A stretch of 41,944 nt of DNA from Collinsella aerofaciens (lineage in GTDB: Bacteria > Actinomycetota > Coriobacteriia > Coriobacteriales > Coriobacteriaceae). Positions 1-41,944 of the stretch are shown here, piece by piece (position 1 is the stretch's first letter; every line of letters starts with the position of its first letter). Position numbers and translations under genes: made by a program. The notes under the pieces are model-generated. The model had not been told where the DNA came from. It did not search any database and saw only the letters and a program-made list of their open reading frames with translations. The DNA is taken from NCBI RefSeq assembly GCF_009876115.1, contig NZ_WWSY01000018.1, forward strand, positions 1 through 41,944, in the 5' to 3' direction.

Positions 1-110
1 GCCAGAGCATGGGGGGCACGCCCGGTCCCGTTCCGAACCCGGAAGCTAAGCCCCATCGCGCCGAGAGTACTGCGGGGTCAGCCCGTGGGAGGCCAGGGCG
101 CCGCTGACCG
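1..110 (+). rRNA. rrf: 5S ribosomal RNA (5' end cut by window edge)
   Basis: The sequence contains the universal 5S core (CCGTTCCGAACCCGGAAG and the GAGAGTACTG region) and ends in the closing-stem strand GCCGCTGACC. About ten bases of the 5' strand of the terminal stem lie outside the window. It is presumably the last gene of an rrn operon that starts to the left. Confidence 0.93.
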
Positions 111-143
111 GTGGACGGCACCGAGCCGTCATCGAACTTGGAA

Positions 144-173
144 GGGGGAGGCCTCGCGGCCTCCCCTTTTTTT
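144..173 (+). terminator. rRNA operon terminator
   Basis: A GC-rich hairpin (GGGGAGGCC 145-153 pairing with GGCCTCCCC 158-166, loop TCGC) is followed directly by seven T residues. It lies about 35 bases after the 5S gene, the expected place for the rrn terminator. Confidence 0.92.
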
Positions 174-223
174 GCGTTTAAGGGCTTTTGTCTCACATAG
201 TAGCTGTGTTTTATAACCCTCGT

Positions 224-253
224 TTGTCGCATCTTCTGTGAACGGGCTACAAT
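224..253 (+). promoter_or_regulatory. Probable promoter of the acpS operon
   Basis: TTGTCG (224-229) and TACAAT (248-253) are separated by 18 bases, a sigma-70-like arrangement. It lies between the rrn terminator and acpS, 30 bases before the chosen start codon. Assigned by eye only. Confidence 0.5.
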
Positions 254-282
254 AACTTAGTCTGTGCGATATGGAGGTGAAC

Positions 283-822
283 ATGGCTGAAGCTGGTATC
301 GGCGTTGATATCGTCGAGATTTCCCGTATGAAATCAATTCTTGAAAAGACGCCGTCGTTTGCTCGGCGTGTGTTTACCGAAGAAGAGCGTGCGTATTGTG
401 ATGCATCATCGCGTCCCGCTGCTCACTATGCCAGCCGCTTTGCTTCGCGCGAGGCGGTACTTAAAGCTCTTGGCACGGGTTTTAGTCAAGGCGTTGGTCG
501 CAAGGATGTTTCGGTTACGCGTGATAAACTCGGCAAACCGAAGGCGCTGCTTTCGGGCCGTGCTCTCGAGATCGCTCAAGAGCTGGGTGTTGTTGAGGTC
601 GCTCTTTCCATTACGCTTACAGGAGACTTAGCCGTTGCGAATGCCATCGCGATTACCGAAGATGCTCGGCCTAAGCCAAAAGAGGTAAAGGTGAGCACCA
701 AGAAACGCGTAGCGCAGACATTTAAAGAGGCTCGCTCTGTTTTAGATGAGCTTGAGCAGCTGCAGAATTCAGCATTGACGGAGCACCTGGGCGATGCTTC
801 GCAAGATACGCTAGGAGCATAG
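283..822 (+). CDS. acpS: Holo-[acyl-carrier-protein] synthase
   Basis: This enzyme transfers the 4'-phosphopantetheine arm from CoA to the conserved serine of acyl carrier protein, which activates fatty acid synthesis. The 179-residue protein has the N-terminal GVDIVEI motif with the magnesium-binding Asp, and SREAVLKALG with the second metal ligand Glu. The ATG at 283 is chosen because GGAGGTG (273-279) sits just before it; an in-frame ATG at 271 lies upstream of this ribosome binding site. The protein runs about 55 residues past the usual end of the family (about 120 residues) with a charged, helix-prone tail of unknown role. First gene of the operon; its stop abuts the next ATG. Confidence 0.93.
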   Translation: MAEAGIGVDIVEISRMKSILEKTPSFARRVFTEEERAYCDASSRPAAHYASRFASREAVLKALGTGFSQGVGRKDVSVTRDKLGKPKALLSGRALEIAQELGVVEVALSITLTGDLAVANAIAITEDARPKPKEVKVSTKKRVAQTFKEARSVLDELEQLQNSALTEHLGDASQDTLGA

Positions 823-2439
823 ATGAAACCGGTTTTGAGTACCGAAGAAGTCGTTCGTCTCGAGGATATCATCGAACGCGAAGGGACTTCGAAGGCCGAG
901 CTTATGGAGCTAGCGGGTGAGTTTGCCGCCAATGAGGTCTTGAAGCTCAATCCCGATCGGGTTCTCGTTCTGGTCGGTTTTGGTAATAATGGCGGCGACG
1001 GTTGGGTTGCCGCCGATATTCTGAGCCATAAGGGTGTGGACGTCGATATCGTTTCTCCGGTTGAGCCGGATGAGATTCCTGCTGCTCTGGCACGTCATGT
1101 TGCTCGTCGTACTGCCGGCCGCGATGTGCACGTTTGCGTCGGCCCCTCGCGTGACGAACTCGAGGTTTTGATCGATAAGGCCGATGTTGTTGTCGATGCC
1201 ATTTTTGGTACCGGTTTCCACGGGAATCTGCGTGCGCCGTTCTCCATCTGGATTCCTACGGTCAATGAATGCGCCGATTGTGTCGTATCCATTGATGTCC
1301 CCTCGGGCCTGAATGCCGAGACGGGCGTTGTTGATGACGACTGCATTCGTGCCGAGCATACGGTGACGATGATTGCGCCCAAGATTGGTCTGTATAGCGC
1401 TGATGGCCCTGAGTATGCTGGCGATTTGATCTGCGGCAATCTTTACGACCGTCTTGACGAGGTCATCGATGATGTCGACCACGCCGCCGAGATTGTCGAG
1501 CCCGGTGACTTAGTTGATTACTTTGCTCCACTACCTACGAATATCGATAAGTATTCCCGTGGCTCTGTGCTTATTGTCGCCGGATCTGCGCAATATCCTG
1601 GTGCTGCCATTATGGCGGCCAAGTCTGCAGCTCGCGCGGGTGCTGGTTACGTGGCAGTCGCGGCTCCTGACGCCTGCGCCAATCTTATTCGCATGGCACT
1701 TCCTTCGATTCCCGTCTTTGCTATTCCGTCTGATTCCCGCGGCTCCTTTGGCGCCGCTGCGCGCATGACTGTGTGCGAGATTGCAAAGAAGTACAGCTGT
1801 GTACTGTGCGGTCCCGGTATGACGACATCTGCTGGCGCTATGCAGGTGGTTTCGGGCTTGCTCGAGCTTGATGTGCCGCTTATTTTGGACGCCGATGCAC
1901 TCAACTGCCTTGCTAAGATTGCCATTGACGGTATTGATAGTAATCCCGAGATGTATCGTCGCGAGCAGCCGTTGGTTATGACGCCGCACTATCGTGAGCT
2001 TTCGCGTCTGGTTGCCGGTGACGAGGTGAACGACCTTGGTACCGCGATTGCGGCTGCGCAGAAGGTTGTCTGGGCTGCAGGCTCCGACAATCTGGTGGTC
2101 ATTGCCAAGGGGCCGACGACGGCTATCTGTGGCGTTGAGCGTGTGCTGCTGCCGCTCTCGGGTCCGGCTTCTCTGGCAACTGCCGGTTCGGGTGATGTTC
2201 TCGCGGGTATTTTGGCCGGCACGCTTGCCACCATGCGCGACGAGATGGATCGTTGGGAGTTGCTGTATTCGTACGCCGTCGCACTTCACAGCTACGCCGG
2301 TTTTGCCGCGGCGACGGAGTATGGTGAGAAGAGCGTCATCGCGACCGATCTTATCGACTTGATCGGTCCTGCCATGGAGCTGGCGGCAAAGGATGCGCTC
2401 GAAGATCTGGGAATCATGGACGAAGGGTCGGATGACTAA
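823..2439 (+). CDS. nnr: Bifunctional NAD(P)H-hydrate epimerase / ADP-dependent dehydratase
   Basis: This enzyme repairs damaged nicotinamide cofactors. The N-terminal YjeF domain (about residues 1-215) epimerises R- to S-NAD(P)HX, and the C-terminal ribokinase-like domain (about 235-530) dehydrates S-NAD(P)HX using ADP. The epimerase signature GNNGGDG lies near residue 50 and DAIFGTGF near 125. The dehydratase part shows VIAKGPTT and the ATAGSGDVLAG nucleotide-binding motif near 450. The length of 538 residues fits the fused bacterial form. The start follows the acpS stop directly, with AGGAG at 813-817 as ribosome binding site. Pairing with acpS and alr is common in Gram-positive genomes. 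Confidence 0.95.
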   Translation: MKPVLSTEEVVRLEDIIEREGTSKAELMELAGEFAANEVLKLNPDRVLVLVGFGNNGGDGWVAADILSHKGVDVDIVSPVEPDEIPAALARHVARRTAGRDVHVCVGPSRDELEVLIDKADVVVDAIFGTGFHGNLRAPFSIWIPTVNECADCVVSIDVPSGLNAETGVVDDDCIRAEHTVTMIAPKIGLYSADGPEYAGDLICGNLYDRLDEVIDDVDHAAEIVEPGDLVDYFAPLPTNIDKYSRGSVLIVAGSAQYPGAAIMAAKSAARAGAGYVAVAAPDACANLIRMALPSIPVFAIPSDSRGSFGAAARMTVCEIAKKYSCVLCGPGMTTSAGAMQVVSGLLELDVPLILDADALNCLAKIAIDGIDSNPEMYRREQPLVMTPHYRELSRLVAGDEVNDLGTAIAAAQKVVWAAGSDNLVVIAKGPTTAICGVERVLLPLSGPASLATAGSGDVLAGILAGTLATMRDEMDRWELLYSYAVALHSYAGFAAATEYGEKSVIATDLIDLIGPAMELAAKDALEDLGIMDEGSDD

Positions 2440-2441
2440 TC

Positions 2442-3587
2442 ATGAACAAAGCCGATTTGACGCGCTGGTCCTGGGTCGAGATCGACCGCGGGGCGCTCCG
2501 CCGCAACACGAGGGCCTATAAGAACTTGCTGAATCCACGTCAGCGCCTGTGCTGCGTGGTCAAGGCCGATGCTTATGGTCATGGAGCTGTTGAGTGCGCC
2601 AAGATCATGTATTCGGCCGGTGCCGACATGTTTGCCGTGGCGACGGTTAACGAGGGCGTTGAGCTCCGACAGGGCGGGATTACGAAACCCATCCTCATCC
2701 TAAGCGAGCCGCCTATCGAGGCCATTCCGACGTTGCTCGAGTTTGATATCATGCCCTCGGTCTATACGTCTGACTTTGCTCTTGCGTATGGCGAATGTGC
2801 CGTCGCGGCGGGCAAAGTGGGTAAGTATCATCTCGCCATCGAGACGGGCATGAATCGTATCGGCGTTCACTACACGCAGGTGCTCGACTTTGTCCGCGGT
2901 ATAAATTTCCATCGCGGTATTCAGTGCGACGGCGTATTTACGCACTTCGCCACGGCCGATGAACCTTCGGGCTGGGACTACAAGCTGCAGTGTCAGCGCT
3001 TTACCGAGGCCGTTCAGGCCATTAAGGATGCGGGTTTTGAGTGCGGTATCGTGCACTGCGCCAACACGCCGTCCTCGATGCTCGATCCCTCGATGCATTT
3101 TGATATGATCCGCGCCGGCGTTGGCTTGTATGGCATGCAGCCGTGCGAGCTGAGTGGCCGCGTGATGCAGCTTGATCCCGTTATGAGCGTCCATGCGCGT
3201 GTGACGCGCGTGGCACACCCTGCGATGGGTGAGGGCGTGGGCTACGGTTTTACCTACCGCGTACCGCGTACGCGCGTTCAGATCTGCACGCTGCCGATCG
3301 GTTATGCCGATGGCCTATCGCGTACGCTTTCCAATCGTATGGATGTGCTGTATCGCGGCGAGCGCGTGCATCAGGTTGGCAATATCTGCATGGACCAGTT
3401 TATGGTCGCCATTCAGTCCAACCCGGCACACGAGATTCCCGAGGCCGAGTATGGTGACGAGATGATCATTGTCGGCCGCGATGGCGATGCCGAGATCACT
3501 ATGGACGAGATGGCCCGACTGCGCGGAACGATTAACTACGAGGTCGCCTGCGGCTTTGGCATGCGTCTCGACAAGGTCTACGTGTAG
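2442..3587 (+). CDS. alr: Alanine racemase
   Basis: This PLP enzyme converts L- to D-alanine for peptidoglycan. The 381-residue protein carries the PLP-lysine motif VVKADAYGHG near residue 40 and the TIM-barrel core. Its C-terminal domain contains GYGFTY with the catalytic tyrosine, the LPIGYADG segment, and the NICMDQ motif near residue 315. The length matches the family. It begins two bases after the upstream stop, so it is very probably cotranscribed and translationally coupled. Confidence 0.96.
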   Translation: MNKADLTRWSWVEIDRGALRRNTRAYKNLLNPRQRLCCVVKADAYGHGAVECAKIMYSAGADMFAVATVNEGVELRQGGITKPILILSEPPIEAIPTLLEFDIMPSVYTSDFALAYGECAVAAGKVGKYHLAIETGMNRIGVHYTQVLDFVRGINFHRGIQCDGVFTHFATADEPSGWDYKLQCQRFTEAVQAIKDAGFECGIVHCANTPSSMLDPSMHFDMIRAGVGLYGMQPCELSGRVMQLDPVMSVHARVTRVAHPAMGEGVGYGFTYRVPRTRVQICTLPIGYADGLSRTLSNRMDVLYRGERVHQVGNICMDQFMVAIQSNPAHEIPEAEYGDEMIIVGRDGDAEITMDEMARLRGTINYEVACGFGMRLDKVYV

Positions 3588-3595
3588 GAGCCGCT

Positions 3596-4216
3596 ATGGG
3601 CGTCATGCACATCCCCGGCCATACCCATCAGGCACCACGTGAGGTCGCACTCGAGGAAATTGAGGCCGTTCTGGGCGATTGTCACCTCTGCCAGCTCTAC
3701 CAGTCGCGTCACAATATCGTGTTTGGCGTGGGAAACCCTCGCGCTCGCGTCATGTTTATCGGTGAGGCGCCGGGTCGCAACGAGGATTTGCAGGGCGAGC
3801 CCTTTGTGGGGGCGGCAGGCGAGGACCTCAACGGCATTTTGTCGCTGGCGGGGCTCAAACGCGAGGACGTCTATATCGCCAACGTGCTTAAGTGCCGCCC
3901 GCCGGGAAACCGCAATCCGCGTCCCGAGGAAGTGCTGGCTTGCTCGCCGTTTTTGCGTGAGCAGATTCGAAGCATCTGGCCTGATATTATCGTGACGCTC
4001 GGCAACCCCGCGACGCACTTTGTGCTTAAGACCGAGATTGGCATTACTAAGCTGCGCGGCAGGTTCCACCAGATGGGGCATTTTGTAGTAATGCCCACTT
4101 TTCATCCGGCAGCAGCGCTGCGCAATCCGGCGTGGCAGGAGCTGCTGGAGGAAGACTTTAAGATGCTGGGCGATTATCTGGAGCGACATCCCGCACCAGA
4201 GGACGCCTCGGAATAA
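3596..4216 (+). CDS. Uracil-DNA glycosylase, family 4 (Fe-S)
   Basis: This protein removes uracil from DNA to start base excision repair. Its 206 residues contain the family 4 motif GEAPGRNEDLQGEPFVGAAG near residue 58 and the C-terminal HPAAALRNP motif. Four cysteines fit the 4Fe-4S ligand set: CHLC near residue 30, KCRPP near 100 and the Cys of ACSPFL near 118. It lies eight bases after alr. The usual name in Actinomycetota is type 4 or type 5 UDG; the GEAPG motif favours type 4. Confidence 0.93.
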   Translation: MGVMHIPGHTHQAPREVALEEIEAVLGDCHLCQLYQSRHNIVFGVGNPRARVMFIGEAPGRNEDLQGEPFVGAAGEDLNGILSLAGLKREDVYIANVLKCRPPGNRNPRPEEVLACSPFLREQIRSIWPDIIVTLGNPATHFVLKTEIGITKLRGRFHQMGHFVVMPTFHPAAALRNPAWQELLEEDFKMLGDYLERHPAPEDASE

Positions 4217-4228
4217 TAAGGAGCATAT

Positions 4229-4735
4229 ATGTCCCTGGAGCGCCTGGGGGTAGGTACTTACAAAACGACTTGCGCTGCCGATACGGAGTACTTTGGCGAG
4301 CTAATTGCACCGTGCCTTGAGGACGGCGATGTGCTCATCCTGACCGGTGGCCTGGGAGTGGGCAAAACTCACTTTACCAAGGGCGTCTCGCGCGGGCTGG
4401 GCGATGGGCATATGGTTACGAGTCCTACGTTTGCGCTCATGGCCGTTCACGATCAAGGTCGTATTCCGCTGTTTCACTTTGATCTATACCGCCTGGAGCA
4501 TGCCTACGAGCTCGAGGATACGGGCATTTTCGATGTGCTGGGCTATGAGGGTGCTTGCCTGCTGGAATGGGGCGAACAATTCCAGGACGAGCTGACGGAT
4601 GAGTATCTTTCGGTGACGCTCAAGCGTGATGAGGGCGACAGCGATGTGCGAACGATAACGCTTGAGGCGCACGGTGACCGCGCAATGGAGCTTTCCCATT
4701 TGATTGATAAGGCTGTACAAGATGAGCTTGCATAA
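4229..4735 (+). CDS. tsaE: tRNA threonylcarbamoyladenosine biosynthesis ATPase TsaE
   Basis: TsaE is the P-loop ATPase that works with TsaB and TsaD in making the t6A modification of ANN-decoding tRNAs. The Walker A motif GGLGVGKT lies near residue 40, followed by SPTFALM, HFDLYRLE and the LLEWGEQ motif. The length of 168 residues is typical. AAGGAG precedes the ATG. The gene overlaps the following tsaB-rimI-tsaD fusion by 14 bases, so all three known subunits of the bacterial t6A machinery other than TsaC are encoded together. Confidence 0.95.
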   Translation: MSLERLGVGTYKTTCAADTEYFGELIAPCLEDGDVLILTGGLGVGKTHFTKGVSRGLGDGHMVTSPTFALMAVHDQGRIPLFHFDLYRLEHAYELEDTGIFDVLGYEGACLLEWGEQFQDELTDEYLSVTLKRDEGDSDVRTITLEAHGDRAMELSHLIDKAVQDELA

Positions 4736-7106
4736 CGACAACGCGCTGGTGGTGGCGCTCGATACCTCGACCGACATGCTTGCCTGCGCGGCAAGCTGGA
4801 TTGATGGGCAGACGGGCGAGACGAAGCTCGTGAGTGGCGACCACATGTGTCGCCGTCACGCCAACGTTGAGCTCGTGAATACCGTTGATGGCGTGCTGGC
4901 TCAAGCCGGTCTGGATCGCAGCGATGTTGGTTGCTATGTGGTCGGTCGCGGCCCGGGGTCCTTTACGGGTGTGCGCATCGGCATCTCCACTGCCAAGGGC
5001 CTCGCGCGTGGTGCCAATGTTCCGCTGCTGGGCGTGTCGACGCTCGACGCTTGCGCTTGGACGGCGTGGAAGGCTGGCGTGCGCGGCAAGCTTGGTATCT
5101 TGGCCGATGCTATGCGCGGTGAGGTATATCCGGCGCTGTATATGCTGGTCGATGAGGGTCCCGAGCGTCAATTTGAGCGCGAACACGTGGTCAAGGCCGC
5201 CGTGGCGCTCGATGAGTGGCGCCGAGCAGCGGACTGGGACCAGGTTCAGCTGACCGGTGACGGTCTCGTGCGCTATGGCAAGCTGCTGGGTGAGGACGAG
5301 ACCGCCCGCTGCGTGGAGCGCGACCTGTGGTGGCCTTCGGGCGAGGGCTTGCTGCTCGCGCACGCTGCGGGTGACGGCGATCCGGCCCGCGTCCTGCCGA
5401 TTTACACGCGCCTTTCGGATGCCGAGGAAAACGAGCGCAAGCGTCTTGGTCTTGCCGAGAGTGCGCAGAGCGGAATTACGGGCGTTGCCGATGAGCTCGC
5501 CGGTCGTCATCTGCAGTTCCGTCCCATGGGCGCGGCGGATGCCGAGGGCGCGAGCGCGCTGGAGGCTGCCTGCTTTGAAGGTGCCGGACACGAGGCGTGG
5601 ACGCCGGGCATGTTCCTGTCCGAACTGGGCGAGGACGTCGCTGCGCCGCGTAGTTGGTGGGTGGCACACGACGACGGCAAGCTACTGGGCCTTGCCGGCG
5701 GTATGGTCGTGGACGGTGATGTGCAGATTCTGGATGTCGCCGTCGATCCGGCACATCGCCGTGAGGGCATTGCCCGCAAGCTGCTGTCGCATGTGAGCTA
5801 TGATGCCCAGATGCTCGGCTGCACCACGGCTTCGCTCGAGGTCGAGGACGGCAATGAGGGCGCGATTGCGCTCTATAACGCTCTGGGCTTTACCGAGGCA
5901 GGACGGCGCCGCGGCTACTATGGTGCCGGCAAGGATGCCATCGTCATGACGGCCCCGCTGCCCCTGGTGCTTCCGGTCGACAATGCTTCGCCCGAGCCGA
6001 CGGCGGCAGAGCAGCGCGTATGGCCGCTGCCTGCGCCTGGGCGCTCCGAGGGAGAGCGTGCCGAAATTGAGCGCCGCCGCCTAGTGCTCGCTATCGAGAG
6101 TTCCTGCGACGAGACGGCCGTGGCGATTATCGATGCGGATGGCAATATGCTGGCCAACCAGGTGTCGACACAGATTGATTTCCATGCCCGCTTTGGCGGC
6201 GTGGTGCCCGAGATCGCCTCGCGCAAACACGTTGAGGTGATTGTGAGTGTCGTGGATGCGGCGCTCGAGGATGCCGCAGCATCGCTTGGTCTTGAGGGTG
6301 GAGCCATTGCTCCCAGCGAGCTTGCCGCCGTGGGCGTGACACAGGGTCCGGGCCTGGTGGGCGCCCTCGTGGTGGGCGTTGCCTTTGCCAAAGGCTTTGC
6401 CTACGCTGCCGGTAAGCCGCTCGTATGCGTCAACCATCTGGAGGGGCACCTGTTTGCCAACTTGCTGGCGCAGCCCGACCTCAAGCCGCCGTTCATCTTC
6501 ACGCTTGTCTCGGGCGGGCATACCATGCTCGTGCACGTGAAGGCATGGGGCGACTACGAGGTCCTTGGTGAGACGCTCGACGATGCTGTGGGCGAGGCCT
6601 TCGACAAGGTAGCCAAGGCGTTGGGTCTGGGCTATCCCGGTGGCCCCATCATTTCCAAGCTGGCCGAGACGGGCAACCCCAAGGCGATCGATTTCCCCCG
6701 TGCGCTTAACAGCAGAGGAGACTATCGCTTCTCGCTTTCGGGCCTTAAAACCGCTGTGACGCTCTACATTGAACAGGAGACCAAGGCCGGGCGCACGATT
6801 CATCTGCCCGATCTGGCAGCTTCGTTTGAGGCAGCTGTCTTTGACGTGCAGTACAAGAAGGCCAAAAACGCATTGCACGCTACCGGATGCAAGGAATACT
6901 GCATCGGTGGCGGCGTCTCGGCCAACCCGCATCTGCGCGAGATGATGATCAAGAAGCTTGGGCGTCAGGGGATTCGCGTAACGGTGCCGCCCTTGTCTGC
7001 CTGTACCGATAACGCAGCCATGATTGCGGAGGTCGCTCGCCGTAAATTCGACCGAGGTGAAATCTCGCCGTTCGACGTCGACGCCGATCCAAACATGACG
7101 CTGTAG
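4722..7106 (+). CDS. tsaD: Fused TsaB - RimI acetyltransferase - TsaD (t6A synthesis)
   Basis: One 794-residue polypeptide joins three proteins that are usually separate. Residues about 1-235 are TsaB (VALDTSTD; RGPGSFTGVRIG). About 250-395 form a RimI-type GNAT acetyltransferase with the acetyl-CoA motif RREGIARKL and the ALYNALGF segment. About 448-794 are TsaD, which transfers threonylcarbamoyl to A37 (AIESSCDETA; metal site NHLEGH; TDNAAMIA at the end). The ATG at 4722 has AAGG nine bases upstream; an in-frame TTG at 4704 is a less likely start. TsaB and TsaD form a heterodimer in other bacteria, so the fusion would fix their stoichiometry. The stop is 12 bases before hairpin element 1. 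Confidence 0.95.
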   Translation: MSLHNDNALVVALDTSTDMLACAASWIDGQTGETKLVSGDHMCRRHANVELVNTVDGVLAQAGLDRSDVGCYVVGRGPGSFTGVRIGISTAKGLARGANVPLLGVSTLDACAWTAWKAGVRGKLGILADAMRGEVYPALYMLVDEGPERQFEREHVVKAAVALDEWRRAADWDQVQLTGDGLVRYGKLLGEDETARCVERDLWWPSGEGLLLAHAAGDGDPARVLPIYTRLSDAEENERKRLGLAESAQSGITGVADELAGRHLQFRPMGAADAEGASALEAACFEGAGHEAWTPGMFLSELGEDVAAPRSWWVAHDDGKLLGLAGGMVVDGDVQILDVAVDPAHRREGIARKLLSHVSYDAQMLGCTTASLEVEDGNEGAIALYNALGFTEAGRRRGYYGAGKDAIVMTAPLPLVLPVDNASPEPTAAEQRVWPLPAPGRSEGERAEIERRRLVLAIESSCDETAVAIIDADGNMLANQVSTQIDFHARFGGVVPEIASRKHVEVIVSVVDAALEDAAASLGLEGGAIAPSELAAVGVTQGPGLVGALVVGVAFAKGFAYAAGKPLVCVNHLEGHLFANLLAQPDLKPPFIFTLVSGGHTMLVHVKAWGDYEVLGETLDDAVGEAFDKVAKALGLGYPGGPIISKLAETGNPKAIDFPRALNSRGDYRFSLSGLKTAVTLYIEQETKAGRTIHLPDLAASFEAAVFDVQYKKAKNALHATGCKEYCIGGGVSANPHLREMMIKKLGRQGIRVTVPPLSACTDNAAMIAEVARRKFDRGEISPFDVDADPNMTL

Positions 7107-7118
7107 CTGGTACGGCGC

Positions 7119-7253
7119 GGTCCCCGGACGGAGGGGCCGGATATAAGGTTTCCTGCTCTACAGTCCTGCGCAAGACGAAGGCCACATTAAGTGGCCTTCT
7201 TTGCGTGCGGAACTCGCGATAAACCTTATATCCGGCCCCTCCGTCCGGGGACC
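7119..7253 (+). repeat. Hairpin element copy 1 (33-bp perfect arms, 69-nt core)
   Basis: Arms 7119-7151 and 7221-7253 are perfectly complementary over 33 bp. Between them is a 69-nt core (7152-7220) that begins CCTGCTCTACAGTCCTGC and ends CGGAACTCGCGAT. It encloses an inner 9-bp stem (7177-7185 with 7191-7199) with loop ATTAA. The same core, with different arms, occurs at 7397-7549 (inverted) and 12171-12307. It begins 12 bases after the tsaD stop and lacks a strong T tract, so it is not a plain terminator. Function unknown. Confidence 0.9.
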
Positions 7254-7361
7254 TTTCTGTATCGATATAGCTTCTGGGCTGGTTTGGCGTCGACAACGTC
7301 CAGCAAGGTTAACAAGCCAGCGTCGAATTTCCGGCGTGCTTTAGCTGAAAGAAAAAGTTGG

Positions 7362-7384
7362 TGTGCGGAGCTTTGCTCCGCACA
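7362..7384. other. 10-bp perfect hairpin between two hairpin elements
   Basis: TGTGCGGAGC (7362-7371) pairs perfectly with GCTCCGCACA (7375-7384) around TTT. Read on the - strand it is followed by CTTTTTC after a short gap, so it may be a weak terminator. The rest of 7254-7396 holds no gene or other clear signal. Confidence 0.5.
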
Positions 7385-7396
7385 TTTGGGATGGGA

Positions 7397-7549
7397 GCCC
7401 CTGAGAGCCGCGGGAGCCGGGCGGCGCATATGAACTTTATCGCGAGTTCCGCACGCAAAGGAAAGCACTTAATGTGCTTTCCGTCTTGCGCAGGACTGTA
7501 GAGCAGGAAAGTTCATATGCGCCGCCCGGCTCCCGCGGCTCTCAGGGGC
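7397..7549 (-). repeat. Hairpin element copy 2 (42-bp perfect arms, inverted orientation)
   Basis: Arms 7397-7438 and 7508-7549 are perfectly complementary over 42 bp. The 69-nt core (7439-7507) is the reverse complement of the copy 1 core. It has identical outer flanks and the same ATTAA loop, but a different, still fully paired inner stem (GGAAAGCAC with GTGCTTTCC). The arm sequence differs from that of copy 1. Only 143 bases separate the two copies. Confidence 0.9.
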
Positions 7550-7646
7550 ATCTCTCATGCAAAAACTGTCGTGGGGTAAAGTCCGAGGTCAATGGCGTTT
7601 TATACCGAGAAATTCAAAAAAGTTGAAAATTCATTACAAATTTGCG

Positions 7647-7675
7647 TTGACTTTAGGTAACTAAAGTTTCATACT
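7647..7675 (+). promoter_or_regulatory. cstA promoter with palindromic operator in the spacer
   Basis: TTGACT (7647-7652) and CATACT (7670-7675) are 17 bases apart. The palindrome ACTTTAG-GTAA-CTAAAGT (7650-7667) lies across the -35 edge and spacer, where a bound repressor would block RNA polymerase. The regulator is not identifiable from the site alone. Confidence 0.55.
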
Positions 7676-7693
7676 CCTTTTCAACCACTGGGG

Positions 7694-7722
7694 GATGTGA
7701 ACACGCACGGATCGTTCACATC
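7694..7722 (+). promoter_or_regulatory. Inverted repeat in cstA leader
   Basis: GATGTGAAC (7694-7702) and GTTCACATC (7714-7722) form perfect 9-bp arms around 11 bases, just after the predicted transcription start. It may be a DNA operator or a 5' mRNA hairpin. The TGTGA/TCACA half-sites recall CRP, but their spacing (15 bases rather than 6) does not fit a CRP site. Confidence 0.45.
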
Positions 7723-7746
7723 ATGATTGAAGAGGATTTCTTAGAC

Positions 7747-7791
7747 ATGTTCACGCATCAGCTAAACATTATCAGCGTAGTAATTATCTGA
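7747..7791 (+). CDS. Putative leader peptide MFTHQLNIISVVII
   Basis: A 14-codon ORF with an upstream AGAGGA-type ribosome binding site encodes a peptide in which seven of the last nine residues are Leu, Ile or Val (codons CTA, ATT, ATC, GTA, GTA, ATT, ATC). It is followed by an alternative hairpin and a strong terminator before cstA. This is the layout of classical amino-acid attenuation such as ilv leaders. Expression of the peptide is inferred, not shown. Confidence 0.5.
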   Translation: MFTHQLNIISVVII

Positions 7792-7808
7792 TGCGGGTTA
7801 GCACATAC

Positions 7809-7881
7809 AGCTGGCCCGTACGATAACGGGCGGCTGATGAAGATGAGGGCCGTCGAGCGCAACCGACGGCCCTCATTTTTT
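7809..7881 (+). terminator. Attenuator-like terminator in cstA leader
   Basis: The hairpin TGAGGGCCGTCG/CGACGGCCCTCA (7844-7855 with 7864-7875) is followed by six T residues and lies 36 bases before the cstA start, so it could stop transcription ahead of cstA. A preceding hairpin (GCCCGT 7814-7819 with ACGGGC 7826-7831, extended by CAGC/GCTG) contains GGCCC. That segment could also pair with GGGCC of the terminator and act as an antiterminator. Confidence 0.7.
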
Positions 7882-7916
7882 ATGTCTAGGAAGTTCTTTT
7901 TAGAGGAGGAAATGTA

Positions 7917-9806
7917 ATGAACGGAGTTTTGCTCATGGTTGTGGCCGCGGCGGTGCTCGCCTGCGGCTATCTGGGCTATGGCCGCTGGCTGGCCAACAAG
8001 TGGGGCGTTGACAAAGAGGCCCTCACGCCGGCCAAGCGCATGAAGGACGGCAAGAGCTTCTCGCCCGTCTCCGCCTTCACCGCGTTCTCGCACCAGTTCA
8101 GCTCGATCTGCGGTGCTGGCCCTGTCACGGGTACGATCGTCGCCATGGCCTTTGGCTGGCTGCCTGTCGTGCTCTGGGTCCTCATCGGCGGCATCTTCTT
8201 TGGCGCCGTCCACGACTTTGGTGCCCTGTACGCTTCGATGAAGAACAACGGCAAGTCGCTCGCTCAGCTCATCGAGAAGTACATCGGCAAGACCGGCCGT
8301 CGCCTGTTCCTGCTGTTCTGCTGGCTGTTCTGCATCATCGTCATCGCCGCCTTCACCGACATGGTCTGCAAGACGTTCATGTTCACCCCGGCCGTTGACG
8401 CTTCTGGTGCTGCTACCGGTGCCATCGACTTCACCAAGTCCTATGCCGCCGGCTGCGCTGGTACCATCTCCATCCTGTTCACCTTCGTCGCTATCGCCTT
8501 TGGTTGGGCCCAGAAGAAGTTCAACCTCACCGGCGCTGCCGAGTTCGTCACCGGCGTGGTCCTCATGGTTCTCATGTTCGCCGTCGGTATGCAGTTCCCG
8601 GTCTACCTGGATAAGTTCCAGTGGTTCGCCGTCGTCATGGTCTACCTGGTCTTCGCTGGCGCTATGCCCATCCAGATGCTCAAGACCCCGCGTGACTACC
8701 TCACTTCCATCATGATGATCGTCATGATCGTCTGCGCTGTCCTCGGCATCGTCGTCCTGGGCGTCAACGGTCAGGCCACTATCACCGCTCCGGTCTTCAC
8801 CGGCTTCTCCACTGCCTCCGGCATGATGTTCCCGGTCCTGTTCGTCTCCGTCGCTTGCGGTGCTCTCTCCGGTTTCCACAGCCTCGTTTCTTCCGGCACC
8901 TCTTCTAAGCAGGTCGAGAAGGAGCAGGACGCCGTCAAGGTCGGTTACGGCGCCATGATCGTCGAGTCCTTCGTCGGCATCCTTGCCATCATCGTCGCCG
9001 GCATCATGTTCTCCGACATGAACACCGCCGGTACCGGCGCCCTCAACGCCGGTGTCGCTTCCACCCCGTTCCAGATCTTCGCCGCTGGCATCTCCCGCGG
9101 TATGCAGGCCTTCGGTGTTGACGGCACGCTCGCTACCGTCTTTATGACCATGAACGTCTCCGCTCTGGCCCTGACCTCGCTCGACGCCGTCGCCCGCATC
9201 GCCCGCACCTCGTTCTCCGAGTTCTTTGCCCAGACCAACGATGCCCTGGCCATCGAGTCCAAGGCCGGCTATATGAAGGTCCTCGGCAACCCCTGGTTCG
9301 CCACGGTCGTTACCTTGCTTCCTGGTCTCGCCCTCGCTTTTGGTGGCTATGCCAACATCTGGCCGCTCTTTGGTGCTTCCAACCAGCTGCTCGGCGGCAT
9401 GACCATGATCACCCTCGCCGTGTTCTGCAAGTGCACCGGCCGCAAGGGCTGGATGCTCTATGTGCCCGTCGTCTTCCTGCTCTGCTGCACCTTCACCTCG
9501 CTGGTCCAGAGCGCCATGGGCTGCATGACCGCCGTCCAGGCCTACGGTTTCTTCGGTACCATCCCGGCTACCGCCACCACGGCCGCCGTCTCCGTCGCAG
9601 CCACCAAGGGCCTGCAGCTCGTCTTTGCCGTCCTGCTGATGGTCCTGGGCCTCATCGTTGCCGTTAACTGCCTCAAGGAGTTCTTCGGCAAGGAGGCCGG
9701 CTCCATGCCCGACGAGGAGCCCGAGTGGTCCGAGATGGGCAAGGCCGAGTACGGCCGCGCCGCTGCCGCTGAGGCTCCCGTCGACGCCGAGGCCGCCAAG
9801 GCTTAG
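7917..9806 (+). CDS. cstA: Carbon starvation protein CstA family transporter
   Basis: This polytopic membrane protein belongs to the CstA/BtsT family, whose studied members import peptides or pyruvate. Its 629 residues begin with the family signature GKSFSPVSAFTAFSHQFSSICGAGP in near-complete form (residues about 43-67). More than a dozen hydrophobic segments follow, and the tail is hydrophilic and acidic. It is shorter than E. coli CstA (about 700 residues). GAGGAGG sits just before the ATG. Codon use is strongly biased to C-ending codons, which suggests high expression. The leader (palindromic operator, Ile/Val peptide, terminator) suggests control by amino-acid supply. It stands alone between its own promoter and terminator. 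Confidence 0.9.
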   Translation: MNGVLLMVVAAAVLACGYLGYGRWLANKWGVDKEALTPAKRMKDGKSFSPVSAFTAFSHQFSSICGAGPVTGTIVAMAFGWLPVVLWVLIGGIFFGAVHDFGALYASMKNNGKSLAQLIEKYIGKTGRRLFLLFCWLFCIIVIAAFTDMVCKTFMFTPAVDASGAATGAIDFTKSYAAGCAGTISILFTFVAIAFGWAQKKFNLTGAAEFVTGVVLMVLMFAVGMQFPVYLDKFQWFAVVMVYLVFAGAMPIQMLKTPRDYLTSIMMIVMIVCAVLGIVVLGVNGQATITAPVFTGFSTASGMMFPVLFVSVACGALSGFHSLVSSGTSSKQVEKEQDAVKVGYGAMIVESFVGILAIIVAGIMFSDMNTAGTGALNAGVASTPFQIFAAGISRGMQAFGVDGTLATVFMTMNVSALALTSLDAVARIARTSFSEFFAQTNDALAIESKAGYMKVLGNPWFATVVTLLPGLALAFGGYANIWPLFGASNQLLGGMTMITLAVFCKCTGRKGWMLYVPVVFLLCCTFTSLVQSAMGCMTAVQAYGFFGTIPATATTAAVSVAATKGLQLVFAVLLMVLGLIVAVNCLKEFFGKEAGSMPDEEPEWSEMGKAEYGRAAAAEAPVDAEAAKA

Positions 9807-9847
9807 TTGACCTGACGAGTTGAACGTCACATCTATATGACTTGGAA

Positions 9848-9885
9848 AGACCGGGCCCGCGACTTCGCGGGCTCGGTCTTTTTTT
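9848..9885 (+). terminator. cstA terminator
   Basis: AGACCGGGCCCGCG pairs with CGCGGGCTCGGTCT (one G-T type mismatch) and is followed by seven T residues. It lies 41 bases after the cstA stop. Confidence 0.93.
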
Positions 9886-9990
9886 CATGCAAAAGCGGGT
9901 GACGCTCGAGTGTTCTCGCAGATGTTTTGCGTGGATAAGGGCGCGCGTTGTACCATATAGACGTATATGTGTGCATATGAAAGGGGCCCC

Positions 9991-12162
9991 GTGGCCAAGA
10001 CGGTATATTCCGATAACCAAAATAATGTCGATGCCCTGGCTGAACGTCTGAGCAGCCAGACGTCGCTTTCTGCCGAGCGTGCCAAGCTGGTTGCCTACGA
10101 CCTGCTCTGCCGCAAGGCGCTCAAGATTAAGTCGAGTGCGCTGGCGCAGATTTTCCGCTCCGTCGATAAGGAATGTGACACCAAGGCGATGCGCGATGAG
10201 CTTATCGCGGCAAATATCGTGACAAAGATCGAGGGTAGCGGCATTAACGGGCGCCCGGCGTTCTATACCATCAATGCCGAGATCCGCGATGCCCAGGAGC
10301 AACCTGCCGAGTCCGTCGAGGATTTTGTCGTCGAGGATTCCGCTGACGTGCCTGCTGTGGAAGAAGCTGCTCCGCGTGAGCATGTCGATACCGATGAGTT
10401 GCTCGATGAGAACGTCGTGCGTGCCTTTACGGCCAAGGCAGGACGCGGCGGTTTTGGCGGGGGCGGCAAGCGCGATGCGCAGCGCCGCGCCCAGCAGGAG
10501 CGCTTCCGTCGCGCCGTTGCTCAAAAGGGTGAGACGGATGCTGAGGCCGTCGAGGAAAAGTCCGTCGGGATGCAGGAGCCGACTCGCACTCAAGAGCATG
10601 CTGAGATCCAGGAGCCCAAGCGTCGCCGCGGTGCCCATTTTAAGGCCGAGCAGCGAGGTATTGCGTGCGAGGTCCAGGATTCCGTCGAGGCTGCTGACGC
10701 GTCCGATGAACTGGCCAAGAAGGCTCCGGGTTCATGCCGTCCCGGACGTTGTTTTGCGGGGCGTGCGTATCCCGTAAGGCGTCAGGAGAAGAGCGAGCCG
10801 GCTTCGGCCACTCAGGACGAGAAGGCCATTGAGCCGGCGGCTCGCGAACAGAAGCCTGTTGAGCCGCAGCTTGAGGTTGATGCCGAGGCCAAGGGCCAGC
10901 AGCCTACTGATGAGCAGGCGGAGCAGGGCGCGTCGAGCAAGCCTCGCCGCCGTCGCCATCGTGGGGGCCGCAGTTCCCATGCCGAGACTGCAGCCGAGAA
11001 GACCACGCCGCAGGACGAGGATGCGAAGGTCGAGGTTTCATCGGGGCAGCCTAAGCGCCAGCCAGCGAAGGAGAGTAAGTCCGATCGTCCGCAGAAGCAG
11101 GCGCCTATGCCGAAGCGCGAGCGCAATTCCCAAGGCGATTCTAAGCGCAAGTCTCAGAAGAAGCCGGAGTCTACCGCAGCAGATACCGCTGCCCAGCAGC
11201 CCAAGTCGGCAGTCCACGGCGAGGTCTCGGCGTTTGCCCTTGCCCGCGTTTTAGGCAGGCAGCTGCTCAAAGTTGTCCCTACGCCTACGGCGCTCTCTAA
11301 GATCAAGGAGCAGCAGACACAGATCGTAAAGGTCGAGGGCAAGGACGGCAAAAAGGCTCCGCAGCGCACTCAGCACAACGAGATGTCCAACCGCAAGATT
11401 GCCGAGGAAATCGCAATCATCCAGGCTTGGATCGAGCAGAACCGAGGTGCCGATACGCCGGTTGCCTCGCGCCGCCAGCGTGCCTACCAGATCTTTAACG
11501 ACGAGAAGGCTTTTGACGGCAAGCACGGTGAGCGCCTGATCAGACGTATGACCGAAAAGGGCATTAGCATGCAGGCGATCAAGGTCGCCCCCAATCGCCC
11601 CGTGCACTTTACGGGCTTCTTTACGCTGGGTGCCGACAAGCCGTTCATTATGGTCGAGAACCTGGATACCTACGACGAGATCGTCAAGCTCCTGCGCGGA
11701 CGCAAACATGCCAAGCTCTTTGGTACCAAGGTGGGCGGCGTGATTTTTGGCGGCGGCTGCAAGGCGAGCGTCTCGCACGCACTGGATGATTATCTGGCTG
11801 AGATTGGCTATCGCTTTAACTACGTCTACTACGTGGGTGATATCGATCGCGAGGGCGCGCGCATCGTCGAGCAGGCTCGCAATGCCAATGTGGTTGAGAT
11901 TCGCCTGCATGCCGGCATGTACCGCGCCATGCTCGCCGAGCATAAGCGTCGCGTGAAGGCCGGCGGCGAGTGCGAGCCCGCGGCTGCCAACCAGGGCGTG
12001 CCGCAGAACCTGGCAGCGACGATCAAGGATCTGCCCATGGTTACGCGCGTGCAGTTCCGCAACGTGCTACGTGAAGGCGGGCGCATTCCGCAGGAGATTC
12101 TGATGACCGCAGACTATCGGGATGGCGACTCGGGAAGCTTCGACCGCATGCTGAACAACTAG
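9991..12162 (+). CDS. Uncharacterised protein: N-terminal helix-turn-helix-like region, charged linker, JetD/Toprim-like C-terminus
   Basis: This 723-residue protein is not one I recognise by name. Residues about 1-100 look like a winged helix. About 105-420 are low complexity, rich in Glu, Lys, Pro, Gln and Arg, probably disordered. About 425-723 form a folded domain with MVENLDTYDE, VIFGGGCKASVSHALDD and YYVGDIDREGARI. The E / GGG / D-x-D pattern resembles the Toprim fold of JetD (DUF2220), the nuclease of Wadjet systems. No JetA, JetB or JetC is nearby. The GTG at 9991 is chosen because AAAGGGG precedes it; an ATG at 9967 has no such site. The family assignment is an inference. Confidence 0.6.
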   Translation: MAKTVYSDNQNNVDALAERLSSQTSLSAERAKLVAYDLLCRKALKIKSSALAQIFRSVDKECDTKAMRDELIAANIVTKIEGSGINGRPAFYTINAEIRDAQEQPAESVEDFVVEDSADVPAVEEAAPREHVDTDELLDENVVRAFTAKAGRGGFGGGGKRDAQRRAQQERFRRAVAQKGETDAEAVEEKSVGMQEPTRTQEHAEIQEPKRRRGAHFKAEQRGIACEVQDSVEAADASDELAKKAPGSCRPGRCFAGRAYPVRRQEKSEPASATQDEKAIEPAAREQKPVEPQLEVDAEAKGQQPTDEQAEQGASSKPRRRRHRGGRSSHAETAAEKTTPQDEDAKVEVSSGQPKRQPAKESKSDRPQKQAPMPKRERNSQGDSKRKSQKKPESTAADTAAQQPKSAVHGEVSAFALARVLGRQLLKVVPTPTALSKIKEQQTQIVKVEGKDGKKAPQRTQHNEMSNRKIAEEIAIIQAWIEQNRGADTPVASRRQRAYQIFNDEKAFDGKHGERLIRRMTEKGISMQAIKVAPNRPVHFTGFFTLGADKPFIMVENLDTYDEIVKLLRGRKHAKLFGTKVGGVIFGGGCKASVSHALDDYLAEIGYRFNYVYYVGDIDREGARIVEQARNANVVEIRLHAGMYRAMLAEHKRRVKAGGECEPAAANQGVPQNLAATIKDLPMVTRVQFRNVLREGGRIPQEILMTADYRDGDSGSFDRMLNN

Positions 12163-12170
12163 ATTCTGCC

Positions 12171-12307
12171 GGCCCCGGGAGAGCGGGGACACCGGCTTAG
12201 GTTTCCTGCTCTACAGTCCTGCTCACGACGGAGGCCACATTAAGTGGCCTCCTGTTCGTGCGGAACTCGCGATAAACCTAAGCCGGTGTCCCCGCTCTCC
12301 CGGGGCC
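12171..12307 (+). repeat. Hairpin element copy 3 (34-bp perfect arms)
   Basis: Arms 12171-12204 and 12274-12307 are perfectly complementary over 34 bp. The 69-nt core (12205-12273) shares CCTGCTCTACAGTCCTGC, loop ATTAA and CGGAACTCGCGAT with copies 1 and 2, with another fully paired inner stem (GGAGGCCAC with GTGGCCTCC). It starts eight bases after the preceding stop codon. Arms of copies 1 and 3 are loosely alike in pattern but not in sequence. Confidence 0.9.
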
Positions 12308-12427
12308 TGTGGTTACTTGGTTGTTGCATGCGGCTCGCTTTTCGGAACAGGGCTGATAATTCTAGATGCAAGGCGCTCTTGGTCGTTATGGGCCTGGGGC
12401 GTCTGTCTTATATAGGTAGATTCCTTG

Positions 12428-12452
12428 CGGGTTCGAATCCCTCCGCTTGCCC
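12428..12452 (+). pseudogene. tRNA 3'-end fragment
   Basis: The + strand reads GCGGGTTCGAATCCC, then TCCGCTTGCCCA: a T-arm and CCA-like end with no matching 5' half. Seventeen bases (GGGTTCGAATCCCTCCG) equal the T-arm of the intact tRNA-Gln on the opposite strand 50 bases away. A degenerate copy of the nearby terminator hairpin lies at about 12371-12404. It is likely a relic of a duplicated tRNA gene or of an integration event. Confidence 0.45.
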
Positions 12453-12460
12453 ACAAGAAA

Positions 12461-12490
12461 GCGCCCTGAGCCGTTATGGGCTCAGGGCGC
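12461..12490. terminator. Bidirectional hairpin terminator after tRNA-Gln
   Basis: GCGCCCTGAGCC (12461-12472) pairs perfectly with GGCTCAGGGCGC (12479-12490). On the - strand it follows the tRNA by 10 bases and is followed by TTTCTTG; on the + strand TCAATTTTA follows. Confidence 0.8.
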
Positions 12491-12500
12491 TCAATTTTAA

Positions 12501-12575
12501 TGGCTGGGACGGAGGGATTCGAACCCCCAACAGCCGGCACCAAAAACCGGAGTTCTACCGTTGAACTACGTCCCA
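12501..12575 (-). tRNA. tRNA-Gln (anticodon TTG)
   Basis: The - strand folds as a complete tRNA of 75 bases. It has a 7-bp acceptor stem (TGGGACG with CGTCCCA), D arm GTTCAACGGTAGAAC, an anticodon loop with TTG inside a CCGG/CCGG stem, T loop TTCGAAT, discriminator G and an encoded CCA. The initial T-A acceptor pair and G discriminator are typical for tRNA-Gln. Confidence 0.95.
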
Positions 12576-12613
12576 ATGTGTGGTGTTGCCCAAAAGCAAC
12601 TCGTTTAGTTTAC

Positions 12614-13519
12614 CTAATCTGCGAGGGCATCGCAAACGCCATCGAGCAGGCGTACGGCGAGTGTCTGCGCGTCGCTGGCCGTGAAGGTGCCGTTGTAGCG
12701 CGTCATGCCCGTTAGCTCAATGCGAATGCGTGCCGGCTTCTGCTGCGCGGCGACATTGGCAGTGCGGATGCGCTGGGCCAGGTTGTGGCACTCGGCGAGG
12801 GCAATCGTGGCGCGCGGTGCGGCGTCGGCGGGCAGCTCGTCGCTTGCAATCTCGAGCACCAGGTCAACGTCGGTTGGGACCTCGGAGTCGCAGAGCATCA
12901 TGCCGCTGTTGTCGGTCGTTGCCGTGGCGATATTCCACATGCGCGACGCAACACTGCGTGCGATGGGGTCCTCGCCGATAACGGCAATCTGGAAGCGCTC
13001 GAGCACGTTGGCGGCGCGAGCAAAACCGATGCGGGACTCGGCTTCGGTGACCGAGGGCTTGCCCTCCCACACATGGTGCAGGCGGTTGATGTAGGCGTAG
13101 GTGTCCTGGAAGGCCATGCCGTCGGCAAACAGGCCGACATTTTCCTGGAACTGCTGCAGGGCGGCCTCGGTATGCGGACCAAAGTAGCCGTCGTCTTCAC
13201 CACAGGCAAAGCCCAAAACGTTGAGAGCGCGCTGCAGGGCCTGCACATCGGCGCCATGGAAATTGGGCATGCGCAGATAGAGGGTGCGGTCGCCCAGCTT
13301 ATACGAAGCGTCTACAAGGGCGCTCCAGCAGGGGATATCGACGGCATGACCGGCAGCAAGGCCGCTGTCGAGCCTGAAGGTGCTGACGGCCTGCTCAGTG
13401 GTGGCTCCAAAGCACTTGTCGGTGACTTCGGCGGCATCAATCGTGTAGCCGAGCTGCAGGAGACGAGACTGCACGTCCTCGACGGCTGCTCCTTGCATGC
13501 CCGTTGTAATAGGTTCCAT
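12614..13519 (-). CDS. Peptidoglycan-binding domain protein (possible CwlM-like)
   Basis: This 301-residue protein has no signal peptide. Two tandem PG_binding_1-like repeats are visible: residues about 1-70 (GMQGAAVEDVQSRLLQLGY, then FGATTEQAVSTFR) and about 85-150 (GADVQALQRALNVLGF, then FGPHTEAALQQFQ). The C-terminal half (about 170-301) ends with LAVRLLDGVCDALAD. Its position and length resemble the amidase-3-type domain of actinobacterial CwlM, but I do not see the zinc ligands. CwlM itself is a cytoplasmic regulator of peptidoglycan precursor synthesis, so a similar role is possible but unproven. AAAGGGG precedes the ATG. It lies just upstream of tRNA-Gln. Confidence 0.7.
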   Translation of the reverse strand: MEPITTGMQGAAVEDVQSRLLQLGYTIDAAEVTDKCFGATTEQAVSTFRLDSGLAAGHAVDIPCWSALVDASYKLGDRTLYLRMPNFHGADVQALQRALNVLGFACGEDDGYFGPHTEAALQQFQENVGLFADGMAFQDTYAYINRLHHVWEGKPSVTEAESRIGFARAANVLERFQIAVIGEDPIARSVASRMWNIATATTDNSGMMLCDSEVPTDVDLVLEIASDELPADAAPRATIALAECHNLAQRIRTANVAAQQKPARIRIELTGMTRYNGTFTASDAQTLAVRLLDGVCDALAD

Positions 13520-13657
13520 GAACGAACCCCTTTCGGCGTACCATTCGTACTATTTGAGCGTCTGTCGGATAGACAACGCAAAGGGATGCATAAACATGCA
13601 CTCAACAGTGTAGCAAGTTGTGCCTAAATACGCTGCTGACAGGTTTTATAACCCCCG

Positions 13658-14683
13658 CTAGTTAAGGCGCTCCACAAAGAAATCTGCCATGGAGAGGAAC
13701 AGTTCACGTGCATGCGGGTCGAGCGAAACGTCCTCGATGGCCGCTTTGGCCTTGGCGGTCAGGTCGAGCGCATAAGTGTGGGCGTAATCGATAGAGCCGG
13801 TCTCCTGGAAGATCTCCACGGCGCGCGCGAGCTGCGCGGGGTCCTCGGTGCCCGAGGAGAGGATTGCTTCAATCTCGTCGTGATGGCGCTTATCAGACAG
13901 GGCGTGCACGGCGACGAGCGTGCGCTTACCCTCGGTGATGTCGGTGCGGAAGTCCTTGTTGGCGGCCTCCTTGGTACCGATCAAGTTGAGCAGATCATCT
14001 TGAATCTGGAAGGCAAGGCCCGTGTGCAGGCCAAAGGCGCGTAGCGCCTCAATTTGCTCCTCGCTGCCTCCGCCAATGATGGCTCCGGTGGCAAGCGGCG
14101 TCGCTCCGCTGTAGTACGCGGTCTTGTGCGTCGCCATGTCCAGGTAATCGTCGACCGAGATGTCGAAGCGTGCGTCACGGACCCAGCCCAAGTCGAGCGC
14201 CTGACCCTCGATGGTGCGGACGATCATCTCGGTGAGCTCGTGAAGTACGCGCAGCTTTACGCCTGCCTCGAGCGTTGGATCGTCGAGAACCGTCTTGGTG
14301 ACCATGGTGAGCGCCAGGTCGCCGCAGTTGATGGCAAGCCCCGTGCCCTCGGTAAGGTGCATGCAGGGCTTGCCGCGGCGCAGCTGACCGTTATCGGCGA
14401 TGTCGTCGTGGATGAGCGCACCCGACTGGAAATGCTCGATGGCCGCCGCGGCGCTGCGGGCGCCCTCAAAGCTGCCGCCCACTGCGGTTGCGGCGAGCAT
14501 GCAGATAAGCGGGCGGTGGCGCTTGCCGGCGTTGGCCGTAAAAGCCGAGAGCGGCGCGTACAGGTAGCGCTCGATATCGGCAGAGGTCGCCTGTCCGTCA
14601 AAGAACGTGGCCAGATAGTCGTTGATCTGGTCAAAGTGCTGGGCTAAAAAGCTGGTAAACGGACTGGACACGGGTTCTCGCAT
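13658..14683 (-). CDS. Polyprenyl (geranylgeranyl/farnesyl-type) diphosphate synthase
   Basis: This enzyme condenses isopentenyl diphosphate with allylic diphosphates to make isoprenoid chains. The 341-residue protein has the first Asp-rich motif in LIHDDIADNGQLRRGKP and the second in FQIQDDLLNLIG, with GQALDLGW and KTAYYSG between them. This is the trans-isoprenyl synthase pattern. The second motif reads DDLLN rather than DDxxD. Product chain length cannot be told from sequence by eye. The ATG at 14683 has only a weak AAGAAAG upstream. It is separate from the PTS gene, 113 bases downstream of it on the same strand. Confidence 0.9.
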   Translation of the reverse strand: MREPVSSPFTSFLAQHFDQINDYLATFFDGQATSADIERYLYAPLSAFTANAGKRHRPLICMLAATAVGGSFEGARSAAAAIEHFQSGALIHDDIADNGQLRRGKPCMHLTEGTGLAINCGDLALTMVTKTVLDDPTLEAGVKLRVLHELTEMIVRTIEGQALDLGWVRDARFDISVDDYLDMATHKTAYYSGATPLATGAIIGGGSEEQIEALRAFGLHTGLAFQIQDDLLNLIGTKEAANKDFRTDITEGKRTLVAVHALSDKRHHDEIEAILSSGTEDPAQLARAVEIFQETGSIDYAHTYALDLTAKAKAAIEDVSLDPHARELFLSMADFFVERLN

Positions 14684-14796
14684 TCTTTCTTAGGTTGCAT
14701 CGTTGCGGTGTGCAGATACCATATTGCCACATTGGAGTTGCCGGCGCGTCTGTTTTGGCGATTTGGGGAAACGGGACGCGTTCGCGTGCCGGCTGC

Positions 14797-17247
14797 TTAT
14801 ATAAGCCTAAAGTGCTCGAGCGCCTTGACGACGCCATCTTTGTCGACCGAGTCGGTGATGTAGTCGGCGCGCTTTTTGAGATAGTCCGGCGCATTGCCCA
14901 TGGCGATACCGACATCGACGGCGTTCATCAGCGAGACGTCATTGCTGGCGTCGCCGATGCCGTATACGGTTCCGTGGTGGGGGTCGAGGGTGTCGAGTAC
15001 AGACTGGATGCCCCCGCGCTTCGTGCATTCGCGGGGCGAGATTTCGGTTACCTCGAGTTCGAGCTCGTTAAAGCACAGCAGCGGCTCAAGTGCCTTATCT
15101 TGAGCGATGTGGTTGGCGAGCGATGTAGACATCAAGATCTTGTAGGCACTGTAATGTTGCAGCTGCGTGACTGCGTCGCCCAGGGTGCGCGCGTATCCGG
15201 GGGCATCGGGGGCATCGGCACTCATACGCACGACGCCGTTGAGGCCCTCAAAGCGGATGACCTCGCCCGACTGCTCAAGGTAGGGGGCAAGACGCTGCAG
15301 CATACTGGGCGTCATCGACAGATCGCGAATTGCGTGTCCGTTGATCTCGGCGTAACCGCCCGCAAGACAGACGATGCCGGTCCAGGGCAGCTCAAGAAGT
15401 TTGGGGTGGATGCAGCTGAGGGTGCGCCCTGTGCAGATAAAGGCCATGTTGCCGTTGGCGACGAACTCGCGGATTGCCTGCGAAACCGCCTCGTTGGGAT
15501 AGGGGGAGAGGTCCCGCTCGTCTTCGGGAAGGTCTTGGGCGAGCCTGGGGTCTTGCCACGCGAGCGTGCCGTCAATGTCGAAGAAACAGATATCGCCGTG
15601 CTTGTGGGTTGGGCTGGTGGCAGGGGAGGCCGAGGTGGTGGGCACAAATCCCGGCTCGAGGCCCATGATCTGGTCAAAATGCTCTTTAACGCGGGGAACG
15701 GAGATGCCGATGATCACCTGGGCGGTCTTGCCCGTAATGATGAGGCCCTTGGCGCCCACCGCGACAAACGACACGTTATCTGCAACGATGGAAGGGTCTG
15801 CGACCTCGACGCGCAGGCGCGTGGCGCAGTTGGTTGCGCCCACAATATTGCCAACGCCACCTAAAAGCTGAATTACCCGCTCAGCGAGGACGTGATCTTG
15901 ATCGGATCGACTATTGACCTCGTCATTGGGAGATTGCTCTTTAGCAAAGCCGCTTTTCGTTAAACGATCGATTGCCGCGCGATTGGCGACATGATCCTCG
16001 CGGCCCGGCGTCTTAAGGTCATGGATCAAGATGAGTGCTCGAAAACTAACAAAAAAGATGAGGCTAAAGGCAAGGCCGATACCGAGCGCCAAAAGATAGG
16101 CACCGGCATGCGTGCGCATGAGCGGAATAAAGTTGAAGGCTGCCATCTCCATGAGGCCGCCCGAGAAGATGCCGACGATGCCAAAGAGATTCATGGTTGT
16201 GGCAAGGCAAGACGATAAGACGGCGTAGAGCAAAAAGAGCCCGGGGTGGGTGAACATAAAGAGAAACTCGAGTGGCTCGGTAACGCCGCAAACCACCGAG
16301 GCGATGATGGCGGGAACAAGGATGACCCTGAGGCCGGCGCGGCGCTCGGGTTTTGCGGTGGAGTAGAACGCGGCTGCGATGGCAGGAAGGCCAAAGAGCT
16401 TGACCCAGCCGGTGGCGGTAAAACCGGCCCACGGCGCAAGCTCATTAAGGGGGCGCGTGCTATGGGAGAGGATGGGGAGCAAGCTGCTCCACGTGGCGTA
16501 GATGCCGTCGTTAATGACCAGGTTGTCGTAGTAGATCGGCATGTAGAGCAGGTGGTGCAGCCCCATGGGCTCGAGCGCTCGCTCCAAAAACACAAAGATG
16601 CCCACGCCGAAGGGGCCGACGCTCGTAAGTGCATGGCGCAGCGTTTCGGTCATTGCGTATACGGAGGGCACGATGGCGGCCGAGATGGCGGCAAGGGCGA
16701 GCACGGCAAAAAAGCTGATGAGGTAGACCAGCGAGGAGCCCGAGAAGGTACCGAGCCAATCGGGAACCTTGGCGTCGTAGAAGCGGTCGTGGATCGCAAC
16801 GACGATGGTCGAGACTGTCAGCGGTCCGATAATGCCGGTGTCGAGCGTCTTGATGCCGTCAATGACGGTGATGCCGGTGGCAGGGGCCAGGGGCGAGGGA
16901 TACATGAGGCCCAGGTTATTGCCGCTGATCCCGATCATTTCACTCAAAAAGAAGCAGTAGGCAAAATAGGCCGCGAGCGCCTCGAGGCAGCAGCGCGCCG
17001 GTTGCTTTTGAGCAAGGCCGATGGGCAGCGCGATGGCAAACAGGAGCGGCAGACGCTTGAAGACCGTCCATGATCCGCGTTGGACGATGGTCCAAAAAAA
17101 GTACCAGGGCGTTCCGTATACGGCGAGGTCACCGACGATGTCTACGGTCGTGGCGAGGGCGGAGATGCCGACCATGAGGCCTGATATAGAAAACAGCATG
17201 GCGGGCGCGAACATGGCTCCGCCAAAACGTTGGATTTTCTGCAGCAT
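14797..17247 (-). CDS. PTS sugar transporter EIIC-EIIB fused to a HAD (Cof-type) phosphatase
   Basis: This 816-residue protein joins three modules. Residues about 1-410 are a glucose/alpha-glucoside-type EIIC permease (about ten hydrophobic segments; GVTEPLEF near 322). About 450-525 are EIIB with the phosphorylation Cys474 in GATNCATRLRV. About 550-816 are a HAD phosphatase of the Cof type (nucleophile D557 in FFDIDGT; GDASND near 766). EIIA is absent and must come from elsewhere. A sugar importer that phosphorylates its cargo is thus tied to a domain able to remove phosphate. The ATG at 17247 is chosen for GGAAGG six bases upstream; the longer ORF start at 17283 lies before that site. It is transcribed away from the TreR-like gene. 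Confidence 0.88.
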   Translation of the reverse strand: MLQKIQRFGGAMFAPAMLFSISGLMVGISALATTVDIVGDLAVYGTPWYFFWTIVQRGSWTVFKRLPLLFAIALPIGLAQKQPARCCLEALAAYFAYCFFLSEMIGISGNNLGLMYPSPLAPATGITVIDGIKTLDTGIIGPLTVSTIVVAIHDRFYDAKVPDWLGTFSGSSLVYLISFFAVLALAAISAAIVPSVYAMTETLRHALTSVGPFGVGIFVFLERALEPMGLHHLLYMPIYYDNLVINDGIYATWSSLLPILSHSTRPLNELAPWAGFTATGWVKLFGLPAIAAAFYSTAKPERRAGLRVILVPAIIASVVCGVTEPLEFLFMFTHPGLFLLYAVLSSCLATTMNLFGIVGIFSGGLMEMAAFNFIPLMRTHAGAYLLALGIGLAFSLIFFVSFRALILIHDLKTPGREDHVANRAAIDRLTKSGFAKEQSPNDEVNSRSDQDHVLAERVIQLLGGVGNIVGATNCATRLRVEVADPSIVADNVSFVAVGAKGLIITGKTAQVIIGISVPRVKEHFDQIMGLEPGFVPTTSASPATSPTHKHGDICFFDIDGTLAWQDPRLAQDLPEDERDLSPYPNEAVSQAIREFVANGNMAFICTGRTLSCIHPKLLELPWTGIVCLAGGYAEINGHAIRDLSMTPSMLQRLAPYLEQSGEVIRFEGLNGVVRMSADAPDAPGYARTLGDAVTQLQHYSAYKILMSTSLANHIAQDKALEPLLCFNELELEVTEISPRECTKRGGIQSVLDTLDPHHGTVYGIGDASNDVSLMNAVDVGIAMGNAPDYLKKRADYITDSVDKDGVVKALEHFRLI

Positions 17248-17285
17248 AATATGCCTTCCGGGTGCAACATGCTGTGCGAGCAAGA

Positions 17286-17310
17286 ACGTTTAAACAATGA
17301 ACTCATTGTA
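17286..17310 (-). promoter_or_regulatory. PTS gene -10 region and TreR-like operator
   Basis: On the - strand TACAAT (17305-17310) is a plausible -10, and the 12-mer at 17286-17297 (ACGTTTAAACAA on the + strand, 10 of 12 matching TTGTTTAAACAA) overlaps the expected transcription start. A repressor bound there would block initiation. No good -35 is visible. Confidence 0.45.
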
Positions 17311-17407
17311 GAGGACTGGCTGCTTGCCGCATTGACGGTTTTGATTCGGTCCGATTTGGGTTTCGGGGGAACCGTCGACGGTAAATAATCCGTGCTTTAC
17401 CGATAAT

Positions 17408-17438
17408 CGGTTTGAACAACTCCAAGAAATGCTATCGT
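17408..17438 (+). promoter_or_regulatory. Candidate operator and promoter of the GntR gene
   Basis: CGGTTTGAACAA (17408-17419; its complement is 11 of 12 like the other operators when the edge bases are allowed) overlaps TTGAAC (17412-17417), a possible -35. TATCGT (17433-17438) is a weak -10 at 15 bases. Autoregulation is plausible. Confidence 0.35.
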
Positions 17439-17471
17439 GCCTAGCCATACATATTCATTAGAGGTGAAGTC

Positions 17472-18191
17472 ATGCCAAAAGCGATTTACGAAGGAATCTA
17501 CCGCGAGATCCGTTCGCGCATCATTAACGGGACCTATGCGTTTCAGGAGATGCTGCCAACCGAAGCCGAGCTGACCGCGGAGTTTGGCTGCACGCGCAAT
17601 ACCGTTCGACGCGCCTTGAGCATGCTGGCCGACCAGATGTTTGTGCAGCCTATACACGGCAAGGGCGTGCGCGTTATTTGGCTCAAGGGCGAAACCGACA
17701 TGCTGGGCGCACTCGAGGAAGTCGAGTCGTTTGGCGAATTTGCAAAGCGCAACAATGCCGTTGCATCGACGGACGTTAAGTCCTTTGAACATTTGATTTG
17801 CACTGAGCAACTCTCTCGTCGCCTGGGCTTTAAGGTGGGCGAGGAGTTGATTCGCGTGGTGCGCGTCCGTAGCCTTAACGGTAGTGCTCGCCAGGTGGAC
17901 CACGGCTATTTTCTGGAGTCGATCGCCAAAGGCCTGACGCCCGAGATCGCCGCAAGGTCAATTTACGACTATCTGGAGCACAAACGCGGCGTCAAGGTGA
18001 TGGCGAGTCGCCGTACGGTGAGTGTCGAGCTCGCCAACGATGAGGACTGCAGCTACTTGGACCTTGGCAAATACAACTGTGTCGCCGTTATGGAAAGCCA
18101 GTCGTACACCTCGGACGGCATCTTGTTCGAGGTCACGCATGCCCGCACGCATCCCGAGATCTTCCACTACCGCGTCAACTCCAAGCGATAG
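17472..18191 (+). CDS. GntR-family (HutC/TreR-like) transcriptional regulator
   Basis: The 239-residue protein has an N-terminal winged helix (residues about 1-70; PTEAELTAEFGCTRNTVRRAL is the recognition region) and a C-terminal UTRA sugar-sensing domain (about 85-235). The pattern, including YFLESIAKGLTPEIAARSIYDYLE, is close to TreR, the trehalose repressor of Bacillus, which binds sites like TTGTATATACAA. Very similar 12-bp palindromes lie upstream of the PTS gene, this gene, the ABC importer and malQ. The gene is therefore the best candidate for the local alpha-glucan regulator. GAGGTG precedes the ATG. The actual inducer is not known. Confidence 0.85.
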   Translation: MPKAIYEGIYREIRSRIINGTYAFQEMLPTEAELTAEFGCTRNTVRRALSMLADQMFVQPIHGKGVRVIWLKGETDMLGALEEVESFGEFAKRNNAVASTDVKSFEHLICTEQLSRRLGFKVGEELIRVVRVRSLNGSARQVDHGYFLESIAKGLTPEIAARSIYDYLEHKRGVKVMASRRTVSVELANDEDCSYLDLGKYNCVAVMESQSYTSDGILFEVTHARTHPEIFHYRVNSKR

Positions 18192-18232
18192 CCGGCTAGC
18201 TCGCAGCCTGACGAGACTTATGCCCTCAAAGC

Positions 18233-18281
18233 GAAAACGCCCGGTCAAACCGACGATGCATCGGTTTGACCGGGCGTTTTC
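18233..18281. terminator. Terminator after the GntR gene
   Basis: A perfect 21-bp stem (18233-18253 with 18261-18281) has a 7-base loop. Its ends are AAAA and TTTT, so it can act as a terminator in both directions. It lies 42 bases after the regulator stop. Confidence 0.85.
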
Positions 18282-18302
18282 TCTGCATTCGATAACAAAT
18301 AA

Positions 18303-18314
18303 TTGTTTATACAA
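18303..18314 (+). promoter_or_regulatory. TreR-like operator, distal
   Basis: TTGTTTATACAA, a near-perfect palindrome. It lies 75 bases upstream of the second site at 18378-18389, about seven helical turns, which would suit repressor looping. Confidence 0.55.
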
Positions 18315-18377
18315 AACTTGTCAAGCATCAAGTTGAAATTACCGTTCACCGAAGTTTTTCTACCGCTCTAGTAATAC

Positions 18378-18413
18378 TTGTTCAAACAACTAGCCAAATA
18401 GCGTATTGTACAA
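18378..18413 (+). promoter_or_regulatory. ABC importer promoter with proximal operator
   Basis: TTGTTCAAACAA (18378-18389) overlaps a weak -35 (TTCAAA 18381-18386), and TATTGT (18404-18409) is a plausible -10 at 17 bases. TTGTACAA (18406-18413) is a further small palindrome. The 85-base leader before the lipoprotein gene contains two small hairpins (GGGG/CCCC at 18424-18437 and GGCGGC/GCCGCC at 18454-18474). Confidence 0.5.
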
Positions 18414-18497
18414 ATCAGCAAAAGGGGCAAAGTCCCCGAGCCAATCTCCGAAGGCGGCGGCAAAGGGTGCCGCCACGGTGTGAAAGGGTGGATTGTA

Positions 18498-19814
18498 ATG
18501 AAGAACGAAATGAGCAGAAGGCAGTTCCTGGGCTTCGCTGGCTCCGCGGCTGCGGTTCTTGGTCTGGGCCTCGTGGGCTGCGGTGGCTCCGCCGGCTCCG
18601 GCTCTGCTGCCTCTGGTGACGCCGCCGAGGTCTACTTCCTCCAGTTCAAGCCCGAGGTCGATAAGGAGTGGAAGGAGATCGCCAAGGCGTACAAGAAGGA
18701 GAAGGGCGTCGAGGTCAAGATCGTGACCGCCGCCTCCAACACCTACGAGGAGAAGCTCAAGTCCGAGATGTCCAAGAGCTCCGCTCCGACGCTGTTCCAG
18801 GTCAACGGCCCCACCGGCCTTAAGAACTGGAAGGACTACTGCGCCGACCTGTCCGATACCAAGCTCCGCGGTGAGCTCATCGATGACTCCCTGGCGCTGC
18901 AGTCCGACGGTAAGGATCTGGGTATCGACTGGGTTCAGGAGAGCTACGGCATCATCTACAACAAGGGGCTCCTCGAGAAGGCCGGCTACAAGGCCGAGGA
19001 CATCAACTCCTTCGACAAGCTGAAGGCTTGCGCCGATGACATCCAGGCCCGCAAGGACGAGCTCGGCGTTGACGGTGCCTTCACTTCCGCCGGTATGGAT
19101 GACTCTTCCAGCTGGCGCTACACCACCCACCTCGCCAACCTCCCGCTCTACTACGAGTTCGAGAAGGAGCACAACCAGGAGGACGACGAGATCAAGGGCG
19201 AGTATCTCGACAACTTTAAGCAGATCTTCGACCTGTATATCACCGACTCCACCTGCGATCCTTCGCAGCTTGCCTCCAAGACCGGCGACGACGCCACCAA
19301 CGAGTTCGCAACCGGCAAGGCCGTCTTCTATCAGAACGGCTCTTGGGCCTATGCTGATCTCACCAAGGCCGGTATGACCGACGACCAGCTCGGCATGCTG
19401 CCGATCTACATCGGTGTTGACGGCGAGGAGAACCAGGGCCTGTGCTCCGGCGGCGAGAACTACTGGTGCGTCAGCTCCCAGGCTTCCGAGGATGCCCAGA
19501 AGGCCACCGAGGACTTCATGTATTGGTGCGTCACTTCTGACACCGCCACCAGCATCATCGCTGACAAGATGGGTCTGACCGCCCCGTTCAAGAGCGCTAA
19601 GGAGACCACCAACGTCTTCTCGCAGCAGGCCGTTGCTATGGCCAAAGACGGCAAGAAGACCGTTGCTTGGGACTTCGTCTACATTCCCTCTGAGGAGTGG
19701 AAGAAGAACCTCAAGCAGGCTCTGATCGCCTATGCTGCCGACAACAGCAAGTGGGACGGCGTCAAGAACGCCTTCGTCGATGGCTGGAAGACTGAGAAGG
19801 CTGCTTCCGAGTAA
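18498..19814 (+). CDS. Sugar ABC transporter substrate-binding lipoprotein
   Basis: This 438-residue extracellular binding protein belongs to the family 1 (MalE-like) sugar receptors. The N-terminus SRRQFLGFAG has twin arginines followed by a hydrophobic stretch and the lipobox LVGC, so it is a lipoprotein probably exported by Tat. The mature part starts with a Gly/Ser linker. ATG 18498 is preferred over the in-frame GTG at 18480, since GGGTGG lies six bases before it. Codon use is highly biased, which suggests abundant protein. With two permeases and an ATPase downstream and malQ/glgP nearby, the cargo is probably a maltodextrin or related alpha-glucoside; this is inferred from context. Confidence 0.92.
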   Translation: MKNEMSRRQFLGFAGSAAAVLGLGLVGCGGSAGSGSAASGDAAEVYFLQFKPEVDKEWKEIAKAYKKEKGVEVKIVTAASNTYEEKLKSEMSKSSAPTLFQVNGPTGLKNWKDYCADLSDTKLRGELIDDSLALQSDGKDLGIDWVQESYGIIYNKGLLEKAGYKAEDINSFDKLKACADDIQARKDELGVDGAFTSAGMDDSSSWRYTTHLANLPLYYEFEKEHNQEDDEIKGEYLDNFKQIFDLYITDSTCDPSQLASKTGDDATNEFATGKAVFYQNGSWAYADLTKAGMTDDQLGMLPIYIGVDGEENQGLCSGGENYWCVSSQASEDAQKATEDFMYWCVTSDTATSIIADKMGLTAPFKSAKETTNVFSQQAVAMAKDGKKTVAWDFVYIPSEEWKKNLKQALIAYAADNSKWDGVKNAFVDGWKTEKAASE

Positions 19815-19845
19815 GCAGTTGCTGCCCAAGCTATCTGATTAGCGA

Positions 19846-19881
19846 CAGGGGGCGGGCAGACGTTGGTTTGCCCGCCCCCTG
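19846..19881 (+). other. Intercistronic hairpin after binding-protein gene
   Basis: CAGGGGGCGGGCA (19846-19858) pairs perfectly with TGCCCGCCCCCTG (19869-19881). There is no T tract. Such hairpins after binding-protein genes usually protect the upstream mRNA and lower expression of the permeases. Confidence 0.75.
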
Positions 19882-19901
19882 CATATTGAAAGGACCCTTT
19901 T

Positions 19902-20756
19902 ATGGGCAAAGCACTCAAGCGCTGGTGGCCGCTCTTTATGCTGCCCACGTGCCTGGCGTTTATGATCGGGTTCGTGATCCCCTTTATCCAGGGCTTCTAT
20001 CTCTCGTTCTGCCAGTTTATTACCATCAACAACGCGCATTTTGTCGGTATCGAGAACTATGTGCGCGCACTGTCCGATCCGCAGTTTGCCACGTCGTTCT
20101 TCTTTACGGTGGCGTTTGCCTTCCTGTCGACGGTGCTCATCAACGTGATCGCCCTCGCCATTGCGCAGGCGCTTACCCGCAAGGCGCTCAAGGGCACCAA
20201 CATCTTCCGTACGATCTTCTTTATGCCTAACCTGATCGGCGGTATCGTGCTGGGCTACATTTGGCAGATTTTGATCAACTGCCTGCTCTCCAACGTGGGT
20301 GCCCAGCTTATCGCCCTTAACTCCGCTGCTGGCTTCTGGGGTCTTATCATCCTGACCCTGTGGCAGCAGGTCGGCTACATGATGATCATCTACATCGCTG
20401 GTCTGCAGTCCATTCCGTCCGACTACATCGAGGCCGCCAAGGTCGACGGTGCTACGGCATGGCAGACATTTTGGAAGGTTAAGATCCCTAACCTGATGCC
20501 GACCATCACCATCTGCCTGTTCCTGTCCATCACCAACGGCTTTAAGCTGTTCGACCAGAACCTCGCCCTTACCGGCGGCGCCCCCGCGCACTCCACCGAG
20601 ATGCTCGCCCTGAATATCTACAACACGTTCTATTCGCGTGCTGGCATCGCATGGCAGGGCATCGGTCAGGCCAAGGCAGTTATCTTCTGCATCCTGGTCG
20701 TTGCTATCTCTATGATCCAGCTTAAGGCCACGAGGTCCAAGGAGGTGCAGCAGTAA
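19902..20756 (+). CDS. Sugar ABC transporter permease (MalF/UgpA type)
   Basis: The 284-residue membrane protein has about six hydrophobic helices. Its conserved EAA cytoplasmic loop, YIEAAKVDGATAWQTFWKVKIP, here spans about residues 178-199 and is where the ATPase docks. It pairs with the next gene, whose ATG overlaps its stop codon by one base. AAAGGA precedes the ATG. Confidence 0.93.
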   Translation: MGKALKRWWPLFMLPTCLAFMIGFVIPFIQGFYLSFCQFITINNAHFVGIENYVRALSDPQFATSFFFTVAFAFLSTVLINVIALAIAQALTRKALKGTNIFRTIFFMPNLIGGIVLGYIWQILINCLLSNVGAQLIALNSAAGFWGLIILTLWQQVGYMMIIYIAGLQSIPSDYIEAAKVDGATAWQTFWKVKIPNLMPTITICLFLSITNGFKLFDQNLALTGGAPAHSTEMLALNIYNTFYSRAGIAWQGIGQAKAVIFCILVVAISMIQLKATRSKEVQQ

Positions 20757-21595
20757 TGAAACGCGATAAGGCTATCAACCGCGCGCTCTCGATTTTCTTT
20801 ACGATCCTGTCGCTCGCGTGGATCTACCCCGTGTTCATGATTGCGCTCAATTCCTTTAAGAAAGCGACCGCAATCAGCACCACCACGGCGTTCGATCTGC
20901 TCACGCCCGAGACGTTCAACGGCCTTGCAAACTACGTGCACGCCCTTAACGAGCAGGGATTTGCCTCGGCATTTATGTACTCGCTCATCATTACGGTCAC
21001 GTCGGTCGTGCTGATCTTGCTGTGCTGCTCCATGTGCGCTTGGTACGTGGTTCGTGTCAACAGCAAGATCTCGAACTTCTTCTATTACCTGTTCGTGTTC
21101 TCGATGGTCGTGCCCTTCCAGATGCTCATGTTCACGCTGTCCAATTTGGCGGACCGCATTGGCTTTAACACGCCGTTCAACATCTGCTTTATCTATCTGG
21201 GCTTTGGCGCTGGCCTGGCGGTCTTTATGTTCGCCGGCTTTGTAAAGAACATCCCGCTCGAGATCGAGGAGGCTGCCATGATCGACGGCTGCAACCCGGT
21301 CCAGGTGTTCTTTAAGATCGTCCTTCCCATCATGAAGCCCACCTATCTTTCGGTTGGCATCCTCGAGACCATGTGGGTCTGGAACGACTATCTGCTGCCC
21401 TACCTTACGCTCGACTCCACCAAGTACAAGACCATTCCTATTTTGATCCAGTACTTCCGCGGCGGCTATGGCCACGTCGAGCTCGGCCCCATGATGGCCT
21501 GCATTATGATGGTCGTTGTCCCCATCGTCGTCATGTACATCCTCTGCCAGAAGTACATCATCGACGGCGTGGTGGCAGGTGCCGTCAAGGGCTGA
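20756..21595 (+). CDS. Sugar ABC transporter permease (MalG/UgpE type)
   Basis: The 279-residue partner permease has six predicted helices and the EAA loop IEEAAMIDGCNPVQVFFKI near residue 170. The start overlaps the stop of the first permease, so the two are translationally coupled and likely made in equal amounts. A 9-bp hairpin (21620-21628 with 21638-21646) lies after the stop, before the ATPase gene. Confidence 0.93.
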   Translation: MKRDKAINRALSIFFTILSLAWIYPVFMIALNSFKKATAISTTTAFDLLTPETFNGLANYVHALNEQGFASAFMYSLIITVTSVVLILLCCSMCAWYVVRVNSKISNFFYYLFVFSMVVPFQMLMFTLSNLADRIGFNTPFNICFIYLGFGAGLAVFMFAGFVKNIPLEIEEAAMIDGCNPVQVFFKIVLPIMKPTYLSVGILETMWVWNDYLLPYLTLDSTKYKTIPILIQYFRGGYGHVELGPMMACIMMVVVPIVVMYILCQKYIIDGVVAGAVKG

Positions 21596-21663
21596 TGCCG
21601 TAACTGTTTTGCAAGTTTCTGCGGCGCCCCTCAGCGCGGCGCCGCATATCGAAAGGTAAAGAC

Positions 21664-22863
21664 ATGGCCGAGATCGTTCTCAAACATGTTCAGAAGGTGT
21701 ATCCCAACAACGAGTCCAAAAAGAAGGGCTTCTTTGGCAAAAAGAAGAAGACCGAGGAGAAGAAGCACAACCTCAAGGTTACCGAGGACGGCGTGCTCGC
21801 TGTAGAGGACTTTAACCTCACCGTTCACGACCAGGAGTTCATCGTCCTCGTTGGCCCCTCTGGCTGCGGTAAGTCCACGACGATGCGTATGGTCGCCGGC
21901 CTGGAGGACATCACCTCGGGTGACGTGCTCATCGACGGCAAGCGCGTCAACGACGTCGCTCCCAAGGACCGCGACATCGCCATGGTGTTCCAGAGCTATG
22001 CTCTGTACCCCAACATGACGGTGTACGAGAACATGGCGTTTACGCTTGAGCTCAAGAAGGTCCCCAAGGACGAGATTGACCGCAAGGTTCGCTCCGCTGC
22101 CGAGATTCTGGGTATTACCGAGTATCTCGACCGTAAGCCCAAGGCGCTTTCGGGCGGCCAGCGTCAGCGTGTCGCTATCGGCCGCGCCATCGTGCGTGAT
22201 CCCAAGGTCTTCCTGATGGACGAGCCACTGTCCAACCTGGACGCTAAGCTGCGTAACCAGATGCGTGCCGAGCTTATCAAGCTGCGTCACGAGATTAAGG
22301 GCACTTTCATTTATGTTACCCACGACCAGACCGAGGCTATGACCCTTGGTGACCGCATCGTGGTTATGAAGGACGGCGTCGTCCAGCAGATCGCCACGCC
22401 GCAGGAGGTCTTCAACCATCCCGCGAACATCTTCGTCGCCGGCTTCATTGGCGTGCCGCAGATGAACTTCTTCGATGCTCAGCTGGTGCGCTCGGGCAAC
22501 GGCTTTACCGTCAAGACCGACGACATGAATGTCGCGTTGGCCCCCGAGACCTGCGCTCAGCTTGCTCTTAACTGGGACGGCGGCGACGTGAAGGAGATCA
22601 CGGCTGGTGTACGTCCCGAGCAGATTCTGCTTGCCGACAAGGGCGAGGAGGGTGCGCTCCAGGGCACCGTCGAGGTGACCGAGCTCATGGGTTCGACCGA
22701 GCATGTCCACGTGACCGCTCCCGATGGCCAGTTCGTCCTGATCATCCCCGTTGTCGACCTCGAGGCCAAGGGCGCGCTCAAGGCGGGCGACCCCATCTGG
22801 TTCAAGTTCGAGAAGAACGCGACCCATCTCTTCGATAAGGTGTCTGGCAAGAATCTTATCTAG
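21664..22863 (+). CDS. msmX: Sugar ABC transporter ATP-binding protein (MsmX/UgpC type)
   Basis: The 399-residue ATPase energises the importer. Walker A is GPSGCGKST near residue 65, signature LSGGQRQRVAIGRAI near 160, and Walker B FLMDEPLSNLD near 185. A C-terminal TOBE/regulatory region of about 150 residues follows, as in MalK-type proteins. Near the N-terminus an unusual Lys-rich insertion (residues about 15-40, with GFFGKKKKTEEKK) interrupts the first strand. AAAGG precedes the ATG. Such ATPases often serve several importers. Confidence 0.93.
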   Translation: MAEIVLKHVQKVYPNNESKKKGFFGKKKKTEEKKHNLKVTEDGVLAVEDFNLTVHDQEFIVLVGPSGCGKSTTMRMVAGLEDITSGDVLIDGKRVNDVAPKDRDIAMVFQSYALYPNMTVYENMAFTLELKKVPKDEIDRKVRSAAEILGITEYLDRKPKALSGGQRQRVAIGRAIVRDPKVFLMDEPLSNLDAKLRNQMRAELIKLRHEIKGTFIYVTHDQTEAMTLGDRIVVMKDGVVQQIATPQEVFNHPANIFVAGFIGVPQMNFFDAQLVRSGNGFTVKTDDMNVALAPETCAQLALNWDGGDVKEITAGVRPEQILLADKGEEGALQGTVEVTELMGSTEHVHVTAPDGQFVLIIPVVDLEAKGALKAGDPIWFKFEKNATHLFDKVSGKNLI

Positions 22864-22933
22864 GCCCGGTGTATCCAGGCCCTCCCTTTGGGCGACTGCG
22901 GTATTGCCATCCTTTTGCCGTGGTCACATATAA

Positions 22934-22975
22934 GGCTCCCCTCCCGTCCACTGGGCGAGAGGGGAGCCTTTCTTT
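22934..22975 (+). terminator. ABC importer operon terminator
   Basis: GGCTCCCCTC (22934-22943) pairs with GAGGGGAGCC (22959-22968), followed by TTTCTTT. It is 70 bases after the ATPase stop. Confidence 0.9.
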
Positions 22976-23003
22976 GTGTTGGGGTTGTCCATCTACCAGT
23001 TTG

Positions 23004-23218
23004 TCTTGATCTGTAACAGGAGGAGGGCCAAAGTCGGTCTAGATGTTACAGATCGAGACAGCGCCGAGCTGCCTTTCCTTTTATCTCGATCTGTAACACG
23101 AAGGACTGATTTCGGCAGTTACCTGTTACAGATCGAGATCTTTTTAGCCGCCTTGCCCGTCTGTCTCATTCTGTAACAGGTGGACCCAATTCCAGCGGTT
23201 ATCTGTTACAGATCGAGA
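23004..23218. repeat. Array of six alternately inverted 15-bp repeats at 40-bp spacing
   Basis: The repeat TCTCGATCTGTAACA occurs at 23004, 23084 and 23164. Its reverse complement TGTTACAGATCGAGA occurs at 23044, 23124 and 23204. All five spacers are exactly 25 bases. The inverted copies are identical; the forward ones differ by one or two bases. Spacers 1, 3 and 5 resemble each other loosely, so the unit can also be seen as an 80-bp tandem repeat. It lies between the 3' ends of two converging operons, so it is not a normal promoter operator. Function unknown. Confidence 0.85.
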
Positions 23219-23258
23219 TTGTTTGGCCGAGGCGGCTCACAGGGGCAACGCACGGGCA

Positions 23259-23287
23259 CAAAAAAGGAGCCGTGTTGCCACGACTCC
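23259..23287 (-). terminator. glgP terminator
   Basis: On the - strand GGAGTCGTG pairs with CACGGCTCC (one G-T pair), followed by a run of six T and TG. It lies 31 bases after the glgP stop. Confidence 0.88.
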
Positions 23288-23318
23288 GTTCCTCAAGAGG
23301 ATGGGTAAGGGGAATGGG

Positions 23319-25586
23319 TTAGTCCAGGTGCCAGATCTCGTCGTTGTATTGGGAGATCGTGCGGTCGGACGAGAAGGTGCCTGCGTTGGCGATGTTGATC
23401 AGCGCCTTGCGCATCCAGGCATCCTGGTCCTCGTAGTCGGCCAGCACGCGCTCCTTGGTCTGGATGTACTCTTCAATGTCGAGCAGGGCCATAAACCAGT
23501 CCTTGCCCTTAATGTCGTCGTGCAGGCGCTGCAGGCGCTCGGCGTTGCCGGTCGCCATAAAGGCCGGGTTGGTGATGGAGTCCACCAGCAGCTTGATGCC
23601 GGGCTTGCGGTAGAGCGCGCCGGCGTCATAGGTGCCGTCGGCATAGAGCTGCTCGACCTGCTTGGACGAGGCACCAAAGGTGTAGATGTTCTCGTCGCCG
23701 ACGAGCTCGGCGATCTCGACATTGGCGCCGTCGAGCGTGCACAGGGTTAAAGCGCCGTTGAGCATGAATTTCATGTTGGAGGTGCCGCTCGCCTCCTTGG
23801 AGGCCAGGCTGATCTGCTCGGAGATGTCAGCAGCGGGGATCACGCGCTCGGCAGCGGTGACGTTGTAGTTCTCGATCATGACAACCTGCAGGTAGGGAGC
23901 CACGTCGGGGTCGTTTGCAATCCACTGGGACAGCGTCAGGATCAGGTGAATGATGTCTTGGGCGATGGTGTAGGCAGGGGCCGCCTTGCCGCCAAAGATG
24001 ATGGTGACGGGGTGCTTAGGCTTATTGCCGTTCTTGATGTCGAGATACTTCCAGATGATGTAGAGCGCGAGCATCTGCTGGCGCTTGTACTCGTGGATAC
24101 GCTTGACCTGAACGTCGATGATGGCGTTGGAGGGAATGGTCACGCCCTGCTCGAGCGCCATAAACTCGCGCATGATGGCCTTGGCCTCGGCCTTGGTGGC
24201 GGCCAGGCGCTCAAGAACATCTTTGTCGTCAACGAACTTGGCGAGTTTGCTCAGATCGCCGGTGCTGCGCCAATCGGTGCCGATCACATCGTCGAGCAGG
24301 CTGGCAAGCGCGGGGTTGGCTCCCTGGATCCAGCGGCGGAAGGTGATGCCGTTGGTCTTGTTGGAGAACTTCTCGGGATAGATCTCGTAGAACGGGTGAA
24401 GCTCGGTGTCCTCCAGGATCTTGGTGTGCAGCGCAGCGACGCCGTTGATGGAGAAGCCAAAGTGGATGTCCATGTGGGCCATGTGTACGGTGTCGTATTC
24501 GTCGATGATGGCGACGCGTGGGTCGTCGTGCTCGGCCTTGGCGATCTCATCGAGCTTGACGATAATATCGGCGATGGCAGGGGAGACCTTCTGCAGGCTG
24601 GTGAGCGGCCACTTCTCGAGCGCCTCGGCAAGGATCGTGTGGTTGGTGTAGGCGACCATGGAGCGTACGATGGTCACGGCCTCGTCAAACTCAATGTCGT
24701 GCTCGGTGGTGAGCAGGCGGATGAGCTCGGGAATGACCATGGTGGGGTGCGTGTCGTTGATCTGGACCACGGCGTAGTCGGCCAGATCGTGCAGGTTGCT
24801 GCCGCGCTCGACGGCCTCGTCGATGAGGAGCTGGGCGGCATTGCTCACCATGAAGTATTCCTGGTAGATGCGAAGCAGGCGGCCCTGCTCGTCGGAATCA
24901 TCCGGATAGAGGAACAAGGTGAGGTTCTTGGCGATTTCGGTCTTGTCGAAGTCGATGGAGCTGCCGGGGACCAGGCCGTCGTCGACACTTGCCAGGTCGA
25001 ACAGGCGCAGGCGGTTTTTGGTGGGCTGGCCGTAACCGGGCACATCGATGTTGACGAGCTTGGAGGTAACGGCAAAGTCGCCGAACTCAACAGTGTAGGA
25101 GCGGTCGTCATCGATCAGGATGTCCTGCTCGCCGAGCCACTCGTCGGGGACGGCCTTCTGCTGGTTGCCGACAAAGCGCTGGCGGAACAGGCCGTAATGG
25201 TAGTTGAGGCCCACGCCGTCGCCGGTAAGGCCCAGCGTGGCGATGGAATCCAAGAAGCATGCGGCCAGACGGCCCAGGCCGCCGTTGCCGAGCGAAGGCT
25301 CGACCTCAAACTCCTCGATCTTGTTGAGGTCGTGGCCTGCGGCGACGAGCTGGTCCTTAACCTCGTCATAGATGCCGAGGTCGATCATATTGTTGATGAG
25401 CAGCTTGCCGATCAAAAATTCGGCAGAGATGTAGTAGAGCTTTTTCTTGCCGTTGTTGAGCGGACAGGCGGCAGAGCGCTCCTGCACGAGCTTGACCAGC
25501 AGCTTATAAATACGACGGTCATCGAGTTGCTCGAGCGAAGTTCCAAAGGACTGCTCGGCGAGTTCCATGAGGTTAATTTGGGGCAT
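23319..25586 (-). CDS. glgP: Glycogen/maltodextrin phosphorylase
   Basis: This enzyme cleaves alpha-1,4-glucan chains with phosphate to give glucose 1-phosphate. The 755-residue protein is full length. It shows EPSLGNGGLGRLAACFLDS near residue 85, INDTHPTMVIPEL in the middle, VKRIHEYKRQ near 520, and the PLP-lysine region EASGTSNMKFMLNG near 620. The ATG at 25586 follows AGGAG at a good distance; a start nine codons earlier lacks one. It lies downstream of malQ on the same strand. With malQ it degrades imported or stored glucans. Confidence 0.95.
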   Translation of the reverse strand: MPQINLMELAEQSFGTSLEQLDDRRIYKLLVKLVQERSAACPLNNGKKKLYYISAEFLIGKLLINNMIDLGIYDEVKDQLVAAGHDLNKIEEFEVEPSLGNGGLGRLAACFLDSIATLGLTGDGVGLNYHYGLFRQRFVGNQQKAVPDEWLGEQDILIDDDRSYTVEFGDFAVTSKLVNIDVPGYGQPTKNRLRLFDLASVDDGLVPGSSIDFDKTEIAKNLTLFLYPDDSDEQGRLLRIYQEYFMVSNAAQLLIDEAVERGSNLHDLADYAVVQINDTHPTMVIPELIRLLTTEHDIEFDEAVTIVRSMVAYTNHTILAEALEKWPLTSLQKVSPAIADIIVKLDEIAKAEHDDPRVAIIDEYDTVHMAHMDIHFGFSINGVAALHTKILEDTELHPFYEIYPEKFSNKTNGITFRRWIQGANPALASLLDDVIGTDWRSTGDLSKLAKFVDDKDVLERLAATKAEAKAIMREFMALEQGVTIPSNAIIDVQVKRIHEYKRQQMLALYIIWKYLDIKNGNKPKHPVTIIFGGKAAPAYTIAQDIIHLILTLSQWIANDPDVAPYLQVVMIENYNVTAAERVIPAADISEQISLASKEASGTSNMKFMLNGALTLCTLDGANVEIAELVGDENIYTFGASSKQVEQLYADGTYDAGALYRKPGIKLLVDSITNPAFMATGNAERLQRLHDDIKGKDWFMALLDIEEYIQTKERVLADYEDQDAWMRKALINIANAGTFSSDRTISQYNDEIWHLD

Positions 25587-25632
25587 GTTTTCTCCTGTGA
25601 TGGGTTGTTTCATGTCTGCAATTCATAAGAAG

Positions 25633-25666
25633 CCCGCGCGAGGGATTGGAAGTGGCCTCGCGCGGG
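25633..25666. other. Hairpin between malQ and glgP
   Basis: CCCGCGCGAGG (25633-25643) pairs perfectly with CCTCGCGCGGG (25656-25666). On the - strand it is followed by CTTCTTAT, a poor T tract, so it may cause partial termination or stabilise one transcript end. Confidence 0.6.
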
Positions 25667-25714
25667 GAAAACGGACGCGTCCGCACGGTGGGGTAGAGTC
25701 GGGCGCGGTGGCTC

Positions 25715-27220
25715 CTATTGGGGAAGCTCAATTTCGGCTTCCGACGGGATGCGGAAGTAGGTTTCGGTCCAGCCGGTGAGCTTGTGCTCGAGCTCGCGGG
25801 TGATGGCGCCATCGAGCATGCGCCAAGTCCAGTTGCCGCCCAGGGTGGCGGGGGTGTTGATGCGTGCCTCGTTGCCCAGATTGAGCAGGTCTTGCATGGT
25901 GTAGATGCAGGTATCGCTCACGCTGGCGGCGATGGTGCGGTTGAGTGCATCGGCCATGGGTTCGCCGGCCTGCTGGTGGGTGTACAGGGCCGCCTGCTCG
26001 CGCTGACGCGGGGTGGCCGTTCCCTCAAACCAACCGCGCGCCGTCTCGTTGTCGTGGGTGCCCACATAGGCGACGGTGTTGGCGATGTAATTATGCGGCA
26101 GGTAGTACGAGTTGGTGCCCTCAAAGGCGAACTGCAAGATCTTCATGCCGGGGAAGCCCGAGTTGTCGCGCATGTCGATGACGCCGGGGGTTAGGAAGCC
26201 CAGGTCTTCGGCGATGATGGGCAGCGTGCCGAGCTTTTCCTCGAGCGTCTTGAAGAACTTGAGGCCGGGGCCCTGCGTCCACGAACCGTAGGACGAATCG
26301 GGTGAGGAGAACGGCACTTCCCAATAGGCCTCGAAGCCGCGGAAGTGATCCAGGCGGATGACATCGTACATGTCGAGGGCGGCGCGGATGCGGCCCTCCC
26401 ACCAGGAGAAACCGTCGGCCTCCATGGCGTCCCAGTCATAGATGGGATTGCCCCAGTACTGGCCGGTGGCAGAGAACTGATCGGGCGGCGTGCCAGCGAC
26501 ACTCACAGGATTACCGGCGGCGTCGATCTTAAAGAGCTCGGGCGTAGCCCACATCTCGACGGAGTCGCGCGAGACATAGATGGGCAGGTCGCCGATGATA
26601 AGGATGTCGCGCTCGTTGGCATAGGCCTTGAGGCGGCTCCACTGGCGATCGAAGAAGTACTGCGTCATCTGGTGATACAGCATGCGCTCGGGATGGTCGG
26701 CGCAAACCTTGCTGCTGGCGCCGCCGCGGCAGCGAAGCTCCTCGTGCCACTCCCAAAACGCCCTAAGGCCGCACTCCTCCTTAACGGTCATAAACTCGCA
26801 GTAGGGGATGAGCCAGTCCTCGTTGGCCTGGATAAAGTCATCAAAGTCTGCAGGCTTGTTAGTCGCAAAGCGCTGGGCGGCACGGTCGAGAATCTGACGG
26901 CGACCGCCAAAGATAGCGCCGTAGTCGACGTTGGTGGGGTCAGACCCCAGATACACGCCGTCGATATCGCGCTGCTCTAGATAGCCAGCTTCGATAAGCT
27001 CGGCAAAGTCGATAAAGTTGGGGTTGCCTGCGCGGGCCGAGAACGACTGATAGGGCGAATCGCCATAGCTCGTCGTCGTGAGGGGCAGAATCTGCCAGTA
27101 ATGTTGTTTGCACGATACGAGGAAATCGACAAAGTCGTAGGCGTTCCGGCCAAAGCCGCCGATGCCGTAAGGCCCGGGCAATGACGAAACGGGCATCAGA
27201 ACACCGCTTGCACGCTCCAT
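25715..27220 (-). CDS. malQ: 4-alpha-glucanotransferase (amylomaltase, GH77)
   Basis: MalQ transfers glucan segments between maltodextrins and frees glucose, which prepares chains for GlgP. The 501-residue protein has the GH77 signatures: YGDSPYQSFSARAGNP near residue 45, IRLDHFRGFEAYWEVP with the catalytic Asp near 285, the acid Glu in IIAEDLGFLTPG near 330, and GTHDNETARGW near 385. The ATG at 27220, opening MERASGVLMPVSSLPG, starts at the usual family N-terminus. The ORF is open 24 codons further upstream but lacks family similarity there. A TreR-like operator lies upstream. Confidence 0.93.
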   Translation of the reverse strand: MERASGVLMPVSSLPGPYGIGGFGRNAYDFVDFLVSCKQHYWQILPLTTTSYGDSPYQSFSARAGNPNFIDFAELIEAGYLEQRDIDGVYLGSDPTNVDYGAIFGGRRQILDRAAQRFATNKPADFDDFIQANEDWLIPYCEFMTVKEECGLRAFWEWHEELRCRGGASSKVCADHPERMLYHQMTQYFFDRQWSRLKAYANERDILIIGDLPIYVSRDSVEMWATPELFKIDAAGNPVSVAGTPPDQFSATGQYWGNPIYDWDAMEADGFSWWEGRIRAALDMYDVIRLDHFRGFEAYWEVPFSSPDSSYGSWTQGPGLKFFKTLEEKLGTLPIIAEDLGFLTPGVIDMRDNSGFPGMKILQFAFEGTNSYYLPHNYIANTVAYVGTHDNETARGWFEGTATPRQREQAALYTHQQAGEPMADALNRTIAASVSDTCIYTMQDLLNLGNEARINTPATLGGNWTWRMLDGAITRELEHKLTGWTETYFRIPSEAEIELPQ

Positions 27221-27305
27221 GGATGCACTCACCGTCCTTTTGAATAAGGGGCTGCGCCGTAGATGGATAGACGGCTCGTCCCGAGTTTCCATTTCTATTG
27301 TCCCT

Positions 27306-27330
27306 ATTGTAGAACATGTTGTTTAAACAT
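27306..27330 (-). promoter_or_regulatory. malQ promoter with TreR-like operator
   Basis: On the - strand TACAAT (27306-27311) is a possible -10. The 12-mer TTGTTTAAACAT (27319-27330, 11 of 12 matching TTGTTTAAACAA) lies just upstream of it, inside a wider repeat ACATG-N9-CATGT. No clear -35 is seen. The rest of 27331-27498 shows no other signal. Confidence 0.5.
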
Positions 27331-27498
27331 GTATATAGAGAATGAAAAAGTTGCCGAATTTCGGTGAATGGTAGTGCGCCATAAAGACGATATGAGCAGA
27401 ACAATGTGAGCCCCTGCTTCGTATCGTCTTTTGATTCGTGGGCCAAGGCTGACAATGGTCGTCGTCATTAAAATCCGGCAGCCAGCCAGGTTGCCACA

Positions 27499-28240
27499 AT
27501 GCGAGACTGGCTCACAATGCCACATGTTGCCTCTATTGGCCTTGAGGTGCACGCCCGCAGCATCAAAGGATGCGCCTTCAATCCGTTCACGGGCGAGATC
27601 GGCGGGAAGCCCCTTCTCCTACGACCCCGCCTCCGTCGCCGACTCGATCCTTTCTATCGAGTCGCCCGGGGCAGTCTACGAGTCCGGCGTCACCGGCTTT
27701 CCCTTCTGCAGGGAGCCGCGCTGCCTCGGCGTGGACTGCGTCATCGGCGCGGTCTCCAAGATGCAGAGGCCCGCGGCCGACAAGCGACGCAAGACCGACA
27801 AGCGCGACGCCGAGTTTTCGGCCAAGCAGCTCGCACTGCACGAAATCGTCGAGGTCCACGTCCCCGACTGCGAGTGCGAGGGCGCCAGGGACCTCTCCCA
27901 GGCCCCCGCCGATGCCCGGGAGAGGTTACCGTGTTACCGTCAAGCAGCGCCTCTCCAAGTACCTGCCCAGGAATGGGCAGTGCCACCCCGGCGGAGACGA
28001 CCAGAGAAGGAGGCTCGGGACGTGGACCAGGGCGCACTGGGCCTGGATCGAAGCCGCGGAGATGGCCGACCCCACGGCCCAGCAGACCCTCGACTGCTAT
28101 AAGGAGCGCGTCAAGCGGGCGGTAGACGAGAAGAAGGACCTGGAATCCAAGGTGGAGTCCCAGTCGGAACAGCCCCGATGGAAGCCGACGATGGACGTGC
28201 TCAGCTGCATGAAGGGCATCGACGTCGTCATCTCCGCTGT
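27499..28240 (+). pseudogene. IS110-family transposase remnant (two frameshifts, truncated)
   Basis: The reading passes through three frames: VASIGLEVHARSIKGCAF (from 27520 or so), then DPASVADS... VYESGVTGFPFCRE ... KMQRPAADKRRKTDKRDAEF (from about 27610), then VKQRLSKYLPRNGQ ... WTRAHWAWIE (from about 27930). Together they match the N-terminal DEDD-type half of IS110 transposases. The C-terminal domain with its serine is missing. The gene is dead and marks the left edge of the accessory island. Confidence 0.85.
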
Positions 28241-28611
28241 TAGTGTTAGTGTATTTTTCACCGTTCAGTTTAATGCTACCACTGACAGTTGAAACGCCTG
28301 TGGAAGGGATAGCCTTGTTGGACGGGGACTATTCGTGATAGTATCGCGCCGCAACATCGAGGCGCGAATCGCCCATGTGGTGGCAGTGCGAGTTTCGTGA
28401 GGTGTGGTGTGGACGGGACGCAGCGTTTTATGGGTCTGGCCGGTCCGACTGGTGTGCAGTTCTGTCGGGCCGGCCGAGATTGGTGAAGAGATCGCGTTGT
28501 TGAATGAGCGAATTTTACAAGCAGCTCTTCAAGGCGCTCTGGGCGTTGGCTAGGGCTGCGCAGTCAATCGCATGCAGCGATAGGCGAGGTGATTGCTCGA
28601 TGGGTTGGCGA
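28241..28611. other. Gene-free stretch with hairpins next to IS remnant
   Basis: I see no supported gene. An imperfect inverted repeat (CTGTTAGTGTTAG near 28237 and CTACCACTGACAG near 28276) may be an IS end. TCGCGCC/GGCGCGA forms a hairpin near 28344-28368. GGCCGGTCCGAC/GTCGGGCCGGCC forms another at about 28439-28476, which could end the - strand peptide transcript. Confidence 0.4.
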
Positions 28612-28794
28612 CTAGTTTTGTGCCGTACTTGCCTCGGTGCCGTCGTTATCTGCCGAGTACCAGAATGCGTAGGCCGCAACGACGGCATCGTAGACGGCTG
28701 CAACTACGTTATCCACGACGGCTGCGAAGTTGACTACAACGGGAATGGGGCCGGTTTTGGAATCCATCTTCTCTACTTCTGGGGTCTCGTACAT
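28612..28794 (-). CDS. Putative RiPP precursor, Ala/Val-rich 60-residue peptide
   Basis: The peptide begins MYETPEVEKMDSK, a charged leader-like start, and continues with a hydrophobic Ala/Val-rich stretch with Asn, Asp and aromatic residues (VVVNFAAVVDNVVAAVYD, then AFWYSADNDG). AAGGAGATG precedes the ATG. It follows the radical SAM remnant by 12 bases on the same strand, so the two form an operon. That suggests it is the substrate of the now truncated radical SAM enzyme. No similarity to a named peptide is claimed. Confidence 0.55.
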   Translation of the reverse strand: MYETPEVEKMDSKTGPIPVVVNFAAVVDNVVAAVYDAVVAAYAFWYSADNDGTEASTAQN

Positions 28795-28806
28795 GGGAAC
28801 ATCTCC

Positions 28807-29637
28807 TTAGAGTTGGGACAGGACGCTCAGGTCGCCTAGATCGTCATCGATTAGGTCGATATAGAGGTCGCCGTCCATATTGATGTCTGCAATCAACGAT
28901 GAGATCTCTTCCATCTCGTCAATCGAGTGCATGCGATTGGCCAACGCGGTAATAACGGGTTTATCCCAAACGGTTGCCATTCCGGCATCGTAGTATTCCT
29001 GAAGACTGTGTTTGCGAACGTTTCCAATGATGAGAGGTATATAGGGGGATACGACGATATCGCCATTGGCGTGGATGGCCACTTGGTCAAATTGCATCTG
29101 CAGCTGGGGGAATCTGACCAAGTGGTCGATGGGGTCGCCCCACTCAAACATGAAGTAGCCTCGATAGCCTGGATCGTATCGAAGGTCGTTGATCGTGTTG
29201 ACCAACCGACGGTATTGATTATTTGAAGGGCGAATTGTGCGGTTTTTTCGGGCTCTGCCGAGGAGCATAAGTGGCTGACTCGAAGGTCAATTCGGTCGGT
29301 CCTGCTCGACGATTTCAGCTTGTCCCGGAGCATCGTGCAAACTGGTTTGAAATCGTCGACATTAAATGATGTTGGACAAAAGGCAATCGAAAGGTGCAGC
29401 GAAGTTTCGTTCAGCGTGATATCGATGGCGTCTAGTACCCGGTCGTATAGCCCCGGGAACCCCCGCATATGTTCATGAGAATCACGTAGGCCATCGAGGC
29501 TAAACTGTATGCCGTTTAAACCGGTATGTTCGAGCTCATGCAAAGTAATTGAGCTTGCGAGCAGTCCGTTTGACACGAGGTTGCATTTGACGCCAGATGC
29601 GCTGAGCCGCCGCAAGGATTCGATGACAAGGAATGGA
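28807..29637 (-). pseudogene. Radical SAM peptide maturase, 5'-truncated and frameshifted
   Basis: The - strand reads SPFLVIESLRRLSASGVKC, then GIQFSLDGLRDSHEHMRG and IDLRVSHL. It shifts frame near 29270 and continues LLGRARKNRTIRPSN ... FEWGDP ... VAIHANGDIVVSPYIPLIIGN, ending at 28807. This matches the middle and C-terminal part of radical SAM/SPASM enzymes. The N-terminal third with the CxxxCxxC iron-sulfur motif is absent: homology stops near 29637, where a + strand gene begins. The gene cannot make an active enzyme as it stands. Confidence 0.75.
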
Positions 29638-29651
29638 CTGGAGTGATGGCG

Positions 29652-30005
29652 ATGTCGGACGTTGTGGTTCCAATGGTGGGGTCATGCCTGCTGCTGGTGT
29701 TCGGAATAATGATATATCGAGGCAAGCTCACGGGATTGCTTGCCGGAATGTCATTGCTATCGGGAGAGCGTTTAGAGGAGGCAAAGCGGACGGCCGAGTC
29801 TCTAGGCGCAAACCGAGTGGTGGGGGCGTCTGTAGTTTTCTCCGCAATATGCCTTTTTCTCTCGTCCCTTTTTCCGGACAAAAGGGCTATTCTCGGCCTG
29901 ATGGTGGCTGCCGTTATAATCGCCGCGCTTGCCTATGCAAATAGGGGGCCTATTCGTATGTATATAAAGGTGAAATGGAATCCTGGGCACCGCAGCCCGA
30001 GATAG
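29652..30005 (+). CDS. Small membrane protein (DUF3784-like)
   Basis: This 117-residue protein has an N-terminal hydrophobic helix (VPMVGSCLLLVFGIMIY), a short loop with LTGLLAGMSLLSGE, then two more hydrophobic stretches (about residues 55-73 and 80-95) and a basic tail. The layout recalls DUF3784 proteins, common near RiPP and ABC loci in Firmicutes, but the match is loose. ATG 29652 has GGAG eight bases before it; nearby GTG 29643 and ATG 29646 are alternatives. It starts at the truncation point of the radical SAM remnant. Confidence 0.5.
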   Translation: MSDVVVPMVGSCLLLVFGIMIYRGKLTGLLAGMSLLSGERLEEAKRTAESLGANRVVGASVVFSAICLFLSSLFPDKRAILGLMVAAVIIAALAYANRGPIRMYIKVKWNPGHRSPR

Positions 30006-30101
30006 TGTCTTGAGCAAGGATTAACAACAAGGGATATATGGGAGCGATTAAGCGGCGAACATATTCAGTTTTGGATAAAAGGCCGCTTGATGGGAGCTGG
30101 C

Positions 30102-31705
30102 ATGTTTAAGAAGACGGTTCACGAGTTGTTTCGGCGTAAAGGGTCACGGCTTTTCGTGATTCTCATGCTGGTTAATTTCGCTCTCTCGTGCATCATGCCC
30201 GCCTTAAACGGTGGGTTTGTAGACTTTCTCGTGACGAATAGGGACCCATCTCGCGTCGTATGGTTTGCGGCCTTTGTTGCGGGCATAGGGATATCGGCCT
30301 CCTTCATGTCGCATGCGATGGGCGTGAACGTATCGCGCGTCATCTTGGAGATGACGACGAGACTGATGGGGACCACGTGTGAGTCGTTTGAACGGGGGCC
30401 CCTGGAAAAGGGGGAGCAGGCGGATCCATCCTATACAACGCAGAGGGTGTATGCGGATTCGAATGCGGTGTCATCGTTTGTCGTGAACAACTTCCTGACG
30501 ATCGGGCTTAACGTCGTTCTGGTTGTGTTGATATGCATCATCCTGTTTTCGATCAATCCGGTGTTCCTGGTGTTAAGTGCATGTTCGCTTGTTGCGTACT
30601 TCATTTTATTCAGGGCGTTGAAAAAGCCGCTGTACAACAGCTCGCTTGCGAACAAGGAGGGGTTGAGCAAGCTTTTCGCGTCCGTGAGCGGCGAGCTGTC
30701 GCAGTTGTTTGACATTAAGTGCGATGGCGCATATGACCAGAGCGCTCGGACGCTCAAAGGGGTATTCGAGGGGTACTACCCGATTTACATGAAAGCAAGT
30801 AGGGTCTCGAATCTGGCCACCTCGAGCGACGGCCTGATCTCATCTGTGTTCCGGGGAGCGTTGCTTGTGATCTCCGGAATGGAAATATTAAGCGGAAGAA
30901 TGAGCATTGGCGAGTTCACAATGGTGAACTCGTATTACTCGATGGCGTTCGGATGCTTCAAATATTATTTGAATTATTTCAAATCGTATCAGGACGCAAG
31001 GGCCTCGTTCGACCGATTGGGGGCTCTGACGGAGGACGCCGAGGACCGCGGCACCCTCACGGTTGGGCACGTGGAGAGCATATCGTTGTCCAACATCGCG
31101 TACCGATACGCGGGAAAGCCCTACTTGTACCGCGATCTCTCCGTGGACGTCGAGAGGGGGAAACCTATGCCATTACCGGGCCGAACGGATGCGGCAAAAG
31201 CACGTTTCTGAAGGTGCTTCTTGGACTATATTCTGCTGGGGGACATCGGGCTTTGGGGTCGGTGCCATATGAAGAGCTCGATATGGAGACGATCCGACAT
31301 GACCTGTTTGCGGTGTGCCCGCAAAAGCTCTTTATTCCGAATGAAACGGTGGAACACTATCTTGAGAGGGCATCGATTCGGGGAACGGGCGAGCATCTCT
31401 GCGAGCTTGTGCCGAGTTTCTGCCGAACCGTCGAATCGTTAAAAGGTAAGAATTGTAGGGACCTTTCTGGTGGAGAGTATCGGAAGCTAAGGATAATCTC
31501 AGCACTTTGCAGGCAACCGGAAGTGCTTGTGTTTGACGAGCCGACGAATGATTTAGACGAAGAAAGCCGTCGGGAGTTCACGGAGTATGTCTCTCGAAAC
31601 CCCTTTAATCAGCTAATTCTTGTTGTAAGCCACGATCAGGATTTGATTTTGGCATGCGATAAGAAACTGGATTTGAATTTCGACTCGAAAGATGGGCAAT
31701 GCTGA
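30102..31705 (+). pseudogene. ABC exporter (TMD-NBD) with a frameshift
   Basis: The first part (to about 31155) encodes about six membrane helices, and the second part encodes an ATPase with GPNGCGKST, LSGGEYRKLRIISALCRQP, VLVFDEPTNDLD and a switch His in VVSHDQD. The two lie in different frames. They join if the run of five G at 31156-31160 had six, giving VERGETYAITGPNGCGKS. So this is a half-exporter (about 534 residues) with a one-base deletion. No C39 peptidase domain is present. It may have served the decayed peptide locus. Confidence 0.85.
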
Positions 31706-31825
31706 TGAGAAACGCTTGGAGTTCGGGATTGCGCGGCGTGAAGCGACCCTCTTCTTATCGAGTTCGTTACAATGTAGGAAAAACAGTAAGTAAGAAGACC
31801 TCTGATTGCTTTAGGAGGAGCTGTG

Positions 31826-32362
31826 GTGAATAGCGCCCAGAAGATCGATAAGTCCATCCAGAAGATGATGACTCTCGGAAGAAGGCTTGGGATTCTGTTT
31901 ACGGCGCTGTTTATAGCGGTGTGTTGCTGTTCGGTGGTGGTGGTTATTTCCATTGGGCTTATGGCTGCTCAAGGAAACCTATATGATCCATCAAAGACGG
32001 TTTCCGTAGTGGTTCCTTTGATGTATCTTCTGATTTCCGGAGGGGCCACATGGACCCTGCGGGGAATCAGCATGGACATGGCTCATGGCGAATCGCCCTT
32101 TACCCTTTCGCATGCTCGAAGAATCTCGATTATCGGGTGGCTGTTTGTTGCAGCAGCAATAGGTGACCTCTTGTTTTCTCCGGGGTTTCTTTCGATAGTG
32201 ATTGGCCCCTTCGACTTGCTGGGGAACGCCTATTCGATGTTTGAAAACCTGGCCCTGCCCATAGATATTGGTGCTGTGCTGGGGGCCGTTTGCTGCTTCT
32301 CGATTTCTGCGATATGGCGCTACGGAGCTCTGCTTCAAGACCAGACCGAGGATTTGGTGTGA
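31826..32362 (+). CDS. DUF2975-type membrane protein
   Basis: This 178-residue protein has four hydrophobic segments, at about residues 20-45, 60-78, 100-125 and 140-160. The arrangement, together with the following small HTH gene, is the usual DUF2975/YozG-like pair found in many Firmicutes and Actinomycetota. The GTG at 31826 is chosen because AGGAGG lies seven bases upstream; a GTG at 31823 is also possible. TACAAT at 31768-31773 may be the -10. Function is unknown; the pair may act as a membrane sensor and regulator. Confidence 0.7.
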   Translation: MNSAQKIDKSIQKMMTLGRRLGILFTALFIAVCCCSVVVVISIGLMAAQGNLYDPSKTVSVVVPLMYLLISGGATWTLRGISMDMAHGESPFTLSHARRISIIGWLFVAAAIGDLLFSPGFLSIVIGPFDLLGNAYSMFENLALPIDIGAVLGAVCCFSISAIWRYGALLQDQTEDLV

Positions 32363-32370
32363 GGGGCGGC

Positions 32371-32700
32371 ATGGACTATCTGATTATTGAGCTTGAAAGC
32401 TTATTGCTTCGACGCGGAAAGACGAGTACGGATATCATTCGGGCGACCGGGCACACACCGGCAAGTATCTCAAAAATACGAAATGGCAAGGTGAAGGCAA
32501 TTAGGTTAAAGACATTGCTGGATATTTGCGTAGAGCTTGATTGCCAGCCTGGCGATCTTATTAAGCGCGTCAACGAAAGAGAACTTGAGGAACTGGCGAC
32601 GCGGCGCGCCCGCAACGCGCTGAGCAGGGCGACCGCGACGGGTGATGACCCGGTCCTGGAGTCAGATCATGTTTACGTGGTCGATCTTAGAGACGACTGA
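32371..32700 (+). CDS. Small HTH (Cro/CI-type) regulator paired with DUF2975 protein
   Basis: This 109-residue protein has a helix-turn-helix in residues about 1-68 (SLLLRRGKTSTDIIRATGH, then SISKIRNGKVKAIRLKTL and LDCQPGDLI), matching the compact YozG-type XRE repressors. A charged tail of about 40 residues follows. GAGGGGCGGC precedes the ATG, eight bases after the membrane gene stop. It may control the adjacent peptide operon, but the sequence does not show this. Confidence 0.8.
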   Translation: MDYLIIELESLLLRRGKTSTDIIRATGHTPASISKIRNGKVKAIRLKTLLDICVELDCQPGDLIKRVNERELEELATRRARNALSRATATGDDPVLESDHVYVVDLRDD

Positions 32701-32731
32701 GGCTGGAGAATAAAAAAGTATTGAGCAGGTG

Positions 32732-32770
32732 CAGCCCGTGAAAACAACGGTTTTCACGGGCTGTTCATTC
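32732..32770 (+). terminator. Terminator of the DUF2975/HTH pair
   Basis: CAGCCCGTGAAAAC (32732-32745) pairs perfectly with GTTTTCACGGGCTG (32750-32763), followed by TTCATT. Confidence 0.8.
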
Positions 32771-32866
32771 AACGTCCTGCAGTGGCCTGTATTTCTCGCC
32801 GCGTCACTGGGGAACGAGAGAGTCATTTCCTGTGCTGGATGCAGGGGGGTGCTTACCTTGTGTAAT

Positions 32867-32912
32867 ATATAAATAAGCTTATATTGAAATATGATACATA
32901 TCGAATTAGAAT
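32867..32912 (+). promoter_or_regulatory. Promoter of the five-cysteine peptide operon
   Basis: TTGAAA (32884-32889) and TAGAAT (32907-32912) are 17 bases apart, a near-consensus promoter in an AT-rich stretch. Just upstream and touching the -35, ATATAA (32867-32872) and TTATAT (32879-32884) form an inverted repeat that could be an operator. Confidence 0.7.
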
Positions 32913-32950
32913 AACATTATCAATTCGGTATGCAAGGAAAGGAGGGAGAG

Positions 32951-33070
32951 ATGGATTGGATTAACGAGCCGGAGGAAGGCGTTGCACCCGCGTGCGGCAA
33001 CTGCTTCTTCTACGCGCACGGGGGATGCACGAAGAGGTGCCCCAATCAGTCCTGCACGTTCCGTTTCTAG
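32951..33070 (+). CDS. Putative RiPP precursor 1, 39 residues with five cysteines
   Basis: MDWINEPEEGVAPA forms a short acidic leader-like start. It is followed by a core with Cys at 15, 18, 26, 30 and 35 (CGNCFFYAHGGC, then TKRCPNQSC, ending TFRF). AAAGGAGGGAGAG precedes the ATG. The next gene encodes a peptide with all five cysteines at the same places. A radical SAM/SPASM enzyme with a PqqD-like N-terminus and ABC transporters follow in the same direction. Together this points to a radical-SAM-modified thioether peptide. I do not recognise the peptide family. Confidence 0.72.
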   Translation: MDWINEPEEGVAPACGNCFFYAHGGCTKRCPNQSCTFRF

Positions 33071-33116
33071 GGGGCAGAGATGAACTGGCTTTCTACCGCG
33101 AAAGGAGGGGAATGAA

Positions 33117-33236
33117 ATGGAATGGATTACCGAGCCGTCAGCCGGGGCTGAGCCCATGTGCAACAATTGCTTCTTTTACGCGCACGGCAGCTGCAGCACC
33201 AAGTGTTCTTCACAGGAGTGCACTATCCGCTTTTAG
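33117..33236 (+). CDS. Putative RiPP precursor 2, 39 residues with five cysteines
   Basis: This peptide has the same length as precursor 1 and aligns without gaps: W3, I4, E6, P7, G10, P13, the five Cys, FFYAHG (19-24), Q33, T36, R38 and F39 are shared. The stretch from residue 27 to 34 varies most. The ATG at 33117 follows AAAGGAGGGG; an out-of-frame ATG lies at 33112. The last codons form one arm of a hairpin. Tandem precursors that keep their cysteines while other positions drift suggest selection on the modified product. Confidence 0.72.
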   Translation: MEWITEPSAGAEPMCNNCFFYAHGSCSTKCSSQECTIRF

Positions 33237-33264
33237 CGGATAGTGCACGCCGTACGGCGTGCAC
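33218..33264 (+). promoter_or_regulatory. Overlapping alternative hairpins after the precursor genes
   Basis: A 14-bp perfect hairpin with loop TTT (33218-33231 with 33235-33248) overlaps the precursor 2 stop codon. Its right arm shares GTGCAC with a perfect 22-bp palindrome (33243-33264). The two cannot form together. They may set the ratio of peptide to transporter mRNA. Confidence 0.65.
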
Positions 33265-33401
33265 AGACTGTTCAAAGATATTTTGGCCAGCAGCGCCTGA
33301 GGGGCGATGTGGCATTGCAATATGGGGGGCGAACCGACGTTACCTATAACCCCGCACAATTGCCATGTCGTCCCTTTTTATTGACGGGGAGGATGTCGTC
33401 C

Positions 33402-34322
33402 ATGCGGGAAGTCCCAGTTGAATTGCGTGCCATATCCAAGAGATATGGCGGGTTTGAAGCGGTTAAATCAGTCTCGTTCTCTTTAATGGAAGGCGAGCTG
33501 TGTGCACTCATTGGGGAGAATGGTGCCGGCAAGAGCACGTTAATTCGATTGATCACGGGGCTTTCGGAGCCATCGTCAGGAACGATCTCGATGTTTGGGC
33601 AAACCGGGAGACGTGAAATACGGAGCTGCAGGGAAAGGCTGGGTTATATGTCCGACCTCAATGCTTCGTATCCTAATCTGACCGCGCGAGACAACTTGGT
33701 CGTTCGCTGTATTGAGTGGGGGCTTCCCACCAATCGTTCCATCGACGGTGTGTTATCAACCGTCGGTTTGGGGGAGGCCGGCGGGAAGAAAGTGAAGAAC
33801 TTCTCAATGGGAATGAGGAGGCGTCTCGATCTGGCCATAGCGTTGCTGGGCGATCCGGAGCTGTTGATCCTGGACGAGCCGACAAACGGCCTGGATCCGA
33901 TGGGGATAGTCGAAGTAAGAAAAATCCTTACGCATCTTAACAAAGATCAAGGTAAAACGATTCTCGTATCCAGCCACAATCTTGAGGAGATGCACAAGCT
34001 GGCAACTGATTACCTCTTCATAAGTCATGGTCGCCTCATTCGAAGGATGACCGCACCTCAGCTGGAAAAGTCATGCCGCGGTGGTTTCGTGTTGCATGTG
34101 GACGATCTGGAGCGAACGAGATCGGTTCTCGGAGATGAGACCTCACATTCTTTTCTGCCGGACGGCAGCGTCCTTATGCGCTATGAGGAGAAAAAGGAAG
34201 GGCGGGGCATTGCAATCGAAGCGCTCTCGACCGCAGGTGTGAGGGTTGCGGAGGCGTATTCTCATAGGAAGAGCCTTGAGGAGTTTTATTCGGAGCTCAT
34301 CGGTCGAGAGAGCGAGCTGTGA
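33402..34322 (+). CDS. ABC transporter ATP-binding protein
   Basis: This 306-residue ATPase is of the drug/bacitracin-resistance type. Walker A is GENGAGKST near residue 40, the signature is FSMGMRRRLDLAIALL, Walker B is LLILDEPTNGLDP, and the switch is SSHNLEEM. A C-terminal extension of about 85 residues follows, as in BcrA-like proteins. The ATG at 33402 is chosen with GGGGAGG upstream; the ATG at 33393 touches that site. It pairs with the two permeases that follow. Role may be export of, or immunity to, the peptide. Confidence 0.88.
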   Translation: MREVPVELRAISKRYGGFEAVKSVSFSLMEGELCALIGENGAGKSTLIRLITGLSEPSSGTISMFGQTGRREIRSCRERLGYMSDLNASYPNLTARDNLVVRCIEWGLPTNRSIDGVLSTVGLGEAGGKKVKNFSMGMRRRLDLAIALLGDPELLILDEPTNGLDPMGIVEVRKILTHLNKDQGKTILVSSHNLEEMHKLATDYLFISHGRLIRRMTAPQLEKSCRGGFVLHVDDLERTRSVLGDETSHSFLPDGSVLMRYEEKKEGRGIAIEALSTAGVRVAEAYSHRKSLEEFYSELIGRESEL

Positions 34323-35140
34323 TGAAACGCGAGTTCATCTCAGCTTTTCGGAGCGAGGTATGGTTGCTCGCCAGGCACCCGGCGACCGCTCTGATGATTG
34401 CGCTTGCGGCTGTGCTGTATGTGGTTGCGGCTGCGACTTCGTCTGAGGTGCTGATCATGGTCGCCGGTGATGACCCGTATACGCTTGGAGGGGCTATAGG
34501 TTTTATTGGAAACCTAGTGGATGCAGGGGACGTTTTGGGCTCTGTTGCCCGGACGTCTTTTGCGTCTACAGTGGTCTGGATTCCGGTGACGATTCTCTAC
34601 GCGGTTTACGCTACGTCGAGAGACTTTGAATCCGTGGCTTACGCCGTATCGAGATCGCGAGGGGTGTCGCAGGCGGCGATTGTGATCACGAAGCTGTTGG
34701 TGAACTGCACTCTGGTCGGTGCCGTGTATCTTCTTTCTACGACTGCGCTGTATTTAACCAAGATGGCCCAATGGGACGTTGGGGCCTCGTGCTCAGGGTT
34801 TGCCCAATTTGTATCGATTGCGCTGATGATCGCGCTGCTGCTCATTTCGATGTACGCCGCTACCTTCGCCCTGTATTTGCTCACGAGGAGTGTGGTGGCG
34901 AGCAGCGTCGTTGCAATAGCGGTTTCGACATTTGTGATGGTGTGGTTCCCAAGTACATACGGAAGCGGTCAGCCCAGCTTGCTGCTCATGCTCTCGCCCG
35001 TGTATTACCTGATGAACCTGTGTTCCCTGAGTATGCAGAATGTTGGTGTAATTCAGGTTTTGCTGTATGCGGGCGGCACTGTGCTTGTGTCGGTTGGAGT
35101 TGCGCTCGTCTCGCTATTTGTAAGGACGGCGGTTCGATGA
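34322..35140 (+). CDS. ABC-2 type permease 1
   Basis: This 272-residue protein has about six hydrophobic helices with the ABC-2 layout: cytoplasmic start KREFISAFRSEVWLLARHP, a large first extracytoplasmic loop, and a closing pair of helices. The ATG overlaps the stop of the ATPase gene by one base, indicating coupled translation. Confidence 0.8.
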   Translation: MKREFISAFRSEVWLLARHPATALMIALAAVLYVVAAATSSEVLIMVAGDDPYTLGGAIGFIGNLVDAGDVLGSVARTSFASTVVWIPVTILYAVYATSRDFESVAYAVSRSRGVSQAAIVITKLLVNCTLVGAVYLLSTTALYLTKMAQWDVGASCSGFAQFVSIALMIALLLISMYAATFALYLLTRSVVASSVVAIAVSTFVMVWFPSTYGSGQPSLLLMLSPVYYLMNLCSLSMQNVGVIQVLLYAGGTVLVSVGVALVSLFVRTAVR

Positions 35141-35925
35141 ATCTTGGGATGTCGGTCAGGGCGGAACTGTTCCGCGCAAGGAGAATGAAACTCGCCGTGA
35201 TAATAGCGCTGATGTATTTGGGCATCGCGGGGATTTATGTGTTTGCCGGGTCCGGCGCATGGGTCTCCGCAGGGGGAGAGGGCCAGTTCTTTGGCTTTTC
35301 CGCCGATCCGGGCTATCTTTTCTCGATAGGGGTTGGGCCAACGGGTATCTCTTCCTGGCTAAGTGTCGTCTCCATGGCGCATACGGTGTTCTTCCCAATC
35401 GTCTCTGTTGTTGTGGCGGGGACGCTATTCGGTGATGCGACGAGCGTGTCGGCAAGGGGAGTTTCGATTGCTCGGGGCTTCCGCAGCTGGCAGCTGTTTG
35501 CGGCAAAGACATTGGCTTGCGAAGTGTATACGCTGTGCCCCTACATCGTGTTTACTCTCGGTGTCGCTGCGGTCTTTGCCGTGTGCTCCGGAAGCGGTCT
35601 AGACAGCCTTACGGTTGGTAATGTGACCTCGGCACTCCTGTCGAATATCGTTATAGACGCCGCTTATACGCTGATGGTTGCGGTTGCATATGAGGTGTTC
35701 AGGATCAGATCTCTTGTGTCGGGAGCCTTGCTGGTCGCAACGTTCGCGGGCCTTGTTATCGCGATGAGTTTCCCAACCGTTTTACCCCCGGTTCACATGG
35801 CTTATTGGATGAGGGCGTGCGGGGCTGCCGGCGGGACGGTCCTGATGGCTGCATGCGGCCATGCGGTCATCGTGTCGCTCGCATGTCTATTGCTGCTTTC
35901 GTGCAGTTTTTATCGAAGAAGGTAG
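35137..35925 (+). CDS. ABC-2 type permease 2
   Basis: This 262-residue membrane protein starts MNLGMSVRAELFRARRMKLA and has about six helices. It is similar in plan to permease 1, with which it probably forms a heterodimer. The start overlaps the upstream stop by four bases. The same frame stays open far upstream within permease 1, but that part is not coding. Confidence 0.78.
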   Translation: MNLGMSVRAELFRARRMKLAVIIALMYLGIAGIYVFAGSGAWVSAGGEGQFFGFSADPGYLFSIGVGPTGISSWLSVVSMAHTVFFPIVSVVVAGTLFGDATSVSARGVSIARGFRSWQLFAAKTLACEVYTLCPYIVFTLGVAAVFAVCSGSGLDSLTVGNVTSALLSNIVIDAAYTLMVAVAYEVFRIRSLVSGALLVATFAGLVIAMSFPTVLPPVHMAYWMRACGAAGGTVLMAACGHAVIVSLACLLLLSCSFYRRR

Positions 35926-35991
35926 TGCGCTGGCGTATGCGCAGCGTCTGAGGGTCGATATGGATTTGATTGGAAATGGAGATGGTGCGAA

Positions 35992-37289
35992 GTGAAACTG
36001 TCGCAATTTAATGTGGTGCATGAACATAACGGAAGTCTTCTTATCATGAATGCGCGAACCGGCGGCATCCTGTCGTTAAATCCGGAATACGCGCAGAAAT
36101 TCAAAAGGATTCAAGAAGGGGACGTTCGGGATGCCGATGATCTTGTCGCGGAGCTGATAAGGGGAGGCATCCTAGTCAATGAGGAGAGGGACGAGCTTGG
36201 GGAGATCAGGTTGCAAAGTCGCGCCGCGCGCTTTGCGAATACTGCTCTGTCCCTTACCATTGCGCCAACGATGGCTTGCAACTTTTGCTGTCCCTACTGC
36301 TATGAAAAGGGACAGGCGTACACGACGATGGCGAGGAGGTTTTGACACAGCTCTCCAAGTTCGTGAAAGATTACTATCCTGGTATCGCAAGTCTCTCAGT
36401 TGGATGGTACGGCGGCGAGCCTCTGCTCGGAATGAAGATGATCGAACGGATTACGTCGGATCTGAAAGATGTCGTGGGGCCAACGTGTGAATATTCCGCA
36501 TCGATAGTGACAAATGGCTATCTGCTGACGCCTGATGTTGCAAGGAGGCTCGCGGCATGTGGTGTGACGAGCGCGCAAGTGACTATAGATGGATCGAAGT
36601 CGGATCACGATTCGAGAAGGATTCTTCACGACGGAAGCCCTACATACGAACGTATTCTCAAGAACGTCAAAGAGTGTGCCGACATCATCGATATTTCGAT
36701 AAGGAGCAACGTCGACAAGACCAACATCGAGGCCGCTCAAGAGCTATTGGATTATCTCGAGCTAAATGGCCTGATGAATAAGGTTCACTTCTATTTAGCC
36801 CCTGTTGACGATATCAATCAGGTATGTGCGAACGACAGCCACTGCTTTACTGTAAAAGAGTTCTCGTATGAGGAGACTGAGTTTTATAAAAGGGCAATTG
36901 CGCGGGGCTTCAAAGTTCAACCTTTTGGTGGGACGAATTTCGGGATATGTTGCGCCGTTGGAATCAATTCGTACGTGGTTGACCCTGTCGGCGATTTGTA
37001 TAAGTGCTGGGATGACATTGGAATGAAGGAGCGGAGGGTCGGAACTATTTTCGAGCCGCCAATGTTGAGCAAGAACATGATTAAGTGGATGGCATATGAG
37101 CCGGATGACCCGGAATGCCAAGAGTGCTTCGCTTTTCCCATGTGCATGGGAGGATGCCCCAACCACGCCTTAAACGGTGAGGGGAAACGTTGCGTTTCCT
37201 TCCGGTATGATGCCGAGCAAAAAATGTTGCTCTCCCAGATGATGAATGCGGCAAAACGGGGTGCGAGGCAAAATGAGGCGGATGCTTAA
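35992..37289 (+). pseudogene. Radical SAM/SPASM peptide maturase, interrupted by one frameshift
   Basis: Residues 1-75 look like a PqqD-like peptide-recognition domain. CNFCCPYC follows, with the CxxxCxxC iron-sulfur ligands at Cys96, 100 and 103. The frame stops at 36343, and the rest of the enzyme continues from about 36332 in the -1 frame (LSVGWYGGEPLLG, QVTIDGSKSDHD), ending in a SPASM-like Cys set (GICCAVG, YKCWDD, CQECFAFPMCMGGCP). Adding one G at 36330-36331 restores TTMGEEVLTQLSKFV. So it is either a real mutation or a sequencing error; otherwise the enzyme (about 432 residues) looks intact. Its role would be thioether formation in the five-Cys peptides. Confidence 0.85.
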
Positions 37290-38907
37290 TCTCTGTAGGA
37301 AATATATACTGGGCGGTCGATTCTACGCCTATCTTGTCGTAACAGTTTTGGTCGGGCTGCTTGCGCTTGCGGGTCCCTTTCTTACCGGCATGGTAGTAAA
37401 CCAACTGGCGATGCCGGCCAGCGCCGATTTTGCCGCCGTTCTCGTTTGTTGCCTTATTTTGGTTGCGGTCCAGGCGGTTCGAGCGGGACTAGTGTATTGC
37501 TCAGAGATGCTGTACATCAACCTTCAGTCGCATGCGGGGTTCGGCTTAAATGCGGATACGCTTGAGCACGTGAAGCACCTTCCCCAGGCATTCTTCGAGG
37601 GCTTCAATGCGTCGTATTATAACCAGCAAATCAATCACGACGCTAATGACCTTGTCATCTTCGTAATCAACTCGGTTGTGGGGGTTTCAAGCAACGTTGT
37701 CACCCTTTTGTTCGCCCTGTTTGTTCTCGGTAGCCTGAATATTAAACTGAGTGTGGTCTGCCTTGTTCTTGCGGCAGCGAGTGCCGCTTTTTATGCGGTT
37801 TCACGCGCGAGGCTGTTTGAGAGAAGTTTTGACGTACAAGAGCAGAGCGCGAGGTTTTTTTCCTGTCTACAAGATCAGTTGGAGAAAGTTGATTTCATTC
37901 GCAAACATGCTTTGTTCGATAAGTTCCGCGCTGTACTGGTCGAAGCTTTTAATGGGCTCTATCCAACGATGAGAGCAAATCAGGAAGTAGGGTCTAGATT
38001 TACCTTTGGCAACGCGTTGGTCGCTTCCACCGCTCAAGGATGTCTTCTTGTTGTGGGCGCGGCTGAAGTGATGGGCGGGAGACTGTTGCCGGGTTTTCTC
38101 GTGACTGCCGTCGGATATTATTCGAACTTAAGCTCAGCGGTACAGTATTTGTTGGGCTGGGGGAGGGATTACCAGACTAATCGCGTATGCTATGAGCGGC
38201 TGAAAAGAATTTGGGATGTCCCGGTTGAAGCGAATGGCAAATTGGCGCTTGATCCGATTGAGGAAATCCGTCTTGAGAACATCAAGCTACGTTATCCAGG
38301 GGCGGAAAGGGTCGCTTTAAGCATTGAGGGGCTCGTGTTTTCCAGGGGTCGGCTATATGGAATCTCGGGGCCGAATGGTTCGGGGAAGAGCTCGCTGCTG
38401 TCAGTGATATTGGGGTTATATCCAGATGACACAGAAGGGGCCGTTCGCTACGACGGGGTGTCACAGCGTTGCATCGACCGATACGCATTGCGGCGGTGTC
38501 GAGTCAGCATTACGGAGCAAGAACCCCCTATCGTTGAGGGGACGATTCTCGATAATCTTACGCTGCTTTCTGATGATTACGAGATGGATAAGCTGAATCG
38601 GATGCTTGCCATATTGGGGCTAGACGAAATGATTGCCTCTGTGGAGAACGGGGCAGCGGCGATGCTTGACGGCGGGAAAGGAGGGGTGTCCGGCGGGGAG
38701 AAGCAAAAGATTGCAATTGTGAGACAGCTGTTGAAATCGCCGGACGTTATGCTTTTTGATGAACCGACCTCAGCACTTGATGCGAAGAGTCGAGGCGCGC
38801 TGATCAAATTGCTTCACGAAGTTAAGAGAGACCATATTGTAATCGTTGTCACTCATGACGAGGAGATGCTTGCCGCCTGTGACGAGGTCATTTCGATGCC
38901 TGGATGA
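37273..38907 (+). CDS. ABC exporter, transmembrane-ATPase fusion
   Basis: This 544-residue half-transporter has an N-terminal domain of about six helices (residues about 10-310) and an ATPase domain with GPNGSGKSS, VSGGEKQKIAIVRQLL, VMLFDEPTSALD and VTHDEEM. It lacks a C39 leader-peptidase domain, so leader removal would need another protease. ATG 37273 has GAGG five bases upstream; ATGs at 37246 and 37282 are alternatives. It overlaps the end of the radical SAM gene by 17 bases. It is the likely exporter of the mature peptide. Confidence 0.88.
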   Translation: MRRMLNLCRKYILGGRFYAYLVVTVLVGLLALAGPFLTGMVVNQLAMPASADFAAVLVCCLILVAVQAVRAGLVYCSEMLYINLQSHAGFGLNADTLEHVKHLPQAFFEGFNASYYNQQINHDANDLVIFVINSVVGVSSNVVTLLFALFVLGSLNIKLSVVCLVLAAASAAFYAVSRARLFERSFDVQEQSARFFSCLQDQLEKVDFIRKHALFDKFRAVLVEAFNGLYPTMRANQEVGSRFTFGNALVASTAQGCLLVVGAAEVMGGRLLPGFLVTAVGYYSNLSSAVQYLLGWGRDYQTNRVCYERLKRIWDVPVEANGKLALDPIEEIRLENIKLRYPGAERVALSIEGLVFSRGRLYGISGPNGSGKSSLLSVILGLYPDDTEGAVRYDGVSQRCIDRYALRRCRVSITEQEPPIVEGTILDNLTLLSDDYEMDKLNRMLAILGLDEMIASVENGAAAMLDGGKGGVSGGEKQKIAIVRQLLKSPDVMLFDEPTSALDAKSRGALIKLLHEVKRDHIVIVVTHDEEMLAACDEVISMPG

Positions 38908-39041
38908 TTATCGGATTGTGACGTTGAAGACCAAGAAGCTCGAAATGGCGTGGATTATGGGTAGGTCTACGGGTGCGCCGTCGGTGTCCTGAGACTCAGC
39001 CGCTCGGCAAGAAGGTTTTATAGCGTGTTTGCCCAGGGGGG

Positions 39042-39080
39042 GGTCCCTTTGTCCGGTAGTGACAAAGGGACCTTTCTTTT
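39042..39080 (+). terminator. Terminator after the peptide operon
   Basis: GGTCCCTTTGTC (39042-39053) pairs perfectly with GACAAAGGGACC (39061-39072), followed by TTTCTTTT. The stretch 38908-39041 before it shows no gene. Confidence 0.88.
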
Positions 39081-39149
39081 GCTCCCCTCTTGCGGCGGAG
39101 GGGGACACCATGCGCCTATGCAGGACGAACTGCGCGTTCTTGTCGAATG

Positions 39150-39637
39150 ATGGGCTATGTGTAGAGATGATGGTCTCGGGTAGAGGCCGTGTCGCACTCG
39201 GCTGCGACGAACCAGGCATTCAATCTTCATCCGGGAGGGCCTTGGCAAGACGAGCAGGGCGAAGACCTTGGCGACGTTCGAGGGCCGTGTGACGCCCGGC
39301 TCCACGCTCATCCACGACATGGAGGGCGCGCACATGACGCTTGTCAACAAGCTGTCACTGAAGAGCCAGCGCTACAACGCGAAGCTGCTCAAGTGCGTTC
39401 CCGACGGCCAGAACCCGCTGGGGCCCGTGAACCGGATGCGCTACTTCATGCAGAGCTTCCTGAGGGTTCACCCCGGCTCCAACCGGGACGACATGCAGGG
39501 CTGTGGCTATGAGTCCGCCCGAGGACAAGCTTGAGAAGGTCGCGATGGTGCTCGATCGGGCAATGCGATACCCGAAAACGCTCAGGTTCAGGCAGTTCTA
39601 TGCAAGAAGGCCCAGCTCAGATGAGTTCGACGAGTAA
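39150..39637 (+). pseudogene. IS1595-family (ISXO2-like) transposase remnant
   Basis: Residues GKTSRAKTLATFEGRVTPG, STLIHDMEGAH, YNAKLLKCVPD, NPLGPVNRMRYFMQSFLR and HPGSNRDDMQG are read from about 39236. A frameshift near 39510 leads to MSPPEDKLEKVAMVLDRAMR and KTLRFRQFYARRPSS, ending at 39637. This is the C-terminal half of an ISXO2-type DDE transposase. The N-terminal half is missing or too decayed to follow; the exact left end is uncertain. It marks the right edge of the accessory island. Bases 39638-39802 contain no gene. Confidence 0.75.
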
Positions 39638-39802
39638 TATTTATCAACACAGTGCAAGGGGGATTTTATTTGTATTTCATCCGTGTTGAGCTTCACACGG
39701 TGCGCGACTCATCGCAAACTGGCGGTCGCAGCGGAAAGAAAACCGACTGTAGACGAACGATTGAAATCGGGAGCAGATAGCCACCGGATGCTTTTCGGTC
39801 TC

Positions 39803-40471
39803 CTACGCGTCGACCTCCGCGATTTCTTCTGCGTCTCGCCAAGTTGAAAGGAGCGATGTCGAAAACTCCTTTTCGGTTAGCGTCAAGACATCCTTCACGC
39901 AAAACCCTTTCAATTTGTCAGGAAGCCCAAAGCGTGCTTTTCTCCTAATCGAACTGGCAACTCGCTTCAACGCGGTCTTGTTCTTGTCCTCGTTGTATAC
40001 CAAAACAAAGACGCAGTGCTCGCGAAACCATCTCGTCCTCTTTCCCCACAGGTCCGAGCAGATCAAAACGCTGTCCTTGCACTTCTCGATGAGGGCGTCC
40101 CTTTGGCCAAGATTGATACCAAGCTCTTCGTCATCCTTGGGATTGAGCCTCTTCCCCAGCGTCTCCTTCAGACTGCCGTTCTTAAATTCGACTAGATATA
40201 ACGTTTCCCGGTCGCAATACAGCGCATCGGCGGAGCGCGGGAGTTGCATCCACCTATTGACCTTTTTGCAGTAGCATTCTTTAACAGAGTCAAAATTGAC
40301 AACAGGGAAATCGTCATCCACAAGAGAGACGCTCCCGTCTCTGGATGTTTTGGAGATGGTCGACGTGCAGTCCCTTAGGATACAGGTCCTGCAACGGGAG
40401 CAACCATCGCTGCCATCTGGCACCGCGGGAGAGTTCGGATGAGGGCAGGAGGCGCACAGGTCGCTACTCAA
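39803..40471 (-). CDS. PD-(D/E)XK nuclease-like protein with Cys-rich N-terminus
   Basis: This 222-residue protein has six cysteines near the start (6, 9, 24, 27, 30 and 35), which could bind zinc or an iron-sulfur cluster. Next comes RSADALYCDRETLYLVEFKNG, with Asp82, Glu95 and Lys97 in the order and spacing of PD-(D/E)XK nucleases. The TTG at 40471 is chosen because GGGAGGAG lies seven bases upstream. It overlaps the end of the ATPase gene by eight bases, so translation is coupled. The function is inferred from this motif and the partner; nuclease activity in a defence module is the leading idea. Confidence 0.6.
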   Translation of the reverse strand: MSSDLCASCPHPNSPAVPDGSDGCSRCRTCILRDCTSTISKTSRDGSVSLVDDDFPVVNFDSVKECYCKKVNRWMQLPRSADALYCDRETLYLVEFKNGSLKETLGKRLNPKDDEELGINLGQRDALIEKCKDSVLICSDLWGKRTRWFREHCVFVLVYNEDKNKTALKRVASSIRRKARFGLPDKLKGFCVKDVLTLTEKEFSTSLLSTWRDAEEIAEVDA

Positions 40472-41762
40472 GGCCGTACTCCTCCCTCTCAAGCGTATCA
40501 AAAGGAGCCGCCAGCTTCTCGTAGGCGACCTCAGTCGAGCCGGTTATATCGGCAAAGCGAGAGCGTCCATCAGTGCAGGTCTCCGCAAGATAATATGAGC
40601 ACAATCCATCAACAGCGTGCTTCTTAGAATACACTTCGATCGCATTCAGGAAATATGGACTATGGGTGCTCATTAAGACGTGCATCCCGAGCTCTTTCTG
40701 GAGCAGCACGATTATCTCGGCGAAGGCCAGCTGCCATGCAGGATGAAGATGAATCTCGGGTTCATCGAGGATAATAGTCCCTCCGGCATCTAGCGCGCCG
40801 GACTTCAAGAGCACCTTCATGATGGCGAACGTCTTCAAGCCAGCAGAAAGGTTCCCAGGCTCCAACCCCCGAGCGAAGCCCTCTTCGAGATACGTAAGGT
40901 GACCGCGACTTTCGCTCCTCTCGAAATGCCCCGGACATAAGGAGGAAACCTTGTCCATGAGAACCTTCAGGTGTCGCTCCTTCGCGATCTCTTCGAACAG
41001 CGAGGACTCGCTGTCATCGTTACGGATGGTCGCCTGAATCAAATCTTGCCGCAGCTCCTCCTGGTGTCCAAGGAGGGGCTTGAACCGAAAAGCGGGGCCG
41101 TAGGGTCCTCCGAGAGAATCGATCAGGAACGGGTCGTCCAGATAATGCGCCCTGAATCGCAAAACCCTCCTATCGTGCACCTCCGCCACCTCGTCACTTG
41201 CAACCGAGAAAACCGTAGATGCGTCCTTTATCTGGAGTTCGACCTTCCCGGGCTCTTCGCCGAAAACCGAATTGATCTGGCCGTTGAACTCGCTTCGGAA
41301 CCTGTTTGTCGCAATCGCACGAAATACCTCATCATCGGAGATATCCATGATCTCGATAATCTGATCGGCAACTCCTGCTACGCCATTCGTGAAATCGGAT
41401 TCGATCTCACGGGAGATCTCCTCCCCGTAATACTCCTTTATCTCATCAATAAGCTCGTCCCTCGTGCACTCGCCCGAAAAAACCCTGTCGATGAAACTAT
41501 TCATTCTTCCAGCAGTTCGCCTGTGGCGAGACGTGGAGTCGAGAGGGCTTCCCACATATGCCTTCCTGATGGCGCGCTCAACACTATTGCGCCTCATGCG
41601 GTCGATTTTGTTCTCCGAATCGGACATGCTGTTGAAGGCCGCATAAAGCGCTTTTCCAACCGTGCTTTTCCCCGTCCCGTTCTCCCCGGCGATCACGGCA
41701 ATACCATTAATCTCGATATCGGCCTCAGCGACCCTGCCGATGTTTTTCATCTTGATTTTCAA
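40464..41762 (-). CDS. AAA ATPase (OLD/AAA_15-like)
   Basis: This 432-residue ATPase has Walker A GENGTGKST near residue 27, a long helical insert (about 45-290), and a C-terminal part with LSAGLKTFAIMKVLL, Walker B GGTIILDEPEIHLHPAWQ and the switch MSTHSPYFLNA. This is the SMC/ABC-like pattern of OLD, PtuA and AriA proteins. The Toprim nuclease domain of OLD is absent; the overlapping downstream gene may supply the nuclease. The start is a TTG with GGTGAT seven bases upstream; ATG 41750 has no ribosome binding site. Confidence 0.82.
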   Translation of the reverse strand: MKIKMKNIGRVAEADIEINGIAVIAGENGTGKSTVGKALYAAFNSMSDSENKIDRMRRNSVERAIRKAYVGSPLDSTSRHRRTAGRMNSFIDRVFSGECTRDELIDEIKEYYGEEISREIESDFTNGVAGVADQIIEIMDISDDEVFRAIATNRFRSEFNGQINSVFGEEPGKVELQIKDASTVFSVASDEVAEVHDRRVLRFRAHYLDDPFLIDSLGGPYGPAFRFKPLLGHQEELRQDLIQATIRNDDSESSLFEEIAKERHLKVLMDKVSSLCPGHFERSESRGHLTYLEEGFARGLEPGNLSAGLKTFAIMKVLLKSGALDAGGTIILDEPEIHLHPAWQLAFAEIIVLLQKELGMHVLMSTHSPYFLNAIEVYSKKHAVDGLCSYYLAETCTDGRSRFADITGSTEVAYEKLAAPFDTLEREEYGLE

Positions 41763-41803
41763 TGCATATCACCAGCTCTAAACTCGCGAGACTCAATAGC
41801 TCG

Positions 41804-41809
41804 ATTATC
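41804..41809 (-). promoter_or_regulatory. Possible extended -10 of the ATPase-nuclease operon
   Basis: On the - strand TGCGATAAT is an extended -10 about 40 bases before the TTG start. No good -35 is seen. Confidence 0.35.
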
Positions 41810-41893
41810 GCACAGAGAGATCGACTTCTCGAGGACTCCCTAAATGGAACGCGCGGTGAGGACATGGCCTTGATTCTCATCTTCATTGCAACA

Positions 41894-41935
41894 GCCTCAG
41901 GACTCAGCGCAACGCGTTGCGCTGAGTCCTGAGGC
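41894..41935. repeat. 42-bp perfect palindrome without loop
   Basis: The sequence reads the same on both strands across 42 bases, centred between 41914 and 41915 (centre AACG/CGTT), with no spacer. It lies upstream of the ATPase-nuclease operon and has no T tract, so it is not a usual terminator. It may be a cruciform site, a recombination scar or an operator. Confidence 0.85.
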
Positions 41936-41944
41936 GCGAATCCG

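Follow-up and report, generated by a model that had tools for sequence, protein, structure and literature searches.

A family of long hairpins that sit at gene edges and share a conserved internal-loop module is dispersed across the class Coriobacteriia, and the arms of these hairpins stay matched though their sequence changes freely, probably because DNA copying restores the match. Our best reading is that they form a new REP-like gene-edge hairpin class of Coriobacteriia. Three of them lie in the window, by which we mean the whole 41,944-nt stretch of Collinsella aerofaciens DNA that was analysed (Table 1), where a preliminary description had reported that three hairpins are built alike around a 69-nt core and that each has perfect arms with a sequence of its own. 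We could confirm this at a level far above chance, as an 18-mer allowed up to 3 mismatches was found 3 times in the window against 0.03 expected, and the finer claims held in all three copies as well: the loop ATTAA is invariant, as are the left flank (CCTGCTCTACAGTCCTGC) and the right flank (CGGAACTCGCGAT), while the 9-bp inner stems (GAAGGCCAC, GGAAAGCAC and GGAGGCCAC) differ in sequence from copy to copy and are each fully paired. The left arm of element 1 begins 12 nt past the stop codon of tsaD, as the gene at this place is named in the annotated relative NZ_OY725717.1, and that of element 3 begins 8 nt past the stop codon of the open reading frame (ORF) at 9967-12162, whose 731-aa product gave 0 matches in an NCBIfam search.

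Table 1 Hairpin elements of the window and the genes beside them
Feature	Position	Strand	Remarks
Element 1, left arm	7119..7151	+	33 bp, perfect with 7221-7253; script measurement and direct reading
Element 1, core (69 nt)	7152..7220	+	Inner stem 7177-7185 / 7191-7199; loop ATTAA 7186-7190; model R1, 116.5 bits
Element 1, right arm	7221..7253	+	Direct reading and script
Element 2, right arm	7397..7438	-	42 bp, perfect; 45 bp with mismatches allowed
Element 2, core (69 nt)	7439..7507	-	Inverted relative to element 1 (pair -> <-); model R1, 115.7 bits
Element 2, left arm	7508..7549	-	Arm nearest the cstA leader and gene
Element 3, left arm	12171..12204	+	34 bp, perfect; 36 bp with mismatches allowed
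Element 3, core (69 nt)	12205..12273	+	Model R1, 118.2 bits
Element 3, right arm	12274..12307	+	Direct reading and script
TsaB-RimI-TsaD fusion gene, upstream of element 1	4704..7106	+	800 aa, counted from the first possible start
Carbon starvation protein gene (CstA-like), beside element 2	7917..9806	+	NCBIfam match under the equivalog cut-off
731-aa hypothetical protein gene, upstream of element 3	9967..12162	+	ORF listing

The feature that unites the family is a conserved, bulged internal-loop motif (approximately 5' GCTYRGACAGTCCT ... GCGGAACTCGC 3') located between the outer stem formed by the arms and a terminal stem, with both stems free in sequence and kept in pairing. In an alignment of 74 elements, which was fitted to the model, 97.0% of 2217 cells were paired and 636 cells had changed on both sides, with both-side changes in 26 of 30 pairs and covariation that 0 of 500 shuffles reached, so that the combination of conserved unpaired and changing paired segments first described in the window holds family-wide. 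The loops also evolve far more slowly than the flanks: CAGTCCTGC and GCGGAACTCGCGAT together show one substitution among 33 elements (one reverse-strand reading left out), compared with a 9.3% difference between the flanks of C. aerofaciens alleles (badly misaligned flank pairs dropped). The CTCGGACAG loop form occurs in 3 of these 33 elements, and a 31-element loop count missed alleles of this form; a loop difference of 0.18% is biased because its 100 stretches were picked by exact left motif. Other orders of the class also retain the internal-loop module, and the outer arm ends are not conserved between the elements listed.

The preliminary description had known of no family with this layout, and none was found in Rfam, while a covariance search extended the family to 136 of 296 genomes of the class Coriobacteriia (E ≤1e-5). 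Scanning the window against Rfam 15 at gathering scores returned 5S rRNA and tRNA only, and scanning ten diverse loci at E ≤0.1 returned four weak matches far under the cut-off (three miRNA and AsrC). Within the family Coriobacteriaceae, 61 of 65 genomes carry an element at E ≤0.01, and all 13 matching genomes in a phylum sample of 246 belong to the window's order. The element family is unreported in the open-access literature searched.

Elements are positioned asymmetrically with respect to genes. For elements with a stop codon as their left neighbour, the distance from it to the left arm has a median of 14 nt; the right side lies a median of 108-130 nt from the next gene edge. Of 137 sites, 105 have the left side closer to a coding sequence (p = 3e-10; gene edges called by an ORF heuristic, duplicate flanks dropped, 69 of 206 sites lacking both edges left out), and a stop codon no more than 30 nt away was seen in 57 of 74 cases on the left and 14 of 75 on the right. 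Many loci from basal families are also in sense position after stop codons; the pattern missed 4 of 33 basal loci, and the heuristic assigns the wrong left gene to some basal loci in which a Band_7 or HD gene is present. Between co-directional genes, 55 copies are sense and 56 antisense, a balance that a simple one-strand RNA element fits poorly. No U-tract follows the hairpin (mean of 2.32 T in 9 nt; at least 5 T in 20 of 241).

How the arms stay matched can be read from the changes they have undergone. In A1 (20 elements), 121 changes are both-side and 2 are one-side. Across 70 close allele pairs, which are not independent of one another, we counted 43 coordinated double changes, where by our estimate independent mutation would yield fewer than one; single-arm changes are also common (90, of which 46 left-only and 44 right-only). 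Mismatches show no preference for G·T over A·C, either in 234 distinct arm pairs (7571 cells, with 152 G·T, 193 A·C and 253 other mismatches; rows with an arm score below 10 dropped) or in inner stems (1468 cells; 5, 5 and 12, respectively), and the same is true by orientation (stop-side 49 vs. 47, start-side 23 vs. 33). At one site the core is flipped (L117 vs. L009 and L122), and hybrid alleles occur. Template switching is described, in portions of two published accounts, as making and keeping perfect hairpins and inverting spacers (PMC8794818, PMC8604942), and the elements display the corresponding marks of coordinated arm changes, homogenisation and spacer inversion; the events covered in those portions are mutations in RNA genes and yeast genes, as opposed to a family of dispersed copies that share a conserved core. 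Pairing kept at the DNA level fits these observations best, as the preliminary description had proposed in naming template switching as one option; of its two broader options, a structured RNA or a hairpin DNA element, RNA as the reason for pairing finds no support in the mismatch spectrum. The missing G·U preference likewise does not argue for an RNA role, because neutral decay and DNA conversion would give the same result. Cores at shared sites are more alike within the C. aerofaciens clade than they are to other species' cores, which fits copy-to-copy spread as well as concerted evolution.

The explanation that we prefer, tentatively and at a little under an even chance, is a family of gene-edge hairpins that keep their arms by template switching, serve as boundaries and are perhaps tolerated since SbcCD was lost. 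On reaching the palindrome during replication, the nascent strand would switch template and copy one arm from the other, erasing mismatches at the DNA level, so that arms could drift to any sequence and remain matched, and spacers could flip. The hairpin would mark off the edge of the coding region that it faces. It would most likely act in the transcript leaving the faced gene, by 3'-end protection or processing or by factor-dependent termination, or beside start codons as a leader hairpin. The internal loop would serve as a putative protein-binding site. A more ambitious version, possible in our view and rather doubtful, is a class-wide element whose fixed internal-loop module would be read, as folded DNA or RNA, by a putative class-specific protein, with stems rewritten by replication and SbcCD loss allowing stable, copy-specific gene boundaries.

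Hosts may tolerate such long palindromes because they lack SbcCD. True SbcD, the palindrome nuclease, exceeded its cut-off in 0 of 13 element-bearing vs. 5 of 12 element-free genomes (p = 0.015; 25 genomes, kinship not removed), a cut-off that only 8 of the 14 control genomes attain, and SbcD is also absent from the remaining 7 of 12 element-free genomes. At a loose E ≤0.001, the counts are 5 of 13 and 5 of 12; the loose matches of the five bearers are a distant relative of SbcD, a metallophosphatase that adjoins an AAA_27 protein and lacks the SbcD C-terminal domain, and a Mre11-Rad50-like activity is conceivable there.

A rival reading, which we consider unlikely, is that the hairpins are mobile DNA of a non-autonomous, REP/MITE-like or attC-like kind: a transposase or recombinase would read the folded single strand through the conserved internal loop and spread the copies, and the arms would be an insertion by-product. 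Such an origin would account for the high copy numbers (2-13 exact copies in 22 Collinsella genomes, with listings of at least 23 distinct places in G017, 25 in G038 and 33 in G028; model matches per genome, counted among the candidates scored, include reverse-strand matches of strong copies), for clade-specific core variants, and for inverted pairing, in that 25 of 25 distinct close pairs face each other; a separate listing holds one weakly scoring same-direction neighbour pair, in G097. A fixed module between free stems also recalls folded-DNA recombination sites such as attC. Against it, element ends show no excess of direct repeats: beside the arms of 213 sites, repeats of 3, 4, 5 and 6 nt number 23, 4, 2 and 1 vs. 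shuffled means of 29.8, 7.4, 2.2 and 0.7 (7 nt, 1 vs. 0.1). Some sites are moreover common to different genera and families, with different arms: 26 cross-genome clusters have matching left-flank ORFs (e.g., thrB, cysS and a serA-like gene, one member each checked), and in basal families the gene ahead of the element is a Band_7 gene in 4 genomes and purA in 3, from 2 families in either case (one member checked for each). At tsaD, a site set gathered independently of the element and hence without selection bias, element 1 is found in 22 of 22 clade genomes, two of them cut by a contig end. Distant Collinsella without an element at tsaD mostly have other downstream sequence, with no certain empty sites. 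The survey of empty sites, which the preliminary description had called for, is uninformative about the frequency of empty sites because most loci were fetched by the element itself; it yielded a deletion-like core-less allele in L053 and L157 (probably one genome) and fusion alleles in L028, L041 and L147. The idea that insertion copies the flank in inverted form thus finds little favour, given the lack of repeat excess, the cross-genus sites with different arms and the deletion-like allele, a case that is not decisive because no certain empty site was found. Nor did we identify a consistent carrier in the collections searched, or a consistent partner of the Y1 transposase family. A phage collection gave 0 blastn matches, 15 loci recovered from viral contigs with the 18-mer and three core patterns included no copy with both core halves except the chance-like L363, and the one matching record in a plasmid collection is a 900-kb C. 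aerofaciens replicon bearing ribosomal protein genes; we therefore rejected phage, viral and plasmid carriers. The Y1 transposase domain PF01797 occurs in 8 of 13 element-bearing vs. 3 of 12 element-free genomes, and its lack in five bearers (G017, G015, G125, G129 and G179) led us to reject a RAYT/IS200 partner as inconsistent, with a past association possible.

Less probable again is a cis-acting structured RNA (a terminator, processing signal or leader) in which selection on RNA pairing, with no special DNA mechanism, would preserve the stems. The sense position shortly past stop codons, seen at many basal loci too, the conserved loops and the strong covariation would all suit it, but neither the arms nor the inner stems, nor either orientation class, favour G·U over A·C, whereas a structured RNA would be expected to tolerate G·U more, about half of co-directional copies are antisense, and Rfam holds no match. 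We give very little credence to neutral palindromes, hairpins that would pile up at gene ends after SbcCD loss and be homogenised there, with the core a relic of no present role. A core-less perfect hairpin of ~48 bp after tsaD in G040, further core-less hairpins elsewhere and the SbcD pattern are in keeping with this idea; slow loop change relative to the flanks, retention of the module in other orders and strict gene-edge orientation are not.

The family can be compared with several known systems. Integron attC sites are hairpins that follow closely on a stop codon and run with the gene, with stems recognised by shape, a variable terminal part, extrahelical bases and conserved outer R boxes, and are acted on by the integron integrase; the elements share the post-stop position, gene orientation, variable terminal part and extrahelical bases, but their conserved part is central and their outer ends vary. 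Intrinsic terminators likewise have a GC-rich hairpin shortly past the stop codon, unlike our elements in having a U-tract and in lacking the very long stem, conserved internal loop and antisense copies near starts. The hallmarks of MITEs are missing, as the outer arms vary from copy to copy and also among alleles of one site, leaving no conserved terminal inverted repeats, and 3-6 nt repeats at the 213 sites gave no sign of target-site duplication against shuffles. A likeness to the hairpin ribozyme was dropped as a probable short chance match. REP palindromes (super-families GTAG and CGTC, RAYT-associated), as presented in the main text of a published paper, resemble the elements in being multi-copy, extragenic, palindromic and often dimeric, and in lying mostly between co-directional or convergent genes; they measure 20-40 bp with stems of mostly 6-9 bp, an unpaired end tag and frequent G·T pairs, and that main text names none of Collinsella, Eggerthella, Slackia and Cryptobacterium (PMC3733652). 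By contrast, our elements span 130-160 bp; their long arms (mostly 23-44 bp) are free in sequence, their motif is central, they show no G·T preference, and they carry no GTAG/CGTC end tag, the outer arm ends differing, the flanking bases being tagless and the motif internal.

With hundreds of natural copies, the family offers a view of how perfect stems evolve. Strong covariation without G·U preference separates upkeep by DNA copying from RNA selection, an old question in hairpin evolution, and warns that covariation by itself is no proof of a functional RNA. The effect of SbcCD loss on palindromes becomes testable, and the family points to a putative factor that would recognise a conserved internal loop at the ends of genes in Collinsella and other common gut bacteria.

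Arm perfection, described for the three window copies and upheld there, does not extend to some copies elsewhere. Among 76 distinct elements of the C. aerofaciens clade, 43 have no mismatch across the pairing stretch and 33 have 1-3. Unpaired arms, which the preliminary description had named as evidence against its account, were found in 7 of the 76, where pairing spans 12 bp or less (5 of these 7 are among the 43 mismatch-free elements). For 6 of the 7, inspection by eye linked both arms to alleles or sites already known; most are joins of two known alleles, with assembly error possible. The layout varies modestly too, with a 68-nt core in one subtype and a more variable terminal part elsewhere in the class.

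Reading and measurement of the window confirmed the preliminary description of three hairpins with a fixed core and perfect, copy-specific arms. The core measures 69 nt in all three elements, with left flank, loop, and right flank carrying the same letters throughout and inner stems that vary in sequence but are all fully paired. The left motif is found 3 times in the window vs. 0.03 times expected by chance, and folding of the three elements with RNA parameters on both strands gives -102 to -127 kcal/mol. The tsaD stop codon is followed by element 1 at a distance of 12 nt, another stop codon is followed by element 3 at 8 nt, and the left arm of element 2 is on the side of the adjacent gene cstA.

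Hairpin elements of the window and elements following stop codons in basal families (neighbour genes of the latter were named by Pfam or NCBIfam on one member of each, and otherwise by likeness of the printed sequences)
Feature	Window position or loci	Strand	Arms	Setting
Element 1	7119-7253	+	33 bp, perfect	window
Element 2	7397-7549	-	42 bp, perfect	window
Element 3	12171-12307	+	34 bp, perfect	window
After Band_7 gene stop	L402, L404, L408, L415			basal families
After purA stop	L337, L407, L417			basal families
After HD-domain gene stop	L409, L414, L422			basal families
After rho stop	L336			basal families
After GXGXG-domain gene stop	L338, L339			basal families
After yebC-type gene stop	L335			basal families
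After tRNA-synthetase gene stop	L421			basal families

These elements belong to a new, Coriobacteriia-wide family of REP-like gene-edge hairpins. Matches with named sources group the window with Collinsella aerofaciens and its kin. The nearest genome compared (33% of sampled words in common with the window) has 13 exact 14-nt left motifs, and within the genus 22 of 43 genomes carry the exact two-sided pattern, at 2-13 copies apiece. A first covariance model, built from 20 elements, matched 61 of the 65 genomes in the host family (E up to 0.01), across 5 of 6 genera. With a broader model, built from 74 elements, matches at E up to 1e-5 came from 136 of 296 genomes across the class, 20 of the 136 belonging to its other orders, and from 13 of 246 genomes in a phylum sample, all 13 within the window's order. 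When 30 loci in other families of the order and class were scanned with a loose pattern, 28 had both core halves; of 27 additional, mostly basal, loci, 21 had both halves plus pairing arms. The terminal part between the halves was highly variable in length and sequence. The Rfam check proposed in the preliminary description returned no family matching the element, and no U-tract follows the hairpin. At several loci (e.g., L032, L037, L042, and L051) contigs stop inside the element, and from such contig ends it appears that these hairpins may break assemblies and be undercounted.

Loci retrieved via tsaD alone, and hence without motif bias, carried element 1 in 22 of 22 clade genomes, with two copies cut by a contig end. 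Over 33 tsaD-region elements (both sites together), CAGTCCTGC and GCGGAACTCGCGAT showed one substitution in total; the 9 nt preceding CAGTCCTGC and GCGGAACTCGCGAT differed in 4 of the 33 elements, with the CTCGGA form accounting for three, and flanks of C. aerofaciens alleles differed by 9.3% on average. The ORF at 4704-7106 (800 aa) itself gives TsaB, RimI (below cut-off), and TsaD matches in series, as a three-part fusion.

The preliminary description's pattern of conserved unpaired and changing paired segments held over the 74 aligned elements, in which standard pairs made up 97.0% of 2217 cells and both-side changes occurred in 26 of 30 pairs, although this alignment, having been fitted to the model, leans towards structure. 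The observed pairing was matched by 0 of 500 shuffles, slid structures reached 51% at most, and a MAFFT alignment of 20 elements agreed with this picture. Judging from the consensus and single folds, the module order may be read as arm - GC - bulge UCRGAC - AGUCC - (U) - terminal stem - GG(A)ACU - C - GC - arm. At the centre, the three UCC/GGA pairs of helix 3 had zero both-side changes and therefore lack covariation support. An A·C mismatch (G·T on the other strand) recurs in the arms close to the core, at columns 12 and 104 of alignment A3, and 29 of 74 cells at this pair are unpaired.

Among 137 sites with both edges called by an ORF heuristic, the left side was closer to a coding region at 105 (p = 3e-10). 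Left stop codons lay a median of 14 nt away (57 of 74 within 30 nt) vs. 130 nt on the right (14 of 75), and start codons 72 nt (20 of 63) vs. 108.5 nt (5 of 62). Contexts comprised co-directional genes (55 sense, 56 antisense), 19 convergent, and 7 divergent. At the loci examined, 25 of 25 distinct close pairs face each other, as in the window; G097 has one weakly scoring same-direction pair. Antisense copies are found repeatedly beside the start codons of thrB, cysS, and a serA-like gene (each named by NCBIfam on one member, the last below the equivalog cut-off). On the chromosome of genome G129, 24 elements lie mostly on the minus strand from ~0.5 to 2.3 Mb and mostly on the plus strand elsewhere, as if orientation followed replichores; orientation looks mixed in G125, G142, and G179.

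Arms at a single site differ strongly between strains. Matching left-flank ORFs, as judged by blastp, define 26 clusters across genomes; in most of these the arms differ too while pairing stays, an exception being the nearly identical arms of G044 and G046. Under selection for RNA pairing, G·U would be expected to be tolerated more than A·C. Counts of G·T vs. A·C were 16 vs. 10 in C. aerofaciens arms, 49 vs. 47 in stop-side and 23 vs. 33 in start-side elements, 152 vs. 193 over 234 distinct arm pairs, and 5 vs. 5 in inner stems. A·C mismatches concentrate at two places in the arms, positions 8 and 10 counted from the first pair; beyond 8 bp, leaving these two out, the counts were 81 and 79. 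G·U is thus not favoured, which goes against selection for RNA pairing. Close allele pairs showed 43 coordinated double changes and 90 single ones, and at one site the core is flipped relative to its flanks (L117 vs. L009/L122). Published marks of replication template switching (PMC8794818, PMC8604942) include homogenised arms, coordinated changes, and inverted spacers. The double changes, the core flip, and the lack of G·U preference fit the earlier suggestion of template switching, and maintenance of the arms by this DNA process is well supported. Pairing falls to 12 bp or less in 7 of 76 distinct rows, most of them hybrids of two known arms, which fit recombination inside the near-identical core. 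The terminal loop is the breakpoint of two rearrangements (L107 and L076), with assembly error possible at both.

The hairpins would serve as gene boundaries, acting in the transcript that leaves the gene, a role that we favour at about even odds. The main rival to this role is mobile folded DNA. Direct repeats showed no excess at element ends and a Y1 transposase had no consistent presence in the searched genomes, both of which speak against mobility; the survey for empty sites was biased towards occupied ones, which slightly raised our confidence in the mobile explanation and slightly lowered it in the favoured reading as a whole. Searches of viral, phage, and plasmid sequences found no copy with both core halves, a C. 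aerofaciens replicon excepted. We consider mobility rather unlikely, and hold only tentatively, at slightly less than an even chance, the full reading of a gene-edge hairpin family with template-switch upkeep and a boundary role.

SbcCD is established to remove hairpins of this kind, as is also described in PMC3733652. In a TIGR00619 search of 25 genomes, selected in advance as carrying or lacking the element, SbcD exceeded the cut-off (itself attained by 8 of 14 control genomes) in 0 of 13 element-bearing vs. 5 of 12 element-free genomes (Fisher's p = 0.015). Relatedness may contribute to this difference, since SbcD is missing from every one of the 12 family f1 genomes included, 4 of which are element-free. 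At E up to 0.001, the counts were 5 of 13 vs. 5 of 12, which counts against an association. The five weak cases in bearers (G091, G125, G129, G142, and G179) are all a metallophosphatase that adjoins an AAA_27 protein; the match covers only the first third of the SbcD model, and the SbcD C-terminal domain is absent, compared with a true SbcD-SbcC pair in the positive control G069; these pairs could conceivably have an Mre11-Rad50-like function. The link between SbcCD loss and survival of long palindromes is suggestive.

Other hairpins were also observed. A second, smaller family of like design, in which a variable stem is set between CAATCTGACGTTCAACTTC and TTGTTTCACGTCACCTT and the arms are again its own, was seen at L076, L080, L092, L098, and L366-L380, its exact pattern occurring at 15 places in 13 of 42 Collinsella genomes. 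Perfect hairpins without the conserved core include one of ~48 bp with a few-nt loop 3' of tsaD (L168, genome G040). The window has core-less hairpins at 41893-41935 (20-bp palindrome, 2-nt centre) and 18229-18284 (24-bp stem, terminator-like). Window positions 12424-12453 resemble a tRNA 3' half, inverted relative to tRNA-Gln at 12501-12575, with no tRNA called there. Finally, a short ORF before cstA (7749-7916; MFTHQLNIISVVII*), which in a relative has a hairpin with a T-run after it, resembles a leader-peptide attenuator.
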